NCBI GenBank assembly: GCA_025936755.1
Contig: JAICSS010000019.1
Coordinates: 1-52,486, forward strand
DNA length: 52,486 nt
Direction of reading: 5' to 3'
Origin: Solirubrobacterales bacterium
GTDB lineage: Bacteria; Actinomycetota; Thermoleophilia; Solirubrobacterales; 70-9
Shown: positions 1-52,486 of the stretch, in pieces
Numbering within the stretch: the stretch's first letter is position 1
Layout of the letters: every line of letters begins with the position of its first letter
Made by a program: the position numbers and the translations under genes
Notes under the pieces: generated by a model
Databases searched by the model: none
What the model saw: the letters and a program-made list of their open reading frames with translations, nothing else
Told to the model about the DNA's origin: nothing

Positions 1-939
1 AACTACGTCGAAAAGCTCGACCGGGCGCTGCTGCGGCCGGGCCGCTTCGACCGCCTCGACCTCCTCTCCCCGCCCGACCGCGCCCGCCGCGAGGCGAACC
101 TCCGCAGCCACGCCCGCAAAAAGCCGCTCGCCCCCGACCTCGATCTCGGCGACGTCGCCCGCAAGACGACCGGGATGACCGGCGCCCAGCTCGCCAACGC
201 GCTCAACGAGGGCGCGATCATCGCCGGCCGGGCCGGCCGCTTCTACATGACCCGCGAGGACCTCGACGAGGCGCTGCTGCGGCAGGCGGTCGGCTCCCAG
301 CAGGCCCGTCGCCTCAACGCCAAGGAGCGGCGGATCGTCGCCTACCACGAGGCCGGCCACGCGCTCTGCCGCAAGCTGCTCGGGCTCGACCCGCCGGAGA
401 TCCTCAGCATCGTCCCCCGCGGACCGGCGCTCGGCTTCGTCGCCCACTCGCCGCAGGAGGACAGCTACCTGCGCTCCCGCGACGAACTGCTGGACGAGGT
501 GGTGACGCTGCTGGGCGGGCGCGCCGCCGAGGAGATCGTCCTCGGCGAGTCCTACTCCGGCGCCTCGGACGACCTCAACCGGGTCCACCTCGTCTGCAAG
601 CAGATGGTCTCCGAATTCGGGATGGGGGTCGCGCTGGACCACGACGGCCCGGCGCCGATCGCGCTGCCGACCGGCGACTACGCCGTCTCCGACCAGACCC
701 GGCGCGAGGTGGACCAGGCGGCGATGACGCTCGCCCGCGAGGCCTACCGCCGCGCCCGCGCCCTGCTCTCCGCCAACCTCGAGGCGCTCGACCACCTGGC
801 GGTGCTGGCGCTGGAGCGGGAGACGCTGACGCGGGAGGAGCTGGACGAGATCTTCGCCGCCCACGAGCTGCGCGGGCTGGTCGAGTCGTCGCGCTCGGGC
901 GGGGCGCTGGTGGCGATGAGCAAGCACGCGCCCCGGTAA
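1..939 (+). CDS. ftsH: FtsH-type AAA+ zinc metalloprotease, C-terminal part (5' end outside window)
   Basis: Frame 1 is open from the first base, so this is the 3' part (about 312 residues) of a membrane-bound ATP-dependent protease that degrades misfolded membrane and regulatory proteins. The fragment opens in the AAA+ second region of homology (DRALLRPGRFDR), passes through the C-terminal AAA helices, and carries the M41 zinc site HEAGH near residue 118. The downstream SGASDDL segment is where the third zinc ligand lies in FtsH. The N-terminal membrane segments and Walker motifs are off the window. The family call is firm; whether this is the main FtsH or a paralogue cannot be seen. The gene ends in TAA. 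Confidence 0.9.
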   Translation, partial: NYVEKLDRALLRPGRFDRLDLLSPPDRARREANLRSHARKKPLAPDLDLGDVARKTTGMTGAQLANALNEGAIIAGRAGRFYMTREDLDEALLRQAVGSQQARRLNAKERRIVAYHEAGHALCRKLLGLDPPEILSIVPRGPALGFVAHSPQEDSYLRSRDELLDEVVTLLGGRAAEEIVLGESYSGASDDLNRVHLVCKQMVSEFGMGVALDHDGPAPIALPTGDYAVSDQTRREVDQAAMTLAREAYRRARALLSANLEALDHLAVLALERETLTREELDEIFAAHELRGLVESSRSGGALVAMSKHAPR

Positions 940-952
940 CCCCGAGGTCGAC

Positions 953-975
953 ATTGGTCTGTTTATTTGACCAAT
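953..975. promoter_or_regulatory. Perfect 7-bp inverted repeat, probable operator
   Basis: ATTGGTC and GACCAAT flank a 9-base AT-rich spacer in the short gap between the FtsH stop and the GTG start of the MpaB-type gene. Size and symmetry fit a dimeric regulator such as TetR or MarR. Which protein binds it is unknown; four TetR genes lie within the next 13 kb. Confidence 0.5.
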
Positions 976-1012
976 TTGTCGGCCGCCCATAAGCTGGCTG
1001 GCCGGACGACCA

Positions 1013-1885
1013 GTGAGCGACTCTGAGCATTACTTTCCGCCCGGCCGATCGATGGCCCGCCGCGTCCACGGCGAGCGCTCGGTCGGCTTGCTGTACGGGC
1101 AGCGGGCGCTGTTGATCGGCGCCCTCGAACCCCTCACCTACGCCGGCACGATGCAGAGCTCCAACGCCGGCGATCGCCCCTTCACCCGCCTCGCCCGCAC
1201 GGCGAAGATCCAGGAGACGGTCTTCCTCGGGACCAGGGCCGAGGCCGACCGGGCGCTGGCGGCGGTGCACAGGCTGCACGAGCGGGTGAGGGGCGAGCTG
1301 ACCGAGGCGGCCGGCGTCCACCCCGCCGGCGCCGCCTACTCCGCCTTCGACCCGGAGCTGATGCTGTGGACGCTGGCGGTGATCGCCGACTCCGGCCGGG
1401 AGATGTACGAAACGATGGCGTCTCCCCTGGGCGAAGGCGAGCGCGAGGCGCTCTGGCAGGACTACGTCCGCTTCGGCGAGCTCTTCGGCCTGCCCCGAGA
1501 CGCGGTCCCGGCCAGCCACCGCGAGTTCCGCGCCTGGTTCGAGGCGAAGCTCGCCTCGCCGCAGATGCACGCGACCGCACACGCGCTGGAGATGGCGCCG
1601 CTGGTGGCCTTCCGCCAGCCGGTGCCGCGGCACGCCCGGCTCAACCTGGAGACGCAGAACCTGATCGTCAAGGGGACCCTGCCGGCGCGGGTGCGGGAGG
1701 CCTTCGGCATTCGCTGGACCCAGGCCCACGAGGCCGCCTTCCGCTCGGTCACCGCCGCCCACCGCCGGGCCCGGCACGCGATGCCGCGCCCCCTGCGCCG
1801 CGGCCGCAACGACTACTTCTTCGACGTCGTCACCAAGGCCGAGAAGCGCCGCGGCGGCACGCCGACTCCCCGCGTCGCCGCCTGA
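1013..1885 (+). CDS. MpaB/DUF2236-type oxygenase family protein
   Basis: A 290-residue cytoplasmic protein resembling the oxygenase MpaB (DUF2236, latex-clearing-protein-like) family common in actinobacteria. Supporting features are an N-terminal RRVHGERSVGLLYGQRALL stretch, a central PELMLWTLAVIADSG helix, and the LFGLPRDAVPASHREF segment. Members are thought to bind b-type haem through conserved Arg/His residues, but the substrate here is unknown. The GTG start at 1013 follows an operator-like palindrome by about 37 bases. The gene runs toward the TSUP permease 25 bases downstream on the same strand, so the two may be co-transcribed. The family call rests on overall pattern, not a diagnostic motif. 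Confidence 0.75.
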   Translation: MSDSEHYFPPGRSMARRVHGERSVGLLYGQRALLIGALEPLTYAGTMQSSNAGDRPFTRLARTAKIQETVFLGTRAEADRALAAVHRLHERVRGELTEAAGVHPAGAAYSAFDPELMLWTLAVIADSGREMYETMASPLGEGEREALWQDYVRFGELFGLPRDAVPASHREFRAWFEAKLASPQMHATAHALEMAPLVAFRQPVPRHARLNLETQNLIVKGTLPARVREAFGIRWTQAHEAAFRSVTAAHRRARHAMPRPLRRGRNDYFFDVVTKAEKRRGGTPTPRVAA

Positions 1886-1910
1886 ACCCCCTTTCGGCGA
1901 GACTGCAGCG

Positions 1911-2657
1911 GTGCTCGAGCTCCTCGCTGTCGCGGCGGCCGGGGCCGCGGCGGGGTTCGCCAACTCCGTCGCCGGCGGCGGCGCCCTGATCACCTTCCCG
2001 ACCCAGGTCGCGCTCGGCGTGCCGCCGCTCGCAGCCAACGTCACCAACACCGTCGGCATCGTCCCCGCCTCGGTCGGCGGCGCCCTCGGCTACAGCGACC
2101 TGCTGCGCGAGCAGGGCCGGCGGCTCATCCGCCTCCTGGCGCCGATGCTGCTCGGCGCCGCGGCGGGGACCGCACTCCTCCTGCTCACCTCCGAAGCCGC
2201 CTTCGAGGCGATCGTCCCGCTCCTGATCGCCGCCTCCTGCCTGCTGCTCCTGCTCCAGCCCCGCCTCACCCCGCGGCTCTCGCACGCCGGCGACGAGCAC
2301 TCCCCCTACCTCACCGCCGGCATCTTCTTCAGCGGCGCCTACGGAGCCTACTTCGGCTCCGCCGTCAGCATCCTCATCTTCGCCCTCCTCGCCCTCTTCG
2401 TCGCCGACACCCTCCAGCACCTGAACGCGATCAAGATCGTCCTCTCCGGCAGCGCCAACCTCCTCGCCGCCGTCGCCTACGCCTTCCTCGCCCCGGTCGA
2501 ATGGCGCTACGCGGTGACGATCATGGTCTCCTCCTTCCTCGGCGGCCGGGTCGGCGCCCACTACGCCCGCCGCATCCCCGCCGGCCCGCTGCGGATCTCG
2601 ATCGCCGTCATCGGTCTGGCGGTGGCGGCGGTGCTCGCCCTTCGCGCCCTCGGTTGA
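1911..2657 (+). CDS. TSUP family (TauE/SafE-type) membrane permease
   Basis: A 248-residue polytopic membrane protein with about eight hydrophobic segments. The first half carries GFANSVAGGGALITFP and the second a duplicated-looking GIFFSGAYGAYFGSAVSIL region, both typical of the TauE/SafE (TSUP) family of sulfite, sulfonate or organic-anion exporters. Substrate cannot be told from sequence. It starts at GTG 1911, 25 bases after the MpaB-type gene. Its last 50 bases overlap the end of the convergent TetR gene, so antisense interference between the two is possible. Confidence 0.85.
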   Translation: MLELLAVAAAGAAAGFANSVAGGGALITFPTQVALGVPPLAANVTNTVGIVPASVGGALGYSDLLREQGRRLIRLLAPMLLGAAAGTALLLLTSEAAFEAIVPLLIAASCLLLLLQPRLTPRLSHAGDEHSPYLTAGIFFSGAYGAYFGSAVSILIFALLALFVADTLQHLNAIKIVLSGSANLLAAVAYAFLAPVEWRYAVTIMVSSFLGGRVGAHYARRIPAGPLRISIAVIGLAVAAVLALRALG

Positions 2658-3240
2658 GCTCCTCCTCCGCCGCCTCGCGACCCAGGTACGGCAGCACCAC
2701 CGCGTACATCAGTTCCGGCACTTCGGCCTCCAGCGCCGCCAGGTCGCCGCGTTCGATCCCGGTCTGCAAGCGCTGGTAGACGGCGCTGCCGACGAACTCC
2801 GCCGTCAGCGCCGAGATCGAATCGTCGTCGCGCTCCTGGCGGCCGGCGTCGATCATCGCGAACAGCGCCTGCATCGCCTCGTCGCGGATCAGCTTCGCCC
2901 GCTCTCCGGCGAACCAGACTTCGACGAAGCTGATCCGCGCCCGCCCCAGGTCCTCGCCGATGAATGCGGCCGTCTCCCAGGCCGCTGCCCGGATCTGGTT
3001 TCTCCAGCCCTTCTCGGCGAGGAACGCGGCGCCGACCCGCCGCATGAACTCGTCGCGCATTTCCAGGTAGAAGGAGCAGAAGCACTCTTCGAGATCCCCG
3101 AAGTGGCGGCGGAACTCCTCCTGGCTGACTTCGGCCCTCTGCAGCAGTTGCGCCAGTCTCACCTCGGCAAAGCCGTGCTCGAGAGTGAGCTCGATCAGAG
3201 CCCGCTGAATGCGAGCGCGTTCATCCCCCTCTTGGCCCAT
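2608..3240 (-). CDS. TetR family transcriptional regulator
   Basis: 210 residues with an N-terminal TetR helix-turn-helix at about 10-55 (RALIELTLEHGFAEVRLAQLL, then a recognition-helix region around EEFRRHFGDLEECF) and a helical ligand/dimer domain ending VLPYLGREAAEEEL. That C-terminal PYLG signature recurs in the three TetR genes at 11586-13607, so these look like paralogues. The HTH is diverged: EFRRHFGD replaces the usual YxHFxsKE. It converges on and overlaps the TSUP gene. A sigma70-like promoter is visible at 3395-3423, giving a leader of about 150 bases with a hairpin. The ligand is unknown. Confidence 0.85.
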   Translation of the reverse strand: MGQEGDERARIQRALIELTLEHGFAEVRLAQLLQRAEVSQEEFRRHFGDLEECFCSFYLEMRDEFMRRVGAAFLAEKGWRNQIRAAAWETAAFIGEDLGRARISFVEVWFAGERAKLIRDEAMQALFAMIDAGRQERDDDSISALTAEFVGSAVYQRLQTGIERGDLAALEAEVPELMYAVVLPYLGREAAEEELNRGREGRAPPPPPDR

Positions 3241-3278
3241 TCGCGCGAACTCGTCTTCTCAACCGGTCGGAATCTGGA

Positions 3279-3325
3279 GTGCGAGAACCCGGAGACGCGG
3301 GGAACGCCCCCGGGTTCTCTCGCAC
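3279..3325 (-). other. GC-rich imperfect hairpin in the tetR leader
   Basis: Arms GTGCGAGAACCCGG (3279-3292) and CCGGGTTCTCTCGCAC (3310-3325) pair except for a two-base bulge, around a GC-rich loop. It lies between the likely promoter and the start of the TetR gene. It could be a terminator, an attenuator or an operator; no T-run follows. Confidence 0.4.
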
Positions 3326-3394
3326 CACTGTCGCCGCTCGGCAGGGTTCCGAGGGGTGACAAAGGATCCAACCTTAGGAGCTGGATATTTTTTG

Positions 3395-3423
3395 ATGATA
3401 TAGGTCTCTTTCCTGAATTGCAA
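3395..3423 (-). promoter_or_regulatory. Sigma70-like promoter for the TetR gene
   Basis: On the minus strand TTGCAA (3418-3423) and TATCAT (3395-3400) are separated by 17 bases inside an AT-rich patch that stands out from the GC-rich surroundings. Transcription would start near 3388. The stretch 3426-3490 has a weak inverted repeat (GGTCAG/CTGACC, 3441-3466) that may end the upstream operon. Confidence 0.5.
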
Positions 3424-3490
3424 CGGCTGATTCAAGTACCGGTCAGATTCGCCCTCGGGCCTGACCGCCCGGCCCTCCCGGTAGCGAGGG

Positions 3491-4264
3491 TCAACGGACC
3501 CCGCAGCTCCGGATCAGGGTCGAGGAGAGGGTCCTGCCGTCGTCGAAGCCGAAGGAGACCTGGGCAAGGGAGAAGGTGGTGCCGGGAAAGCCCGGAGGCG
3601 CCGGGCAGCTGGCGGAGAGATAGCTCCTCGTGCTCCCTCCGTGCCTGAAGATCCGCCGCAGCGAGAGGCTGAGACCGGAGACGAAACCCCATTCGGCCGC
3701 CACCTGCGGCAGGTTCGCGACGAGCTTGGTGCCGAACTGGCCGCGGTCGCGGCGCAGTTCGAAGGGCAGCACGCTGGACGTCGGCAGCGGTTCGGTCCCG
3801 TAGATGTGGAGGAAGATGACCGGTCGCCCGTGGAGGCTGCCGTTGAAGGCGAGGATCGTTCCGTTCGAGGGGTAGGGCGACTGGTCCGGCAGGGCGACGC
3901 TGGCCCTGAAGGTGCCGCGGCCCACCAGCGCGGGCCCGCAGATCCGCTTCGCGTCCGCCGTGCTCGAGGGCTGGATCTGGTGGTAGCTGCACTGTGGCAG
4001 GCCGGCCGTGTCGATGCGGCCGTGGCGGTTGAGCCGCAGCACGATCTTCCGCAGCTGCGGCGGCGCCTCCCCGTCGCTGGTGGTGATGTCGCCCGAGAAG
4101 TGCGCCTGCACCGGCGCCGCGCCCTTGCGCGGCAGCGCGTGCGGCGAGAGCCGGGCGTCGAAGGAGACCCGCAGCCCCCCCTTCTGGATCGCCTCCGAGC
4201 TGGCGGAAGCGGGCATCGCGACGAGCAACGCCGCCGCCGCGATGCCGACCTTCAGCGCTCTCAC
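3491..4264 (-). CDS. Secreted single-module protein of unknown function, paralogue of 21457-22242
   Basis: 257 residues with an N-terminal signal peptide (about 1-24, ending PASASSEA). I do not recognise a named family. The core (GLPQC, then a second Cys in RICGPALVGRGTF, FNGSLHGRPV, FLHIYGTEPLP) aligns by eye with the protein at 21457-22242 and with one repeat unit of the large upstream protein: a Cys pair, a V-G-x-G turn, then a beta-rich stretch. It is probably an all-beta exported or wall-associated protein with disulfides. The GTG start at 4264 overlaps the stop of the upstream gene by four bases (GTGA), so its translation should be coupled to that gene. It is the last gene of a three-gene operon. 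Confidence 0.75.
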   Translation of the reverse strand: MRALKVGIAAAALLVAMPASASSEAIQKGGLRVSFDARLSPHALPRKGAAPVQAHFSGDITTSDGEAPPQLRKIVLRLNRHGRIDTAGLPQCSYHQIQPSSTADAKRICGPALVGRGTFRASVALPDQSPYPSNGTILAFNGSLHGRPVIFLHIYGTEPLPTSSVLPFELRRDRGQFGTKLVANLPQVAAEWGFVSGLSLSLRRIFRHGGSTRSYLSASCPAPPGFPGTTFSLAQVSFGFDDGRTLSSTLIRSCGVR

Positions 4265-7200
4265 CCGCCGCGCCTCTTCGACCCCTTCTTCGCGCAGCTC
4301 GCACGGACCACCGGCCGCGTGTTCCAGACCTTGCCGTTCTGGCCGGTCATCTTCACGTCGGCGCGGGACGTGCCCTTGCAGAGGTTGCGGCTGTTTTCCA
4401 GCAATCCCTTCTTGCCGCCGCGCATCATCAGGGTGAACGAGCTCACCGGGGCGTCGGGGACGACGTCGAACGTGTTGCGGATCCGCGCGTTCTTCGCGTC
4501 GATGAAGCCGGAGAGGACGACGTCGATCTCACCGTTGAGCGAGACGACCAGGTCCGGCAGCAGCCGTTCGCCGCCGTTGGACCGCAGGTACACCGGCCCT
4601 TCCAGCACCCCGTCGAAGAGCGGCGACTTCGCCTTCGCCTTGCCGTAGACCGAAGCGGCAGGACATTCGTTCGCCGCGAACTGGACCCGGGTGCAGACGG
4701 TGCCGATGTGCGACTGGGCGAGGAACGCCGAGTGCGGCAGGGTGACGGCGGTGCGGGCGATGTTGGCGTCGCCCGCCCGCGCCTTCAGGGTCGCCGTCAG
4801 GGCGGGGTAGTCGCTGCGGTGGGTGCCGCCCTTGAGCCGGAAGGAGAGCTTCGGCTTGAAGGGGAGCGCCTGGCAGTTCGACGCCTGGAACGGGTTGCTG
4901 AGGTCCGTCGCGGTGTCGTCCGCGGTGCTGTTGACGTCGCCACCGGTTCCGGTCACCCGCGCGACCACCGACATCCGGTTGCAGTTGGTCGGGTTGATGA
5001 TGGTGTTCTCGCGGTCGACCCGCACCTGGATGTCGCGGATTCGCACCGGGATCCCCTTGAAGATCTGCGGGAAGGGGTCGGATTTGACGCGCGGCTGCGC
5101 GGTCTCGGGGTTGACGTCGATCGCGCTCCGCACCGAGATCACCCCGAGGTCATAGGGGCCGGCGAGGATCGGGGTCACCACCACCATGCTCAAGGGCGCC
5201 CCTTTGTAGGGCCCGGCGAGGTAGACCTTGCCGGGGATGTAGGTGATGACCTGCCCGACCCCCGAGCCGACCTCGGTGGTGCCGATCTGGGAGGCGGCGG
5301 GACAGCTCGGCGAGTTCGCCTCGGCGGTGCCGGTGCGCCCCGGTGCTTCGGCCGCGGCGATCGCCGCCTCCGGGCACTTGGCGATGCCGGAGATGTTGGC
5401 GAGCAGGCCCGGCGGCAGGGTGACGTCGATCTGGCTGAACTCCTGGTCGTCGTCGGTCCGCTGCAGGCGGAAGGCGAAAGGCGAGTAGGAGCCGGCCGAG
5501 TTGCTGACCGTGCCGGCGTCGAGAGTCGCCTTGAACGGCCGGTCGGCCAGCCCCTTGACGCAGGGGCTGCCATCGCCGCGCTGGGCGATCTCGTAGTCGT
5601 TCTTGACGACAACCGGCGAGTCGGGACTCGAGTACGGCGTGAATTCGGCCGTGATCGTCTTCGTCCCACAGGTCGTCGGGTTGACCAGCGCCGCCCGCAC
5701 CCCGCCCTTGAAGGCGAGCTTCATGTTCGAGACCGGGAACTGGGGCAGGTCGTCGAAGGTGGTCTTGATCTGGCCGGTGACGGGGTCGAGGTCGACCTTG
5801 CCCGGCAGCTTCAGCAGCAACCCCCGTTTCGGTTCCTGGATCACCAGGTAGAGCGAGAGGAAGTTGTCGAACGGGTTGTCGTTCTGCTTGGCGACGTAGA
5901 TCTGGCCGCGCATCGGTTCGTCCGCGGGCAGGATCGGCGTGCTGATCGTCAGGTCCCCGTACTTGGAGCTGTCGGGACAGGTGACAGGATCGTTGGTGCC
6001 GAGCTTGATCTGGCTCGGGGCGCAGTTGCCGAGGCCCTGCGCGGCCGAGGTCGAGAGGGTCATACCTTCCGGCAGCGTCACCACCGCCTTCTTGATGGGC
6101 GGCGTCGCGATCGCCTCCATCTCGCCGTTCTGGGAATAGAGGTCGGCCGCGTCTTTCACCGTGTCGGGACGCTGTGGCACTTCCAGGTTGACCGCGAGGC
6201 CGGTCGGCCCGCCGGCCGCACGGCTGGTCGGCTGCAGGGAGACTTTCGGTTCGAACCGGATCCGCGGGTCGTCGCAGCCGGTCGGCTGCATCGCCGGGCC
6301 GCTGGACGGGACCCGTTCGGTCCAGTCGTCGGGGTGCTCGTAGCTCTGCACCCGCTGCTTGAACTGGGTTTCTTCATTGCAGGCCGAGCCGAGGGTGAGG
6401 AAGGGGCGAAGGGGCGCCGTGCTCGGGACGCCGCCTGGAAGCCCGCCGCCGGGCAGATCGCCGGAGCCCCCTTTTCCGGGCCATCGCAGACGGTCGTGCG
6501 ACGGATCGGCCGGCACACCCCAGGCGGTGAAGCGCACCTGGCGGATGTCGAGGTAGCCGAAGACGGCTGGGATGTAAGGGGTCAGGGCGCTGATCGAATA
6601 ACCCTGGGAAGGGTCAAGCGACGCGAAGATATGGCTGCGCACGCCCTGCAAGGCGAAGCCGAGGTCGGCTGCATAGCCATCCGGCGGCTCGAGGTTGTAG
6701 ACGGGGATCGTGTTGAAGGCACCGCCGCCCTCGAAAATTCCCCAATCGCCGTTGCCATCAGCGCCAGCGCTGATGATCACGTCGATCACCCCGACCTGCG
6801 TCTCCGGCGGACATTTCGGCAAGAAACCTCCTGCCGTGAACTCGTCGGCGGTGCACTTCGGCACAGCCTCCGGGTTGCCGATCAGACCTCGGGGCAGCGT
6901 CGTCTCAACCGTTTTCAACCGCTCGCTGGGGGTGACGATGATCTGCGGAGGAAAGCCTCCCGTCGGTACCCCGATGTCGGTCTGCAGGTTCATGTCGAAG
7001 TTGACCCGCATCTCGTACGGATGTGAGACGGCCTGGCGCTCGCGCCCTTGGAACGGTTCGCGTTCGGTGAAGGTGTCGCCTTCGAAGCTGTCCTCCATCA
7101 TTCCGAACGGGGCCGGATCGGGACTGATCGTGACCGGGTCGACGTCTTCTGCGGGGGCAGCCGAGCTACCGCTGACGCGGCTCGCGAACTGATATTTCCC

Positions 7201-7638
7201 CGGCGCCGCGGCGGCGTCGATTTCGACCGGGAACCAAATTCGCCAGGCGTAGTAAAATTCGAATGGAAACGCATAGCGTGCGCCGATGGGTTCTTCCAAC
7301 GTGCAGGTGACTTCGTTGCTGCCGCTGCATTGCCAGAAGAAGTCCTTGTTGCCCGCGATCTTCTCTTCGAAGCCGTCGAGGCCGTAAGCCCTTACCCCAG
7401 GCGGCAGGTCAACCGTCACCGTCGTTCCCGGATCCGACGGGGTGTCCCCCATGTTGCGGACCTGGATGTAAACCTTGCCCTTCCCGCCGGGGGGTAGGTG
7501 CGCGTCAGCCCAGTTGTTCTTGATGTCCCAGACCACCGCGGCCCTCGCCGGTGCCGCATGGGCGCAGGTGACCGCGATCGCCATTACAAAGAGGGCAAGG
7601 AGCCCGAACCACGTCGTCTTCTGCCTGGCCTGAATCAT
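4261..7638 (-). CDS. Large secreted multi-module beta-rich protein of unknown function
   Basis: I place the start at ATG 7638 (1125 residues), not at an upstream in-frame codon. It follows a GGGGGG-type ribosome site, overlaps the upstream stop as ATGA, and begins a good signal peptide (MIQARQKTTW to about residue 32). After an N-terminal beta domain (about 35-200) there are four units of about 230-275 residues, beginning near residues 244, 518, 738 and 966. Each opens with a V-T/E-T-L-P segment, then a Cys, then CP or C-P-x-x-S-x-x-G, a YL/YV strand, and closes with a G-x-I-x-x-T-F / P-V-S-x-F-x-L / N-x-x-x-C pattern. The C-terminus is basic (KKGSKRRGG). It is likely exported and disulfide-stabilised; function unknown. 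Confidence 0.8.
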   Translation of the reverse strand: MIQARQKTTWFGLLALFVMAIAVTCAHAAPARAAVVWDIKNNWADAHLPPGGKGKVYIQVRNMGDTPSDPGTTVTVDLPPGVRAYGLDGFEEKIAGNKDFFWQCSGSNEVTCTLEEPIGARYAFPFEFYYAWRIWFPVEIDAAAAPGKYQFASRVSGSSAAPAEDVDPVTISPDPAPFGMMEDSFEGDTFTEREPFQGRERQAVSHPYEMRVNFDMNLQTDIGVPTGGFPPQIIVTPSERLKTVETTLPRGLIGNPEAVPKCTADEFTAGGFLPKCPPETQVGVIDVIISAGADGNGDWGIFEGGGAFNTIPVYNLEPPDGYAADLGFALQGVRSHIFASLDPSQGYSISALTPYIPAVFGYLDIRQVRFTAWGVPADPSHDRLRWPGKGGSGDLPGGGLPGGVPSTAPLRPFLTLGSACNEETQFKQRVQSYEHPDDWTERVPSSGPAMQPTGCDDPRIRFEPKVSLQPTSRAAGGPTGLAVNLEVPQRPDTVKDAADLYSQNGEMEAIATPPIKKAVVTLPEGMTLSTSAAQGLGNCAPSQIKLGTNDPVTCPDSSKYGDLTISTPILPADEPMRGQIYVAKQNDNPFDNFLSLYLVIQEPKRGLLLKLPGKVDLDPVTGQIKTTFDDLPQFPVSNMKLAFKGGVRAALVNPTTCGTKTITAEFTPYSSPDSPVVVKNDYEIAQRGDGSPCVKGLADRPFKATLDAGTVSNSAGSYSPFAFRLQRTDDDQEFSQIDVTLPPGLLANISGIAKCPEAAIAAAEAPGRTGTAEANSPSCPAASQIGTTEVGSGVGQVITYIPGKVYLAGPYKGAPLSMVVVTPILAGPYDLGVISVRSAIDVNPETAQPRVKSDPFPQIFKGIPVRIRDIQVRVDRENTIINPTNCNRMSVVARVTGTGGDVNSTADDTATDLSNPFQASNCQALPFKPKLSFRLKGGTHRSDYPALTATLKARAGDANIARTAVTLPHSAFLAQSHIGTVCTRVQFAANECPAASVYGKAKAKSPLFDGVLEGPVYLRSNGGERLLPDLVVSLNGEIDVVLSGFIDAKNARIRNTFDVVPDAPVSSFTLMMRGGKKGLLENSRNLCKGTSRADVKMTGQNGKVWNTRPVVRASCAKKGSKRRGG

Positions 7639-10600
7639 TTGCCCGCCCCCCGGTTGCCGTTGCCTCGGTGCTTGTGCCCCTTCTTGGCCACGCACCTGAC
7701 CTTGCCTTTGACTTTGACCCGCTTCTTGCCCTTGCCGCAGGCCTTGCGGTGTTTCTGCGCTTTCGGGTTCTCAGGGCCCGAGAAGATCCGACTGCCGGCC
7801 TGCGCCGGGGTCGGCGGCGTTACCAGCGGCCCCTGGCAGCTGTCCTCGACGCATGGCGCAGCTGCCGTCGGCGGCCCAGGGTTGGCGCTGCCGATCCTCG
7901 AGACGTAGAGCTGGCCGACCTGGTCCTTCTCGAAACCGGTCAGCCTTGCCGACGCGGTGAACAGAATCGAACTCGCGTCTGGGGTCATCGAGATGAAGGC
8001 CAGCTTTTCCGAGGGCCATTTGACTGCCCCTGAGGTCACCAGTTGCAGGCTGCCGTTGTGCCAGAGGTAGATGTCGGTGCCGTTGTTGATGTCGGCTTTC
8101 AGCAGCGGGGTGTTCGTCTGGAAGGCGATGTCCTCGCCGTCGTCGCTCATCAGTCCGATTCGGTCCAGGCCCACCCCCGCCGAGCGCTGGGCGCCGGTGG
8201 CACTCTTGTCGACCACTCCCGGCCCAGCGCAGGAAATGCACTCGATACTGCCGTCGCTGTCGTCGTAGCGGATCAGTTGCTGGGAGCTATCCGCTTCGTC
8301 GGTGGTCGTCCTGCCGGGATCGAGGTCGAATACCGCGACCTTTCCGTCCGGGGTGAGATCCGAATAGAAGGCGCTCGTCTTCAAATCTTCATCCGGGTTG
8401 GCGAAAGTGGTGACGTAGTCGATTTCCCCTTCCCGCCAGACATAGAGGTTGCGCTGTCCCTGCGTCCCCTCGTTCGGCACCAGCTTCTGGTTCGAGGTGA
8501 AGTACATCCGCGAGAAGTCTTCGGAGACGGCGACGCCAGGGGCGTTGAAGGCGCCGATCAAGACCCCGGCCTTGGGGACGATGCAGGTCAGGCATTCGGT
8601 GCCGCCGTCGCTCCAGCGGTAGATGTCGCCGAGGCTGTTCTGGTCCGCGGGGACGAGCCGAGCGGAAGAGAGGAAGACGACCTCGGAGCCGTCGCCCTTG
8701 ATGCGGACGAAGGTGTCCTCGCTCGGAGGACCGGATAGTGGCGCACCCCCGAGCGCGACGGTGGTGTCCGTTTCGAGATCGCGCAGGTAGAGCCTGTAGG
8801 GACCGGCGCACCCACTGCCGAGGGACTTGAAAACCACTCTACTGCCGTCGTCGTCGATACCCGGGTTGTCATAGAAGGGCCCATAGGGGAGCAGTGCCGT
8901 GCAGGAGGGGACGCTCCCGTCGGGCAGCCGGCTCAAGAGTTCAGGGCTGCCGTCTCCGATCTCATAGACCTGCCCCGTCCCTTCGGGGTGGTCAGGATCC
9001 AGTTCCTGTCCCGGTTTGACCGGTTTGAATTCGGCGGAGTTGCGGGTTAGTTCAAGGAAGACTTTCTCGCCGTCCTTGGACATAGCGGCCGACATGCACT
9101 CGCAGATCGGGAGGTGATCCGGCGGGGCCGTGTAGAGGTCGTCGATCGACCCGTCGGGTTCGACCCTGATCGTGCCCTGCGAGCCATTGCCATGATGGCT
9201 GCGCACCAGGAACCTGCTGCCGTCTTCGGAGACCGAGAGGACGGTGTCGTAAGTCGTATTCGGTTCGAGCTGGTCGATCGGTGGCAAGACCGATTGCGTC
9301 TCCCACCACTGGGGCGTTGCTTTGGTCCGAGTTGAGCGGAACTGGCTGAAAGCCGAGGGGGAGCCGGGCGCTCCGGTCTGCAGGCTCCAGAACACCTTGT
9401 TGCCGTCGGGAGTCTGAATGGGATAGCCGGTCGGCTCCTGGTTTCCCTTTTCCGGCTGGTTGACCAGCTCGATGCCGCGACTAGGTGGCGCCATTTCGGC
9501 CGCCGTCCGGGTCGAGAAGGTGACGTCACCGCTTTCGGTCGTTCCCACGTCGTTTTCGGCGACCAGCTGGAAGTGGTAGGTCGTGCCCGGTTCGAGCCCG
9601 GTCAGCTCCTCGCTGACCAGGTGCTGGACGTTGTCGTCACCTACCGCAGCAGGGGTCGCGGGCGTCTGCTCCCCGTAGGAGCCGTCCGGCCCGTATTCGA
9701 AGTAGTAGGTCGTCGCCCGGTTGCGAGGGTTGATCCGCCCGTTGAGGCGGGCGGTCGTCGTCGACCGCGGGGCGGCGCCGAAGGTGGTCGCGAACGGCGC
9801 CTGCGTCGACGTGGTGAGGGGCTGCGGTGCCGTGGTCACCTGGCCGCCAAGCGTCGTCGCCCCCAGCCTGATCAGGTATTCCCGATCGGGGTCGAGGTTG
9901 ACCAGTTTCGCAGAGACAGACTGCGGGCTGCCGCTCGCCGCCAGCGCGTCGTCGGTGTTCGGGTCGTCGTCGGGGCCCGGCACGTTGGCCCAGTTGTCGC
10001 CGTCGTCGCCGGAGTATTCGAAGCGATAAGTCGCTTTCAGTTCGTGGTCGTCGATCGTGCCGTGGAGGACCACGGAGTCCGGTCCCAGTTCGCTCGCCGG
10101 GTCGAGCGAGACGGTCGGTTCGAGTATCGGAGAGTTGCCGAAGGTCACGAGGTGAGTCGTGTCGACCACCTGACCGAAGGCCTTCAGCGCCCTCAGCCTC
10201 ACGCCGTAGGAGAGGCTCGGGTCGAGACCTTCGACCGTCGCTTCGACCGGGGTGTCGGCGGTACCCGTGGTGCCGAGCGTTTCGGTCGCGGTCTGGGAGA
10301 AGTTGACGCCGTCGCTGGTGTATTCGAAGCGGTATTCGGTGGCCCCGCCTTCGGGATTGACCTGGCCGTGGAGGACCGCGGAAGTTTCGGTCGCTTCGGT
10401 CGCCGCTTCGATCGTCGCGACCGGTGGGGGGACGTCTTCGATGACGTGGATCTCCGGAGCGCCGTAGGAACCGCCACCCCAGTAGGCGATGTCGGTGACG
10501 GCGAAGAAACGACCACCCGAGGAGAGGGCGGTCAACCCCTGGACGGTCTCGTACTGAGCCGTCGAAGTCGGCAGCCTGAAGCTTCTGATCAGTTGGTCGT

Positions 10601-11420
10601 CGGCGCCGAAGTAGCTCATCGACGGCGCTTCGTTCTGATCGACCGCGGTCTGATCGCCGGAGACGAGGTAGGCGCCGGTCGACGGATCGACGGCAACGGT
10701 CGCGGCGCGGAACACCGGGCCGACCGTGGCCACATGGGCGCCGCTCGAATCGAAACGCTCGATCCGGCTTTGGCCCGTCGCGAATTCCCCTTCGGGCTGG
10801 TTTTCGATCGTCCCGTCGGTGTCGATCACAATCAGGTCGCCATCGGGGGCCGCGGCGATGTCGCGCAACCCGGTGAAGGCGCCGTCCGGCGAGCTCGAGC
10901 CGTCGAAGGAGCCGTCGGCGCTACCGTCGTCGTTGAAGGTCCGGACCGTGTTGGTCAGGGTGTCGGCGACGACGAGATCGCCGTCGGTGGGATCGATCGC
11001 CAGCGGCCCCGTCACTCCCTCGTTCGAGTAGGTCGCGTCGAAGGCGAGGGCGCTGCTGAAGCGCTTGACCCCGGTTTCGTCGGAGACGTAGATGTCGCCG
11101 TTACCCTGGTCGACGGCAATTCCCAGAGGCTTCGTCAGTTGAGCGCCGCCGAACTGGGCCGAGTAGACGTAGGTTTCGCCGGAGGGGACGAAGACCTGGA
11201 CACGGTCGTTGCCCTGGTCGACGACGTAGAGCGCCCCGGTCGCCTGATTGACGGCGGCCCGCTTGGGACCATTCAGTTCACCGTTGCCCGAACCGGGGCC
11301 CGAGAACGAGCTGACCGGGCCGAGATCGGCCGAAGCCGACATGGCGAAAAGCCCTGAGATGGTCAACACCAACAGTGCAGGGCCAATGATCGATCCCACG
11401 GTCTTCAGACGGCGTCTCAA
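7635..11420 (-). CDS. Very large secreted protein: NHL-type propeller, FnIII-like domains, second beta-propeller
   Basis: 1261 residues from a TTG start preceded by GAGGAG. Order: signal peptide (about 1-31); NHL-like propeller repeats (about 35-330; NQATGALYVVDQGNDRVQVF is typical); three FnIII-like units (about 335-640; VLHGQVNPEGGATEYRFEY, GLEPGTTYHFQLVAEN); a TolB/WD40-like propeller (about 645-1190) with repeated DGS/DLTPDG turns; and a lysine/arginine-rich tail. No catalytic motif was seen. The architecture suggests an exported adhesion or polymer-binding protein; that is inference. It is the first gene of the coupled operon, and its stop overlaps the next start (ATGA). Confidence 0.85.
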   Translation of the reverse strand: MRRRLKTVGSIIGPALLVLTISGLFAMSASADLGPVSSFSGPGSGNGELNGPKRAAVNQATGALYVVDQGNDRVQVFVPSGETYVYSAQFGGAQLTKPLGIAVDQGNGDIYVSDETGVKRFSSALAFDATYSNEGVTGPLAIDPTDGDLVVADTLTNTVRTFNDDGSADGSFDGSSSPDGAFTGLRDIAAAPDGDLIVIDTDGTIENQPEGEFATGQSRIERFDSSGAHVATVGPVFRAATVAVDPSTGAYLVSGDQTAVDQNEAPSMSYFGADDQLIRSFRLPTSTAQYETVQGLTALSSGGRFFAVTDIAYWGGGSYGAPEIHVIEDVPPPVATIEAATEATETSAVLHGQVNPEGGATEYRFEYTSDGVNFSQTATETLGTTGTADTPVEATVEGLDPSLSYGVRLRALKAFGQVVDTTHLVTFGNSPILEPTVSLDPASELGPDSVVLHGTIDDHELKATYRFEYSGDDGDNWANVPGPDDDPNTDDALAASGSPQSVSAKLVNLDPDREYLIRLGATTLGGQVTTAPQPLTTSTQAPFATTFGAAPRSTTTARLNGRINPRNRATTYYFEYGPDGSYGEQTPATPAAVGDDNVQHLVSEELTGLEPGTTYHFQLVAENDVGTTESGDVTFSTRTAAEMAPPSRGIELVNQPEKGNQEPTGYPIQTPDGNKVFWSLQTGAPGSPSAFSQFRSTRTKATPQWWETQSVLPPIDQLEPNTTYDTVLSVSEDGSRFLVRSHHGNGSQGTIRVEPDGSIDDLYTAPPDHLPICECMSAAMSKDGEKVFLELTRNSAEFKPVKPGQELDPDHPEGTGQVYEIGDGSPELLSRLPDGSVPSCTALLPYGPFYDNPGIDDDGSRVVFKSLGSGCAGPYRLYLRDLETDTTVALGGAPLSGPPSEDTFVRIKGDGSEVVFLSSARLVPADQNSLGDIYRWSDGGTECLTCIVPKAGVLIGAFNAPGVAVSEDFSRMYFTSNQKLVPNEGTQGQRNLYVWREGEIDYVTTFANPDEDLKTSAFYSDLTPDGKVAVFDLDPGRTTTDEADSSQQLIRYDDSDGSIECISCAGPGVVDKSATGAQRSAGVGLDRIGLMSDDGEDIAFQTNTPLLKADINNGTDIYLWHNGSLQLVTSGAVKWPSEKLAFISMTPDASSILFTASARLTGFEKDQVGQLYVSRIGSANPGPPTAAAPCVEDSCQGPLVTPPTPAQAGSRIFSGPENPKAQKHRKACGKGKKRVKVKGKVRCVAKKGHKHRGNGNRGAGK

Positions 11421-11578
11421 AAGCTCTCCTCTCCCTTTGAGCCGCCTCCCGCACTGGCGATCCTCGCACAGCGCCGGCCTCGACTCAAATCTCTTCAGCT
11501 GCTCGCCTCCCTGGCGATTGCAGAGATCAAAGCACAGGTTTGCCGAGAAAGCAAACGAGGTTTTCTAAGGGGATAGAG

Positions 11579-11597
11579 AACTTTCCTAGGGGAAGTT
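11579..11597. promoter_or_regulatory. Near-palindrome at the end of a TetR gene, upstream of the secreted-protein operon
   Basis: AACTTTCCTAGGGGAAGTT is almost self-complementary and includes the TetR gene's TAG stop. A related block, TTTTCTAAGGGGA, lies 20 bases away at about 11561-11573. Two similar blocks upstream of the operon that starts at 11420 could be an operator or a terminator remnant; nothing else is apparent in the 11421-11585 gap. Confidence 0.3.
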
Positions 11598-12278
11598 TTC
11601 CTCCGCTTCACTGGCGAGGCGGGCCGCCTCGCCGGCGCCCAGGTAGGGAGAGAGGGCGAAGTCGATGAAGTCGTGGAGGACCGTGCGCGGCGGCGCCCCG
11701 GCGAGGATCGAGCGCGAGGTGAGGAAGACGAGGCCGCCGAGGACCGAGTCCTCGGTCGAGTCCGGCAGCGCCGCACCGTCCGCCCGCTTCTTCCGCCCCT
11801 GCTCCAGGAACGGCACCCACTTCAGCACCGCCTCGCGAAAGCGGGTCGCGATCGCCGGCGTCGCCGCCGCCGGCTCGACCAGGAACGCCTTCGCCAGCTC
11901 GGGCTCCGATTCGAAGAAGCGGATGCCCGCGCAGATCGCCGCGACCACCTGCCGCTGCCACTCCGTCTCGCTCGCGATCGCCTCGCCGACCAGGTCTTCG
12001 AAGTGCTCGAGCACCGCCTCGAAGCTGGCGAGGAAGGCCTCCTCTTTGCTCTCGAAGTTCTCGTAGAAGACGCGGCTGGAGACCGAGGCCGCCTTGACGA
12101 TCTGGGTGATCGTCGCGGCGCGGTAACCGCGCTCGGCGACGACGTTCGCGACGGCCGCCAGCAGCCGCTCGCGCTGGGACTCCTCGACCTGCTCGCGGGA
12201 GAGGCCGTGGTGCCCGGCGGGCAGGGGCCCGAGGTCGCTTCCGCCTCCACCGTCGTTTGCGGGCCGCTCGCGTGCCAA
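11586..12278 (-). CDS. TetR family transcriptional regulator
   Basis: 230 residues. A 30-residue Gly-rich N-terminal extension precedes a clear TetR HTH (about 35-80: AERGYRAATITQIVKAASVS, then RVFYENFESKEEAFLASFE). The C-terminal helical domain ends SPYLGAGEAARLASE, the signature shared with the neighbouring TetR genes. It starts at TTG 12278; no ATG or GTG offers a better start. It is the last of a SnoaL-TetR-TetR-TetR run on the minus strand (40 bases after the previous TetR) and the first gene upstream of the secreted-protein operon, whose start is about 165 bases on. Ligand and targets are unknown. Confidence 0.88.
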   Translation of the reverse strand: MARERPANDGGGGSDLGPLPAGHHGLSREQVEESQRERLLAAVANVVAERGYRAATITQIVKAASVSSRVFYENFESKEEAFLASFEAVLEHFEDLVGEAIASETEWQRQVVAAICAGIRFFESEPELAKAFLVEPAAATPAIATRFREAVLKWVPFLEQGRKKRADGAALPDSTEDSVLGGLVFLTSRSILAGAPPRTVLHDFIDFALSPYLGAGEAARLASEAEENFP

Positions 12279-12318
12279 GGCCTCGCAAGCCTACCCCCGC
12301 CGGGCCGCCGATCCCGCT

Positions 12319-12957
12319 CTAGCCTGGGCCTGACGGCGGCGGGATCGTCAGCTCGCGCTGCGCCGCCTCCTCGCCGAGGTACGGCAGCACCGCCGTGTAC
12401 ATCAGCTGGGGAATGATCTCCTCCTCCGGAGGGAGCTTCCCCTGGCTGAAGAGGGCGTAGAGCTGATTGAAGAAGCCGCCGGTTATCTGCTCGGCGGTGG
12501 CCCGGGTCAGCTCCTCGGGATCGGCGGCGACGGCGCGGCCTTCGTCGATCAGGTCCACCATCGCGTTGATTTCCGCCCCGAAGAGGAGCAGCGCCTGCTC
12601 GCCGGCGGTGCGCACTTCGACGACGAGGAAGTGCGTCGCCTTCATGTCTTCCTTGAACAGGCGCAGCAGTTCGTAACCGGTCAGCCAGACCCGGTCGCGC
12701 CAGGGGGCGTCGCCGTTGCGAACCGGATCGAGCCGGGCGTGGAACCGTTGCAGCTCGATTTCGAAGCTGCGCAGGAAGCAGGCCGGGAGATCGCCGTACT
12801 CCCGCTCGAAGAACTCGCGCTCGACGCCGGCCCTCTCGCACAGCTCCTCCGCCGTGACCGCGGCGAAGCCGCGCTCTAAGCAGAGGTCGATCAGGGCGCG
12901 ATGGACACTTTCGGCCCGTTCTTCTCCTCGTTTTGTCCCCGGCTGGCTTCCGCCCAA
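12319..12957 (-). CDS. TetR family transcriptional regulator with diverged HTH
   Basis: The reading frame is open further upstream, but the best start is TTG 12957 (212 residues), which follows GGGAGAAGG and directly precedes the domain. The alternative 13071 start adds 38 low-complexity residues that overlap the previous gene. The HTH (about 15-60) reads LCLERGFAAVTAEELCERAG then FFEREYGDLPACFLRSFE. The C-terminal part ends VLPYLGEEAAQREL, matching the TetR at 2608-3240, whose HTH is diverged in the same way, so these two are the closest pair. It overlaps the preceding TetR gene by 67 bases, implying co-translation. Confidence 0.82.
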   Translation of the reverse strand: MGGSQPGTKRGEERAESVHRALIDLCLERGFAAVTAEELCERAGVEREFFEREYGDLPACFLRSFEIELQRFHARLDPVRNGDAPWRDRVWLTGYELLRLFKEDMKATHFLVVEVRTAGEQALLLFGAEINAMVDLIDEGRAVAADPEELTRATAEQITGGFFNQLYALFSQGKLPPEEEIIPQLMYTAVLPYLGEEAAQRELTIPPPSGPG

Positions 12958-13607
12958 CTCATTGCTTCCTTCTCCCCTACGTACGGACGCAACACGAAGA
13001 TGATCGCCTCGGGCAGCAGCGCCTCGATGCGATCGACCTCCCCGACGATCAGCCGTTGATAGGCCGACCACAGCACGCTTCCCGCCAGCGTGTCCTCCAA
13101 CGTCTTCGGCAGCTCGGTCCCGTGCGCTGTCTCCTCGCGCCCGCGGCGCAGCAGCGGCGCCAGCGATTTCATCGCCCCGTCATAGCGCTCGGCGATCACC
13201 GGCCCCACCGTCGGCGCCTCGACGATGCAGGCTTTGGCGATGATCGGGTCGGCGAGGATCGACTCGAAGAGCGCCCGCATCGCCGCCGCGACCTGCGCCG
13301 GCCACGGCGCCTTCGCCTCCTCCGCCAGCGCCGCGTCGACCCGGGCGCGGGCCGCCGCCATCTCCGTGTCGAAGAGGGCGAGGAAAGCCTCCTCTTTGTT
13401 GGCGAAGTGCTTGTAGAAGGTTTTGAAGCTGACCTTGGCGCGCTTGACGATCAGCTCGACGCTGACGTCGTTGTAGCCGCGCTTGGCGACCAGCTCGCCG
13501 GTGGCGCGCATGATGCGCTGGCGCTGGTCCTCGGCTGCGCTGTCGCGGGTGACGGCCGCGGGCTCCGGCAGCGAGGTTCGCGAAGATCGTCCAGGAAGCG
13601 CTCGCAT
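12891..13607 (-). CDS. TetR family transcriptional regulator
   Basis: 238 residues from ATG 13607. A typical TetR HTH (about 30-75: LVAKRGYNDVSVELIVKRAK, then KTFYKHFANKEEAFLALFD) is followed by a ligand domain ending VLRPYVGEKEA. The HTH is closer to that of 11586-12278 than to the other two, so the cluster holds two subtypes. It starts 21 bases after the SnoaL-like gene and overlaps the next TetR, making one transcription unit with them. The C-terminal tail beyond PYVGEKEA is polar and poorly conserved and lies in the overlap zone. Confidence 0.88.
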   Translation of the reverse strand: MRALPGRSSRTSLPEPAAVTRDSAAEDQRQRIMRATGELVAKRGYNDVSVELIVKRAKVSFKTFYKHFANKEEAFLALFDTEMAAARARVDAALAEEAKAPWPAQVAAAMRALFESILADPIIAKACIVEAPTVGPVIAERYDGAMKSLAPLLRRGREETAHGTELPKTLEDTLAGSVLWSAYQRLIVGEVDRIEALLPEAIIFVLRPYVGEKEAMSWAEASRGQNEEKNGPKVSIAP

Positions 13608-13628
13608 TCCCGAAGGATAGTCGAGCGG

Positions 13629-14024
13629 TCAGGGGAGGCCCGCGGCCTGCAGCGCTTCCTCCCAGCTGCCGTGGGCGCGGCCGCGGCGGAGGAGGTCGCC
13701 CTCCATCTCGTAGCTCCAGGGGACTTCGACGGCGAATGTACGCTCGCCGCGGGTGTCGAAGACCATGCCGAGGACGGCGCCGCGGTCTTCGCGTTCCTCC
13801 GTCTCGAGGACGCGGATGTCGAGGTGCTCGAGGCCCTCGCCGAACTGGGAGAGCCAGAGGTGCACCCCTTCGTGACCGCGGTACATCGCTTGGCCGCTCC
13901 AAACCGTCGGCGTCCATTCGATCCTGGGATGGAGGAGGTCCAGCACCCGCTCGGGTTCCCCCGCGAGCACCCTCTTGAAAAGGCGCTCGATCACCGAGGT
14001 CTGCGTTTCGGCGGGACGATTCAC
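13629..14024 (-). CDS. SnoaL-like (NTF2-fold) protein
   Basis: About 131 residues of NTF2/SnoaL-like fold: IERLFKRVLAGEPERVLDLL, then HPRIEWTPTVWSGQAMYRGH, GVHLWLSQFGEG and late beta strands (GMVFDTRGERTFAVEVPWSY). Such proteins serve as small hydrolases, isomerases or binding subunits; activity cannot be assigned. Start is uncertain: GTG 14024 lies directly after the tRNA-Val 3' end, and GTG 13994 (121 residues) is an alternative. Neither has a clear ribosome site, so it may be read from a processed tRNA transcript (inference). It heads the minus-strand run with three TetR genes. Confidence 0.75.
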   Translation of the reverse strand: MNRPAETQTSVIERLFKRVLAGEPERVLDLLHPRIEWTPTVWSGQAMYRGHEGVHLWLSQFGEGLEHLDIRVLETEEREDRGAVLGMVFDTRGERTFAVEVPWSYEMEGDLLRRGRAHGSWEEALQAAGLP

Positions 14025-14025
14025 A

Positions 14026-14098
14026 TGGGCGGTACTGGGCTCGAACCAGTGACCCCTTCCTTGTAAGGGAAGTGCTCTCCCAACTGAGCTAACCGCCC
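14026..14098 (-). tRNA. tRNA-Val (anticodon TAC)
   Basis: A 73-base cloverleaf on the minus strand: acceptor GGGCGGT/ACCGCCC, D-arm GCTC/GAGC, anticodon stem CTTCC/GGAAG with loop CTTACAA (anticodon TAC), and T-arm ACTGG/CCAGT with loop TTCGAGC. Discriminator A; the 3' CCA is not encoded. Confidence 0.96.
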
Positions 14099-14165
14099 GC
14101 GGCCCCATTATGGCCCGCCTCCGGGCAACGTGAACCCTTGCGGGGCGACCGTCGTACAACCGGTC

Positions 14166-14540
14166 ATGACGACTTCTCTGCAGCGACACAGATGGGGGGC
14201 GCTTGCCCTGGTGATCGGACTGGCCCTGCTTGCCACCCTCGCGGTGCGGCAGAGCGACGCCTCCGGGCGGCCGACGGCCACGGCCACGGCCAGCGGGGCG
14301 AAGGCGGTCTCGATCGTCAACTTCGCCTTCAAGCCGGGGACGACGAGGCTCAAGCGCGGCGGCCGCGTCACCTTCACCAACACCGCCAACACCGCCCACA
14401 CGGCGACCCACGCGGGCGTCTTCGATACCAAGCGAATCCAGCCCGGCGAGTCGGAGACGGTCAAGTTCGAGCAGCGCGGGACCTTCGTCTACCACTGCAA
14501 GATCCACCCCTTCATGAAGGGCAAGATCGTCGTCGAATAG
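14166..14540 (+). CDS. Cupredoxin-like exported copper protein
   Basis: About 124 residues from ATG 14166 (a GTG at 14130 would add 12). A hydrophobic signal or anchor (about 8-26) precedes an Ala/Thr linker and a plastocyanin/amicyanin-like beta domain: VSIVNFAFKPGTTRLKRGG, VTFTNTANTAHTATHAGVF, then the ligand loop YHCKIHPFMKGKIVV. The upstream His in AHTATH with C, H and M in CKIHPFM make a complete type 1 copper site. It probably carries electrons at the outer membrane face. It converges on the STAS gene with only 7 bases between stops. Confidence 0.9.
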   Translation: MTTSLQRHRWGALALVIGLALLATLAVRQSDASGRPTATATASGAKAVSIVNFAFKPGTTRLKRGGRVTFTNTANTAHTATHAGVFDTKRIQPGESETVKFEQRGTFVYHCKIHPFMKGKIVVE

Positions 14541-14547
14541 CCGGCCG

Positions 14548-14919
14548 CTACTCGACTGCCGTCAGCTCGGCCAGGGCCTCGCCGCGGGAGGCGAAGACGA
14601 TGCCGGCGTCGGCGAGGCCGGCGACGGTGAAGACACGCAGGACCTGGTCGGAGCAGCCGTAGAGGACGAGGCGGCCGCCTTCGTCTTCGAGCTGGCGGCG
14701 CACCTGGAGGAAGAGGGCGATCCCGGTCGAGTCGACGAACTCACAGCTCTCGAGGCCGACGACCACCGCGGCGTTGTCGCGCGCGACCCGCTGCAGCACC
14801 GCCTGCAGGCGCTCGGCGCTCCAGAGATCGAGCTCGCCGCCGACCTGCAGCTCGCAGCGGCCTGGGCCGAGATCGCGCTCGGCGATCCCCAGGATCTGTC
14901 CCCCCGGCATGCCCGACAT
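14548..14919 (-). CDS. STAS-domain anti-sigma factor antagonist-like protein
   Basis: 123 residues with a single STAS domain. The loop EFVDSTGIALFLQVRR carries the serine phosphorylated in SpoIIAA/RsbV-type antagonists, followed by LVLYGCSDQVLRVFTVAGL. Such proteins release an alternative sigma factor by binding its anti-sigma kinase. No partner RsbW/SpoIIAB-like kinase lies nearby, so it probably acts with components elsewhere. The start may be residue 1 or the Met at residue 4. Confidence 0.88.
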   Translation of the reverse strand: MSGMPGGQILGIAERDLGPGRCELQVGGELDLWSAERLQAVLQRVARDNAAVVVGLESCEFVDSTGIALFLQVRRQLEDEGGRLVLYGCSDQVLRVFTVAGLADAGIVFASRGEALAELTAVE

Positions 14920-14945
14920 TCTCCCAGGGCCCGGGGTTCGGTCCG

Positions 14946-15203
14946 CTAGCGCCGCACCACGACGGCGCCGCCCGCGAACTCGACGACGGCCTCCCAGGGG
15001 ATCGCCCGCTCCTCCGGCCCGCCGGGGCCGCGGAGGCGCCGCCGCAGGCCGCCGCCGTCGAGGATCAGCTCATCGATGACGACGGCGCCGTCCCGCTCCC
15101 AGTGCGCCCTCGCCTCGTAGACGCGGCCGAGCCGGCGGCCCGACTGGTCGACGACCTTGCGGCCCATCAGCTCGCTCAACGCGCCCGGATCCCTCAGTTC
15201 CAC
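14946..15203 (-). CDS. PRC-barrel domain protein, short (second copy)
   Basis: 85 residues from GTG 15203, which overlaps the end of the upstream PRC-barrel gene by 10 bases. It carries the PRC-barrel core MGRKVVDQSGRRLGRVYEAR and a later AIPWEAVVEF strand like the IPWEEVDEL of its neighbour, so the two are probably duplicates. PRC-barrel domains bind RNA, lipids or protein partners; here they are linked by overlap to an NRAMP-type transporter. It is the last gene of a four-gene overlapping operon. Confidence 0.75.
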   Translation of the reverse strand: MELRDPGALSELMGRKVVDQSGRRLGRVYEARAHWERDGAVVIDELILDGGGLRRRLRGPGGPEERAIPWEAVVEFAGGAVVVRR

Positions 15204-15553
15204 GGCAGCCTCCGGACGAACCAGCGCCCCGGGTCGTCGCCCTCCCCCAGCCCGAGGTCCTCGGCTTTCTTGCGCAGTTTCACGGTCGAGCTCAACTCGT
15301 CGACCTCCTCCCAGGGGATCCGCAGCGCGTTGCTGCCCCACGTCTCCGGGCCGACGATCCGCCGCGTCGTCCGCGCCAGCCAGCCCGGCAGCCGCCGCGG
15401 ATAGAGCCCCTCGCCGACCAGCAGCGCCGTGATCCGCGGCGGGTCGCCCCGCAGCTCGATGTCGTCGACGCGGCCGACCCGCCGCCCCTCGGAATCGCAG
15501 ATCTGCTCGTCGAGCAGGCGGTGGACGACGTAGATCTCGCCTTCCTTCCTCAC
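15194..15553 (-). CDS. PRC-barrel domain protein (first copy)
   Basis: 119 residues from GTG 15553, overlapping the NRAMP-type stop by four bases (GTGA). Core: VHRLLDEQICDSEGRRVGRV then DDIELRG and ITALLVGEGLYPRR. A middle stretch (GWLARTTRRIVGPETWG) is followed by LRIPWEEVDEL. No membrane segment was seen, so it should be cytoplasmic. The order transporter-PRC-PRC suggests it regulates or docks on the transporter (inference). A similar coupling is found between PRC-barrel proteins and MgtE/NRAMP-like transporters in other actinobacteria, as far as I recall. Confidence 0.8.
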   Translation of the reverse strand: MRKEGEIYVVHRLLDEQICDSEGRRVGRVDDIELRGDPPRITALLVGEGLYPRRLPGWLARTTRRIVGPETWGSNALRIPWEEVDELSSTVKLRKKAEDLGLGEGDDPGRWFVRRLPWN

Positions 15554-16770
15554 CCGCCGCCCCCGTTCGTCGCCAGCAGCAGCGGGATCGCCGCCAGGGA
15601 GAGGACGATGATGACGGCGAAGTAGAGCCAGCCGAGGGTGGCGGCGATGCGCCCGTTCGCATGGTCGGACATGAAGGAGCGGTCGCCGGCGATCAGCAGC
15701 ACCGGCAGGTAGGTGAGCGGCAGCGCCACGACCGAGAAGACGACGCTGTACTCGGTGATCTCGACCGGGTTGATCCCGCTCTCGGCGATCGCGATCCCGA
15801 GCAGGAGGAAGACGAGCCAGGAGGCGGTGAAGCGCGGCGCTTTGCGCGGGCCCTGGTAGCGGCCCCACTCCCAGCCGAGGAATTGGGCGAGGTTGTAGGA
15901 GGCAGCGAAGCTGGAGTCGATCGCGGCGCCGCCGACGCAGAAGAACATCCCGCCGAGGGCGAGCAGGAGGCCGGTCTCGCCGAAGGCGCCCTGCATCGGC
16001 AGGGCGACGGTGCCGAGGTCGCTCGGTTCCACCCCGAGCGGGTGGAAGAGGTAACCGGAGACGATCACGAGAGCGACCGAGAGGACGCCGCCGATGCCGT
16101 AGCCGAGGATCGCGTTGAGCCGGTTCTCTTTCAGGTTCTCCTCGGTCCAGCCCTCCTCGATCGCCCCGGAGGAGTAGAAGTGGACCTCGTAGGGCATCAG
16201 CGCCGCGGCGAAGACGCCGACGACGAAGTAGAGGTAGAGCGTCGAGCTGTCGAGCGAGGGGACGAAGCCGTGGGCGACGTCGCCCCAGTCGGGGTTCTGG
16301 TGGAAGACGGTGGCGACGACGACGAACAGCGCCAGGCCGCCGTAGCCGAAGAGCCGCTCGAGGCCGCCGAAGGGGAGCAGGGCGACGATCGCGACCAGGG
16401 CGATCGCGCCGGTGACCACGAACATGTTGTACGGGGCGTCGAAGAGGAGTTCGAGGACGATCGCGATCCCGCCCAGCTCGGCCGCGACCGTGAGCAGGTT
16501 GACCAGGGTGCTGGCGATGAGGGCGAGCAGGCCGAAGCCGAAGCCGAGCCGCATCCGGATCACGTCGAAGACCGGCCGGCCGCTGACCGCGGCGACGCGG
16601 CCGCTCATCTCCGCGTAGACGGCGATCCCGATCGTCCCCAGGACCACCGCCCAGAGCAGGTCGTAGCGATAGAGCGCCCCCGCCTGCGTGTTGAAGACGA
16701 GGTCGCCGATGTCGAGGAAGCCGCCGATCGCGGCGATGATCCCGAGGGCGATTTTGAGGATCACCTTCAC
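15550..16770 (-). CDS. NRAMP-family (Mn/divalent metal-type) transporter
   Basis: A 406-residue polytopic membrane protein with about 11 hydrophobic segments. The first helix reads GIIAAIGGFLDIGDLVFNTQ; NRAMPs have DPGN at this helix break, here D-I-G-D. A later helix has AAALMPYEVHFYSSGAIEEGW, the usual position of the metal-binding A-x-x-M-P-H motif, here M-P-Y-E. Substituted ligands suggest it may not be a standard Mn/Fe importer; Mg- or Al-type relatives also deviate here. It starts at GTG 16770, overlapping the lipoprotein stop, and is overlapped by the first PRC-barrel gene. Confidence 0.82.
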   Translation of the reverse strand: MKVILKIALGIIAAIGGFLDIGDLVFNTQAGALYRYDLLWAVVLGTIGIAVYAEMSGRVAAVSGRPVFDVIRMRLGFGFGLLALIASTLVNLLTVAAELGGIAIVLELLFDAPYNMFVVTGAIALVAIVALLPFGGLERLFGYGGLALFVVVATVFHQNPDWGDVAHGFVPSLDSSTLYLYFVVGVFAAALMPYEVHFYSSGAIEEGWTEENLKENRLNAILGYGIGGVLSVALVIVSGYLFHPLGVEPSDLGTVALPMQGAFGETGLLLALGGMFFCVGGAAIDSSFAASYNLAQFLGWEWGRYQGPRKAPRFTASWLVFLLLGIAIAESGINPVEITEYSVVFSVVALPLTYLPVLLIAGDRSFMSDHANGRIAATLGWLYFAVIIVLSLAAIPLLLATNGGGG

Positions 16771-17225
16771 GGCGCGTCCCCGCTCAACTGGGCGACGATC
16801 GCGTCGGCCTTTTCCTGCGCTTCTTCGAGGTGCTTCTGGACGAGGGCGCCGTGGTGCTCGTCGCCTGGGTAGGTCTGCAGTTCGGAGAGCAGGCCGGAAA
16901 TTTCACCGGCGACGGCGACGGCGGCGTGGCGCTGGTCCTCGGTCTCCGCTTCTTCGAGGGTCGCGTCGGCGAGCTTTTCGGCCTCGTGCTCGGCCTCCTC
17001 GCCGAGGGTCCGCGACATCACCCGCGCGTAGGTCGATTTGGTCGCGTCGCGGGCGACGCCGCTGGCGACGAGCTGCCCCTGCGCGGCGAGGGCGCTCAAA
17101 GATTCGACGCCGCGATTGAGCTCGTCGTTGCTGAGATCGCCGCAGCCGCTGGAGAAGAGCGCCGCGACGGCGAGAAACAGGCCCAGCGCCAAGCATCCAG
17201 CTCTCTTGCGGCCCGTCCCGGTCAA
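16767..17225 (-). CDS. Putative lipoprotein of unknown function
   Basis: 152 residues with a lipoprotein signal (LFLAVAALFSSGC, lipobox SSGC at about 25-28), then a helical, Glu/Ala-rich domain with likely coiled-coil character (RTLGEEAEHEAEKLADATLE). No named family recognised. The stop overlaps the GTG of the NRAMP-type gene (GTGA), making it the first gene of a tightly coupled four-gene operon. A surface protein made in fixed ratio with the transporter suggests an extracellular accessory role (inference). Confidence 0.72.
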   Translation of the reverse strand: MTGTGRKRAGCLALGLFLAVAALFSSGCGDLSNDELNRGVESLSALAAQGQLVASGVARDATKSTYARVMSRTLGEEAEHEAEKLADATLEEAETEDQRHAAVAVAGEISGLLSELQTYPGDEHHGALVQKHLEEAQEKADAIVAQLSGDAP

Positions 17226-17289
17226 ACCGCCCTGGAAATACCCCTAATCCGCGAGCTTGAACATCAACCGGCCGGCGGCGAGGCCAGGC

Positions 17290-18300
17290 TCAACCGGCGA
17301 GCTCGCGGACGAGGTCGCCGGCGGGACGGACCGCGTCGATCCTGGCGACGGTCTCACCCGCGTAGAGCGCGCCGGCGTCGACCAGCGTCGCCGGGCCGTC
17401 GTCGGTCGGCCCCGCCGGCGTCAGCAGCCGGCTCCCCGGCCGCTGCGCCCGCATCATCCGCAGCTGCAGGGACGAGGGCGTGTACCGCGCCCCGGGAGCG
17501 AGCAGGCGGTTCAAGGCGCGATTCGCGGACGGAGCGCGCAAAACCACCCGGCGTTCGTCCTTTGTTCGCCCTGGGGCTAACAAAGGACGAACGCCGCCGA
17601 GCCAATGAGCCGTCGCGGCGTTCGGGACCACCCGGTGCGAGGCCGGCCAGGCGGCGCCGAAGAGGTCGGTGAGGAGCGTCTCCTCCGCCGCCAGCAGGCG
17701 CTCCTTATATAGAGCGTGGGCCCGGCTCTCCTCGCTGAGGAGGAAGCGGGTGCCGGCGACGGCGGCCGTCGCTCCCGCCTCGAGGGCGGCGCGGACGTCG
17801 GCGGGCTCGGCGACGCCGCCGGCGAGCAGCAGCGGGTAGTCGGCGGGCAGGGCGGCGCGGGTCCGCTCGAGCAGCTCCAGCGCCGGCGTCGTCCCGCGCA
17901 CGTGGCCGCCCGCCTCGACGCCCTGGACGACGACCCCGTCGGCGCCCGCCGCCCGCGCTTCGCGCGCCTCCTCGACCGAGCCGCACTGGTGCAGCCAAAC
18001 GCCCGGGGTGCGGCGCCGCGGCCGGCCCCAGAAGGTGACGACGGCATCGGCCGCGGCCGCCGCCTCGAACCAGTCCCGCCGCGCGAACGGAAGCAGCACG
18101 TTGACGGCGAGCGGGCGCCCCGTCAGCACCCGCGCCGCCGCCAGCTCGCGGCCGATCGCCGCCGCCCCGTTGACGGCGATCGTCCCCAGGCCGCCGGCCT
18201 CGGAGACCGCCGCCGCCAGCTCGTGCCGGCTCAGGCCCCCGCCCATCCCGGCCTGGACGACGGGCAGCTCCACTCCGAGGCGCTCGAGCAGCGGCGGCAT
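17290..18300 (-). CDS. Nitronate monooxygenase / 2-nitropropane dioxygenase family flavoprotein
   Basis: 336 residues of TIM-barrel FMN enzyme. VVQAGMGGGLSRHELAAAVS is the N-terminal signature, GGLGTIAV the first phosphate turn, VVVQGVEAGGHV carries the conserved His, and PLLLAGGVAEPADVRAALE with VAGTRFLLSEES are the FMN-phosphate strands. The family oxidises nitronates or acts as enoyl-type reductases; the substrate is unknown. It lies 20 bases after the DoxX-like gene and probably shares its ECF-type promoter. Oddity: codons for about residues 236-251 contain a perfect 17-bp inverted repeat, suggesting an inserted palindromic element tolerated in frame. Confidence 0.88.
   Translation of the reverse strand: MPPLLERLGVELPVVQAGMGGGLSRHELAAAVSEAGGLGTIAVNGAAAIGRELAAARVLTGRPLAVNVLLPFARRDWFEAAAAADAVVTFWGRPRRRTPGVWLHQCGSVEEAREARAAGADGVVVQGVEAGGHVRGTTPALELLERTRAALPADYPLLLAGGVAEPADVRAALEAGATAAVAGTRFLLSEESRAHALYKERLLAAEETLLTDLFGAAWPASHRVVPNAATAHWLGGVRPLLAPGRTKDERRVVLRAPSANRALNRLLAPGARYTPSSLQLRMMRAQRPGSRLLTPAGPTDDGPATLVDAGALYAGETVARIDAVRPAGDLVRELAG
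17550..17595. repeat. Perfect 17-bp inverted repeat inside a coding region
   Basis: Arms 17550-17566 and 17579-17595 (GGCGTTCGTCCTTTGTT and its complement) flank a 12-base spacer. The element lies in frame within the nitronate-monooxygenase-like gene and encodes a short polar peptide (RTKDERR) in a family region expected to vary. It looks like a small REP/palindromic unit or a strong hairpin in mRNA. Confidence 0.8.
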
Positions 18301-18320
18301 CCCTCCAGTCTAGATTCGCG

Positions 18321-18779
18321 CTAGAACCGCACCTCGGTTCCCGGCGGGTCGTAGACGCTCGCCAGCCGCGCCAGGGTCAGGGCCCCCAGCATCAGCCCGA
18401 AGTCCCGCAGGGCGATGTCGTAGTAACCGGAGTAGGTGAGCAGGTTGACGACGATCCCGCCCAGCCAGGCCGCGACGAGGTAGGCGCCGTAGCGCGGCTT
18501 CAGGGCGACGACGATGCCGGCGACGATCTCGATGACGCCGACCAAGTGCATCGCGGTCGCGGCGCTGCCGGGAATGATGTCGTTGATCCAGGGCGCCAGG
18601 TACTGCTCCCAGTCGACCATCACGTTGAAGAACTTGTCGAGGCCGAAGAGAATCGGGGCGACGGTGAAGGCGATGCGCAGCAGCGTGAAGGCCTGGTAGG
18701 CGGGGTCCGACTTGAGGCGTTCGCCGGAGCTGGGCGCCAGCGTCGCGTCGCGCGGGTCGAGGGTTGCGGTGGTTGACAT
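18321..18779 (-). CDS. DoxX-like membrane protein
   Basis: 152 residues with four hydrophobic segments (about 30-50, 72-92, 95-113, 122-142). The first reads LLRIAFTVAPILFGLDKFFN, a DoxX-family opening; HLVGVIEIVAGIVVAL follows. Members form small redox-related or quinone-associated membrane proteins, and many are controlled by ECF sigma factors. ATG 18779 has an excellent AAGGAGG ribosome site. A probable ECF-type promoter at 18816-18840 faces the sigma gene, and the downstream oxygenase gene follows after 20 bases. Confidence 0.82.
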   Translation of the reverse strand: MSTTATLDPRDATLAPSSGERLKSDPAYQAFTLLRIAFTVAPILFGLDKFFNVMVDWEQYLAPWINDIIPGSAATAMHLVGVIEIVAGIVVALKPRYGAYLVAAWLGGIVVNLLTYSGYYDIALRDFGLMLGALTLARLASVYDPPGTEVRF

Positions 18780-18815
18780 GGGACCTCCTTGAGTCGTTTG
18801 CCGTGTGTCCCATCT

Positions 18816-18840
18816 GCGTCGCCCGCCCGCCGGTTCTTAC
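18816..18840 (-). promoter_or_regulatory. Probable ECF-type promoter for the DoxX-like operon
   Basis: On the minus strand GTAAGAA (18834-18840), a CCGGCGGGCG spacer start and GACGC (18816-18820) match the motif facing the sigma factor gene on the other strand. The leader to the DoxX-like start is about 30 bases and holds the AAGGAGG site. Confidence 0.5.
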
Positions 18841-18852
18841 CTCCGCTCGGCG

Positions 18853-18900
18853 TCGTTTCCATCCTTTTGGTTGCTCTGGCAACGCAAAGGGTGGAAACGA
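18853..18900. repeat. 48-bp nested inverted repeat between divergent genes
   Basis: Outer arms 18853-18867 and 18886-18900 (TCGTTTCCATCCTTT and complement, one mismatch) enclose an inner perfect hairpin GTTGC-TCTG-GCAAC (18870-18883). It lies between the two mirrored promoter motifs, so a regulator bound here could control both directions. Confidence 0.65.
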
Positions 18901-18901
18901 T

Positions 18902-18925
18902 GTAAGAAGCGGCGGGCGCCGGTCG
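18902..18925 (+). promoter_or_regulatory. Probable autoregulatory ECF-type promoter of the sigma gene
   Basis: GTAAGAA (18902-18908), GCGGCGGGCG and then GTCGC (18922-18926) repeat the motif on the opposite strand. The likely transcription start falls only a few bases before ATG 18936, so the sigma mRNA may be leaderless; no ribosome site is visible there. Confidence 0.5.
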
Positions 18926-18935
18926 CTAACAATTC

Positions 18936-19595
18936 ATGGCGACCGCGCTGATGACGACGCCGACGCAGAGGCCCGCCGACTCCCCCGCCCGCGACTGGGT
19001 GAAGCGGCTGCGCGCCGTCGGCCCGGAGGGGGAGGCCGCGGTCGCCGAGCTGCACGCGCTGCTGCTGAAGGCGGCGCGGTTCGAGATCGGCCGCCGCGGC
19101 GCCGAGCTGCGCCACCTGCGCGGCGGCGACGCCGACGACCTCGCCCACCAGGCGGCCGACGACGCCCTCGTCGCCGTCCTCGGCAAGCTCGACGACTTCC
19201 GCGGCGAAAGCCGCTTCACCACCTGGGCCTACAAGTTCGCCCTGCTGGAGGCGGCGGTGAAGGTGCGCCGCCGCGCCTGGCAGGGACGCGAGGTCCCGCT
19301 CGAGGACGAAGCCTGGCGGCGGCTCGCCGACGCCGGCGCGGGGGCCGGGCGCCGGGCCGAGGAGGCAGAGCTCTTCGCCGCCCTGCGCGAGGAGATCGAG
19401 CGCAGCCTCGGGCCGCGCCAGCGCGAGGTGCTGGTCGCCGTCGCCCTCAACGACGTCCCGATCGACGTCCTCGCCGAGCGCCTCGGCAGCACCCGCGGCG
19501 CCCTCTACAAGAACCTGCACGACGCCCGCCGCAAGCTGCGCCGGGCCCTTGCCGCCCGCGGCTTCGAAGTCGGCGGCGGAGAGGAGGAACGATGA
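18936..19595 (+). CDS. ECF-type sigma-70 family RNA polymerase sigma factor
   Basis: 219 residues. Region 2 (about 45-105) contains DADDLAHQAADDALVAVLGKL then FRGESRFTTWAYKFALLEAA, the -10 recognition helix. Region 4 (about 145-200) has LGPRQREVLVAVALNDVPID then AERLGSTRGALYKNLHDARR, the -35 HTH. There is no region 1 or 3, typical of extracytoplasmic-function sigmas. ATG 18936 follows a putative promoter closely. A zf-HC2 anti-sigma gene overlaps its stop by four bases. It likely drives itself and the divergent DoxX-like/oxygenase operon. Confidence 0.93.
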   Translation: MATALMTTPTQRPADSPARDWVKRLRAVGPEGEAAVAELHALLLKAARFEIGRRGAELRHLRGGDADDLAHQAADDALVAVLGKLDDFRGESRFTTWAYKFALLEAAVKVRRRAWQGREVPLEDEAWRRLADAGAGAGRRAEEAELFAALREEIERSLGPRQREVLVAVALNDVPIDVLAERLGSTRGALYKNLHDARRKLRRALAARGFEVGGGEEER

Positions 19596-19813
19596 AGCGC
19601 GACGAGATCCTCAGCCGGGCCCTCGGCCCCGCCGCACCCGAGCTGACCTGCGAGCAGTGCTTCGAGGAGCTCGACCGCTACGTCGAGCTCGTCGTCAGCG
19701 GCGAGCGGGCCGACGAGCGGGTGCCCGGGATGCACGCCCACCTCGACGGCTGCCCCGCCTGCGCCGAGGACTTCCGCAGCCTCCGCGACCTCGTCGCCCG
19801 GCAAGAGGATTGA
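19592..19813 (+). CDS. Short zinc-finger (zf-HC2-type) anti-sigma factor
   Basis: 73 residues from ATG 19592, overlapping the sigma stop (ATGA), with GAGGAGG upstream. It holds the anti-sigma zinc motif: an early CEQCFEELDRY and then HAHLDGCPACAEDF (H-x3-C-x2-C). No transmembrane segment follows, so it is a soluble, possibly redox-sensing ZAS protein that holds the neighbouring ECF sigma inactive. The tiny size and coupling make the assignment firm. Confidence 0.9.
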   Translation: MKRDEILSRALGPAAPELTCEQCFEELDRYVELVVSGERADERVPGMHAHLDGCPACAEDFRSLRDLVARQED

Positions 19814-19843
19814 CTGACGCCGTCGACCCTTTAAATTCGAGGT

Positions 19844-20449
19844 ATGGACGATCAGGGAATAGCGGCATGGAAGCTCCCCCTGATCGTGAAGGGGATCGCG
19901 GTCTCGATCGTCGGCGGCTTCTACCTCGGCGGGCCCGGCCTGGGGATGGCGGTCGGCGCCCTCGCCGCCGCCACGATCGTCGTCATGGCCGTGCGCAAGC
20001 CGCCGCTGCGGCCGATCGTCCCGGCGCCGGCGCCGGACCTGCGCGAGCACCTGCTGGTCGTGATCGAGCAGCCGCTGGAGGACGGCGCCGCGATCGAACG
20101 CATCGCCGCCGCCTCGCTGCCGAGCGACCCCGGCGACCCGGAGCCGGAGGTCCTGGTGATCGCGCCGGCCCGCAACCGCTTCCTCGACCGCTGGGCCTCC
20201 GACAACCGCCCCGGCCTCGAACGGGCGCAGCGCAGCCTCGTCCTAAGCCTCGCCTCGCTCGCGCGGGCCGGAGTCGCCGCCACCGCCCGCGTCGGCGACG
20301 AGGACGTGGTCCAGACGGTCACCGACCAGCTGCGGGAGTACCCGGCGACGGAGGTCTTCCTCGTCGCCGACCCCCAGGCGGGGTCCGAAGCGGCGGCCGA
20401 GGAACTGCGCTCCCGCCTCCACGCACCGTTCCATCTGGTTAGAGCATAA
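19844..20449 (+). CDS. Membrane-anchored protein with a USP-like cytoplasmic domain, function unknown
   Basis: 201 residues. Two close hydrophobic segments (about 12-50) precede a soluble domain with alternating strands and helices: LREHLLVVIEQPLE, PEVLVIAPARNRFLDRW, then a late TEVFLVADPQAGSEAAAEEL. This resembles a nucleotide-binding Rossmann/USP-like fold, but no binding motif is certain. It starts 30 bases after the anti-sigma gene, so it may belong to the sigma operon. Its last bases overlap the motif shared by the two XRE genes. Confidence 0.6.
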   Translation: MDDQGIAAWKLPLIVKGIAVSIVGGFYLGGPGLGMAVGALAAATIVVMAVRKPPLRPIVPAPAPDLREHLLVVIEQPLEDGAAIERIAAASLPSDPGDPEPEVLVIAPARNRFLDRWASDNRPGLERAQRSLVLSLASLARAGVAATARVGDEDVVQTVTDQLREYPATEVFLVADPQAGSEAAAEELRSRLHAPFHLVRA

Positions 20450-20463
20450 GTGCGCTAAAAACC
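20438..20463 (+). promoter_or_regulatory. Motif shared with 21130-21155, upstream of the first XRE gene
   Basis: 20 of 26 bases match the copy at 21130-21155, in conserved blocks GTTA, GCATAA, CTAA and AACC at equal spacing. Both copies lie about 30 bases before an XRE gene, so this is a likely promoter/operator, perhaps bound by the XRE proteins themselves. Confidence 0.5.
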
Positions 20464-20492
20464 TAGACCGGTTAAGGAGAGGCTTCCGGTGG

Positions 20493-20783
20493 ATGCCGAG
20501 GCCTCGCGAAAAACCGCCGACGACGCCTGAGCTCGGCGCCCTCGGCCTCGCCGTCGAGCAGGTGCGCAGGGAAAGGGGCGACACCCAGGAGGAGGTCGGC
20601 GAGAAGGAGTTCAGCGACCACCACCTGACCGGGCCGATCGAGCGCGGCCACCGCAACCTCACCTTCATGACCCTGGTCAAGGTGGCCGAAGCGCTCGACA
20701 GCAGCCCGAGCGAGATCGTCGGCCTCGCCGACCGCTACCTCGAAGAAGGGAAGGTGGGGCGGGTTGGCGATTCAGCCGGCTAG
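20493..20783 (+). CDS. XRE-family helix-turn-helix regulator
   Basis: 96 residues with a single Cro/C1-type HTH at about 17-72: LGLAVEQVRRERGDTQEEVG, then the recognition region HHLTGPIERGHRNLTFMTLV and KVAEALDSSPSEIVGLAD. It is a paralogue of 21187-21441, with similar leader (GAGAGGCT-CCGG before ATGCCG) and domain. The gene ends 12 bases inside the convergent winged-helix gene. Target unknown; self-regulation through the upstream motif is likely. Confidence 0.85.
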   Translation: MPRPREKPPTTPELGALGLAVEQVRRERGDTQEEVGEKEFSDHHLTGPIERGHRNLTFMTLVKVAEALDSSPSEIVGLADRYLEEGKVGRVGDSAG

Positions 20784-21080
20784 GTCCGGCTCGACCCAGA
20801 CCTCGAGCACCAGGCGCAGCCAGGTCGCCTCGACGTCGAGGGCCCAGCAGCAGTGATCCTCCTGCGCCTGCTCCCGATCGCGGCGCTGGACCGGCCGCAG
20901 GACATTGCTCTTCGCCAGCGTCTTCAGGTGATAGGCGACCTGCCCTACTCGCTGGTCGAGTGCTTCGGCCAGCTCCCGCGCCGATGCGCACTCGAGCGCC
21001 CCGTCGAGGTAGGCGTGGAGGATCCGGCGGCGCAAGGGATGGCCGACGGCACTGATCAGCTCTGAAGAAGAGGGCCCCAT
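20772..21080 (-). CDS. ArsR-like winged-helix regulator
   Basis: 102 residues: AVGHPLRRRILHAYLDG, then ASARELAEALDQRVGQVAYH and LKTLAKSNVLRPVQ form a winged HTH of ArsR type. The C-terminal part (HCCWALDVEATWLRLVLEVW) has a Cys pair, but no classic metal site (ELCVCDL) is present. It lies convergent to one XRE gene and divergent from the other, so three regulators are packed into 1 kb. Effector unknown. Confidence 0.82.
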   Translation of the reverse strand: MGPSSSELISAVGHPLRRRILHAYLDGALECASARELAEALDQRVGQVAYHLKTLAKSNVLRPVQRRDREQAQEDHCCWALDVEATWLRLVLEVWVEPDLAG

Positions 21081-21129
21081 GAGCGACCCGGAAGGGCAGA
21101 CTGTTCAGCCCCTTTCCGGCGCTCTAGAT

Positions 21130-21155
21130 GTTATGGCATAAATACTCTAACAACC
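21130..21155 (+). promoter_or_regulatory. Motif shared with 20438-20463, upstream of the second XRE gene
   Basis: This second copy of the 26-base motif also contains a perfect short palindrome TTATG-G-CATAA (21131-21141). It lies between the divergent winged-helix and XRE genes and could serve both. Confidence 0.5.
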
Positions 21156-21186
21156 GGGTTCATTAATAGAGAGGCTCCGGGGCGCG

Positions 21187-21441
21187 ATGCCGCCCCCGCG
21201 CCGCAGCAAACCCCGCTCACCCGAGCATGCTTCCCTCGGCGACGCGGTCCGCCAGCTCCGCACCGAGGCCGAGATGAGCCAGGAGGAACTGGCCGAAGCG
21301 GCCGGCACCGACCTGACCCAGGTCGGCGGCATCGAGCGCGGCGTCCGCAATCCCAGCTACACGACGCTGCTGCGGCTGGCCGGGGCGCTGCGGACGAGCG
21401 TCGGCGAGCTGACCACGCTCGCCGACCAGCTCCGCGCCTAG
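21187..21441 (+). CDS. XRE-family helix-turn-helix regulator (paralogue)
   Basis: 84 residues, almost wholly an XRE HTH: LGDAVRQLRTEAEMSQEELA, AGTDLTQVGGIERGVRNPSY, then LLRLAGALRTSVGELTTLAD. It lacks any sensor domain. It is more canonical than its sister at 20493-20783, whose helix-turn region (DTQEEVGEKEFSDHHLT) is less regular. The two share leader sequence and upstream motif, so a tandem duplication around the winged-helix gene is likely. Confidence 0.87.
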   Translation: MPPPRRSKPRSPEHASLGDAVRQLRTEAEMSQEELAEAAGTDLTQVGGIERGVRNPSYTTLLRLAGALRTSVGELTTLADQLRA

Positions 21442-21456
21442 GGGATTCGCGCCGCC

Positions 21457-22242
21457 TCAGCCCTGCGGGGTGCAGGAGAACAGGTGGGTGAGGCCGAGCG
21501 CGGTGCCGTCGGCGAACTCCGCGTGGCCCTTGACCCGCCAGGTGCCGGTCGGGCAGCCGGCTTCCAGGAAGCTCTTCCGGCGGCCCTTGTAGGCGTAGCG
21601 GCGGCCGACCTTCAGCTCGAAGTGCGTCACCGAGCCGAAGCCGCCGGCGATCCGCGGGACCCGCGCCTGGATCCGCAGGCCGTAGGGGCCCTTGTGGATG
21701 CGCGCGATCGTTGCCTTGACGACGATCGCGGTCGGCGCCGGGACGTCGACGTAGGCGTGGAGGAGGACGGTGGTGGTGCCGCCGTGGACGCCGCCGTTGA
21801 AGAGGAGCAGGGGGCCGGTCGAGCGGAACGGCGCCTGTTCGGGGAAGGCGACCTCGACTTCGGCCTCGCCCGAGCCGACGATCGCCTCGCCGCAGGCGCG
21901 GCGGGCGGTCGCCGAGCTGCTCGCCTCGAGCTGGGACCTGCGGCAGGTCGGGAGGCCGGCGGCGTCGACGGCGATCGTCTTGTCGACGTCGATGCGGACG
22001 CTCTGCAGCGCCGGCGGATGGCTGCCGTCGCGGCTCTCGACCCCGGCGATCAGGCGCGCCGTGACCGGGGCCCTGCCGTGCCGCGGCAGCGTGGTCGGGG
22101 AGATGCCGCCGTCGTCGCTGACGCAGATGAGGCCGGCGCACTCGACCTTGCGCTCGCCGCTGGCGCCGGTCGCGAGGACCAGCGCCAGGGCGAGCGCGAG
22201 GGAGGCGGCGATCGGGGTGGCTCGGAGCAGGTTCTTCTTCAT
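21457..22242 (-). CDS. Secreted single-module protein, paralogue of 3491-4264
   Basis: I use ATG 22242 (261 residues), which begins a signal peptide (MKKNLLRATPIAASLALALA); a longer TTG start adds 24 charged residues before it. The mature part lines up with the protein at 3491-4264: TLPRHGRAPVTAR, DAAGLPTC, a second Cys in RRACGEAIVGSGE, FNGGVHG, and a late SFLEAGCP. This fixes a family of exported, disulfide-bearing beta proteins that occur alone or as repeat units of the giant protein at 4261-7638. Function unknown. The gene stands alone, convergent with the XRE gene. Confidence 0.75.
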   Translation of the reverse strand: MKKNLLRATPIAASLALALALVLATGASGERKVECAGLICVSDDGGISPTTLPRHGRAPVTARLIAGVESRDGSHPPALQSVRIDVDKTIAVDAAGLPTCRRSQLEASSSATARRACGEAIVGSGEAEVEVAFPEQAPFRSTGPLLLFNGGVHGGTTTVLLHAYVDVPAPTAIVVKATIARIHKGPYGLRIQARVPRIAGGFGSVTHFELKVGRRYAYKGRRKSFLEAGCPTGTWRVKGHAEFADGTALGLTHLFSCTPQG

Positions 22243-22339
22243 GCCCAGATCTTCGCCGGGCGGAAGCGGGCGCTCCTCCCCAATCTGAGGCTTTGGGCGC
22301 CGCCGATACGCCAATGTGGGAAGCGGAGCGGTGGGGCGG

Positions 22340-23521
22340 CTACTCGTCGAGCCGCAGGGCGATCTCGAGGTCGGCGAGCGAGCCGCGCAGCGGCCGTCCC
22401 AGCAGCTCCTCGATCGCGCGGATGCGGTTGCGGACGGTGCGGCGGTCGACGCCGAGGGCAGCCGCCGTCGAGGAGATGTTGCGCTCGGCCTCGAAGTAGG
22501 CGCGCAGGGTTTCGCGCGCCACCTTGCCGCCTTCCCGGCCGTGCTCGAGCGGCTCCAGGTAGAGCTGGCGCAGCGAGGTCTCGAGCAGGTCGTCCCGCCC
22601 GACCGCGGTCAGCACGGCGACGTCGCCATAGCGGAGGACCCGCTCGCCGCGGCGTTCGGCGATCGGCAGCGCCGCCTTCGCCTGGCGGTGGCTGAAGCGC
22701 CAGCCTGCGAGCTCCTCGCCGGGCTCGCCAAGGGCGGCGAAGACGCCGCTGGGGGCGAGGTCGCGCAGGGCGGCCACCGCCTCGGCGGGCGCGAGCGGCT
22801 GCCGGCCGCCGAGCCAGCAGGCCCAGCGCGGTTCCTCCTCGCGCTGGACGATCAGGAGGCGACGGCCGAGCCGCCCCGCCAGCGCCCGCATCAGCTCCTC
22901 GGCGCCCTGCCCTTTTGCCATCAGGGCGAGGTGGTGCCCGTCGAGGTCGTAGCCGAGCTCGGTGTGGTCGACCAGCTCGCCGGCGAGCAGGCTCTTGACC
23001 AGCTCCCGCCGCCGCTCCGTCGCGTTGCTCGGCCGGTTGGCGGACTCCCGCGCGTGTTCGGCGCTGACGGCCTCGATCAGCCGGTCCCCCAGCGTCGCCT
23101 GCTCGCCCAGCAGCCGCCGCAGCTCCGAGCTCGGCACCTCCGCCCGCTCCGCCTCTTCGACCAGGAAGTCCCCGACCAGGCTGTTGCCCGCGAAGTACCG
23201 CCGCAGCACCGTCTCCAAAGCGACCCCGTCCCGAGCGTCCAGTCGCGCCTGCGCCAGCAGCACCTCCGGCACCGCCGGCGCCCGCCGCTCCCCCACCTCG
23301 AGCACCGCCAGCCGGTAGTCGACCGCCGCCGCCAGCGCCGCCTTCAGCCCCTCCAGGTAGGCCGGGTCCGGCACCTCATGCGGATCGGAGATCGCGTAGA
23401 CCCGGGTCCCGACCGCCGAGCGCAGCTCCGGGAGACGATCGCGCAGGCGTTGCGCCAGCACCGCTCGCGGCTCGGCCGCCCGAGAGCCGCTCCCGCGCCG
23501 CTGCACCCTTGCCTTGGCCAT
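22340..23521 (-). CDS. PucR/CdaR-type transcriptional regulator
   Basis: 393 residues. The N-terminal and middle parts are an all-helical region plus a GGDEF-derived-like segment (about 180-300). The C-terminal HTH_30 (about 325-385) reads LRAYFEAERNISSTAAALGV then DRRTVRNRIRAIEELLGRPL, typical of PucR/CdaR regulators of purine, sugar-acid or amino-acid catabolism. No adjacent catabolic operon reveals its target. Start is ATG 23521. It marks the end of the high-GC backbone on this side; base composition falls just beyond. Confidence 0.87.
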   Translation of the reverse strand: MAKARVQRRGSGSRAAEPRAVLAQRLRDRLPELRSAVGTRVYAISDPHEVPDPAYLEGLKAALAAAVDYRLAVLEVGERRAPAVPEVLLAQARLDARDGVALETVLRRYFAGNSLVGDFLVEEAERAEVPSSELRRLLGEQATLGDRLIEAVSAEHARESANRPSNATERRRELVKSLLAGELVDHTELGYDLDGHHLALMAKGQGAEELMRALAGRLGRRLLIVQREEEPRWACWLGGRQPLAPAEAVAALRDLAPSGVFAALGEPGEELAGWRFSHRQAKAALPIAERRGERVLRYGDVAVLTAVGRDDLLETSLRQLYLEPLEHGREGGKVARETLRAYFEAERNISSTAAALGVDRRTVRNRIRAIEELLGRPLRGSLADLEIALRLDE

Positions 23522-23620
23522 GGGGTGACCTTAGCGCCGCCTCCTACACGGGCGCCAGGGACCGCCGCGCCCACTTCGATCCTCATATCTGGCCCGCCCA
23601 CGGGAATATGGTCTCGGCCG

Positions 23621-24403
23621 ATGGGTGAACTGACCATGGCTATCGCCGCGGTGTTGGCGCTTATCTGGGCGCTGCTGGGTGACGATCTCAAGGCTTGGTC
23701 ACCGAAGATCGCTGAACGCCTGATCCGCCACTCAGCCGAGCGATTGCCCGCCCCGTTCAACCAGCGTTTCCGCGAGAAGTGGCTGCAAGAGCTGAAGGAA
23801 CTCCCGGAAGGAGCCGTCTGGAGCCGGATCGCCCTGGCCGTGATCAAGTACCTGTCGCTAGCTCCCCACCTCGATGACACCTTGTCGACGAAGGAGCCAA
23901 GGCGTCAGATTGCGAGCTTCGACACCAAGCTCCTCTACACGATGCGGACGCGAGGTCATGGAGTGCGGCGGGAGACCGTTGCGATAGCGGCGACCAAGGC
24001 CGGCAACAATGGGCTCGTCTGGCTGCTGATCAATCTCATCCTCGCAGCGATCGACCCAGAGCATCGTGAAGCCTGGCTAATAGCAGCGGTTCTCGTCCCA
24101 GCCAGCATCTTCTTCGCCTACGTATTGCGGCTACTCATCAGACGCCCCCGTCCCGTTCTCGAAGGACTTCCTCCCATCGGAGCTGCACCGAATTCTCTCG
24201 CTCTCCCGTCCGCCCACGCCTTCAGCTCCTTCGCCGTAGCCGTGACGATGATCCGAATCGATCCGGCTACCTCCTTCGCCCTCCTGATAGCCGTGGGAAT
24301 CAGCCTAAGCCGCCCCTACCTCGGCCTGAATCGCCCGTCAGACGTACTCGCAGGCGCGATGCTCGGAGGAGCACTCGGACTGATCGTGCCGGTTTCGCTC
24401 TAG
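23621..24403 (+). CDS. PAP2-superfamily membrane phosphatase-like protein with altered active site
   Basis: 260 residues from ATG 23621. The N-terminal 70 residues (ERLIRHSAERLPAPFNQRFR, EKWLQELKELPEG) resemble a short domain seen fused to varied actinobacterial proteins. A PAP2 membrane domain follows: RRPRPVLEG (motif 1), LALPSAHAFSSFAVAV (motif 2, PSxH), and SRPYLGLNRPSDVLAG (motif 3). In motif 3 the nucleophilic His of SRxxxxxHxxxD is Asn, so phosphatase activity is doubtful. Its lower GC resembles the island starting just downstream; it may be an older insert. Confidence 0.75.
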   Translation: MGELTMAIAAVLALIWALLGDDLKAWSPKIAERLIRHSAERLPAPFNQRFREKWLQELKELPEGAVWSRIALAVIKYLSLAPHLDDTLSTKEPRRQIASFDTKLLYTMRTRGHGVRRETVAIAATKAGNNGLVWLLINLILAAIDPEHREAWLIAAVLVPASIFFAYVLRLLIRRPRPVLEGLPPIGAAPNSLALPSAHAFSSFAVAVTMIRIDPATSFALLIAVGISLSRPYLGLNRPSDVLAGAMLGGALGLIVPVSL

Positions 24404-24432
24404 GGCTATCGGCGTTGGGCTGGTTCAAGTGT

Positions 24433-24449
24433 GACCTCCGGCTTGAAAG
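24433..24449. repeat. Candidate left attachment site (attL) of the island
   Basis: GACCTCCGGCTTGAAAG matches 16 of 17 bases of the tRNA-Glu anticodon-loop/stem region at 35296-35312, in the same orientation. The two copies bracket about 10.9 kb of accessory genes with a decayed integrase. The site also forms a small CCTCC/GGAGG hairpin (24435-24453), which could be a chance terminator for the PAP2-like gene. Confidence 0.45.
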
Positions 24450-24522
24450 GAGGAGGGGCGTCCGCGCCGCCAGCGAGATTGCGCCGGCGATGTGACCGAG
24501 ATGCGACCCCATTCGTCGCCAC

Positions 24523-25452
24523 TTAGAGCAGGTGTGCGTAACGTCGGAGTCCAGCTTTATCCACGCCCCGACGAGCAAAAAAACGGAAGCGCCAAATGTC
24601 GGTACTGAACTGGCGTCGTCGCAAGATCCGGTAGGCATCCGACGCATCGTCGTCATCGGGAAACCGCAGGTGGCGCTGGGCGATCCAGCCGATCACATCG
24701 ACGAGTTGGATCAGCGGCTCCGCGTGGGACTCGGGGAAGCGGGGGAGGCCGTCGAAGAAAGACACCAAGTCGATGCCCGAGTTCGAAGAGCCGTGGGTGG
24801 TGAGGAGCGGGTGGCCGGCCTGCTGATAATCGACCGGCAGATCCAGAGCCATCGCGTCGGTGGCGAGAATTGGAAATAGGATACTGGTGAGCAGGCGCTC
24901 TCCATAGCGATCTTTAGCGTCGAAGAGCAGCTGAGGCGAGCACCAATCTTGGCGCCAGTGGCGACCTCGGTACCGTGAAATTGAAGCCTGAACGGCGTCG
25001 TGAACGTGGCGGGGCATGACAATTCCGTACTCGACAAAGGACGGGGAGGAAGCACCTCGGCGGAGCAGGCGGCGCACTTCATCGCCGCGCCCCGCATAGG
25101 CCGGGTGGGTAGAGCCGCGTTCCTGAGAAGCCTGCCAGGTCTTCTCGAAGATCGAGACCTGCTCATCTCGCCAGGGCTCAACCTCGGCCCCCGGGAAGAT
25201 CTCGTTATCGATTACGGTCGCGGTCCAGATCAGTTCCTGGTTGGCGAGGAAGATCGCGACCTCGCGCCGTTGATCTGCGTCTAACTTGGAGGCGTGCAGC
25301 TCCGACACTTCCCAACTGGCGCAGTGCGTCTGGACGAAAGCTGCAAGCACCGGACGCAGCGATGGCGGACACACCAGCGTCGTCAGGACCGAGCATTCAA
25401 ACGAGGTTCTCTGCAGAGCGAAAGACCCCGACTCATCAGTCGCATAGATCAC
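24523..25452 (-). CDS. DUF3800-like protein
   Basis: 309 residues. The opening IYATDESGSF and the later SELHASKLDADQRREVAIFL fit DUF3800, a family with an RNase H-like fold and conserved acidic residues that often sits in defence islands. Further acidic stretches (DAKDRYGERLL; LIQLVDVIGWIAQRHL) match the family's C-terminal pattern. The role is unproven; a nuclease-like function is plausible. It lies 12 bases after the DUF4145-like gene, forming a two-gene operon. Confidence 0.65.
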   Translation of the reverse strand: MIYATDESGSFALQRTSFECSVLTTLVCPPSLRPVLAAFVQTHCASWEVSELHASKLDADQRREVAIFLANQELIWTATVIDNEIFPGAEVEPWRDEQVSIFEKTWQASQERGSTHPAYAGRGDEVRRLLRRGASSPSFVEYGIVMPRHVHDAVQASISRYRGRHWRQDWCSPQLLFDAKDRYGERLLTSILFPILATDAMALDLPVDYQQAGHPLLTTHGSSNSGIDLVSFFDGLPRFPESHAEPLIQLVDVIGWIAQRHLRFPDDDDASDAYRILRRRQFSTDIWRFRFFARRGVDKAGLRRYAHLL

Positions 25453-25464
25453 CGCTCGAAGGCC

Positions 25465-26115
25465 TCAAGGATCGACAGACCGTTTCAGTGCTTCTTCTTT
25501 TCGTTTCTCGAACGCCGTACTCACCCGGATCAAATTGGCGGATCCCCGATAGAGGAAGTCAAGGAGAGCATCGATGAAGCCCCGGATCAATGGGACGTCA
25601 GCGTTCTCTACCTCAAGCTCCTTGAGGTGGCCGCCATAGTTGCGGTAGGTGTAGACAAGGTGGGCCTGTTTGACGAGCCCCTCGGGCACGCCGGCCTCCT
25701 GAATCAGGGCGTTCAATTGATCTCTCTGTGAGAGGTCCTGCGAGATCGCCTTATCAGCACAGATCGCTTCCAGCAGGCGGCCTGCGCGGACGGCGAATGC
25801 ATCCGGCGCGTGCTGGAGCTCCAACATCGCTAGATAGCGCTCTGCAATGGGACTAGGGAGACCATCCAGGGGTTTGTCCAGAGGAAAGATGATCTCGGGC
25901 TCAACCTCGTCGGACTCCATATAGCCATCGATCCATTGATATTCAGAGAGAGTTAGGCCCTTACAGCCAGTGCATCGATCAACCTGGGCTATGCGCTGCA
26001 CCGTGATCTCGTCCCAGCTGTCTCCGACCCGAATGGTCTGCGTCGCGCCGCTGAGGACCACGTGCCCCTTGCACTCGACCGTTCCCTCACGTCCACAGTG
26101 ACGACAGCGCTCCAT
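25465..26115 (-). CDS. DUF4145-like protein with N-terminal zinc ribbon
   Basis: Best start is ATG 26115 (216 residues), directly before MERCRHCGREGTVECKG; the open frame continues upstream without sense. Two CxxC pairs (CRHC at about 4-7 and CTGC at about 45-48) suggest a zinc ribbon. The C-terminal half (AVRAGRLLEAICADKAISQD, then LIQEAGVPEGLVKQAHLVYT) is DUF4145-like, a helical domain recurrent in restriction and defence proteins. Co-transcribed with the DUF3800-like gene and divergent from 26214-26765. Confidence 0.68.
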   Translation of the reverse strand: MERCRHCGREGTVECKGHVVLSGATQTIRVGDSWDEITVQRIAQVDRCTGCKGLTLSEYQWIDGYMESDEVEPEIIFPLDKPLDGLPSPIAERYLAMLELQHAPDAFAVRAGRLLEAICADKAISQDLSQRDQLNALIQEAGVPEGLVKQAHLVYTYRNYGGHLKELEVENADVPLIRGFIDALLDFLYRGSANLIRVSTAFEKRKEEALKRSVDP

Positions 26116-26213
26116 GACGCGACAGAGGCTATCGAGAACTGCGTGCGGCCCTGGACCAGCGGTTCCCTCAACAGCATCTGGGTTCGCGAAGGCTGGCGAG
26201 TACTCTCGTCGCC

Positions 26214-26765
26214 ATGTTGATAGTCGCCACGAGCGTTTGGACTGTAGTGGGCTCTCTCGGTGCAGCCATAGGTGGAATAGGTGCTGCTGTAGGAGGAGTG
26301 GCGGCATGGAGAGCGGCGAGCGCCAGCCGAGCAACTAGTCGTGACGCGATGGAAGCGCTCGGCTTGGCAATTGCACCTTCTCTAACTGGCGAGGCCGGTA
26401 TTTCCCCGATCCAGGATGGCTCCGATACCGGCACTTGGAAGGCGCGGATCTTCAACCTCTCCTCGCAATTCACGGCAACCAAGCTCCATTTCGAGGCTCG
26501 CTTCGAAGACGGAGAACGCGCTGACCAAGAACTTGAGCGGCTTGCACCAGGAGAGACCTGGGAAATCCCACTTCGGGTTATCGGGATGCCGCCAGGCGGG
26601 CCACTTCTCAGCGAGGCGGGTAGGACGTCGGTCCTACGCTACGCAGACGAGAGAGGAATTCTTAGATACGAGCAACACTTCGGTTTCGTCGGACGGAGAA
26701 ACCCTGACGGCTCATGGACACCTTCTGTGTCGATGATCCCGACCAGTGATGCTCGGAGGATCTGA
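26214..26765 (+). CDS. Membrane-anchored protein of unknown function
   Basis: 183 residues. An N-terminal glycine-rich hydrophobic segment (about 2-34, VWTVVGSLGAAIGGIGAAVG) is followed by a short charged helix and a soluble beta-rich domain (ARIFNLSSQFTATKLHFEAR, LAPGETWEIPLRVIGMPPGG) that looks like an Ig-like sandwich. No family recognised. It precedes the TIR-like gene by 72 bases on the same strand and could be its partner; this is position-based inference only. Codon use and GC are lower than in the flanking backbone. Confidence 0.55.
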   Translation: MLIVATSVWTVVGSLGAAIGGIGAAVGGVAAWRAASASRATSRDAMEALGLAIAPSLTGEAGISPIQDGSDTGTWKARIFNLSSQFTATKLHFEARFEDGERADQELERLAPGETWEIPLRVIGMPPGGPLLSEAGRTSVLRYADERGILRYEQHFGFVGRRNPDGSWTPSVSMIPTSDARRI

Positions 26766-26837
26766 TCCGTGGGTGGGTCGGTTGCCCCTGGATAGTTGCA
26801 TGAGCGCAGCAGCCGCGCCCCTGCTAAGAATCGGATC

Positions 26838-27977
26838 ATGGCAGAGGATCTTCTGAGCGAACTGCGGAGCTTTGCCGAGAATTTCAAGGAGACTGCAGCT
26901 AACGGGGAGTCACAAACGAAAGAGCCCCTTCGGGAGGTCATGGATGCGGCAGCGCAGATCGGCAAAGCCTGGTCAGGCTCGAACCTGGGATACCAGAGCC
27001 GCGTCTACTACGCCGGCCTCGAGTCGCCGCCGCCTGGAGCCCACTTTGATTCCGAGTGGGGTTTCCACGGCGTGTTCCAAGGCACCACGGGCGACTGGAG
27101 GGAGTTCGACTTCGACGCCGTCATTGCCGCGCTCTACGCCCTGAGCGGCCGCGAGAACCTCAACCCCGAGGCCGACCAAGCGACCGAGGCAACCGCCCTA
27201 CTGGAAGCAACTAAGCCCCAAGTCGTATCGGTCCTGCGTGCCTGGCTAGCGCAGCACGAGGACGCGCTAGTGGCGGAGCTTGCAGAGGAGGCTTCAAAAG
27301 TCGAAGCGATGAGCGAGCGAGCGGCGCTAACGGCGCTCGTCGGTCGGGGCGGCACGAAAATTACTCGCGATACGACGGCCCTCAGCCAAGGCTGGCAGGC
27401 TGCCCCCCATCAGGTGGTGGAAGCACGAGCGATCTCAATCCGCTCGTCCTTTCAGAGTTGCGAAAAACTCGCCAGCCTGGCGTCTCGCGCCGCCGACCAT
27501 ATCGCCCGTCTTGAGCTCTCACAGACCGCAAGAGGCCAAGTCCCAGTCGCAGCAGGCGAAAACGTTTTCATCGGCCACGGCCGCGCCGGTGCCTGGCGCG
27601 AGCTGAAGGACTTCGTCAGCGAACGCCTCTCCTTGCCTTGGGATGAGTTCAACCGCCTTCCGGTCGCCGGAGTGACCAACATCGCTCGCCTCTCAGAGAT
27701 GCTCGATCAGGCCGCGATTGCTTTCCTCGTCTTGACTGCCGAGGATGAGATGGCAGACGGCGGTGAGCGAGCACGCCAGAACGTTGTCCACGAGGCCGGG
27801 CTCTTCCAGGGTCGCCTTGGCTTCGCCCGGGCGATCCTCCTATTGGAGGAGGGCTGCGAGGAGTTTTCAAACATCCAGGGGCTCGGCCAGATCCGTTTCC
27901 CAGCAGGCAACATCGCCGCCTCCTTTGAGGAGATTCGCGGAGTCCTTGAGCGCGAGGGGTTCCTCGATGCCGTCTAA
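26838..27977 (+). CDS. TIR-like (PF10137-type) nucleotide-binding domain protein, candidate defence NADase
   Basis: 379 residues from ATG 26838 (an upstream TTG at 26796 is less likely). The C-terminal 130 residues match the TIR-like domain used as NAD-degrading effector in some STING/CBASS systems: NVFIGHGRAGAWRELKDFV, AIAFLVLTAEDEMADGGERA, RQNVVHEAGLFQGRLGF and then EEGCEEFSNIQG. The N-terminal part (about 1-240) is unrecognised and presumably senses the trigger. No CD-NTase or STING gene is adjacent. Likely abortive-infection protein, inferred from domain and neighbourhood. Confidence 0.8.
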   Translation: MAEDLLSELRSFAENFKETAANGESQTKEPLREVMDAAAQIGKAWSGSNLGYQSRVYYAGLESPPPGAHFDSEWGFHGVFQGTTGDWREFDFDAVIAALYALSGRENLNPEADQATEATALLEATKPQVVSVLRAWLAQHEDALVAELAEEASKVEAMSERAALTALVGRGGTKITRDTTALSQGWQAAPHQVVEARAISIRSSFQSCEKLASLASRAADHIARLELSQTARGQVPVAAGENVFIGHGRAGAWRELKDFVSERLSLPWDEFNRLPVAGVTNIARLSEMLDQAAIAFLVLTAEDEMADGGERARQNVVHEAGLFQGRLGFARAILLLEEGCEEFSNIQGLGQIRFPAGNIAASFEEIRGVLEREGFLDAV

Positions 27978-28024
27978 GGCTGCCCGGTCACTCAGCCCAG
28001 GTAGCGAGGGACCTTTGGCTGCAA

Positions 28025-28261
28025 TCAGGCTGCAGCGCGGCGAGCTCTACGGGCTCGTTTACTAGCCGGACGAGCGGGAGCCGCCTTGACCTGGATGATC
28101 TTCTGGGCACCACCGCCCATGCCGATGACGATGTCGCCGAGCGGACGATCGGCGAGCTCGATTAGTTTCTGCCGAAGATCCTCGTCGAGTTCCGATGAAT
28201 CCCAGACGGCTACGAAGCCGTCATGAAGCTCATGGCGGGTTGCTTTTTGCCTAGCTGCCAT
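28025..28261 (-). CDS. Small protein with basic tail downstream of the SIR2 gene
   Basis: 78 residues from ATG 28261, preceded by AAGGTGG. An acidic/helical first half (FVAVWDSSELDEDLRQKLIE, LADRPLGDIVIGMGGG) ends in a Lys/Arg/Ala-rich tail (KAAPARPASKRARRARRAAA) that might bind nucleic acid. No family recognised. It lies 54 bases after the SIR2-GAF-like gene on the same strand and is probably its operon partner, perhaps regulator, inhibitor or adaptor (inference). Confidence 0.6.
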   Translation of the reverse strand: MAARQKATRHELHDGFVAVWDSSELDEDLRQKLIELADRPLGDIVIGMGGGAQKIIQVKAAPARPASKRARRARRAAA

Positions 28262-28315
28262 CAATCCACCTTATACCCGCCGCCGGATGGGCTGACCACC
28301 TTGCGAGGCGTTTGA

Positions 28316-29869
28316 TCATCCGCTTCCTGCTTCGGATATGCCGTCGCCTGCTGGCGGCGAATCCCCTGCTTTTCCCTCTTCGCCGGCACCAATGACGGCC
28401 GCCACCAAACGCATTGCGACGCTCTGGAGCGCCGAATGCAAGGCGGCTTCGATGCCTTCGGGCAGCTTGGTTAGGACACTTGCCTTGCCAGGCCGATCCG
28501 AAGAAATGGTCAGAGCCCCGAGTGGCAGTCGCGTGGGCTCAGCCATGACTAGAGGCAGCCCTCTGACAAAGTGCCAGCGCGAGGCATAGGTGTCGCGATC
28601 GAACTCCATGATGGTCCCTTGGCAGAGGGTTCTGACCGAAACCCAGTTGCTTGCGGCGCCGAGCGGCACTGGGGTAACGGTGGAGGGGTCTTGGTGGGCG
28701 CGATCGCTGTGAGCCCACCCGACAAGTCCCGTTCCGTCCTCATCAAGTACCCAGACGGTCAGCGCCAACGTCTCCTCAACCTCAAGCCGTGCCAGCGAGA
28801 GCGTGTATAGAACAACGTCCTTAAGAAGGTCACGCAGCCCACTACTCAAGGCGACTTGGCGTTCCGCGAACCTCGACTGATCGCTCACGGCGAGGCCGCG
28901 CTCGAAACAACCGATAACTTCCCTGGCACGCTCGGTGACAGAGAGATAGTCAGCCGGGCCCACCTTTTTTCGGTGACCGACCTCGTAGAGGAACTGCGCG
29001 GCATCGGCGAAGTGGTCGACGAAAATCGCCTGTACGCCGCAGCGCCCCCAGCGCCGCCGTGCAGCCTCCTCCATTGCTGCGCGGACCGACGGTGATGCCT
29101 GTGGCTCGCCTTGGCGGACAAAGATTGCCGCGTGGCGTGGTTTCTCCGGGGCCTTATAGCCGTAGAGGTAGCGGATCAAGTTGGGATCGGCGAGGCTCAT
29201 GCCGACGAAGACGCAGGTCGAGCCATGAAGCCGCTCGGTTACTAGCTGCTCCTGCCAAGAGGTGCCGCGTTGCATGCGGTGGTAATGCTCCTCGGTCAGG
29301 ACGATCCCCTTCGGCGTTCCCTGACGACCAGCGAGACCGTGCAGATGGGTAACCGCGATGGTCCCGGCGGCTCGTTTGTGTGGTTCTCGATTCTGGGTGT
29401 AGGAGCGAATGTTGGTTCGGGCGGTGCCGGCGTCGATGAGGGCCTGCTCGAGAAGGTCGTCGTAGTTAGTGGTGAGGATCTCTGCCCGCTCGCCCCAGAT
29501 CTCGCGCAATGCTGCCACTTGGTGGGCAATCGGGCCGGGGGCAAAAGCCTCAGCACCGCGTCCTTCGTACAGCTCCGCGGGGATCAACTCCTCGAGCCTC
29601 TCTTTGGCCATCACTCCGACTACCGCCCCAGCGCCGAGCAGATCGTCCCGCTCGATCGTCGCGGCCACCCAGTTCGCCCGCTCCCCATTTTCTAGGTCTG
29701 GTAACTCGACGGCGACCCTCTCAAGCAGCTGTTCGATCAGCGCGCGCCAGCTCGGCAAACCCGCCTCCATCGAGGCGCCAGCGCCGACGAGTAGGGTCAA
29801 CTCGCCGGCGGAAGCGAGCCGCTCTATCAACGGTTCGACCTCAGGCTGGGCAAGAGAGGCAAAGCTCAT
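28316..29869 (-). CDS. SIR2-family protein with GAF-like C-terminal domain, candidate defence NADase
   Basis: 517 residues from ATG 29869 (an upstream in-frame start is less likely). The SIR2 part (about 1-290) has LTLLVGAGASMEAGLPSWRA, EILTTNYDDLLEQAL and THLHG, the NAD-binding and His motifs of the SIR2_2 type found in Thoeris- and Avs-type effectors. The C-terminal part (about 330-490) has a helix bundle and a beta-rich GAF-like domain (TLALTVWVLDEDGTGLVGWA, RLPLGALTISSD), a likely ligand sensor. Fusion of NADase and sensor suggests a one-protein abortive-infection system. Overlapping palindromes lie just upstream. Confidence 0.82.
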   Translation of the reverse strand: MSFASLAQPEVEPLIERLASAGELTLLVGAGASMEAGLPSWRALIEQLLERVAVELPDLENGERANWVAATIERDDLLGAGAVVGVMAKERLEELIPAELYEGRGAEAFAPGPIAHQVAALREIWGERAEILTTNYDDLLEQALIDAGTARTNIRSYTQNREPHKRAAGTIAVTHLHGLAGRQGTPKGIVLTEEHYHRMQRGTSWQEQLVTERLHGSTCVFVGMSLADPNLIRYLYGYKAPEKPRHAAIFVRQGEPQASPSVRAAMEEAARRRWGRCGVQAIFVDHFADAAQFLYEVGHRKKVGPADYLSVTERAREVIGCFERGLAVSDQSRFAERQVALSSGLRDLLKDVVLYTLSLARLEVEETLALTVWVLDEDGTGLVGWAHSDRAHQDPSTVTPVPLGAASNWVSVRTLCQGTIMEFDRDTYASRWHFVRGLPLVMAEPTRLPLGALTISSDRPGKASVLTKLPEGIEAALHSALQSVAMRLVAAVIGAGEEGKAGDSPPAGDGISEAGSG

Positions 29870-29887
29870 CGTTCTTGAGCCAGAGCC

Positions 29888-29904
29888 ACCACGTGGTCGA
29901 CCAC
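29888..29904. promoter_or_regulatory. Overlapping palindromes upstream of the SIR2 gene
   Basis: ACCACGTGGT (29888-29897) and the perfect 12-bp palindrome GTGGTCGACCAC (29893-29904) overlap by five bases, ending about 19 bases before the SIR2 start. They probably form an operator for this gene. The rest of the 29905-30143 gap shows only weak promoter-like sequence (TTGCGA at 30105-30110) toward the nuclease gene. Confidence 0.45.
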
Positions 29905-30143
29905 AATCACCGCTAGAAGGCAACCACGCTCGGAGTGATCAGTCACCGGCATCCCGGCTTCGGCCAGTGGATTCCGCGTGCGCGATGCTCCTCCTCGGTT
30001 GACTCGATCCTCCCTTCCCCGACCGATCCATCACCCGATCTTAGGTCTTGCAGAGGACGGGGCGAGCCAACTTAGGCGTGATTCGCGAATCTCGTCGTTC
30101 CCATTTGCGACCACCGTCGGACTTGTAGAGATATGCTGGTCGC

Positions 30144-31235
30144 TTGGAGGCACCACCGACTCCGGTAACCCGACCTCGAAGAAGATTCGGACCCAAGGAT
30201 CTGCGGGACCTTACCCGTCCGCAGAAGCGCAAACTGGCACAGGTTGTGCTCACTGAGCCTGGGGCGCGGATCGTCGACTACAACCATCCTGCGGGTTACG
30301 ACGAATTCGTACTTGAGGTGTTCCCACTCTGGACTCGCCGACGACTCCGAGCCCGGGTGATGACTGCGCCCTTGACCCAGAAGGATGTTGATCGTCTGGC
30401 CCAGCGCGTAACCGAAGAGGGGGACGCGGAAGGGCTCATCCTTGCGGTGCATGATTCGAGTACTCCTCAGCTTGACTTTCCTTCCCAGGTGTCCGTTGTC
30501 AATGCTTCTGAATTGATTGCGCGCCTCGAGCGATCCGCCCTTATCGGCTGGAGAGACAGAAAACCATCTCCCTCCTACGACTTACTCGCCACCCAGCGAG
30601 TTCTTGATCGAGACGCCTCCTTCCTCGATCCTGTCGGCATCCGCTGGCTACCAACGTTGGCGCTAAACGAGCTGCCGTTGGATCTCAGAGATGGCGACCT
30701 AGAACCACAGGACGCCCTGGAGCGCTTAGCTTTCCGCTTGTTAACTTCGGTCTTTAGATTTGGCGGAGAGAGGTACGGAGAGGCGAAGCGAGGACAACGA
30801 TTGCCCGATGCCTTACTCACCTTCCAGGCTAAAGATCTGACTCTCGTTGGCGTACTTCTTGATTGCAAGGCAGCAGCCAGTGGATACACGATGGAGAGTG
30901 ACCACGAACTACGCTTTCATCAATACGTTTCATCATTGGCACCGGAACTCGCCGAGCGAGGTATTGCACTCCGCTACGTCGCCGTTTTGTCATCGTCGTT
31001 CCCAGGTCGATCAGGGCGTCGGCATCCTTTCCATGCCAGGAACAAGAAGATGATGGAAAAGGTTGGAGTGCAGCTTTCTTATCTGCGTGCGGTTGACTTC
31101 GCACGAGCGGCGGCTTTCGTCATTTCCAAAGAACTCTCTCCCGCAGCCCGTGAAGGCTTAGATTGGGACATGGTCTTCAGCACGGGCCTTGTGACCCAGG
31201 CTGACCTTCCTTCATTGATTGTCGAGCCTCTATAA
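30144..31235 (+). CDS. Two-part PD-(D/E)XK nuclease-like protein, first gene of a Qat-like operon
   Basis: 363 residues from TTG 30144; no ATG or GTG is available nearby. The N-terminal part (about 50-140) resembles an Mrr-like endonuclease fold without clear catalytic residues (VEVFP-like strands, WTRRRLRARVMTAPLTQKDV, VSVVNASELIARLE). The C-terminal part has an intact PD-(D/E)XK arrangement: RLPDALLTF with D222, then VGVLLDCKAAASGYTM with D240-x-K242, after an LERLAFRLLTSVFRFGGERY helix. It is probably a DNA endonuclease. The stop abuts the next gene's ATG with no gap. In canonical Qat this place is held by the ATPase QatA. Confidence 0.72.
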   Translation: MEAPPTPVTRPRRRFGPKDLRDLTRPQKRKLAQVVLTEPGARIVDYNHPAGYDEFVLEVFPLWTRRRLRARVMTAPLTQKDVDRLAQRVTEEGDAEGLILAVHDSSTPQLDFPSQVSVVNASELIARLERSALIGWRDRKPSPSYDLLATQRVLDRDASFLDPVGIRWLPTLALNELPLDLRDGDLEPQDALERLAFRLLTSVFRFGGERYGEAKRGQRLPDALLTFQAKDLTLVGVLLDCKAAASGYTMESDHELRFHQYVSSLAPELAERGIALRYVAVLSSSFPGRSGRRHPFHARNKKMMEKVGVQLSYLRAVDFARAAAFVISKELSPAAREGLDWDMVFSTGLVTQADLPSLIVEPL

Positions 31236-31928
31236 ATGGGCACGTCGACCTCATATAGAGCTCCTAGTGTTCCTCGCTGGCAAGCCTTCGTCGTAGCCTT
31301 TCAGCAGGGTCTACCCCTTGAGCGGGTCCGTTCCGAGTTGTTCAACGCTGGCGACGATTGGGAAAACGCTCTAGCGGCATCTGGAGTTGGTGCGTTCGCG
31401 GCAGCAATCGCCCAAGCCTGGGAGACGCTTCCTGATCGTCTTCAGGCTCAGGATCGGCCCGAGGCCGCGATTCTCGCCCTAGCTTCTGAGGCTCGCCACG
31501 CGGCAGCCCACGAGGAGCCAACTGCCGCGCTGGCTTTAGCTGAGCGGGCTTTCACCGCCATCCTCAGTCGGACTGCCAGCGGCGAGGAAGCACTAAGCGC
31601 AAGAAGCGCCGAGAGCGCCGCAGCAGAGTTCACGCGGGCAAGGACGGAAGCACCACAGCGTCTTGTCGGCGCTTACCTCCAGGAGTTGCTGGGCCAATAC
31701 GCCAAGCATGTCGCCTCCCGCGAGACGGGCACCCTTACGGAAGGCCCAAGCCCTTTGCGCGTTGGAGAGATCCGCCCGCTCATACGCCAGCTTGCCGAAA
31801 GTGCCGAAGCTACCGCCGAGGGGGTCGTCAATCCAGGCGCTACGCCCGACGAGGTGAAGAACCGCTGGGCCAGCATAATTCGCGAGGCCTTCGCTCGCGG
31901 GCGCACGATTCCAGAGGGCCCCCAGTGA
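31236..31928 (+). CDS. QatB-like protein with MGTS N-terminus
   Basis: 230 residues, mostly alpha-helical and Ala/Glu-rich. The N-terminus MGTSTSYRAPSVPRWQAF resembles the MGTS-x-S opening of QatB proteins, where a flexible Gly-start tail precedes a helical body. The next gene is a QueC/QatC-like enzyme overlapping by four bases (GTGA). QueC-like enzymes of defence loci have been reported, as I recall, to attach a deazaguanine to the N-terminal glycine of such partners; Gly2 here would be the acceptor after Met removal. The QatB call rests on the N-terminus and gene order, not a full alignment. Confidence 0.65.
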   Translation: MGTSTSYRAPSVPRWQAFVVAFQQGLPLERVRSELFNAGDDWENALAASGVGAFAAAIAQAWETLPDRLQAQDRPEAAILALASEARHAAAHEEPTAALALAERAFTAILSRTASGEEALSARSAESAAAEFTRARTEAPQRLVGAYLQELLGQYAKHVASRETGTLTEGPSPLRVGEIRPLIRQLAESAEATAEGVVNPGATPDEVKNRWASIIREAFARGRTIPEGPQ

Positions 31929-33226
31929 AGCGTTTTTCGGTCGTGGTCAATGACTGTGCAGCACCTGAAGTACCGGGCATCCTCCACGTACGAAGCCAAG
32001 ACACCGCATACGGAGAAAAGAACTTTCTGCTCCGATATGACGAGCTCGCAGAAGGCCTCCCGCGGCAGCTAGTCGATCGGGAGCTTGATCTTCTCGAAGT
32101 AGCCGGTCACCTCTTCGCGACTGACATTGCGTGCGAGCGCGGGGCGGGAGATGTTGAGTGGAACCGTGCCATCAAAGTGTGGCTGCCGGTACGGAACCCG
32201 GACTACTGGACGACCCAGCGGGCTGTTATTGAGGGAGTGTGGACGGACCTAACTGGTGATGACATCGAAATCAGGTTTGAGCAGGCTACTGATCCTTTGG
32301 AAGCTCCTCGAATGGCCAAAGCGCCATTTCCGAACCACGACGGGATCGCTCTACTTTCTGGCGGCCAGGATTCCTTCGCTGGAGCCCTTGACCTCTTGGC
32401 ACACGGCCACCATCCTCTCTACCTCTCCCATGTGGCAAGTGGAGCTACCAGTTCCGCTCAGAAATCGGTCGAGGCCCACTTGAGAAAGCGGCCGGAACCC
32501 CAAGTGAAGCGCCTAAAGCTGTCTGCCCGAAAAGCTCCTGGCAAGTACTTTCCCGGCCAAGAGTCGTCTCAACGCAGTCGGACCTTCCTCTTTCTAGTCG
32601 CCGCAAGCGTAGTCGCCTCAGTAGGTGACAGCGCAAAGGTTTGGCTGAATGAGAACGGAGTCATGGCTCTGCACCTTCCCCTTACTCCTGCTCGCATTGG
32701 AAGCTTGTCGACTCATACCGCAGCGCCCCCAATCCTGAGCCGCATTGAAGCGCTAGTTGGCGATGTCCTCGGCAAGCCGACGGCTTTGGAGAACCGGCTG
32801 GTTGGCCTGACCAAGCCCGAGGTCATCGAGTTAGCAGTGTCCCTCGGTGCTAAAGACGAGATGCAGGATACGGTTTCATGTTGGCAGATCGGCCGAACCC
32901 GAGAGCACTGTGGTATTTGCGCGCCTTGCATCCTCCGTCGTGTGTCTTGCGAGGCCCATGGAGTCCCAGATGTCCAATATGCGGCCGATGTTTTCGACGA
33001 CTCCTCTGCACTGGATGACCCCAAGGCTCGGGACAACCTCGGGCATATGGTTTCTCTTATTCAGGACCTCAAGGAGCTCTCCGACGTAAACTTGGAGTAT
33101 GAGTACCCGGAGCTTCTTGGTGGACAGCCGATCCTCTCTCTAAGTGAATCGATTGCTCTTCACCGACGCTGGGCAGATCAAGCTGCCGCCGTTCTGTTCC
33201 GGCATTCTGTACCTAAGAACCTTTAA
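31925..33226 (+). CDS. QueC/QatC-like PP-loop ATPase
   Basis: 433 residues from GTG 31925. An N-terminal domain of about 135 residues, absent from housekeeping QueC, precedes the PP-loop ALLSGGQDSFAGAL (S145-S150). The C-terminal zinc site is C319, C329, C332, C335 (SCWQIGRTREHCGICAPC), the same spacing as QueC. QueC makes 7-cyano-7-deazaguanine from carboxy-deazaguanine with ATP and ammonia; defence-linked relatives (QatC, CBASS Cap9) use the chemistry differently. No queuosine-pathway gene (queD, queE, tgt) is nearby, favouring a defence role. TAATG junction with the next gene. Confidence 0.85.
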   Translation: MKRFSVVVNDCAAPEVPGILHVRSQDTAYGEKNFLLRYDELAEGLPRQLVDRELDLLEVAGHLFATDIACERGAGDVEWNRAIKVWLPVRNPDYWTTQRAVIEGVWTDLTGDDIEIRFEQATDPLEAPRMAKAPFPNHDGIALLSGGQDSFAGALDLLAHGHHPLYLSHVASGATSSAQKSVEAHLRKRPEPQVKRLKLSARKAPGKYFPGQESSQRSRTFLFLVAASVVASVGDSAKVWLNENGVMALHLPLTPARIGSLSTHTAAPPILSRIEALVGDVLGKPTALENRLVGLTKPEVIELAVSLGAKDEMQDTVSCWQIGRTREHCGICAPCILRRVSCEAHGVPDVQYAADVFDDSSALDDPKARDNLGHMVSLIQDLKELSDVNLEYEYPELLGGQPILSLSESIALHRRWADQAAAVLFRHSVPKNL

Positions 33227-33834
33227 TGACCCATATTACTTACGGCATCTTCCGTGCAGGCGTTCGCGACCCAGGCAAAACCCTGGCCTCATACACGGGC
33301 CAAAAACCGATACCGACGCCGTATCCAAGCGCAAGTGCATCAATCACCCGCTTCCACCGCGAGGGTCCTGACCAAGCTTGGAGCGTTCTAGATCAAGCGC
33401 TTTCATCAAGCTCCTACTGGGGAAGACCTGGGACTCCACAGGCTGGTTGGGCGAATGCGATACGAGAATGCTTTCAGGTGTACCGCGCTCTTGCTGAGCA
33501 AGACCAGCGGGTATCGATTGCGACCGGCGTCAACCGAGAACTCGTGCTTCCGCCTGATGACATTGGTGTCTATGTAGATGTGGTACTCCTCGACCCAAAT
33601 GGTTACTCACCACGTGTCGTTCTCTGGGATTCTAACCCCCTCACCCATAGCCGGGCCGTACTGTATGGAGCTCCTGTGTGGAGAGCCATGGAGGAAGAGA
33701 TGGGCGAAGGCCGAATCGTGGGGGTCGAAATCTGGAAGCTGCGAACCGGCGATCGAGAGTTGGTGCTACCGGCTGAGGCGGAAGCGGCCATGCCGGAAGT
33801 TGTTCAGATTGCTCGCCGAATAGCTGGCCCCTAG
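33226..33834 (+). CDS. Unrecognised fourth protein of the Qat-like operon, possibly a diverged nuclease
   Basis: 202 residues from ATG 33226, sharing one base with the QatC-like stop. I do not recognise a named family. The middle (IGVYVDVVLLDPNGYSPRVV, then LWDSNPLTHSRAVLYGAPVW, and GRIVGVEIWKLRTGDRELV) has the strand order of a PD-(D/E)XK nuclease with D near VDVVLLD and W-D-S-N where ExK is expected; the missing Lys makes activity uncertain. It takes the place of QatD (a TatD nuclease) in canonical Qat. The call is inference from pattern and position. Confidence 0.6.
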   Translation: MTHITYGIFRAGVRDPGKTLASYTGQKPIPTPYPSASASITRFHREGPDQAWSVLDQALSSSSYWGRPGTPQAGWANAIRECFQVYRALAEQDQRVSIATGVNRELVLPPDDIGVYVDVVLLDPNGYSPRVVLWDSNPLTHSRAVLYGAPVWRAMEEEMGEGRIVGVEIWKLRTGDRELVLPAEAEAAMPEVVQIARRIAGP

Positions 33835-33840
33835 AGACCG

Positions 33841-34978
33841 CTAGCCCACGGTCTCTCTCACGAGATCATGGCTCCGTCCCACCGGATGCGTGTACCGCGC
33901 AAGCATGGTCTCGACCGATGACCTGCAATCTCGGCTAGGTCCGCATCATCTACACCTGAGGCTCGTAAATGCGTGACGTAAGAGTGGCGGCACTCGTGGG
34001 GGCGAATATCCAAGCCGGAGGCTTCTTGGGTCGGCTTCCAAAGGTCCCGGTAGAAGGTGCGCTCGCGCCAGAGGCGGCCGCGGGGCGTTGGGAAGAGGAG
34101 CTGGCAGTCGGGGCCGTTGAGGTTGATCTGCACTTCGAGCATCCAAGCGAGGGTCGCTGGCACCGGGACGATGCGACCAGCGTCGGGCTCGCCGTGGTCA
34201 ATCTTCGTGCCCTCGAGGATCTGGCCCTCGTGGGCGGTGCGGCGGACTTGGAGGGTTTCGCCGTCGAAGTCTTCGCGGCGTAGGGGCAGCACCTCCCCCA
34301 GCCTCAGACCGCAGTCGGTGAAGACCCGGACCATCGCCTCGTAGCGGCCAGCCGCCTTTGCGAAGCGGTGCATCTCCTCGAAGCTGAGGACGCGGATCGG
34401 TCTTGGCTTCCTCTTCGCTCGCGGGTCGTTGGCTCGGATGCGGATGCCCTTGAAGGGGTTGAGGTCGCAGACTTCATCGGTGATCGCGTCCTCGGCCATC
34501 GCTGAGAGGGCGCGGAGGATGCCTACGGCCCCGGTGGTTGCGCGACCTTCGGTCCTGAGGATGTGGTCGACCAGGGCGAGCGTGTGGCGGCGGCGCAGCT
34601 CGCGCAGCGACCAGTCCTCAGCGGGATGCCCTCGATCTCAACGTTGGCAACTCGGCTGATGCGGTGGTCGTTCGTTGCGTTCGTGCGCTCGGATCGCGGG
34701 TGGCGCTCGGTCCAGGTGGCGGCGTAGTCGCCGAGGGTGTCCGGCCGATCCGAGAGTCCGTATGGCTCGTCGATGGCTTTCTGCGCATCGGCCCTCCGCC
34801 GAAAGGTGCCTCTGCGACGGTTCCAGGTGGGCTTCGCGATGTGGCGCTTCAGGCACGAATTCGGAGGGGTCGCTCCTATGGCCCGATACACCGGCCCAGA
34901 TGGCAATGTGAAGTAACGCCTCTGAGAATCAACGGTGTGCTTGGGAAAAACAGAGAACGAACCTGCCGTCCGTTGCAT
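33841..34978 (-). pseudogene. Tyrosine-type integrase with two frameshifts
   Basis: The product reads across three frames. The N-terminal and core-binding part lies at about 34620-34978 (WNRRRGTFRRRADAQKAIDE, TLGDYAATWTERHPRSERTN). Near 34616 a G seems lost from a GGG run, shifting to the frame of 33925-34615 (DWSLRELRRRH, DCGLRLGEVLPL with the first catalytic Arg, HECRHSYVTHL with HxxR). Near 33911-33918 a 4-base tandem unit (TCGG) seems deleted; the last part, ETMLARYTHPVG with the nucleophilic Tyr, is read in another frame to the TAG at 33841. Sequencing error is possible for either shift. It explains how the island arrived and suggests it is now stuck. Confidence 0.8.
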
Positions 34979-35001
34979 AGGCGGCGACTATCATCGCCGG
35001 C

Positions 35002-35217
35002 ATGAGCAAGCGGTCCGTCCTCATCGTTGTGTTGCTACTTGCCATCGCCGGCTGCACGATCGCGGTTGTGTTGCAGGGCGAAGGGGACTACCTGCTCGGG
35101 GCGCTGGTCGCGGTGGGTATTTGGTCCCTGCTCGGGCTGGCCTTGATGATGCGCTGGACGATCAGCTTGCAGTTCTGGGGAGCCGTCGGGAACTGGCTCC
35201 GAGGTCTCTGGCGCTAG
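35002..35217 (+). CDS. Small two-helix membrane protein
   Basis: 71 residues from ATG 35002. Two hydrophobic segments (about 6-24, VLIVVLLLAIAGCTIAVVL, and 31-52, LLGALVAVGIWSLLGLALMM) end in a basic, Trp-rich tail. The IAGC at about 14-17 resembles a lipobox, but the second helix argues for a plain membrane protein. No family recognised. It sits between the broken integrase and the tRNA-Glu gene, at the very edge of the island. Confidence 0.5.
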   Translation: MSKRSVLIVVLLLAIAGCTIAVVLQGEGDYLLGALVAVGIWSLLGLALMMRWTISLQFWGAVGNWLRGLWR

Positions 35218-35270
35218 CCGACCTGGCTCTGCACCGCGCAATGCGCGGCACGGGCCGGAACACCAAGGAA

Positions 35271-35366
35271 TGCGCCCGACGGGAGTCGAACCCGCGACCT
35301 TCGGCTTGAAAGACCGACGCTCTTTGGGCCCCCGAAAGGACCCGTTGACCACTGAGCTACGGGCGC
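35271..35366 (-). tRNA. tRNA-Glu (anticodon TTC) with an inserted hairpin in the D-loop
   Basis: Minus-strand cloverleaf: acceptor GCGCCCG/CGGGCGC, D-stem GCTC/GAGC, anticodon stem TCGGT/GCCGA with loop CTTTCAA, T-stem GCGGG/CCCGT with loop TTCGACT, discriminator A, no encoded CCA. The D-loop is about 31 bases instead of 8: after AGTGG comes TCAAC, a 6-bp hairpin GGGTCC-TTTCGG-GGGCCC (35326-35343) and AAA. The gene is 96 bases rather than about 73. It may be a decayed gene, one with a processed insert, or an unusual functional form. Confidence 0.8.
35296..35312. repeat. Candidate right attachment site (attR) inside tRNA-Glu
   Basis: GACCTTCGGCTTGAAAG covers the tRNA anticodon loop, 3' anticodon stem and variable region, a known crossover position for tyrosine integrases. 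It matches 24433-24449 at 16 of 17 bases in the same orientation. Confidence 0.45.
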
Positions 35367-35429
35367 TCGACTGGAACGATACCCGCGCAATGGGATTTGA
35401 GCATCCTCGGCGCGGCTAGAGTCCTTTGG

Positions 35430-36185
35430 ATGGAGCTGGGGATCGAGGGGAAGGTCGCCCTGGTGATGGGCGCGAGCAGGGGGATCGGGCGGGGGGTCGC
35501 CGGTGCCCTGGCTCGGGAGGGGGCGCGGGTCGCCCTTGCCAGCCGCTCGCGGGAGCGGCTGGAGGAAGCGGCTGGGGAGATCGGGGAGGCGGCCACTCCG
35601 TTCGTCGCCGACGCCACCGACCTCGACCGCCTGGCGCGGCTGCCGCTCGAGGTCGCCGAGACCCTGGGCTCGGTCGACATCCTCGTCACCAACACCGGCG
35701 GGCCGCCGCCGGGCGGGGCGCTCGACCACGGCTTCGAGGAATGGGAGGAGGCCTACCGCTCGCTTGTCCTGGCGCCGCGGGTGCTCGCCGGCGCCGTCGT
35801 CCCCGGCATGCGCGGCGAGGGCTGGGGGCGGATCGTCAACGTCGGCTCGACGACGACGATCGAGCTCAACCCCGCTCTCGGCCTCTCCAACGCGCACCGG
35901 ATGGCGACGGTCGGCTTCCTGAAGACGCTGGCGCGGGAGGTCGCGAGCGACGGGATCACGGTCAACACCGTCGCCACCGGCCGCTTCGCCACCGACCGCA
36001 TGGCCGAGCTCGGCGGCTCGATCGAGCAGGTCGAAGCGGCCGCGCGGGAGGAAGTGCCGGCGGGCCGGCTCGGCACCGTCGAGGAGTACGGCGACCTCGT
36101 CGCCTTCCTCTGCTCCGACCGCGCCGCCTACATCACCGGCGCCGTCATCCCGATCGACGGCGGGTTGATGCGCTCGACCGTGTAG
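35430..36185 (+). CDS. Short-chain dehydrogenase/reductase-like protein lacking YxxxK
   Basis: 251 residues from ATG 35430 (the frame opens earlier at a TTG). Rossmann fold with the NADP turn GASRGIGRGVA, then VTNTGGPPPGGALDHGFEEW. The SDR catalytic Tyr-x3-Lys is absent: NVGSTTTIELNPALGLSNAH is followed by RMATVGFLKTLAREVASDGI, with Asn and Arg where Tyr and Lys should be. The C-terminal part has AYITGAVIPIDGG. A whole SDR subgroup annotated as 3-oxoacyl-ACP reductase shares NTGGPPPG and this replacement, so the enzyme likely uses other chemistry or binds without turnover. Confidence 0.85.
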   Translation: MELGIEGKVALVMGASRGIGRGVAGALAREGARVALASRSRERLEEAAGEIGEAATPFVADATDLDRLARLPLEVAETLGSVDILVTNTGGPPPGGALDHGFEEWEEAYRSLVLAPRVLAGAVVPGMRGEGWGRIVNVGSTTTIELNPALGLSNAHRMATVGFLKTLAREVASDGITVNTVATGRFATDRMAELGGSIEQVEAAAREEVPAGRLGTVEEYGDLVAFLCSDRAAYITGAVIPIDGGLMRSTV

Positions 36186-36191
36186 CGGTGG

Positions 36192-36941
36192 TCACAGGCC
36201 TCGCAGCAACCGCGCCGCCACACCCCGCAGCGTCCGCTTGCCGTACGCGTGACTCGGGTCGAACTCGGTGAAGATCGCCAGGGCGACCCGCTGGGGCCCG
36301 CGCTTCAGCAGCGCAACCTGGTGATCCACCCGGCCGCTGCCGCTCCCCCACCCTCCCTTGAGGAAGAGCTTCCAGCCGGGCGGCACGACGCGCCCGACGC
36401 CCCAGCGCTGCGAGCGGACCACGTGCGAGAGCAGGTAGCGCGCGTAGGGCCGGTGCCGCTCCGGGACGTAGCGCTGCAGGCGGTACATGAACCGCACCTG
36501 GTCCCGGGGGCTGGTCCGGCTCAGTCCCCAGATCGAGTGGTAGCGGAAGTCCCGCATGCCGGCGACGCGCGCCAGGCGGCGGATCCGCCGCGGGCCGACC
36601 ATGTCCCGCACCCTCGTCGCCGCGACGCTGTCGCTCCAGCGGATCATCGGCGCCAGCAGCCGCCTGTCGCCGCGCCGCAGCGGGTGCTCGCCCCGCTTGC
36701 GCAGCAGCGCCGCCAGCAGCATCACCTTGAAGACGCTCGCCGCCGGCGCCGTGTCCGCCACCCGGTACCCCCGGAAGCGCCCGCGCTGGTCGATCACCGC
36801 GAAAGCGACCTCCCCCGCCCGCTTCTGCGCGTAGCGCCGCGCCGCCGCCACATCCGGCTGCCACGGCTTCGCTTCAGCCGTAGCCGGCGCCAGAGCCAGC
36901 AGCACGACCAGCAGCAGGAATGTTCTACTGGGCTTGCTCAC
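36192..36941 (-). CDS. Exported serine hydrolase of the class A beta-lactamase fold
   Basis: 249 residues with an N-terminal signal peptide (LLLVVLLALAPATAEA). Active-site motifs: ASVFKV (S-x-x-K, about 69-72), SDSVA in the S-D-N position (about 104), and a KGGWG stretch standing in for K-T-G. This is the beta-lactamase/D-Ala-D-Ala carboxypeptidase-like fold. Because SDS replaces SDN and KGG replaces KTG, it is probably a peptidoglycan-linked hydrolase and not a typical beta-lactamase. Its ATG overlaps the end of lysS by 17 bases, so it is the last gene of the argF-to-lysS run. Confidence 0.8.
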   Translation of the reverse strand: MSKPSRTFLLLVVLLALAPATAEAKPWQPDVAAARRYAQKRAGEVAFAVIDQRGRFRGYRVADTAPAASVFKVMLLAALLRKRGEHPLRRGDRRLLAPMIRWSDSVAATRVRDMVGPRRIRRLARVAGMRDFRYHSIWGLSRTSPRDQVRFMYRLQRYVPERHRPYARYLLSHVVRSQRWGVGRVVPPGWKLFLKGGWGSGSGRVDHQVALLKRGPQRVALAIFTEFDPSHAYGKRTLRGVAARLLRGL

Positions 36942-38448
36942 GCATCGCCGGATAAATGATCACGTCTCTGAGCGTCTTCGCCCCGGTCATGATCATCAGC
37001 AGGCGGTCGATCCCAAGGCCGCAGCCGCTCGCCGGGGGCATGCCGTATTCGAGCGCCCGCACGAACTCTTCGTCGTGGGGGTGGGGATCGGGCTCGGCCC
37101 CCTTCTCCTGCCGCTCGCGCTGCTTGACGAAGCGCTCGCGCTGCTCGACCGGGTCGTTGAGGTCGGTGCCGCCGCCGACGATCTCCATCCCGGCGACGAT
37201 CCCGTCGAAGGCCTCGCAGATGCGGGGGCTCTCGGGGTGCACCTTGACCAGCGGCCAGATGTCGATCGGCAGGTCGATGACGTAGGTCGGCTGGATCAGC
37301 TTCGGCTCGACGAACATGCCCTGCAGGGTGTCGACCACCCCGGCCCAGTCGTCGTTCTCGTCGACCGCGTCGCCAGCCGCCTCGGCCAGCTCGTCCCGGC
37401 TCGCCTCGTAGATGTCGAGCCCGGTCTCCCGCAGCAGCTCGTCGCGCAGCCGCACCCGCGGCCACGGCGCCGCGAAGTCGATCTCGACCCCGTCGCGCTC
37501 GACCACCGTCGTCCCCATCACCTTCTCGACGACGGTCGCGACCAGGACCTCGATGAACTCCATGACGCCGTTGTAGTCGGCGCCGCCGACGAACATCTCC
37601 AGCATCGTGAACTCGGGGTTGTGCTGGGGCGACATCCCCTCGTTGCGGAAGAACTTGCCGAACTCGTAGACGTCCTCGAAGCCGCCGACGATCGCCCGCT
37701 TCAGGTACAGCTCGGTCGCCGTCCGCAGGAAGAGCTCGCGGTCGAGGGCGTTGTGGTGGGTGACGAACGGCCGCGCCGCGGCGCCGCCGGTCATCCGCTG
37801 CAGCACCGGCGTTTCCAGCTCGACCCAGCCGCGCTCGTGCATGTGGGTGCGGATCGCGAACAGCAGGTCGTCGCGCTTCTTGAAGATCTCCCGCGACTCG
37901 GCGTTCGCCATCAGGTCGAGTTCGCGCTGGCGGTAGCGCGTCTCCGGGTCGGAGATCCCGTGGAAGAGGTCCGGCGGGTCCTTCAGCGCCTTCGCCAGCA
38001 GGGTGCACTCGCGCACGCCGATCGCCAGCTGCCCGCGCTTGGTCACGTGCAGCGGCCCCTCGATCCCGACCAGGTCGCCGATGTCGAGCTCCTCGACCCG
38101 GCCGAACGCCTCCTCGCCGAGGACGTCGCGCCTGGCGTAGGCCTGGATCGTGCCGGTGATGTCGCGGACGTCGAGGAAGGCGGTCTTGCCGTGCCCGCGC
38201 TTGCCGGTCACCCGGCCCATCACCCGGTAGGAGAACTCCTCGTGCTCGCCCTCGCCCAGCCCGGCCGGATCGTGCTTCGCCTCGATCTCCTCGACGTGCG
38301 TCCGTCCCGGGAACGCGTGCGGGTAGGGATCGACCCCCTCCGCGCGCAGGCGCTCGACCTTGGCCCGGCGCTGCTCCTCGGTCGAGACGGCAACCGAGCG
38401 ATCGCCCGGCTGCGGGGGCGCCTCCGCCCCCGTCGGAACCTCACTCAT
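36925..38448 (-). CDS. lysS: Lysyl-tRNA synthetase, class II
   Basis: 507 residues, normal length for class II LysRS. The N-terminal OB fold (about 70-175: YRVMGRVTGKRGHGKTAFLD) binds the tRNA anticodon. The catalytic domain has RYRQRELDLMAN, motif 2 FGKFFRNEGMSPQHNPEFTM, and motif 3 GCGLGIDRLLMIMTGAKTLR near the end. It charges tRNA-Lys in the cytoplasm. It lies 14 bases after prmC. Its tail overlaps the serine hydrolase start. Confidence 0.97.
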   Translation of the reverse strand: MSEVPTGAEAPPQPGDRSVAVSTEEQRRAKVERLRAEGVDPYPHAFPGRTHVEEIEAKHDPAGLGEGEHEEFSYRVMGRVTGKRGHGKTAFLDVRDITGTIQAYARRDVLGEEAFGRVEELDIGDLVGIEGPLHVTKRGQLAIGVRECTLLAKALKDPPDLFHGISDPETRYRQRELDLMANAESREIFKKRDDLLFAIRTHMHERGWVELETPVLQRMTGGAAARPFVTHHNALDRELFLRTATELYLKRAIVGGFEDVYEFGKFFRNEGMSPQHNPEFTMLEMFVGGADYNGVMEFIEVLVATVVEKVMGTTVVERDGVEIDFAAPWPRVRLRDELLRETGLDIYEASRDELAEAAGDAVDENDDWAGVVDTLQGMFVEPKLIQPTYVIDLPIDIWPLVKVHPESPRICEAFDGIVAGMEIVGGGTDLNDPVEQRERFVKQRERQEKGAEPDPHPHDEEFVRALEYGMPPASGCGLGIDRLLMIMTGAKTLRDVIIYPAMREQAQ

Positions 38449-38462
38449 CGCCGACTCTCAGC

Positions 38463-39311
38463 TCAGGGGGCGAGGCCGACGGTGACCCGGTCGTCACCTT
38501 CATAGTCCTGAAGGGTAGTCGCGTCGCGCAGGAGCTCGCGCATCGCCGGCCCGTGATGGGTGTCGTGCTCCATCGCCAGCTTCCAGCCCGAGGGCGTTTC
38601 GGCGATGACGCCGCGGATCACGCCGAGGCCGTCCTCGCCGCAGTCGCCGGTCACCGCCATCCGCGGCTCCTTCTGGATCTCCGGCGAGCGCTCGAAGATG
38701 GTCTCGTCGGTGACGTAGGGCATGTTGGCGATCACCAGGTCGACGTCTTCGGCTTCGACCGACTCCGGCAGCCCCTTGCCGACCGTCACCTCGAGGTCGA
38801 GCCCGAGCCGCTCGGCGTTCTCGCGCGCGGCTTCGACCGCTTCGGGCGAGAGGTCCGACGCGGTCACCTTCAGGTCGGGACGCTCCGCCAGCAGCGCCAG
38901 CGCGATCGCCCCGGAGCCGGTGCCGATCTCGTGCACGCGCGCGCCCTCGGGCAGCGTCGTCCCCACCTCGACCAGCAGCTCGGTCTCCCGGCGCGGCCAG
39001 AGCACGCGCTCGTCGACGTAGATCTCGAGGTTGCGGAAGGGGGCGCGGCCGAGGATGTAGGCCATCGGCTCGCGCTCGACCCGGCGCTGGACGTTGCGCT
39101 CGATCTTCTCCGCGGCCTCGGCGCCGACCTCGCCGGCGCTCTCGACCGTCAGCTCGCTGGGCGCGACGCCGAGGGCGTCGGCGACCAGGATTTCGGCCTC
39201 GGTGCGGGAGTCCTCGACTCCGGCGGCGGCGATGCGCTCGGCCGCGTCGTCGAGGATCGCTCCCACGGTACGAGCCGAGGGGCCCTCGCTCTGAACGTCA
39301 ATAGCCGCCAT
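38463..39311 (-). CDS. prmC: PrmC/HemK-type release-factor glutamine methyltransferase (NMPY variant)
   Basis: 282 residues from ATG 39311, with GGGAGG upstream; longer frames are spurious. A helical N-terminal domain (about 15-95) precedes the SAM fold: ERVLWPRRETELLVEVGT, VHEIGTGSGAIALALLAERP, DLSPEAVEAARENAERLG. PrmC methylates the Gln of GGQ in release factors through an NPPY motif; here the motif reads ANMPYV, one Pro replaced by Met. It sits between lgt and lysS. Call is by overall pattern; the substitution leaves the precise substrate open. Confidence 0.85.
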   Translation of the reverse strand: MAAIDVQSEGPSARTVGAILDDAAERIAAAGVEDSRTEAEILVADALGVAPSELTVESAGEVGAEAAEKIERNVQRRVEREPMAYILGRAPFRNLEIYVDERVLWPRRETELLVEVGTTLPEGARVHEIGTGSGAIALALLAERPDLKVTASDLSPEAVEAARENAERLGLDLEVTVGKGLPESVEAEDVDLVIANMPYVTDETIFERSPEIQKEPRMAVTGDCGEDGLGVIRGVIAETPSGWKLAMEHDTHHGPAMRELLRDATTLQDYEGDDRVTVGLAP

Positions 39312-39400
39312 TACCGCCAATCCTCCCTGTCCATACCGCTCCAAAGATTTTGCGCAAGATACCAGTGATACGAGGCTCGTGTTAGTACCCGGGCGAGTGC

Positions 39401-40186
39401 CTAGGCCGTGGCGCGAGCCACTTCGTTCGCCGCCGGCCGCGCGATGCCTCCATGGCGGCGGCTGACGATAGCGATCCAGAGCGCTCCGGCGGCCATCATC
39501 GCCAGGCTCTCGAGCTGCGCCGCGGTCAGCCCCAGCGCGACGACGGCGTTGCGCCGGAGGAACTCGACGAGAAAGCGCTCGGCCCCCGCGTAGAGGAGGT
39601 AGATGGCGAAGAGGACCCCCGGCCGCACCCGGTCGCGCAGCCGCCACAGCATCCAGGCGCCGAACCCCATCGCCAGGGTCTCGTAGACCGGCGTCGGGTG
39701 GACGGTCTGGTCGGTCGGCACGGTCCCGTCCGGGTAGGACATCGCCCAGGGCCCATTCCAGGCCTTGCCGTAGTCGCCGTCGCCGGAGAGCTGGCAGCCG
39801 CAGCGCCCGATCGCGTAGCCGAGCGCCAGCGCCGGCGCCGCCACGTCGAGCAGCGCCAGGCCGAGGAAGCCGCGCCACCAGGCCCAGAGCAGGACGGCGA
39901 GGGCGCCGCCGATCGCGCCGCCGTACCAGACCAGGCCGGAGCCGCTGAAGAGGTTGCCCAGGAGGTCGTCCTTGACCTCGCTGTAGTTCTGGACGATGAA
40001 GTAGACGCGGGAGCCGACGACGCCGCCGACCAGCGCCGCGAAGCCGATCTCATACGCCCAGTCCGGCGGCTTGCCGATCTCTTCGAAGCGCTTCCAGATC
40101 AGCGCTCCGGCGGCGAGGAAGGCGAGCGCGAACATCAGCCCGAAGGTCTGCAGCGTCAGCGGCCCGATGTGGATCTCCGGGTACAC
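39401..40186 (-). CDS. lgt: Prolipoprotein diacylglyceryl transferase
   Basis: 261 residues, about seven membrane segments. The Lgt signatures are GSGLVWYGGAIGGALA and IGRCGCQLSGDGDYG (usually G-R-x-G-N-F-x-N-G-E), with later HPTPVYETLAMG and ERFLVEFLR. The enzyme moves diacylglycerol from phosphatidylglycerol to the lipobox Cys before signal peptidase II acts. GTG 40186 follows the argF stop by three bases, indicating co-transcription. The 39312-39400 gap to prmC holds TTGCGC and TATGGA in weak promoter array. Confidence 0.93.
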   Translation of the reverse strand: MYPEIHIGPLTLQTFGLMFALAFLAAGALIWKRFEEIGKPPDWAYEIGFAALVGGVVGSRVYFIVQNYSEVKDDLLGNLFSGSGLVWYGGAIGGALAVLLWAWWRGFLGLALLDVAAPALALGYAIGRCGCQLSGDGDYGKAWNGPWAMSYPDGTVPTDQTVHPTPVYETLAMGFGAWMLWRLRDRVRPGVLFAIYLLYAGAERFLVEFLRRNAVVALGLTAAQLESLAMMAAGALWIAIVSRRHGGIARPAANEVARATA

Positions 40187-40189
40187 GCG

Positions 40190-41077
40190 CTAGCGCTCCT
40201 CCGTGACGAGCAGCTCGAGCAGCGCCTTCTGCGCGTGCAGCCGGTTCTCGGCCTGGTCCCAGACGGCGGAGCGCTCGCCGTAGAGGGCCTCGGCGCTGAT
40301 CTCTTCGCCGGGGTGGGCGGGCAGGCAGTGGAGGACGATCGCCCCCTCCCCGGCGACGGCGAGCAGGTCGGCGTCGAGCTGGAAGGGAGCGAGGTCGGCG
40401 CGCCGGCGCTGCGCTTCGGTCTCGTCGCCCATGCTGACCCAGACGTCGGTGTAGAGGGCGTCGGCGCCGGCCGCGGCGGCGCGCGGGTCGGCGATCAGCT
40501 TCGCCCCGTGCCCCTCCTCCAGCTGGTAGCCCGCCGGCGCCGCGACGACCACCTCGACCCCCGCCAGCTCGCCGAGGATCGCCAGCGAGCGGGCGACGTT
40601 GTTGCCGTCGCCGACGTAGGCGAGCCGCAGGCCCTGCAGGTCGCCGAAGCGCTCCCGCATCGTCAGCAGGTCGGCGAGGGCCTGGCAGGGGTGGTGCAGC
40701 GGGGTGAGGCCGTTGACCACCGGCACCTCGGCCGCCTCGGCGAGGGCGGCGACGGTCTCGTGGGAGCCGGAGCGGATCACGATCGCGTCGACGTAGCGGG
40801 AGAGGACGCGGGCGGTGTCGCCGACCGACTCGCCGCGGGAGAGCTGCATCTCCTCGCCGCGGAGGACGACCGGGTGGGCGCCGAGCTCGGAGACCCCGAC
40901 CTCGAAGCTGATCCGCGTCCGCGTCGAGGGGCGCTCGAAGACGAGCGCGACGCTGCGGCCGGCGAGCGCGTCGCGGCCGGCGCCCTCGCGACGCCCGGCT
41001 TTCAGCTCGGCCGCGCGGTCGAGCAGCTTGCCGAGCTCGAAGGCGCCGAGCTCTTCGCCGGTGAGGAAATTCGTCAA
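40190..41077 (-). CDS. argF: Ornithine carbamoyltransferase
   Basis: 295 residues from TTG 41077; a longer in-frame extension is a shadow of the divergent EEP gene. The carbamoyl-phosphate motif FERPSTRTRISFEVG, the HHPCQALADLLTM motif, YVGDGNNVARSL, and HCLPAH late in the protein are the OTCase set. It joins carbamoyl phosphate and ornithine to give citrulline in arginine synthesis. No other arg gene is adjacent; lgt follows after three bases. The start is divergent from the EEP gene 51 bases away. Confidence 0.94.
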   Translation of the reverse strand: MTNFLTGEELGAFELGKLLDRAAELKAGRREGAGRDALAGRSVALVFERPSTRTRISFEVGVSELGAHPVVLRGEEMQLSRGESVGDTARVLSRYVDAIVIRSGSHETVAALAEAAEVPVVNGLTPLHHPCQALADLLTMRERFGDLQGLRLAYVGDGNNVARSLAILGELAGVEVVVAAPAGYQLEEGHGAKLIADPRAAAAGADALYTDVWVSMGDETEAQRRRADLAPFQLDADLLAVAGEGAIVLHCLPAHPGEEISAEALYGERSAVWDQAENRLHAQKALLELLVTEER

Positions 41078-41128
41078 AAGTGCGCTCCGCTTCGCTTCGC
41101 GATCAACAAGCTTGCGGATACTACGCCG

Positions 41129-41968
41129 GTGGAGCTGACCGTCCTCAGCTGGAACCTCTTCCACGGGCGCGACTTCCCGCCCGACCCGGGGCTGCGCACC
41201 TGGCGCTCGCGGCTGCTGCGGACCGAGGAGCGAAACGCGACCCACGTCCAGGTCAACCGCGACCTGACCGCGGAGTTCGCGACCGTGCTCTCGGCGGCCG
41301 AGTGGGACCTGGCGATGCTGCAGGAGTGCCCGCCGCGCTTCGCCGAGCCGCTGGCCCGCGCCTGCCGGGCCGAGTGGCACCGGACGCTGACCTCGCGCAA
41401 CGGGCTCGGCGCCCTGCGCGGCCTGCTGGCGCGGCAGAACCCGGACCTGATCGCCTCCGGCGAGGGCGGCTCCAACCTGATCCTGGTCCGGGTCCCCGGC
41501 AAGCTCGGCGGCATCGCCGAGCGGCGGGAGACGGCGATCCACGAAGGCGAGCCGGAGCGGCGGGCGATGGGCTTCGCGCGCACCGCCTCCGGCCTCTGCG
41601 TCGCCAACCTGCACGCGACCAACGACTGGCCGCAGCTCGCCGCCGAAGACGTCGAGAAGGCGGCGCGGGCGGCGCTCGAGTGGGCGGCCGGAGCGCCGCT
41701 CGTCTTCGGCGGCGACCTCAACCTCCGCCCCGGCGAGAACCCGCGGGTCTTCGAGCGGCTGCGCGAGGAGTTCGGGCTGGCGCCGCCGACCGCGCCGGAC
41801 GCGATCGACCACATCCTCTGCCGCGGCCTCGAGGTCCTCGATCATCCAGCCCGCTGGACGCCCGAGCGGCGCGAGCTGCCGCTGGAGGGACGGGCGCTGC
41901 GGCTCTCCGATCACGCCCCCGTGCAGGCACGCTTCCGCGCCGCCGAGCCACACCTCCTGCCGAATTGA
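41129..41968 (+). CDS. Endonuclease/exonuclease/phosphatase family protein
   Basis: 279 residues from GTG 41129. EEP-fold motifs: VLSWNLFHGRDF (N-terminal strand with catalytic Asn), DLAMLQECPPRF (metal-binding Glu), VANLHATND, VFGGDLNLRPGENP (G-D-x-N), and near the end LRLSDHAPVQARF (S-D-H). All metal and catalytic residues are present. Without a signal peptide it is probably a cytoplasmic DNA or phosphoester hydrolase. It is divergent from argF. Confidence 0.87.
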   Translation: MELTVLSWNLFHGRDFPPDPGLRTWRSRLLRTEERNATHVQVNRDLTAEFATVLSAAEWDLAMLQECPPRFAEPLARACRAEWHRTLTSRNGLGALRGLLARQNPDLIASGEGGSNLILVRVPGKLGGIAERRETAIHEGEPERRAMGFARTASGLCVANLHATNDWPQLAAEDVEKAARAALEWAAGAPLVFGGDLNLRPGENPRVFERLREEFGLAPPTAPDAIDHILCRGLEVLDHPARWTPERRELPLEGRALRLSDHAPVQARFRAAEPHLLPN

Positions 41969-42017
41969 GATAGTCGGGTCCCACCAGCGGGACAACCGAC
42001 AACGGAGGCAGACCTAG

Positions 42018-42485
42018 ATGGCGGACAAAAAAGCGACCGGCAAAGCCAGCAGCAGGAAAAGCAAAGCCAAAGCCGGCGCGAAATCGAAAACGTCGAAAGC
42101 GACCAAATCGGCGAAATCGAAAGCCAAAGGCAAAGCGACGAAAGCGAAAAAAGCGACTCGCAAAACGGCCAAAAGAGCTTCCTCGAAATCGAAATCGAAA
42201 AAAAGCTCCGCCCGGAAAAGCTCGAAAGGCAAAGCCTCCAGCAAAGCGACGAGCGGCCTCGACAAGAGCGTCGCCCAGTTCCGCGAAACGCTCGAGCAGA
42301 ACGTGACCTTGAGCCGGGACCGCATCCAGGACGTCGTCGACGACGCCGTCAAGCGCGGCCGGATGACCCGCACCGACGCCGAGAAACTGCTCTCGGAACT
42401 CGTCAAACGAGGCAAGAAACAGCGTGACTCGCTGATCAAAGAGCTCGAGCGGCTGGTCAAACAGGCGCGCAAAGCGCTGCCATAA
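42018..42485 (+). CDS. Histone H1-like lysine-rich protein with C-terminal helical domain
   Basis: 155 residues. The first about 80 are Lys/Ala/Ser/Thr (KAKSKTSKATKSAKSKAKGK type), like eukaryotic H1 tails and bacterial HU-tail or Hc1 proteins, which condense DNA. The last 70 (LEQNVTLSRDRIQDVVDDAV, then LLSELVKRGKKQRDSLIKEL) form two long helices, phasin-like. Lys is encoded almost only by AAA in the tail, the reverse of the surrounding genome. ATG 42018 follows CGGAGGC. Its TAA overlaps an ATA in the next frame, coupling it to the methyltransferase gene. Confidence 0.82.
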   Translation: MADKKATGKASSRKSKAKAGAKSKTSKATKSAKSKAKGKATKAKKATRKTAKRASSKSKSKKSSARKSSKGKASSKATSGLDKSVAQFRETLEQNVTLSRDRIQDVVDDAVKRGRMTRTDAEKLLSELVKRGKKQRDSLIKELERLVKQARKALP

Positions 42486-43849
42486 AGCGCGGGGAACAGC
42501 TCGAGCTGGAGATCGACTCGCTCGCCTTCGGCGGGCGGGGGATCTCCCGCAGCGACGGGTTCGTCGTCTTCGTCACCGGGGCGCTGCCGGGGGACCGGGT
42601 CCGCGCCGAGGTGACGAAGGCGAAGAAGCGCTTCGCCGAGGCGCGGACCGTCGAGCTCCTCGACACCGCCTCCGACCGCCTGCCCGACGTCTGCGTCCAC
42701 GGCGGCGAGCCCTGCCCGGGGGCGCCGTGGCAGGGCCTCCCCTACGAGCGCCAGCTCGCCTACAAGCAGGAGCAGGTCGGCGAGGCGCTGGCGCGGATCG
42801 GCGGCCTGGAGGGGTACGAGCTGGAGGAGATCGTGCCGGCGGTGGAGCAGTGGCGCTACCGCAACAAGCTCGAATACTCCTTCGGCGAAACGGACGAGGG
42901 GCTGGCGCTCGGCTTCCACGCCCGCGGCCGCTGGGACCTGATCGTCGACGTCGAGGACTGCCACCTCGGGACCGAGGCGGGGAACGAGGCGCGGAACGCG
43001 GTCCGCGAATGGGCGAAGGAGGAGGCGATCCCGGCCTTCGACCGCCGCGCCCAGCGCGGCGTCCTCCGCAACCTCGCGGTGCGCGAGGGGCGGCGAACCG
43101 GCCAGGTCCAGACGCGGCTGGTGACGGTGAAAGCGCGCTTCCCGCGACCACCGGTCGACCTGCACACGATCGTCGAGGGCAACGCCGGCGGCAGCGAAGG
43201 CCCGACCGGCGTGCTCGGCGAGGAGCGGCTGCGGGAGGAGCTCTGCGGCCTGGAGCTGGAGATGTCCCACGGCGCCTTCTTCCAGACCAACACCGAGATG
43301 GCCGAGCGCCTCTACGCCGTCGCCGCCGAGCTCGCCGGGCTGAGTGGGCGCGAGCGGGTCTTCGACCTCTTTTGCGGGATCGGCACGATCGGGCTGACGA
43401 TGGCCGGGCGGGCCGGCGAGGTCTGGGGGCTGGAGATCGTCCCGGAGGCGATCGAAGACGCCGAGCGGAACGCCCGCCGCAACAAGATCGAGAACGCCCA
43501 CTTCATGGCGGCGAACGCGCGCACCGGGGTGCGGCCGCTGGTCGAGAAGGCCGGCAAGCCCGACGTCGTCGTCGTCGACCCGCCGCGGGCGGGGCTCTCG
43601 CCGAAAATCGTCCGGCGGGTGCTCGAGTGCGAGGCGCAGAAGATCGTCTACGTCTCCTGCAACCCGACCACGCTCGCCCCCAACGCCGCCCAGCTCGCGG
43701 AGGCCGGCTATAGATTGACCCGGGTGAGGCCGGTCGACATGTTCCCTCAGACCCCGCACATCGAGTGCGTCGCGCTTTTCGAGCGCGACCCCAAGCGGGT
43801 AGCCGCCGCCAAACGCGAAGCGGAGGAGGCGGCGAGCGATGGCGAGTAG
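42482..43849 (+). CDS. TRAM-domain class I RNA (uracil-5-)methyltransferase, RlmD/TrmA-like
   Basis: The TRAM domain (EIDSLAFGGRGISRSDGFVV, VTGALPGDRVRAEV) requires an early start; no ATG/GTG/TTG precedes it in frame, and ATA 42482 overlaps the previous TAA (ATAA). A GTG at 42611 would cut the TRAM domain. Later come the SAM motif VFDLFCGIGTIGLTMAG, EMSHGAFFQTNTEMAERL, and DPPRAGLSP with VSCNPTTL containing the catalytic Cys. In the Fe-S region CVHGGEPCPGAPW has one Cys replaced by Ala. It should methylate C5 of a uridine in rRNA or tRNA. The start call is tentative. Confidence 0.85.
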   Translation: MKRGEQLELEIDSLAFGGRGISRSDGFVVFVTGALPGDRVRAEVTKAKKRFAEARTVELLDTASDRLPDVCVHGGEPCPGAPWQGLPYERQLAYKQEQVGEALARIGGLEGYELEEIVPAVEQWRYRNKLEYSFGETDEGLALGFHARGRWDLIVDVEDCHLGTEAGNEARNAVREWAKEEAIPAFDRRAQRGVLRNLAVREGRRTGQVQTRLVTVKARFPRPPVDLHTIVEGNAGGSEGPTGVLGEERLREELCGLELEMSHGAFFQTNTEMAERLYAVAAELAGLSGRERVFDLFCGIGTIGLTMAGRAGEVWGLEIVPEAIEDAERNARRNKIENAHFMAANARTGVRPLVEKAGKPDVVVVDPPRAGLSPKIVRRVLECEAQKIVYVSCNPTTLAPNAAQLAEAGYRLTRVRPVDMFPQTPHIECVALFERDPKRVAAAKREAEEAASDGE

Positions 43850-44627
43850 GGCGTTCGGAGTGGCGGCGGGGCTGGACCCGGAGGTGGCGCGGCGGCTGGC
43901 CGCCCGCTGCGCCGAGCTCGGCTACGGCTCGATCTGGTCCAACGACCACCCCGGGGCGAAAGGCCTGGCGACGCTGGCCGAGTTCGCCGCCGCGGCGCCG
44001 GCGATCGAGCTCGGCGTCGCCGTGATCGCCCTCGACCGCACCCCGCCCGAGCAGATTGCCGCCGACCTGGAGGAGTTCGGCATCGACCCCGCCAAGCTCT
44101 GGCTCGGCGTCGGCGCCGGCTTCACCGAGAAGCCGCTGACGAAGATGCGCGAGGCGCTGCCGCAACTGCGCGAGCTGCTGCCGGGGGTGAAGCTCGTCCT
44201 CGCCGCGATGGGCCCGAAGATGTGCGAACTGGCCGGCGGCTCCTACGACGGCGTCTTCTTCAATTGGATGACCCCCGGCTTCGCCGCCGGCGCCCGCGAG
44301 AAGGTCGAGGCCGGAGCCGCCGCAGCCGACCGCGCCGCTCCCCCCGTCTTCGGCTACGTCCGCACCGCCGTCGGCCCCGACGCCGCCGAGCGCCTCGCCA
44401 AGGAGGAGTCCTTCTACCGCGACCTCCACAAGGGCTACCGCGACCACTTCGACCGCCTCGCCGAGCCCGAGGGCACCGTCGGCGTCGCCGCCGCGGATCC
44501 CGAAGACGCCCAACGACAGCTCGACGCCTACGAAGGCCCCCTCGACACCATCGTCGTCCGCGGCCTCGCCTCCGCCAAGGTCGATCCCATGACCGCCCTG
44601 GCCGAAGCCGCCGCCCCTCCCAGTTGA
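43839..44627 (+). CDS. Luciferase-like (probably F420-dependent) oxidoreductase
   Basis: 262 residues, TIM-barrel LLM class: RCAELGYGSIWSNDHPG, ELGVAVIALDRTPPEQIAAD, LWLGVGAGFTEKPL and VKLVLAAMGPKMCELAGG are the family strands, with a shortened barrel compared with the usual 300+ residues. The cofactor (F420 or FMN) is inferred from phylum habit. Start ATG 43839 lies 11 bases inside the methyltransferase gene. A symmetric terminator follows. Confidence 0.8.
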   Translation: MASRAFGVAAGLDPEVARRLAARCAELGYGSIWSNDHPGAKGLATLAEFAAAAPAIELGVAVIALDRTPPEQIAADLEEFGIDPAKLWLGVGAGFTEKPLTKMREALPQLRELLPGVKLVLAAMGPKMCELAGGSYDGVFFNWMTPGFAAGAREKVEAGAAAADRAAPPVFGYVRTAVGPDAAERLAKEESFYRDLHKGYRDHFDRLAEPEGTVGVAAADPEDAQRQLDAYEGPLDTIVVRGLASAKVDPMTALAEAAAPPS

Positions 44628-44635
44628 CTTGAGAG

Positions 44636-44681
44636 CGCTTCCGACTTCCGCCCCACTCCAGTGGGGTAGGACTCGGAAGCG
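44636..44681. terminator. Bidirectional nested-hairpin terminator
   Basis: CGCTTCCGA (44636-44644) pairs with TCGGAAGCG (44673-44681), enclosing CCCCACT-CC-AGTGGGG (44651-44666). It lies between the convergent oxidoreductase and UDG-like genes. TTTCTC follows on the plus side. Confidence 0.75.
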
Positions 44682-44712
44682 TTTCTCGAAGGCGTTCGAA
44701 CCGAGCTAGCGA

Positions 44713-45372
44713 TCAGTACGGCGGCAGGTCCTCGTACCAGTCGCCGAGCGTCTTGAAGGCTCGCCAGAAGCGCTGCTTGGCGCCCTCTTCGTCGAGGGAG
44801 TCGTCGATGTCGGGGACGTAGAGGGCGTCGATGGTGGGGGTGAAGGGCTGGATCTCGCCCTCGCGCTGCTCGATCGGGCGGGAGAGGGGGACGGAGAGGC
44901 CGTTGAGGATGCGGAGGGCGGGCTCGCCCATGACGACGACGATCTTCGGCTGGACGATCGCCAGCTCCTCGACCAGGCGGCCGACGCACTCGCCCGCCGC
45001 CAGGTCGGGCTCGGGGATCGGGCATTTGGCGCAGAGGGTGCCGTAGACGACGAGAGGGTCGATGCCGAGGCGCTTGAAGCTTTTCATCAGCGCGTTGCCG
45101 GCGCGGCCGTAGAAGGCCACCCCCTCCTCGATCTCCGAGGCCATCGGCGCCTGCTTCAGCATGAAGACGTCGGCCTGCGGGTGGCCGGAGCCGAGGACCG
45201 GCATCAGCCTGCCGCGCGGACAGTGCTGGCACTCCTGGACTTCGCGGCTCATCTGGTTGAGCTCGCGGATCGCCCGCTCCAGGTACTTCTCCCGGATCTC
45301 GTCGTCGAGGCTGCGCATCGGGGCGTTCTTTGACGGGACGGGCGCGGCTCCTTTGCGACGGTCCGTCTGCAT
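44713..45372 (-). CDS. Uracil-DNA glycosylase-like (family 4/5-type) Fe-S protein with altered active site
   Basis: 219 residues. Four Cys positions fit the UDG family 4 Fe-S cluster: ECQHC (about 48-51) and TLCAKCPIPEPDLAAGEC (about 114-130). FYGRAGNALMKSFKRLGID and IVVVMGEPALRIL match the fold. However motif A, normally GEAPGxxE, is KQAPMASEIEEG, and the C-terminal HPS motif is replaced by TPTIDALYVPDI. It may bind DNA or have a changed base preference. ATG 45372 shares one base with the upstream stop (TGATG), so it is coupled to the GT/PHP gene. Confidence 0.78.
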   Translation of the reverse strand: MQTDRRKGAAPVPSKNAPMRSLDDEIREKYLERAIRELNQMSREVQECQHCPRGRLMPVLGSGHPQADVFMLKQAPMASEIEEGVAFYGRAGNALMKSFKRLGIDPLVVYGTLCAKCPIPEPDLAAGECVGRLVEELAIVQPKIVVVMGEPALRILNGLSVPLSRPIEQREGEIQPFTPTIDALYVPDIDDSLDEEGAKQRFWRAFKTLGDWYEDLPPY

Positions 45373-46664
45373 CAGGACTTGCTCGCCCGCCGCCCCTCTT
45401 TGCGCCGCCGCGGCCGCCCGCCGCGCACCGGTTTCGCGTCCGGCACACGCCGTTTCGGCGCCTTCGGCCGCCCCGTCGTCTGCAGGAACTTCAGCGTCTG
45501 CACGTAGACCAGGTTCTTGTGCTTGCGGGTGATGTCGGCGCCGCGCATCGCCTCGAGGAACTCGGCCGGCCCGTCGAAGTCGTGGATCCGCTGCCGGACG
45601 CTGCCGAGCCCCTGGGCGACGTGGCTGTCGGAGCCGGCGGCCGGGACGATCCGGTACTTGCCGGCGAACCGCACCGCCTCCTCGTTGAACGCGGTCACCG
45701 CCACCCGCGGGTTGAAGACCTCGAGCAGGTCGATCTCCTCGACGATGTCCAGCAGGTGCTCGTAGTCGGGCACCGAGTGGAAGCGGTCGAAGGGATGCGG
45801 GACGTAGACGAGGCCGCCCTGGGCGCGGATCTCGCGGATCGTCTCCGCCATCGTCAGCCCCTTGGGGATCTTCTCCTCGAGGAAGAGGCCGATCACCTCG
45901 CCCTGCTCGGCGGTCTTCACCTCCTCGGCGACGATCACCTTGATGTCCCCCAGCTCTTCGGCCAGCTTGCGCGCCTCGATCGCCCCGGAGACCTCGTTGT
46001 GGTCGGTGATCGCGATCGCCCCCAGGCCGCGGTCGCGGGCGGTGTTGACGAGGACGTCGACCGGCGTCGCGCAGTCGCCGGAGTGGTCGGTGTGCATGTG
46101 CAGGTCGACCTCGATCAGCGGCCGCCGCGAGATCCGCTCCCGGACCTCCGGGTCCCCGTCCGGGTCGTGCCGGCGCGCCAGCAGCCGGCGGTAGATCGCC
46201 TCCAGCTCGCCGGCGACCCCTCCCCAGTCCTGGTCGCCGTCGGGAGCGGACCCGTCGAGCAGCTCGTAACCGGCAGGGAAGAAGCGCTCCAGCAACTCCG
46301 CCGTCTCCGGCCGGGTCACCGTCCGCGCGTCGATCCGGCCGAAGAAGATCTCCACCAGCGGCCGCGCCACCTGGGTCGCGAGGACCCGCTCCCGCGGGTC
46401 GTGGAAGGTGGCGACGTTGAGGCTGAAGGAGTGCCGCAGCGCCGCCGAGGGCGCGCTCGGCGCGAACGGGTCGTGGACGTGGACGACGTCGAGCGGCCGC
46501 GATTTCAGCAGCCGTTTGACCGGATCCCCGGTCTTGACCCGCAGCACCTCGTGCCCGCGCCGCTCCAGCTCATCCGAAAGCGCGGTCGCGAACCGAGCCG
46601 CCGGGTTCGGCCCCGCCCGGCGGACGGGAAAGACCTGCGCGATCGAGAGGGGTTCAGAAGCCAC
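45372..46664 (-). CDS. Fusion of glycosyltransferase-4-like domain and PHP phosphoesterase domain
   Basis: 430 residues from GTG 46664; a TTG at 46703 lies inside the terminator hairpin and is unlikely. The N-terminal 150 residues look like the first half of a GT-B glycosyltransferase (SIAQVFPVRRAGPNPAARFA, VVHVHDPFAPSAPS, HSFSLNVATFHD) without the donor-binding half. The C-terminal PHP domain starts with VDLHMHTDHSGDCATPVDVL, continues AITDHNEVSGAIEA, YVPHPFDRFH, and ends AGSDSHVAQGLGS, a complete metal site. The basic tail is low complexity. Role unknown; it sits downstream of ino1. Confidence 0.82.
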   Translation of the reverse strand: MASEPLSIAQVFPVRRAGPNPAARFATALSDELERRGHEVLRVKTGDPVKRLLKSRPLDVVHVHDPFAPSAPSAALRHSFSLNVATFHDPRERVLATQVARPLVEIFFGRIDARTVTRPETAELLERFFPAGYELLDGSAPDGDQDWGGVAGELEAIYRRLLARRHDPDGDPEVRERISRRPLIEVDLHMHTDHSGDCATPVDVLVNTARDRGLGAIAITDHNEVSGAIEARKLAEELGDIKVIVAEEVKTAEQGEVIGLFLEEKIPKGLTMAETIREIRAQGGLVYVPHPFDRFHSVPDYEHLLDIVEEIDLLEVFNPRVAVTAFNEEAVRFAGKYRIVPAAGSDSHVAQGLGSVRQRIHDFDGPAEFLEAMRGADITRKHKNLVYVQTLKFLQTTGRPKAPKRRVPDAKPVRGGRPRRRKEGRRASKS

Positions 46665-46690
46665 GGGAGCAGGATAAGAGCCCAGAAAAT

Positions 46691-46739
46691 CGCGAGACCG
46701 CAAAAACCCGTCTACAACCCGGGTTTTTGCGGTCTCGCG
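46691..46739. terminator. 20-bp perfect inverted repeat, terminator downstream of ino1
   Basis: Arms 46691-46710 and 46720-46739 are perfect complements around a 9-base loop. On the minus strand, ATTTTCT follows the stem, as expected of an intrinsic terminator. The AAAAACCCG core with ACCGC recalls the terminator at 50644-50674. Confidence 0.75.
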
Positions 46740-46760
46740 GTACTCAGGCTTGGGTCGAAG

Positions 46761-47939
46761 CTAGGCCGAGGCCGTAGCGGACGACTCGCCGGCCGGCTGG
46801 CCCGGCAGGCTCGTGCCGCGCGCGTTGGCGGCTATGAACTCCTCCGTCTGTTCGCGCGCCTCGTCGTCGGGCCGCTGGCTGTGCGGGCTCTTCATCAGGT
46901 AGCTGGAGGGCCCGTCGAGCTGGCCGCCGATGCCGTTGTTGAGCGCCAGCTTGATCAGCCGCACCGCGTCGATGACGACGCCGGCGGAGTTCGGCGAGTC
47001 CCAGACCTCGAGCTTCAGCTCGGCGGTCAGCGGCACGTCGCCGAAGGCCTTGCCCTCGAGCCGGATGTGAGCCCACTTGCGGTCGGTCAGCCACGGCACG
47101 TAGTCGGAGGGGCCGACGTGGACGTTCTCGGGCGGCAGCTCATGGCCCATGATCGAGGTGACGGCGTTGGTCTTCGAGATCTTCTTCGAGTCCAGCCGCT
47201 CGCGCTCGAGCATGTTGTAGAAGTCCATGTTGCCGCCGACGTTGAGCTGCGAGGTCCGCTCCAGCCGCACGCCGCGGTCGTGGAACAGGCGGGCCAGCGA
47301 GCGGTGGACGATCGTCGCCCCGACCTGGCTCTTGATGTCGTCGCCGATGATCGGCAGCCCGGCCTCCTGGAAGCGCTTGTCCCAGTAGTCCTCGCGGGCG
47401 ATGAAGACCGGCAGGCAGTTGACGAAGCCGACGCCGGCGGCGAGCGCCTGCTCGACGTACCACTTGGTCGCCTCCTCGGAGCCGACCGGCAGGTAGCAGA
47501 CGAGGACGTCGGCCTTGGTCTCCTTGAGGATGCCGACGACGTCCGCGGTTTCGCCCGGGGCTTTGACGATCTTCTCTTTCAGGTACTTGCCGAGGCCGTC
47601 GTGGGTCATGCCGCGCTGGACCTCGACGCCGAGGTTGGGGACGTCGGCGAACTTGATCGTGTCGTTCTGCCCCGACCAGATCGCCTCGGAGAGGTCTTTG
47701 CCGACCTTCTCGGCGTCGATGTCGAAGGCGGCGACGAACTCGACGTCGCGGACGTGGTAGCCGCCGAGGTCGACGTGCATCAGGCCCGGAACTTCGTCGC
47801 CCGGATCGGCGTCCTTGTAGTACTGGACGCCCTGGATGAAGCTGTTGGCGCAGTTGCCGACGCCGACGATCGCGACGCGAACCTTCTCGTCCGCGCGGCC
47901 GGCGCCGTTCGTGTGGCCGTTTGCTCCGTTCTCACTCAT
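46761..47939 (-). CDS. ino1: Inositol-3-phosphate synthase, bacterial type
   Basis: 392 residues. A short Gly/Asn-rich N-terminus precedes the NAD-binding [19 protein letters not shown]. Later parts are [53 protein letters not shown] and [15 protein letters not shown], with [20 protein letters not shown] near the end: the actinobacterial Ino1 pattern. It turns glucose-6-phosphate into inositol-3-phosphate, using NAD internally. It follows the CDP-alcohol phosphatidyltransferase gene by 60 bases, giving a phosphoinositide pair. Confidence 0.95.
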
Positions 47940-47999
47940 GAATTTCGAAGTCCTCCTGGATTGCGCTGGGTGGCTGAAGACACCTGGCGGCTTCGCTGG

Positions 48000-48671
48000 T
48001 TACACGTCCCCAGCGGCGCCGCCGTCGTCCTTGACGCCGGAGACCTCGCCGGAAAGCTCGTTTCTCACATGCCATACCCGCTGGAACGTCGTGAATATCG
48101 TCAAGGCGGCGATCGCGTAGACCGCCGGCGCCAGCAGTTCGAAGTCGCCCAAACCGGCGCCCTTGGCGAAGATCAAGCCGATCGAAAGTATCACCACGCG
48201 GACCGGCCGAGTGGCCAAGCCGACCTTGCATTCGACCCCGAGCGCCTCGGCCCGGGCGCGGGTGTAGGAGACCATCAGCGAGAAGAGAACGGCGACCACG
48301 CACATCGCCGCGGCGAAATCTTCTCCCCTGGCGGCGAAGTAGCCGGCGACGGCGGCGAGGACGATCCCCTCCTCGATCCGGTCGAGGGTCGAGTCGAGGA
48401 AGGCGCCGAAGAGCGTCCCCTTGCCCGACATCCGCGAGTAGCGCCCGTCGAGGGTGTCCATCACCGAGCCGAGGACGAAGGCGACGCCGGCGAGGAAGAA
48501 GAGGCGCTGGGTGACGAGCGCGGCGGCGACGAGGTTGCCGGCCAGGCCCATCATCGAGATCGCGTTCGGGGTGAGGCGGGACTCGATCAGCCGACCGCGG
48601 GCATAGGCCCGGAGCTCCTGGCCGTTGCGGGTGCTGCGATTGCCGCGCCGCGGGGGCGCCGAGGGTCCCAT
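48000..48671 (-). CDS. CDP-alcohol phosphatidyltransferase, probably phosphatidylinositol-phosphate synthase
   Basis: 223 residues, about six membrane segments. The family motif D-x2-D-G-x2-A-R-x8-G-x3-D-x3-D reads SVMDTLDGRYSRMSGKGTLF then GAFLDSTLDRI, with Ser for Ala. An N-terminal basic stretch and LTPNAISMMGLAGN fit PIP synthases. Placed directly before ino1, it likely joins CDP-diacylglycerol and inositol-3-phosphate into phosphatidylinositol phosphate, as in mycobacteria. The substrate is inferred from neighbours. Confidence 0.88.
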   Translation of the reverse strand: MGPSAPPRRGNRSTRNGQELRAYARGRLIESRLTPNAISMMGLAGNLVAAALVTQRLFFLAGVAFVLGSVMDTLDGRYSRMSGKGTLFGAFLDSTLDRIEEGIVLAAVAGYFAARGEDFAAAMCVVAVLFSLMVSYTRARAEALGVECKVGLATRPVRVVILSIGLIFAKGAGLGDFELLAPAVYAIAALTIFTTFQRVWHVRNELSGEVSGVKDDGGAAGDV

Positions 48672-48685
48672 CCGGCGTCAGGCTA

Positions 48686-49465
48686 TTACGCCTCGGCCTC
48701 TCGCGGGGCGGGAGCGCCGCGGAAGGACCAGGCGTGGGGACGGGCCAGCGCCAGGCGGTAGGCGACGGCGGCGGCGGCCAGCGCCACCATCCAGCCGAGG
48801 GCGGCGTCGATCCAGTAGTGGTTGGCGGTGACTATCGTCACCCAGGAGACGAGCAGCGGCCAGAACGCCCACCAGGCCTTCGCCCACCAGTTGCGGCAGA
48901 CCATCACTCCCGAGCCGCCGATCATCATCGCGAAGGCGCAGTGCATGCTCGGCACCGCCGCGTAGGGGTTGATGAAGATTTTCGCCACCGTCGAGTCGTG
49001 GCCGACCTCGGCGTACTTGGTCAGGGTGTCGACGAAGCCGTACTGCGGGAACATCCGCGGCGGCGCGGTCGGGAAGACCGAATAGCCGACCAGCGCCAGG
49101 CCCATCGAGACGACGAACATGTTGCGCACGAAGTAATAGGACTCGTTGCGGAACAGGTAGAGCCAGACCAGGAACCCGAGCGCGATTGAGAACTGGGCGT
49201 TGAGGTAGATCTGGTTGGCGAGGTCGATCAGGCCCTGGGCGGGCAGGAAGAACGCCTGCAGGCCGGGCTCGAAGAAGGTGTGGGTCGAGCGCTCGAAGTC
49301 GATCACCTGCTGGCCGTGGACGATCGCGATCGTCCTCTCGCCGTCGGCGATCCCGCGCACGAAGGTGTAGGCGAGGTCGACGCCGACGAGGACGACGACC
49401 TGGCGACCGAGGTCGCCCCAGCCCTTCGGCAGCCGGGCGGTTATAGCGGCAAGGGAACGGGACAC
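48686..49465 (-). CDS. PAP2_3-type membrane phosphatase / inositol-lipid enzyme
   Basis: 259 residues, about six membrane segments. Motifs: SVFPTAPPRMFPQYGFVDTL, then YAAVPSMHCAFAMMIGG (P-S-x-H), and TIVTANHYWIDAALGW (the H-x3-D site). This is the PAP2_3 branch that includes inositol phosphorylceramide synthases and inositol-lipid phosphatases. Its stop is 14 bases before the phosphatidyltransferase start, so the three genes form a phosphoinositide operon. A step removing phosphate from phosphatidylinositol phosphate is plausible (inference). Confidence 0.82.
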   Translation of the reverse strand: MSRSLAAITARLPKGWGDLGRQVVVLVGVDLAYTFVRGIADGERTIAIVHGQQVIDFERSTHTFFEPGLQAFFLPAQGLIDLANQIYLNAQFSIALGFLVWLYLFRNESYYFVRNMFVVSMGLALVGYSVFPTAPPRMFPQYGFVDTLTKYAEVGHDSTVAKIFINPYAAVPSMHCAFAMMIGGSGVMVCRNWWAKAWWAFWPLLVSWVTIVTANHYWIDAALGWMVALAAAAVAYRLALARPHAWSFRGAPAPREAEA

Positions 49466-49505
49466 GAACCAACGATTGTAGCCTCGCTGCTAACGGCTCA
49501 ATAGG

Positions 49506-50213
49506 GTGCTCCCCGTGAGCTGGAAGCGGCCGGAGCGGCGGCGGGTGCGGGCGATTCGGGACCGGTTGCGGGAGATGTACGGGGTGCCGCAGGAGGAACC
49601 GCACGGGGACCCGGTCGGCGAGCTGGTGAAGACGGTCCTCTCCCAGCACACCAACGACCGCAACCGCGACCGCGCCTACGCGGCGCTGCTGGAGCGCTTC
49701 CCGAGCTGGGAGGAGGTGCGCGACGCGCCGGTCGGCCAGCTGGAGGAGGCGATCCGGCCCGGCGGCCTCGCCAAGCAGAAGGCGCCGCGGATCCAGGCGA
49801 TCCTCGAGCGGCTGGGCGACCCGCCCGACCTCGGCTGGACCGAGGGCGCGCCGCGCGAGGAGTCGCTCGAGTTCCTCCTCGGGCTGCCCGGCGTCGGCCG
49901 CAAAACCGCCGCCTGCGTCCTCATCTTCACCTGGGGGATCCCGGAGATCCCGGTCGACGTCCACGTCCACCGGGTCGGCGGCCGGCTCGGCCTCTTCCCC
50001 GCCAAGGCCTCCTTCGAGAAGGCCCACGACGAGATGCTGGCGATCGTCCCGCCCGAGGACGCGCACGAGCTCCACGTCAACCTGATCCGGCACGGCCGCG
50101 CCGTCTGCCGGCCGAAACCCCGCTGCGGCGAGTGCGCCCTGCGGCGGATGTGCCCCTGGTACCGCGAGAACCGCGCCGCGGCGACCGCCAGTAATATGCG
50201 CGCCGCCCAATGA
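49506..50213 (+). CDS. nth: Endonuclease III-like DNA glycosylase
   Basis: 235 residues with HhH-GPD fold: VLSQHTNDRNRDRAYAALLE, EFLLGLPGVGRKTAACVLIF (helix-hairpin-helix with Lys), the catalytic Asp in IPVDVHVHRVGGRLG, and a C-terminal 4Fe-4S cluster CRPKPRCGECALRRMC. In Nth the sequence LTSAQATD is usual; LSQHTND is the variant of a more distant clade. It removes oxidised bases from DNA. The stop overlaps the cytochrome c start (ATGA). Divergent from the PAP2_3 gene. Confidence 0.9.
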   Translation: MLPVSWKRPERRRVRAIRDRLREMYGVPQEEPHGDPVGELVKTVLSQHTNDRNRDRAYAALLERFPSWEEVRDAPVGQLEEAIRPGGLAKQKAPRIQAILERLGDPPDLGWTEGAPREESLEFLLGLPGVGRKTAACVLIFTWGIPEIPVDVHVHRVGGRLGLFPAKASFEKAHDEMLAIVPPEDAHELHVNLIRHGRAVCRPKPRCGECALRRMCPWYRENRAAATASNMRAAQ

Positions 50214-50629
50214 ACAAGCGCACCTTCATCTGGTTCGGGGTCCTCGTCCTCGTCCTCGCAGTGGTCATCCCCTTCGCCGCCTTCCGCGCCAGGGGCGACG
50301 GCGAAAACGGGGAGGACAAGGTCCCGGCGAGCCTGAAGAGCGGCCAGTCCATCTTCGTCACCAACTGCGGCACCTGCCACACGCTCTACAGCGCCGGCAC
50401 CGACGGCAACTACGCGCCGAACCTGGACGAACTGCTGGCGCCCAACGGCGCGCCGGAAGGCCCAACGGCCGAAGAAACGTTCAAGCAGACCGAAGGCCGC
50501 GTCCTCAACGCGATCAAACAGGGCGTCGACAGCTCGACCACCCCGGGCCGGATGCCGGGCGGCATCCTCAACGAAGAGCAGGCGGAAGAAGTCGCCGAAT
50601 TCGTCGCCCGCACCGCCGGCGAGGGCTGA
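50210..50629 (+). CDS. Membrane-anchored mono-haem cytochrome c
   Basis: 139 residues. An N-terminal hydrophobic helix (about 6-26) acts as signal or anchor. Haem is attached at CGTCH in SIFVTNCGTCHTLYSAGTDG; a Met in the TPGRMPGGILNEEQ loop supplies the sixth ligand. It is a small class I cytochrome c carrying electrons at the outer membrane face. Its translation is coupled to the upstream glycosylase gene, though no functional link is evident. Confidence 0.92.
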   Translation: MNKRTFIWFGVLVLVLAVVIPFAAFRARGDGENGEDKVPASLKSGQSIFVTNCGTCHTLYSAGTDGNYAPNLDELLAPNGAPEGPTAEETFKQTEGRVLNAIKQGVDSSTTPGRMPGGILNEEQAEEVAEFVARTAGEG

Positions 50630-50643
50630 ACCCCGCCGAAACC

Positions 50644-50674
50644 GCAAAGACGGCTCCTGGAGAGCCGTCTTTGC
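50644..50674. terminator. Intrinsic terminator between convergent genes
   Basis: A perfect 13-bp stem GCAAAGACGGCTC/GAGCCGTCTTTGC with a 5-base loop separates the cytochrome c and secreted EEP genes. Similar ACCGCAAAGA/ACCGCAAAAA flanks occur at 46691-46739. Confidence 0.8.
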
Positions 50675-50694
50675 AGCCTCGGCGAGAGCAGGCC

Positions 50695-51846
50695 CTACCG
50701 CAGTAGCCAGAGGGAGCTGTAGAGGCCCGCGTGGTCGGAGTCCCAGAAGCCGTTGAGCGGCTGGCGGCCGGTGACCGCGGAGGAGATCAGCTTCACCTTC
50801 TTCGGGTCGCGGGTCATCACGTGGTCGACCTGGTGGTCGAGGTCGGTGACGCTGCCGCCGGCGCCGACCGCCAGCAGGCTCGAGTTGAGGCAGCAGCCGA
50901 GCGGCTTGCCGGTGCTGCGCTCGCGCATCCCTGCTTTGACCAGGGTCTGGTAGGCCTGACGGTCTCCGTCTTCGACGGTGTTGTCGTCTGAGTTGAGGTC
51001 GCCGACCAGGATCACCGGCAGGCTCGTCGTCGCCGGCCCGTCTTTGGCGACCAGCTCGCTCGCCTGCAGGGCGCGGACGCTCGGCACCTGGCTGGAGTCG
51101 TCGAACGACTCCAGATGGGTGTCGAGGAAGCGGAACTTCTGGCTGCCGCGGACCTTGGCGTCGAGCGCGGTCCAGCCCCGCAGCACGTGCACTTCGACGC
51201 CGGAGAGCTGCACGGTCAGCATGTTCTGGAAGTTGCCCTTCTGCGGGTGGCTGGTGCGGACGCCGGCGCCGAGCCGGACCAGGATCACGTCGCGCATGGT
51301 CAGGCGGCCGTTGATCTCGGCGTCTTTGATCAGCCCGTTGGGGCCGTCGTTCGGCACCTGGTTCTCGTCGGCCGGAGCCTCGAAGTCGAACTCCTGCTGG
51401 ACGACGGCGACGCGGTAGCGCTTCTTGCCCTTGTTCAGCTGCGCCAACAGTTCCTTCAGGTAGTCGTAGCGGACCGTGGTCGCGGTGGGCCCGCCGCTGC
51501 CGAGCAGCGGTTCCAGGCTGGGCGGGCCGGTCCGCCACAGCGCCACCTCCTGCAGGCCGACGAGGTCGGGCTTCTTCTTGTCGATCTCCCGCGCCAGGCC
51601 CTTCGCCCGCACCGGGAAGTCGTTGGCGGTGACGTCGCGCAGGATTTTCCCGTTCGCCTCGACGAATTCCTTGGTCGATTTGGCGGCGATCGCCGGCGAC
51701 AGGTCGGCGCCCAGGTAGAGGTTGCGGGTCATCACGCTGACCTGGTGGCCGGGGCCGAGCTTGGCGCCGGCGCTGCCGGCGAACAGGCCCAGGACCAGGG
51801 GGACGGTCAGCGCCAGTAGAAGCGTGCTTCTCGCAATACGGTTCAA
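50695..51846 (-). CDS. Secreted endonuclease/exonuclease/phosphatase family protein
   Basis: 383 residues from TTG 51846, preceded by GAGGAGGAAGA at good spacing; an upstream in-frame start lacks this. Signal peptide about 1-30 (LLLALTVPLVLGLFAGSAGA). EEP motifs: VMTRNLYLGADLSP, DLVGLQEVALWR, FLDTHLESFDD, VILVGDLNSDDNTVEDG and WDSDHAGLYSSLWL. All catalytic residues (N, E, D-x-N, S-D-H) are visible. It probably hydrolyses extracellular phosphoesters or nucleic acid. Confidence 0.87.
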   Translation of the reverse strand: MNRIARSTLLLALTVPLVLGLFAGSAGAKLGPGHQVSVMTRNLYLGADLSPAIAAKSTKEFVEANGKILRDVTANDFPVRAKGLAREIDKKKPDLVGLQEVALWRTGPPSLEPLLGSGGPTATTVRYDYLKELLAQLNKGKKRYRVAVVQQEFDFEAPADENQVPNDGPNGLIKDAEINGRLTMRDVILVRLGAGVRTSHPQKGNFQNMLTVQLSGVEVHVLRGWTALDAKVRGSQKFRFLDTHLESFDDSSQVPSVRALQASELVAKDGPATTSLPVILVGDLNSDDNTVEDGDRQAYQTLVKAGMRERSTGKPLGCCLNSSLLAVGAGGSVTDLDHQVDHVMTRDPKKVKLISSAVTGRQPLNGFWDSDHAGLYSSLWLLR

Positions 51847-51940
51847 AACTCTTCCTCCTCGTCGGTTCCGGCCTCCCACAGCCTGCTCTATGTGTAACCC
51901 ACTTCGGGGGCGAACGAATCGGGAGGCGGCGAAAGCGGCC

Positions 51941-51968
51941 TTGAACTACTCCGATGATCTGCCATACT
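51941..51968 (+). promoter_or_regulatory. Sigma70-like promoter of dnaK
   Basis: TTGAAC (51941-51946) and CATACT (51963-51968) are spaced 16 bases apart, about 57 bases before the dnaK start. No clear CIRCE or HAIR (CTTGAGT-N7-ACTCAAG) operator was found nearby; CTTGAAC at 51940 is at best a half-site. Confidence 0.5.
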
Positions 51969-51985
51969 CCCACTTAGATTTTTAA

Positions 51986-52486
<501 letters not shown>

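What the first reader, a model, noticed from the sequence alone, without database searches (positions are those of the whole stretch)
30144..33834. Four-gene Qat-like operon with a PD-(D/E)XK nuclease in place of QatA and without QatD
Seen: the genes abut or overlap (TAA|ATG, GTGA, TAATG), so they are one unit. Order is nuclease (D222, D240-x-K242), MGTS-start helical protein, QueC/QatC-like PP-loop enzyme with Cys zinc site, and an unrecognised 202-residue protein. Known: canonical Qat is QatA (P-loop ATPase), QatB, QatC (QueC-like), QatD (TatD nuclease). Here no Walker motif and no TatD metal site is present, so a different effector pair surrounds the QatB/QatC core. Inference: an undescribed Qat-type subtype in which a modified QatB controls a restriction-type nuclease.
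Basis: partly seen in the sequence, partly recalled or inferred. Interest (0 to 1): 0.92.

Follow-up and report, generated by a model that had tools for sequence, protein, structure and literature searches.

The report
Qat-type defence operon with swapped nucleases
A conserved four-gene bacterial operon keeps the QatB/QatC core of a known anti-phage system but carries a FokI-like DNA-cutting protein and a Cas4-like protein where the usual QatA and QatD should be, so it looks like an undescribed version of that defence.

Summary
Four abutting or overlapping + strand genes lie at 30144-33834: NucA, QatB-like, QatC, Orf4. The same order, bounded by unrelated genes, occurs in four other actinobacterial genomes at 32-62% protein identity, so it is one unit. 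QatC is a true QatC by profile and keeps every catalytic residue mapped from the solved P. aeruginosa QatC. QatB keeps the MGTS start and P-x-W motif and has a weak profile match to QatB. No QatA or QatD is present.

NucA is an inactive-looking Mrr-type domain fused to a FokI-type cleavage domain (FokI Z 18.3) with an intact D222/D240/K242 site. The 'unrecognised' fourth protein is a Cas4/AdnA-type PD-(D/E)XK fold (Z 13.2) that keeps His and two Asp but has lost the lysine. So two PD-(D/E)XK-fold proteins replace the ATPase/TatD pair around the QatBC core.

Best reading: an undescribed Qat variant in a tRNA-Pro island, in which QatC modifies the QatB N-terminus and this complex controls or assists a FokI-type nuclease. 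The control step and phage protection are inference. Four of five host genomes lack recognisable QueE and QueC, so the conjugated molecule is unlikely to be host-made CDG. A new variant of a known kind.

The parts
30144..31235 (+). NucA, 363 aa, TTG start: inactive-looking Mrr-type domain plus FokI-type nuclease domain; occupies QatA's position
   Evidence: homologues in 4 other operons
30177..30587 (+). NucA N-terminal domain (about res. 12-148), Mrr/MspJI-type restriction fold with no conserved catalytic Lys, probably non-catalytic
   Evidence: VIA Z 9.8 AspBHI, 9.6 MspJI, 9.5 AF1548; alignment; weak Pfam NA-iREase1 hit in one homologue
30609..31208 (+). NucA C-terminal FokI-type cleavage domain (about res. 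156-355)
   Evidence: Foldseek FokI E 1.6e-8; VIA Z 18.3 over 183 residues to FokI, 14.7 Nt.BspD6I; Pfam FokI_cleav_dom weakly in 3 of 5 homologues
30807..30869 (+). NucA active site D222 ... D240-C-K242, invariant in 5 of 5
31236..31928 (+). QatB-like helical protein, 230 aa, MGTS N-terminus and conserved P-x-W segment
31236..31247 (+). MGTS N-terminal motif (Gly2 would be the modification site)
   Evidence: invariant in 5 of 5; same motif in canonical QatB (PMC13279940)
31925..33226 (+). QatC, QueC-like PP-loop enzyme, 433 aa
   Evidence: PADLOC QatC 3e-58; NCBIfam QatC 1.1e-62, 212 bits, under its 280-bit cut-off; PDB QatC 9zee 1.8e-47
32357..32374 (+). SGGQDS pyrophosphate loop, S145-S150
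32708..32719 (+). S262-T263-H264-T265; T263 and T265 match QatC T278/T280
   Evidence: PMC13279940
32879..32929 (+). Zinc cysteines C319, C329, C332, C335
33226..33834 (+). Orf4, 202 aa, Cas4/AdnA-type PD-(D/E)XK fold; H44, D118, D135 invariant, catalytic Lys replaced; occupies QatD's position
   Evidence: model pLDDT 87.9; Foldseek ACE1 1.5e-6; VIA Z 13.2 AdnA over 197 of 202 residues; alignment
24523..35366 (.). Lower-G+C island (0.57-0.66 against about 0.70-0.75 outside) next to tRNA-Pro, holding this operon, TIR and SIR2 defence-type genes and a broken integrase; ends approximate

Best explanation
This is an undescribed variant of the Qat anti-phage system. QatB and QatC form the conserved core: QatC, an ATP-using PP-loop enzyme, binds QatB and activates or attaches a small molecule at QatB's N-terminal glycine (MGTS). 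In place of QatA (KAP ATPase) and QatD (TatD nuclease), the operon encodes NucA, an inactive-looking Mrr-type domain joined to a FokI-type cleavage domain, and Orf4, a Cas4/AdnA-type PD-(D/E)XK fold lacking the catalytic lysine. Most likely NucA cuts DNA when its cleavage domains are brought together, as in FokI, on the modified QatBC complex or on invading DNA, and Orf4 acts as a non-catalytic DNA-end or single-strand binder that directs or restrains it. Shown here: operon conservation, QatC identity and active site, predicted folds of NucA and Orf4, absence of QatA and QatD. Inferred: QatB modification (by homology), nuclease activity, the control link, phage defence.
For: QatC matched by PADLOC, NCBIfam and solved QatC; residues S145, D149, S150, R219, T263, T265, C319, C329, C332, C335, read from the HMMER alignment to 9zee, are invariant in five operons. 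QatB MGTS and P-x-W are invariant as in canonical QatB, plus a weak profile match over the C-terminal helices. Four-gene order in five genomes, 32-62% identity, unshared flanks. NucA C-domain is FokI-like by structure with an invariant D-D-K site; Orf4 is AdnA/Cas4-like. The five QatC form one fully supported group apart from all sampled canonical QatC (100/100). In P. aeruginosa, QatBC alone protects against some phages, and Gly2 and the QatC active site are essential (PMC13279940). Island setting with TIR and SIR2 genes.
Against: QatB homology is weak by sequence: no PADLOC or Pfam hit, hhalign probability 34%. QatC scores under the NCBIfam QatC cut-off. QatA and QatD are largely dispensable in the P. 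aeruginosa system against some phages, so NucA and Orf4 may be accessory rather than the effector pair. Structures are AlphaFold2 models from only five sequences. No functional data.
Confidence: 0.5

Rival explanations
1. QatBC is itself the defence effector, as in P. aeruginosa where QatBC suffices against some phages, and NucA and Orf4 only widen or regulate the phage range.
For: PMC13279940 shows QatBC alone defends and QatA/QatD affect range. A QatB-QatC pair with no QatA, QatD, NucA or Orf4 beside it lies between BREX/Pgl-like genes in another actinobacterium (L014).
Against: NucA keeps an intact FokI-type active site in all five loci, and in the five complete loci all four genes travel together, which suggests that the nuclease matters.
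Confidence: 0.28
2. A restriction-like system in which NucA is a stand-alone DNA-targeting nuclease, its Mrr-type domain recognising modified or foreign DNA, and QatBC provides self-protection (a modification or antidote) rather than activation.
For: The N-domain is nearest to domains of the modification-dependent enzymes MspJI and AspBHI, and the C-domain to type IIS FokI. QueC relatives serve DNA modification pathways.
Against: The matched ranges are the Mrr-type catalytic domains of those enzymes, not their recognition domains. No DNA methyltransferase or DNA transglycosylase gene is in the operon. QatC keeps the Thr pair and the conserved loop before it that contacts QatB in the solved complex.
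Confidence: 0.12
3. A toxin-antitoxin or abortive-infection module in which unmodified QatB restrains NucA and infection releases it to cut host DNA.
For: Tight operon with overlapping genes; a FokI-type domain without an evident sequence-recognition domain could be toxic; it lies beside TIR and SIR2 genes.
Against: No direct evidence; the Qat mechanism downstream of QatB is unknown.
Confidence: 0.1

Closest known systems
Qat (qatABCD) anti-phage system
   Same: QatC with QatC catalytic residues and zinc site; MGTS-start helical QatB; same gene slots (x-B-C-y), overlapping genes
   Different: KAP ATPase QatA replaced by a FokI-type nuclease protein; TatD nuclease QatD replaced by a Cas4/AdnA-type fold without catalytic Lys; shorter QatB tail; deep separate QatC group
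Type IV CBASS Cap9 with its CD-NTase
   Same: QueC-family enzyme with a partner protein that starts M-G and is modified at Gly2
   Different: No CD-NTase in the operon; QatC-type Thr pair instead of the Tyr/Asp CDG-binding pair; QatC N- and C-terminal extensions
FokI / Nt.BspD6I (type IIS and nicking restriction enzymes)
   Same: Cleavage-domain fold and D, D-x-K active site (NucA C-domain)
   Different: An Mrr-type domain is fused at the N-terminus instead of FokI's recognition domains; encoded with QatBC and without a methyltransferase
Cas4 / AdnA / ACE1 PD-(D/E)XK nuclease family
   Same: Whole-length fold of Orf4, and conserved His-Asp-Asp
   Different: Lys of the D-x-K motif replaced (N, N, E, A, P); no Fe-S cysteine cluster

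Membership tests
Qat system | QatC with SGGxDS loop, Thr pair, QatC-type zinc cysteines and terminal extensions | tested here: met
   below the NCBIfam cut-off (212 of 280 bits) but with all mapped catalytic residues
Qat system | QatB: helical protein with MGTS N-terminus and P-x-W tail motif | tested here: inconclusive
   Motifs met; homology of the helical part only weak (probability 34%); no PADLOC hit
Qat system | QatA KAP-family P-loop ATPase in the operon | tested here: not met
   only a distant KAP-like 980-aa frame on another contig of the genome
Qat system | QatD TatD-family nuclease in the operon | tested here: not met
Qat system | Protection against phage dependent on QatB Gly2 and the QatC active site | not testable with these tools
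   needs plaque assays
FokI-type nuclease (NucA C-domain) | FokI cleavage-domain fold with D, D-x-K active site | tested here: met
FokI-type nuclease (NucA C-domain) | FokI-type sequence-recognition domain | tested here: inconclusive
   The N-domain's own best matches are Mrr/MspJI-type domains; the list does not exclude others
Cas4/AdnA-type PD-(D/E)XK nuclease (Orf4) | Whole-length fold | tested here: met
Cas4/AdnA-type PD-(D/E)XK nuclease (Orf4) | Complete catalytic set with Lys in the D-x-K motif | tested here: not met
   H44, D118 and D135 invariant but position 137 is N/N/E/A/P; assignment by position in the predicted strands

The most novel reading that the evidence does not exclude
QatBC is a portable N-terminal-modification switch that has been fitted to several different effector modules. 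Here it gates a FokI-type nuclease through a dead Cas4-like adaptor, using a conjugated molecule other than CDG, since most hosts of the operon show no QueE or canonical QueC gene.
Probability: 0.3. Interest if true: 0.8.

Novelty: new variant of a known kind. Interest (0 to 1): 0.62.

Why it matters
How QatB modification leads to phage restriction, and what QatC attaches, are stated as open questions (PMC13279940). A Qat variant with a well-understood nuclease type (FokI) in the effector slot gives a directly assayable output and shows that the QatBC core is modular. The absence of recognisable QueE and QueC in most hosts bears on which molecule QatC conjugates.

Tried and rejected
NucA as a diverged QatA, or Orf4 as a diverged QatA or QatD: hhalign found nothing. 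NucA and Orf4 as paralogues of each other: no profile similarity. Sequence profile search of NucA, QatB and Orf4 against the PDB: nothing significant; only structure prediction revealed the NucA and Orf4 folds. Viral-contig scans with QatC, NucA and Orf4: no relatives. Phage records: only two distant QatC-like hits in Listeria phage records. First genome-contig scan with the single QatC sequence found nothing; the three-sequence alignment then found two new loci. Att-site repeat of the tRNA-Pro region elsewhere in the window: none of 14 bases or more. Orf4 outside the operon: none in 396 genomes of the phylum. NucA outside it: only two broken fragments.

Full report
Observation. The window encodes four + strand ORFs at 30144-31235, 31236-31928, 31925-33226 and 33226-33834, which abut or overlap exactly as described. 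The stated residues D222, D240/K242 and S145-S150 are correct.

Conservation. A search of the window's own family found a 62% identical QatC in one genome of the same genus, and the phylum search found a 52% one in another family. A scan of 84,980 species genomes with a three-sequence profile added a Nocardioides MAG and a groundwater MAG. In all five genomes the order NucA-QatB-QatC-Orf4 is kept on one strand. Pairwise comparison of about 16-28 kb around each locus found no shared gene outside the four. Between the window and its congener, third codon positions differ about twice as often as first and second positions in all four genes, as expected of genes under purifying selection. The unit is therefore exactly these four genes. 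It is rare: among 396 genomes sampled evenly from the phylum, QatC by profile occurs in 8, two of them of this type, and Orf4 occurs only in this operon.

QatC. It matches the PADLOC QatC model at 3e-58, the NCBIfam QatC model at 1.1e-62 but below its cut-off, and solved QatC 9zee at 1.8e-47. Reading that alignment with the numbering in PMC13279940 gives S156/D160/S161 = S145/D149/S150, R233 = R219, T278/T280 = T263/T265, and zinc cysteines = C319, C329, C332, C335; all are invariant in the five operons. F237 falls at F223, which is conserved only as an aromatic or aliphatic residue. A tree of 19 QatC puts the five in one group with 100/100 support on a long branch; its place among canonical QatC is unresolved.

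QatB. All five start MGTS and share S-x-R-x-P-x-x-P-R-W; canonical QatB start MGTS with a P-x-W further on in most. In P. aeruginosa, Gly2 and the tail segment with P16 and W18 are essential (PMC13279940). Profile comparison of the helical part gives only a weak match (probability 34%, E 4e-4). I take it as QatB on position, motif and partner, and mark the fold homology as unproven.

NucA. The AlphaFold2 model (pLDDT 79) has two restriction-type domains. The C-terminal one aligns to FokI at Z 18.3 over 183 residues, then Nt.BspD6I (Z 14.7) and R.BspD6I2 (Z 12.9); Foldseek E for FokI is 1.6e-8. Pfam's FokI model hits three of the five proteins weakly (best 0.0059). D222, D240 and K242 are invariant. 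The N-terminal one resembles Mrr-type domains of AspBHI, MspJI and AF1548 (Z about 9.5-9.8) but has no conserved catalytic lysine. NucA is unrelated to QatA by profile.

Orf4. The model (pLDDT 87.9) matches Cas4-family ACE1 at E 1.5e-6 and the AdnA nuclease domain at Z 13.2 over 197 of 202 residues, then Dna2, MGME1 and Cas4. H44, D118 and D135 are invariant, but the position two after D135 is N, N, E, A or P. It is probably a non-catalytic or altered member. It is unrelated to QatD by profile.

Setting. G+C falls from about 0.70-0.75 outside to 0.57-0.66 between about 24 and 35 kb. The stretch ends at tRNA-Pro (35271-35366) beside a frameshifted tyrosine integrase, and holds a CAP12-type TIR protein and a SIR2 protein. 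The Nocardioides and groundwater loci also lie near tyrosine-recombinase-like genes, named by eye; the congener's lies beside an OLD-like ATPase and a UvrD-like helicase, also named by eye. These look like mobile defence islands.

Mechanism. From PMC13279940: QatBC is a complex that suffices for defence against some phages, and the QatC active site and QatB Gly2 are essential. The present operon keeps these features, so QatB modification is the best inference. NucA supplies a plausible DNA-cutting output, with a cleavage domain that in FokI works as a dimer (established knowledge); Orf4 may guide or restrain it. Nothing here tests the link.

CDG question. QueD (PF01242) is absent in 6 of 10 QatC-bearing genomes tested. 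A QueC above the family cut-off and the only credible QueE hit occur only in the Nocardioides MAG. Four of five hosts of this operon, and a complete genome with canonical Qat (G389), thus lack recognisable CDG synthesis, although four of the five operon hosts have TGT. This agrees with the doubt raised in PMC13279940 from the Thr pair. Limits: several genomes are MAGs, the QueE model is the B. subtilis type, and salvage is not excluded.

Literature. The held library has six papers naming both QatB and QatC; the titles and the two papers read describe no such gene set, and a search for QueC-like with FokI found none. PMC13329287 finds qatA near only 34% of its QatC cluster, so non-canonical contexts were visible, but its main text does not describe them. 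Preprints and most subscription papers were not searched.

Noticed in passing
genomes G000, G037, G235, G441 and canonical-Qat genome G389: QatC-bearing genomes that lack recognisable QueE and canonical QueC genes (all but G000 also lack QueD), which argues that QatC does not use host-made CDG.
   Followed up: partly
L014:8771-10944 (minus strand; genome G072): A QatB-QatC pair (MGTSSRWPGP... then QatC) with no QatA, QatD, NucA or Orf4, lying between two roughly 1300-aa BREX/Pgl-like genes (named by eye): QatBC apparently embedded in another defence locus.
   Followed up: partly
L032:4864-7197 (Natrinema sp. DC36 plasmid): An archaeal QatC-like gene with two short upstream genes, one starting MGSAS, and no QatA or QatD; a possible minimal or different QueC-based system.
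   Followed up: no
window 33858-34978: Tyrosine integrase broken by frameshifts beside tRNA-Pro (35271-35366); the island is probably no longer mobile on its own. No att repeat found in the window.
   Followed up: partly
window 26796-27977 and 28316-29923: CAP12-type TIR protein and SIR2/ThsA-like protein next to the operon, convergently oriented, each without an obvious signal-producing partner nearby.
   Followed up: no
L026:219-1052 and L025:3412-4170: Broken NucA fragments without QatB, QatC or Orf4 beside them in two other actinobacterial genomes, suggesting decay of once complete operons. The first genome (G091) also has a QatC/QatD fragment on another contig (L045).
   Followed up: partly
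L009:1072-4267: An OLD-like ATPase/TOPRIM protein and a UvrD-like helicase near the congener's operon, looking Gabija-like (named by eye, not scanned).
   Followed up: no

Follow-up and report, generated by a model that had tools for sequence, protein, structure and literature searches.

A candidate compact Qat variant in Solirubrobacterales with a FokI-type nuclease gene beside QatB and QatC

In a 52,486-nucleotide stretch (positions 1 to 52,486) of contig JAICSS010000019.1 of a Solirubrobacterales bacterium (GCA_025936755.1), referred to here as the window, a short gene whose product opens with MGTS precedes a QueC-like gene. The arrangement raises the question of whether the N-terminal glycine of the first protein is a substrate of the second and, if so, what is attached to it. 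A sequence-only reading of this DNA had proposed that Gly2 accepts a 7-deazaguanine and that the tag may control a nuclease.

A QatC gene and its MGTS partner

The first gene (P0001; 31236 to 31928, plus strand) encodes 230 amino acids, opens with ATG GGC ACG TCG, and translates as MGTSTSYRAPSVPRWQAF. A TAA codon stands in frame directly 5' of this ATG, making a longer start impossible, and the last four bases of the gene (31925 to 31928) are shared with the QueC-like gene, which starts with GTG. The beginning MGTSTSYRAP and the overlap of the two genes had both been described in the sequence-only reading and were borne out, with the start at 31236.

By its sequence, the downstream protein (P0002, 433 amino acids; 31925 to 33226, plus strand), a QueC-family enzyme extended at both termini, is a QatC. 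It matched the PADLOC QatC model with an E value of 3.1e-58 and the solved QatC chains 9zee_B and 9vlk_A with 9e-37 and 1e-34, respectively. The NCBIfam QatC model NF041925 gave 212.2 bits, under its cut-off of 280, as did the QatC of genome G766 (locus L059), which is flanked by QatA and QatD (257 bits). Scores with the QueC models were 33.9 bits for Pfam QueC and 22.5 bits for TIGR00364 (cut-off, 150.3). P0002 carries SGGQDS at positions 145 to 150, an RxR...F stretch, an S-T-H-T loop (THT at 263 to 265), and zinc cysteines at 319, 329, 332, and 335; these residues establish, at the level of the primary structure, that its ATP and zinc motifs are intact. The S-T-H-T loop occupies the position of YPDC in canonical QueC, and the Tyr/Asp pair for the 7-deazaguanine base is absent.

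That the MGTS start and Gly2 of QatB are essential has already been published (Gao 2026; PMC13279940), and the same article gives as essential for Qat in PaQatB, besides G2, a stretch from 16 to 22 with Pro16 and Trp18. In P0001, the QatB hallmark takes the form of MGTS at positions 1 to 4 and P13-R14-W15, and it was found in all three of the cassettes described below. It lies within the N-terminal motif MGTSTSYRAPSVPRW (31236 to 31280, plus strand; P13-x-W15), where Gly2 is the proposed acceptor and 10 of the 15 alignment columns are invariant among the three cassettes, versus 44 of 218 columns in the remainder of the protein (Fisher one-sided p = 2.5e-4). Loss of Gly2 among homologues had been named as the observation that would speak against the sequence-only reading; the residue is retained in all three cassette members. 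Of 6,639 start codons that open a reading frame of 120 codons or more in the window and 26 further loci, 16 are followed by Gly-Thr-Ser, and 14 of these 16 belong to the gene immediately 5' of a QatC gene. Since the 26 loci had been picked for QatC or queuosine genes, the background rate is given by the remaining two Gly-Thr-Ser starts only; the occurrence of MGTS beside QatC exceeds chance.

The identity of P0001 was harder to establish. No QatB model from PADLOC or NCBIfam matched it up to an E value of 1, hhalign against six QatBs gave a probability of 11.6%, and PDB sequence searches with P0001, as well as with the proteins encoded on either side of the pair (P0003 and P0004), returned nothing of weight. 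The AlphaFold2 model of P0001 is of low confidence (pLDDT 56). Its top VIA-align match was 9y02_A (Z 8.2, rmsd 4.6, 164 residues; rank 1 of the 621 chains aligned), with the runner-up at Z 6.9 over 79 residues; as helical proteins with Z below about 13 may merely have a common arrangement, we regard this match as support rather than proof. The chain comes from a QatB-QatC complex, and our reading of it as the QatB rests on its length of 211 and its numbering from 64 to 287, which fit the ordered part of QatB in PMC13279940. The aligned core begins at residue 33 in P0001 and at residue 64 in QatB, indicating that the free tail of P0001 is shorter. On its own, the P0001 model produced no Foldseek match with an E value of at most 0.001, and QatB did not appear in the 50 matches listed; the QatB match surfaced only in the second look with VIA. 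Given its position directly 5' of qatC, the MGTS start, the P-x-W motif, and a QatB as the top structural match, P0001 is most likely a QatB that the sequence models miss.

A four-gene cassette within a defense island

The two genes are the middle ones of a cassette on the plus strand (30144 to 33834), in the order FokI-type nuclease, QatB, QatC, and RecB/Cas4-like protein. The nuclease gene (P0003, 363 amino acids, putative TTG start; 30144 to 31235, plus strand) abuts the ATG of qatB, and we take it to be the nuclease meant in the sequence-only reading. At the other end, the P0004 gene (202 amino acids; 33226 to 33834, plus strand) shares one base with the end of qatC. The Pfam model FokI_cleav_dom matched all three members of the P0003 family below its curated cut-off (best E value, 0.0059; 13.3 bits of the required 25 for P0003), and the residues E193, E213, D222, D240, and K242 (PD..DxK, here PD..DCK) are invariant in the three. 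The N-terminal part of P0003 had no matches, and neither did a PDB profile search with two sequences of the family. For P0004, none of the family models of PADLOC, Pfam, and NCBIfam matched. The ten best VIA rows for its model (pLDDT 56) were AdnA, Dna2, ACE1, a putative exonuclease, and Cas4, with Z between 5.9 and 6.6, and the best Foldseek E value was 8.5e-3, pointing to a RecB/Cas4-like PD-(D/E)XK fold. P0004 keeps D135, and the position of the catalytic lysine of the RecB motif reads N, N, and E in the three members, so that the (D/E)xK motif is absent. With this lysine replaced, the protein is probably catalytically dead and may bind DNA without cutting it.

To determine the distribution of the cassette, we searched 399 genomes of the class with P0002, which matched in 18, namely 14 with a clear QatC (E value of 1e-20 or better) and 4 with a weak partial match. 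One genome of the same genus (G274, an Actinomycetota MAG; locus L019, contig JAFDWO010000018.1) contains the same four genes in the same order at 50 to 62% identity. Searching more widely for QatC, in 396 genomes of the phylum, added another from a different family (G626; locus L061), again with the four genes in order and at 34 to 52% identity. The cassette is therefore known from three actinobacterial genomes, on the same strand throughout and with orthologues 34 to 62% identical. The nuclease profile matched in 1 of 395 genomes of the class of G626, and the P0004 profile matched in 2 of the 396 phylum genomes, in each case in the cassettes themselves; neither protein was thus seen without QatBC, in numbers that are small, with three cassettes known. 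Homologues of QatA or QatD were found neither in the 52-kb window nor in the 19.5 kb around the G274 cassette or the 14 kb around that of G626, in a search that did recover both at L059, used as a control.

A tree built from 25 QatCs groups the three members from the FokI cassettes in a single clade (100/100) and places all 18 KAP-linked sequences on the same side of a branch supported at 96/95. The QatCs of G212 and G186 adjoin a gene matching PADLOC RmrA (checked for G186) with a small gene after it. That of G476 (L060), with an MGTS partner, is flanked by two genes of about 1,300 codons, which we take to be PglY and PglX of BREX type 2, and this QatBC pair would then sit inside a BREX locus. 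Tree and neighbors together indicate that the accessory genes track the QatC phylogeny and that the QatB-QatC pair is constant.

A DNA-pattern scan of genome contigs for relatives of P0002 gave no match with a single sequence and, with an alignment of two sequences, only L033, which is the contig of the G274 locus. Searches of viral contigs yielded no relatives. QatC was present in 136 plasmid records, and plasmids searched for P0001, P0003, and P0004 gave no match. Recent transfer is suggested by L025 and L058, whose qatBC genes are almost identical and whose genomes belong to different families of the phylum. What is new here is the cassette of FokI-type nuclease, QatB, QatC, and RecB/Cas4-like protein without QatA or QatD and with its QatC in a separate clade. 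A search of full-text literature, with bioRxiv and most subscription papers outside its reach, found no FokI-linked Qat variant, and novelty is not proven by this.

The cassette is located in a low-GC island from 24000 to 35000 (about 0.57 to 0.63 in 2-kb windows versus about 0.70 outside). The same region contains a DUF4145 gene, a CAP12/Pycsar-type TIR gene (26796 to 27977), a SIR2/ThsA-like gene (28316 to 29923, minus strand), and an integrase (33858 to 34499, minus strand), near which lies a tRNA-Pro (35271 to 35366, minus strand). Around the island, no att repeat with a length of at least 22 bases was found.

Candidate adducts and the role of the QatB N terminus

Attachment of 7-deazaguanine has been shown for Cap9 of type IV CBASS only (PMC13279940, PMC11996544), and the Qat paper calls the QatC reaction unresolved (PMC13279940). 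The statement of the sequence-only reading that QueC-like enzymes of both CBASS type IV and Qat have been reported to attach this base is thus supported for the former and not for the latter. In Pseudomonas aeruginosa QatC, T278 and T280 stand where Cap9 and QueC hold 7-carboxy-7-deazaguanine (CDG) with Tyr and Asp, and defense was lost when they were replaced by Ala or restored to Tyr/Asp (PMC13279940).

We compared this pocket with the partner start at the 27 QatC loci with a readable upstream gene. The partner begins with MGT in 24 of them (MGTS in 22, MGTQ and MGTN in one each) and differently in three (L027, L030, and L031). All 24 MGT-partnered QatCs carry a T-x-[T/S] pocket loop versus none of the other three (T-R-A, S-R-T, and S-R-S), among sequences that are related and include the near copies L025 and L058, which are not independent. 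Such a pairing is expected if the two threonines serve a reaction at the N-terminal glycine. Left out of the 27 were L023, where the contig begins within qatC; L032, in which QatC was not detected; L062, with a truncated gene (loop TSRT); L063, which a transposase-like gene interrupts; and the archaeal L073 (SDGLDS in place of SGGxDS; loop TTRT).

L027 and L031 combine partners that lack MGTS (the one at L031 starts with MADGDYY) with an altered TxT pocket; at both, a further gene and then a small gene come next, and at L031 the first of these matches PADLOC RmrA (E value, 6e-27). At L030, a QatC-like protein of 620 amino acids with a partner lacking MGTS is found downstream of a gene of 925 codons, presumably a restriction-modification enzyme. 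L073 is a Natrinema plasmid with a QatC-like gene (L073:2864-5197); the gene directly upstream starts with MSEN and the one before with MGSA, leaving no MGTS gene directly upstream, and these two small genes could represent a split QatB.

Whether the hosts could supply CDG was assessed from their que genes. Canonical QueC (E value below 1e-50) occurs in 3 of the 14 QatC genomes of the class (G076, G080, and G086). The same three carry QueE, detected with a profile built from G076 and G080; in G086, which was absent from the build, QueE is a fragment at the end of a contig, and two weak partial matches in G231 (5e-6 and 2e-4) were excluded from the count. A QueD/PTPS match was found in four, i.e., these three and the genome of the window itself. 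The PTPS homologue of the window genome (C34, L035:6838-7236) was rejected as QueD, having no Cys in CxxxHGH and 36.7 of the 89.25 bits required by TIGR03367; it adjoins a dehydrogenase-like gene, away from QueE and QueC. Canonical QueC, QueE, and a Cys-bearing QueD are thus missing together from 11 of the 14, among them the window's host and G274, and these 11 seem unable to make CDG; several of the 14 are MAGs, yet completeness is 90% or more for 11 of the 14. A TGT gene occurs in 11 of the 14, the window's genome included, which fits salvage of queuosine precursors. PTPS was looked for in G626 and was absent. Among seven further QatC genomes of the phylum, PTPS occurs in four, so that absence of the pathway is no rule, and the QueE profile matched none of the seven, PTPS-bearing ones included, probably because it is too narrow there. 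The change in the pocket and the missing pathway make CDG an unlikely adduct here, with salvage, another route, or phage supply possible, and the adduct is probably not host-made CDG. The proposal of the sequence-only reading accordingly survives as regards a QatB-type partner with a conserved Gly2, and it is not supported as regards 7-deazaguanine as the adduct, given the Thr-x-Thr pocket and the missing que genes.

The reading that we favor is that the cassette represents a compact form of the Qat phage-defense system in which QatA and QatD have been swapped for the FokI-type nuclease and the RecB/Cas4-like protein; taken as one with the mechanism that follows, we give it even chances of being right. 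Methionine aminopeptidase would remove Met1 and expose Gly2, and the short N-terminal tail of QatB would enter the active site of QatC. There, QatC would couple a small carboxylate, activated with ATP, to the amine of Gly2. Modification of Gly2 is likely, because of the Qat genetics of other species (PMC13279940) and the conservation found here. The state of the QatB N terminus, in the complex or released, would then gate the FokI-type nuclease, which would cut phage or host DNA upon infection. Gating by the tag is suggested by gene linkage, and the three diverged genomes support a joint function and nothing more.

Other explanations share part of this evidence. QatC might attach CDG to Gly2 as Cap9 does, with the base taken up from outside or obtained by an unrecognized route. 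Cap9 so modifies a CD-NTase whose MGGS start the MGTS start resembles (PMC13279940, PMC11996544), the TGT genes might permit precursor salvage, and 3 of the 14 QatC genomes do have QueC, QueD, and QueE. We nevertheless consider CDG attachment unlikely, as the residues that recognize CDG are replaced by Thr-x-Thr, their restoration in Qat kills defense (PMC13279940), the pathway is lacking in the other 11 genomes, and the cassette contains no TGT-like reader of the Cap10 type. It is likewise improbable that QatB stays unmodified and that its N terminus acts as a plug or sensor in QatC, with ATP binding or hydrolysis alone signaling conformationally to the nuclease. Ordered QatB-QatC complexes exist, QatC activity could not be reconstituted, and modified QatB is unreported in the accessible text of PMC13279940, all of which would suit a plug; yet the change of Gly2 to Asp and a PP-loop double mutant each abolish Qat defense (PMC13279940), and conservation peaks at the extreme N terminus, as expected of an acceptor amine.

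The four genes might also adjoin by chance, with QatBC a separate pair and the nuclease an independent restriction enzyme, as could happen in a low-GC island (24 to 35 kb) that holds further defense genes and an integrase. This we regard as very unlikely, considering that identical genes in identical order and strand recur in three genomes, one of them from another family, with proteins only 34 to 62% identical, and that the cassette genes abut or overlap. A more speculative extension, and a long shot, is that in hosts without QueD, QueE, and QueC, a phage with its own 7-deazaguanine DNA-modification genes brings the substrate, which would itself be the infection signal, and the resulting tag on QatB releases the nuclease. 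If true, Qat-type enzymes would tag the N-terminal glycine of a partner with something that is not produced by an uninfected host.

Two comparative results sharpen the question, posed in the literature, of how QatC acts on QatB: QatC hosts that seem unable to make CDG, and the pairing of Thr-x-Thr with MGT. The presence of a FokI-type nuclease in place of QatA and QatD suggests a modular role for QatBC, as a switch to which different effectors can be coupled. DNA cutting by such a dedicated nuclease also offers a simple read-out of the function of an N-terminal tag.

Comparison with known systems

The PD..DxK region of the nuclease aligns with the FokI (type IIS) cleavage domain in all three members, whereas the cassette, unlike FokI, has no methyltransferase gene, the N-terminal part is unmatched, and the score is under the curated cut-off. 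P0002 shares the PP-loop and the zinc site with canonical QueC (preQ0 synthase) and differs from it by the S-T-H-T loop in place of YPDC and a score far under the TIGR00364 cut-off. With Cap9 and the CD-NTase of type IV CBASS, the cassette has in common a QueC-family enzyme adjoining a partner with an N-terminal glycine motif. In contrast to that system, none of the four proteins matches a CD-NTase or Cap10 (TGT family), the CDG-binding Tyr/Asp are replaced, and QatC has about 430 amino acids with extensions versus a median of about 185 residues for Cap9 (PMC13329287).

According to the same survey of the QueC family, about a third of its QatC cluster has QatA and QatD nearby (PMC13329287). 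Compared with qatABCD, the cassette has a FokI-type and a RecB/Cas4-like protein instead of QatA (KAP ATPase) and QatD (TatD nuclease), its QatB is shorter (230 amino acids), and its QatC belongs to a separate clade. The two systems nonetheless share the QatB-QatC core, with MGTS, P-x-W, SGGxDS, T-x-T, the four zinc cysteines, and a qatB stop that overlaps the qatC start.
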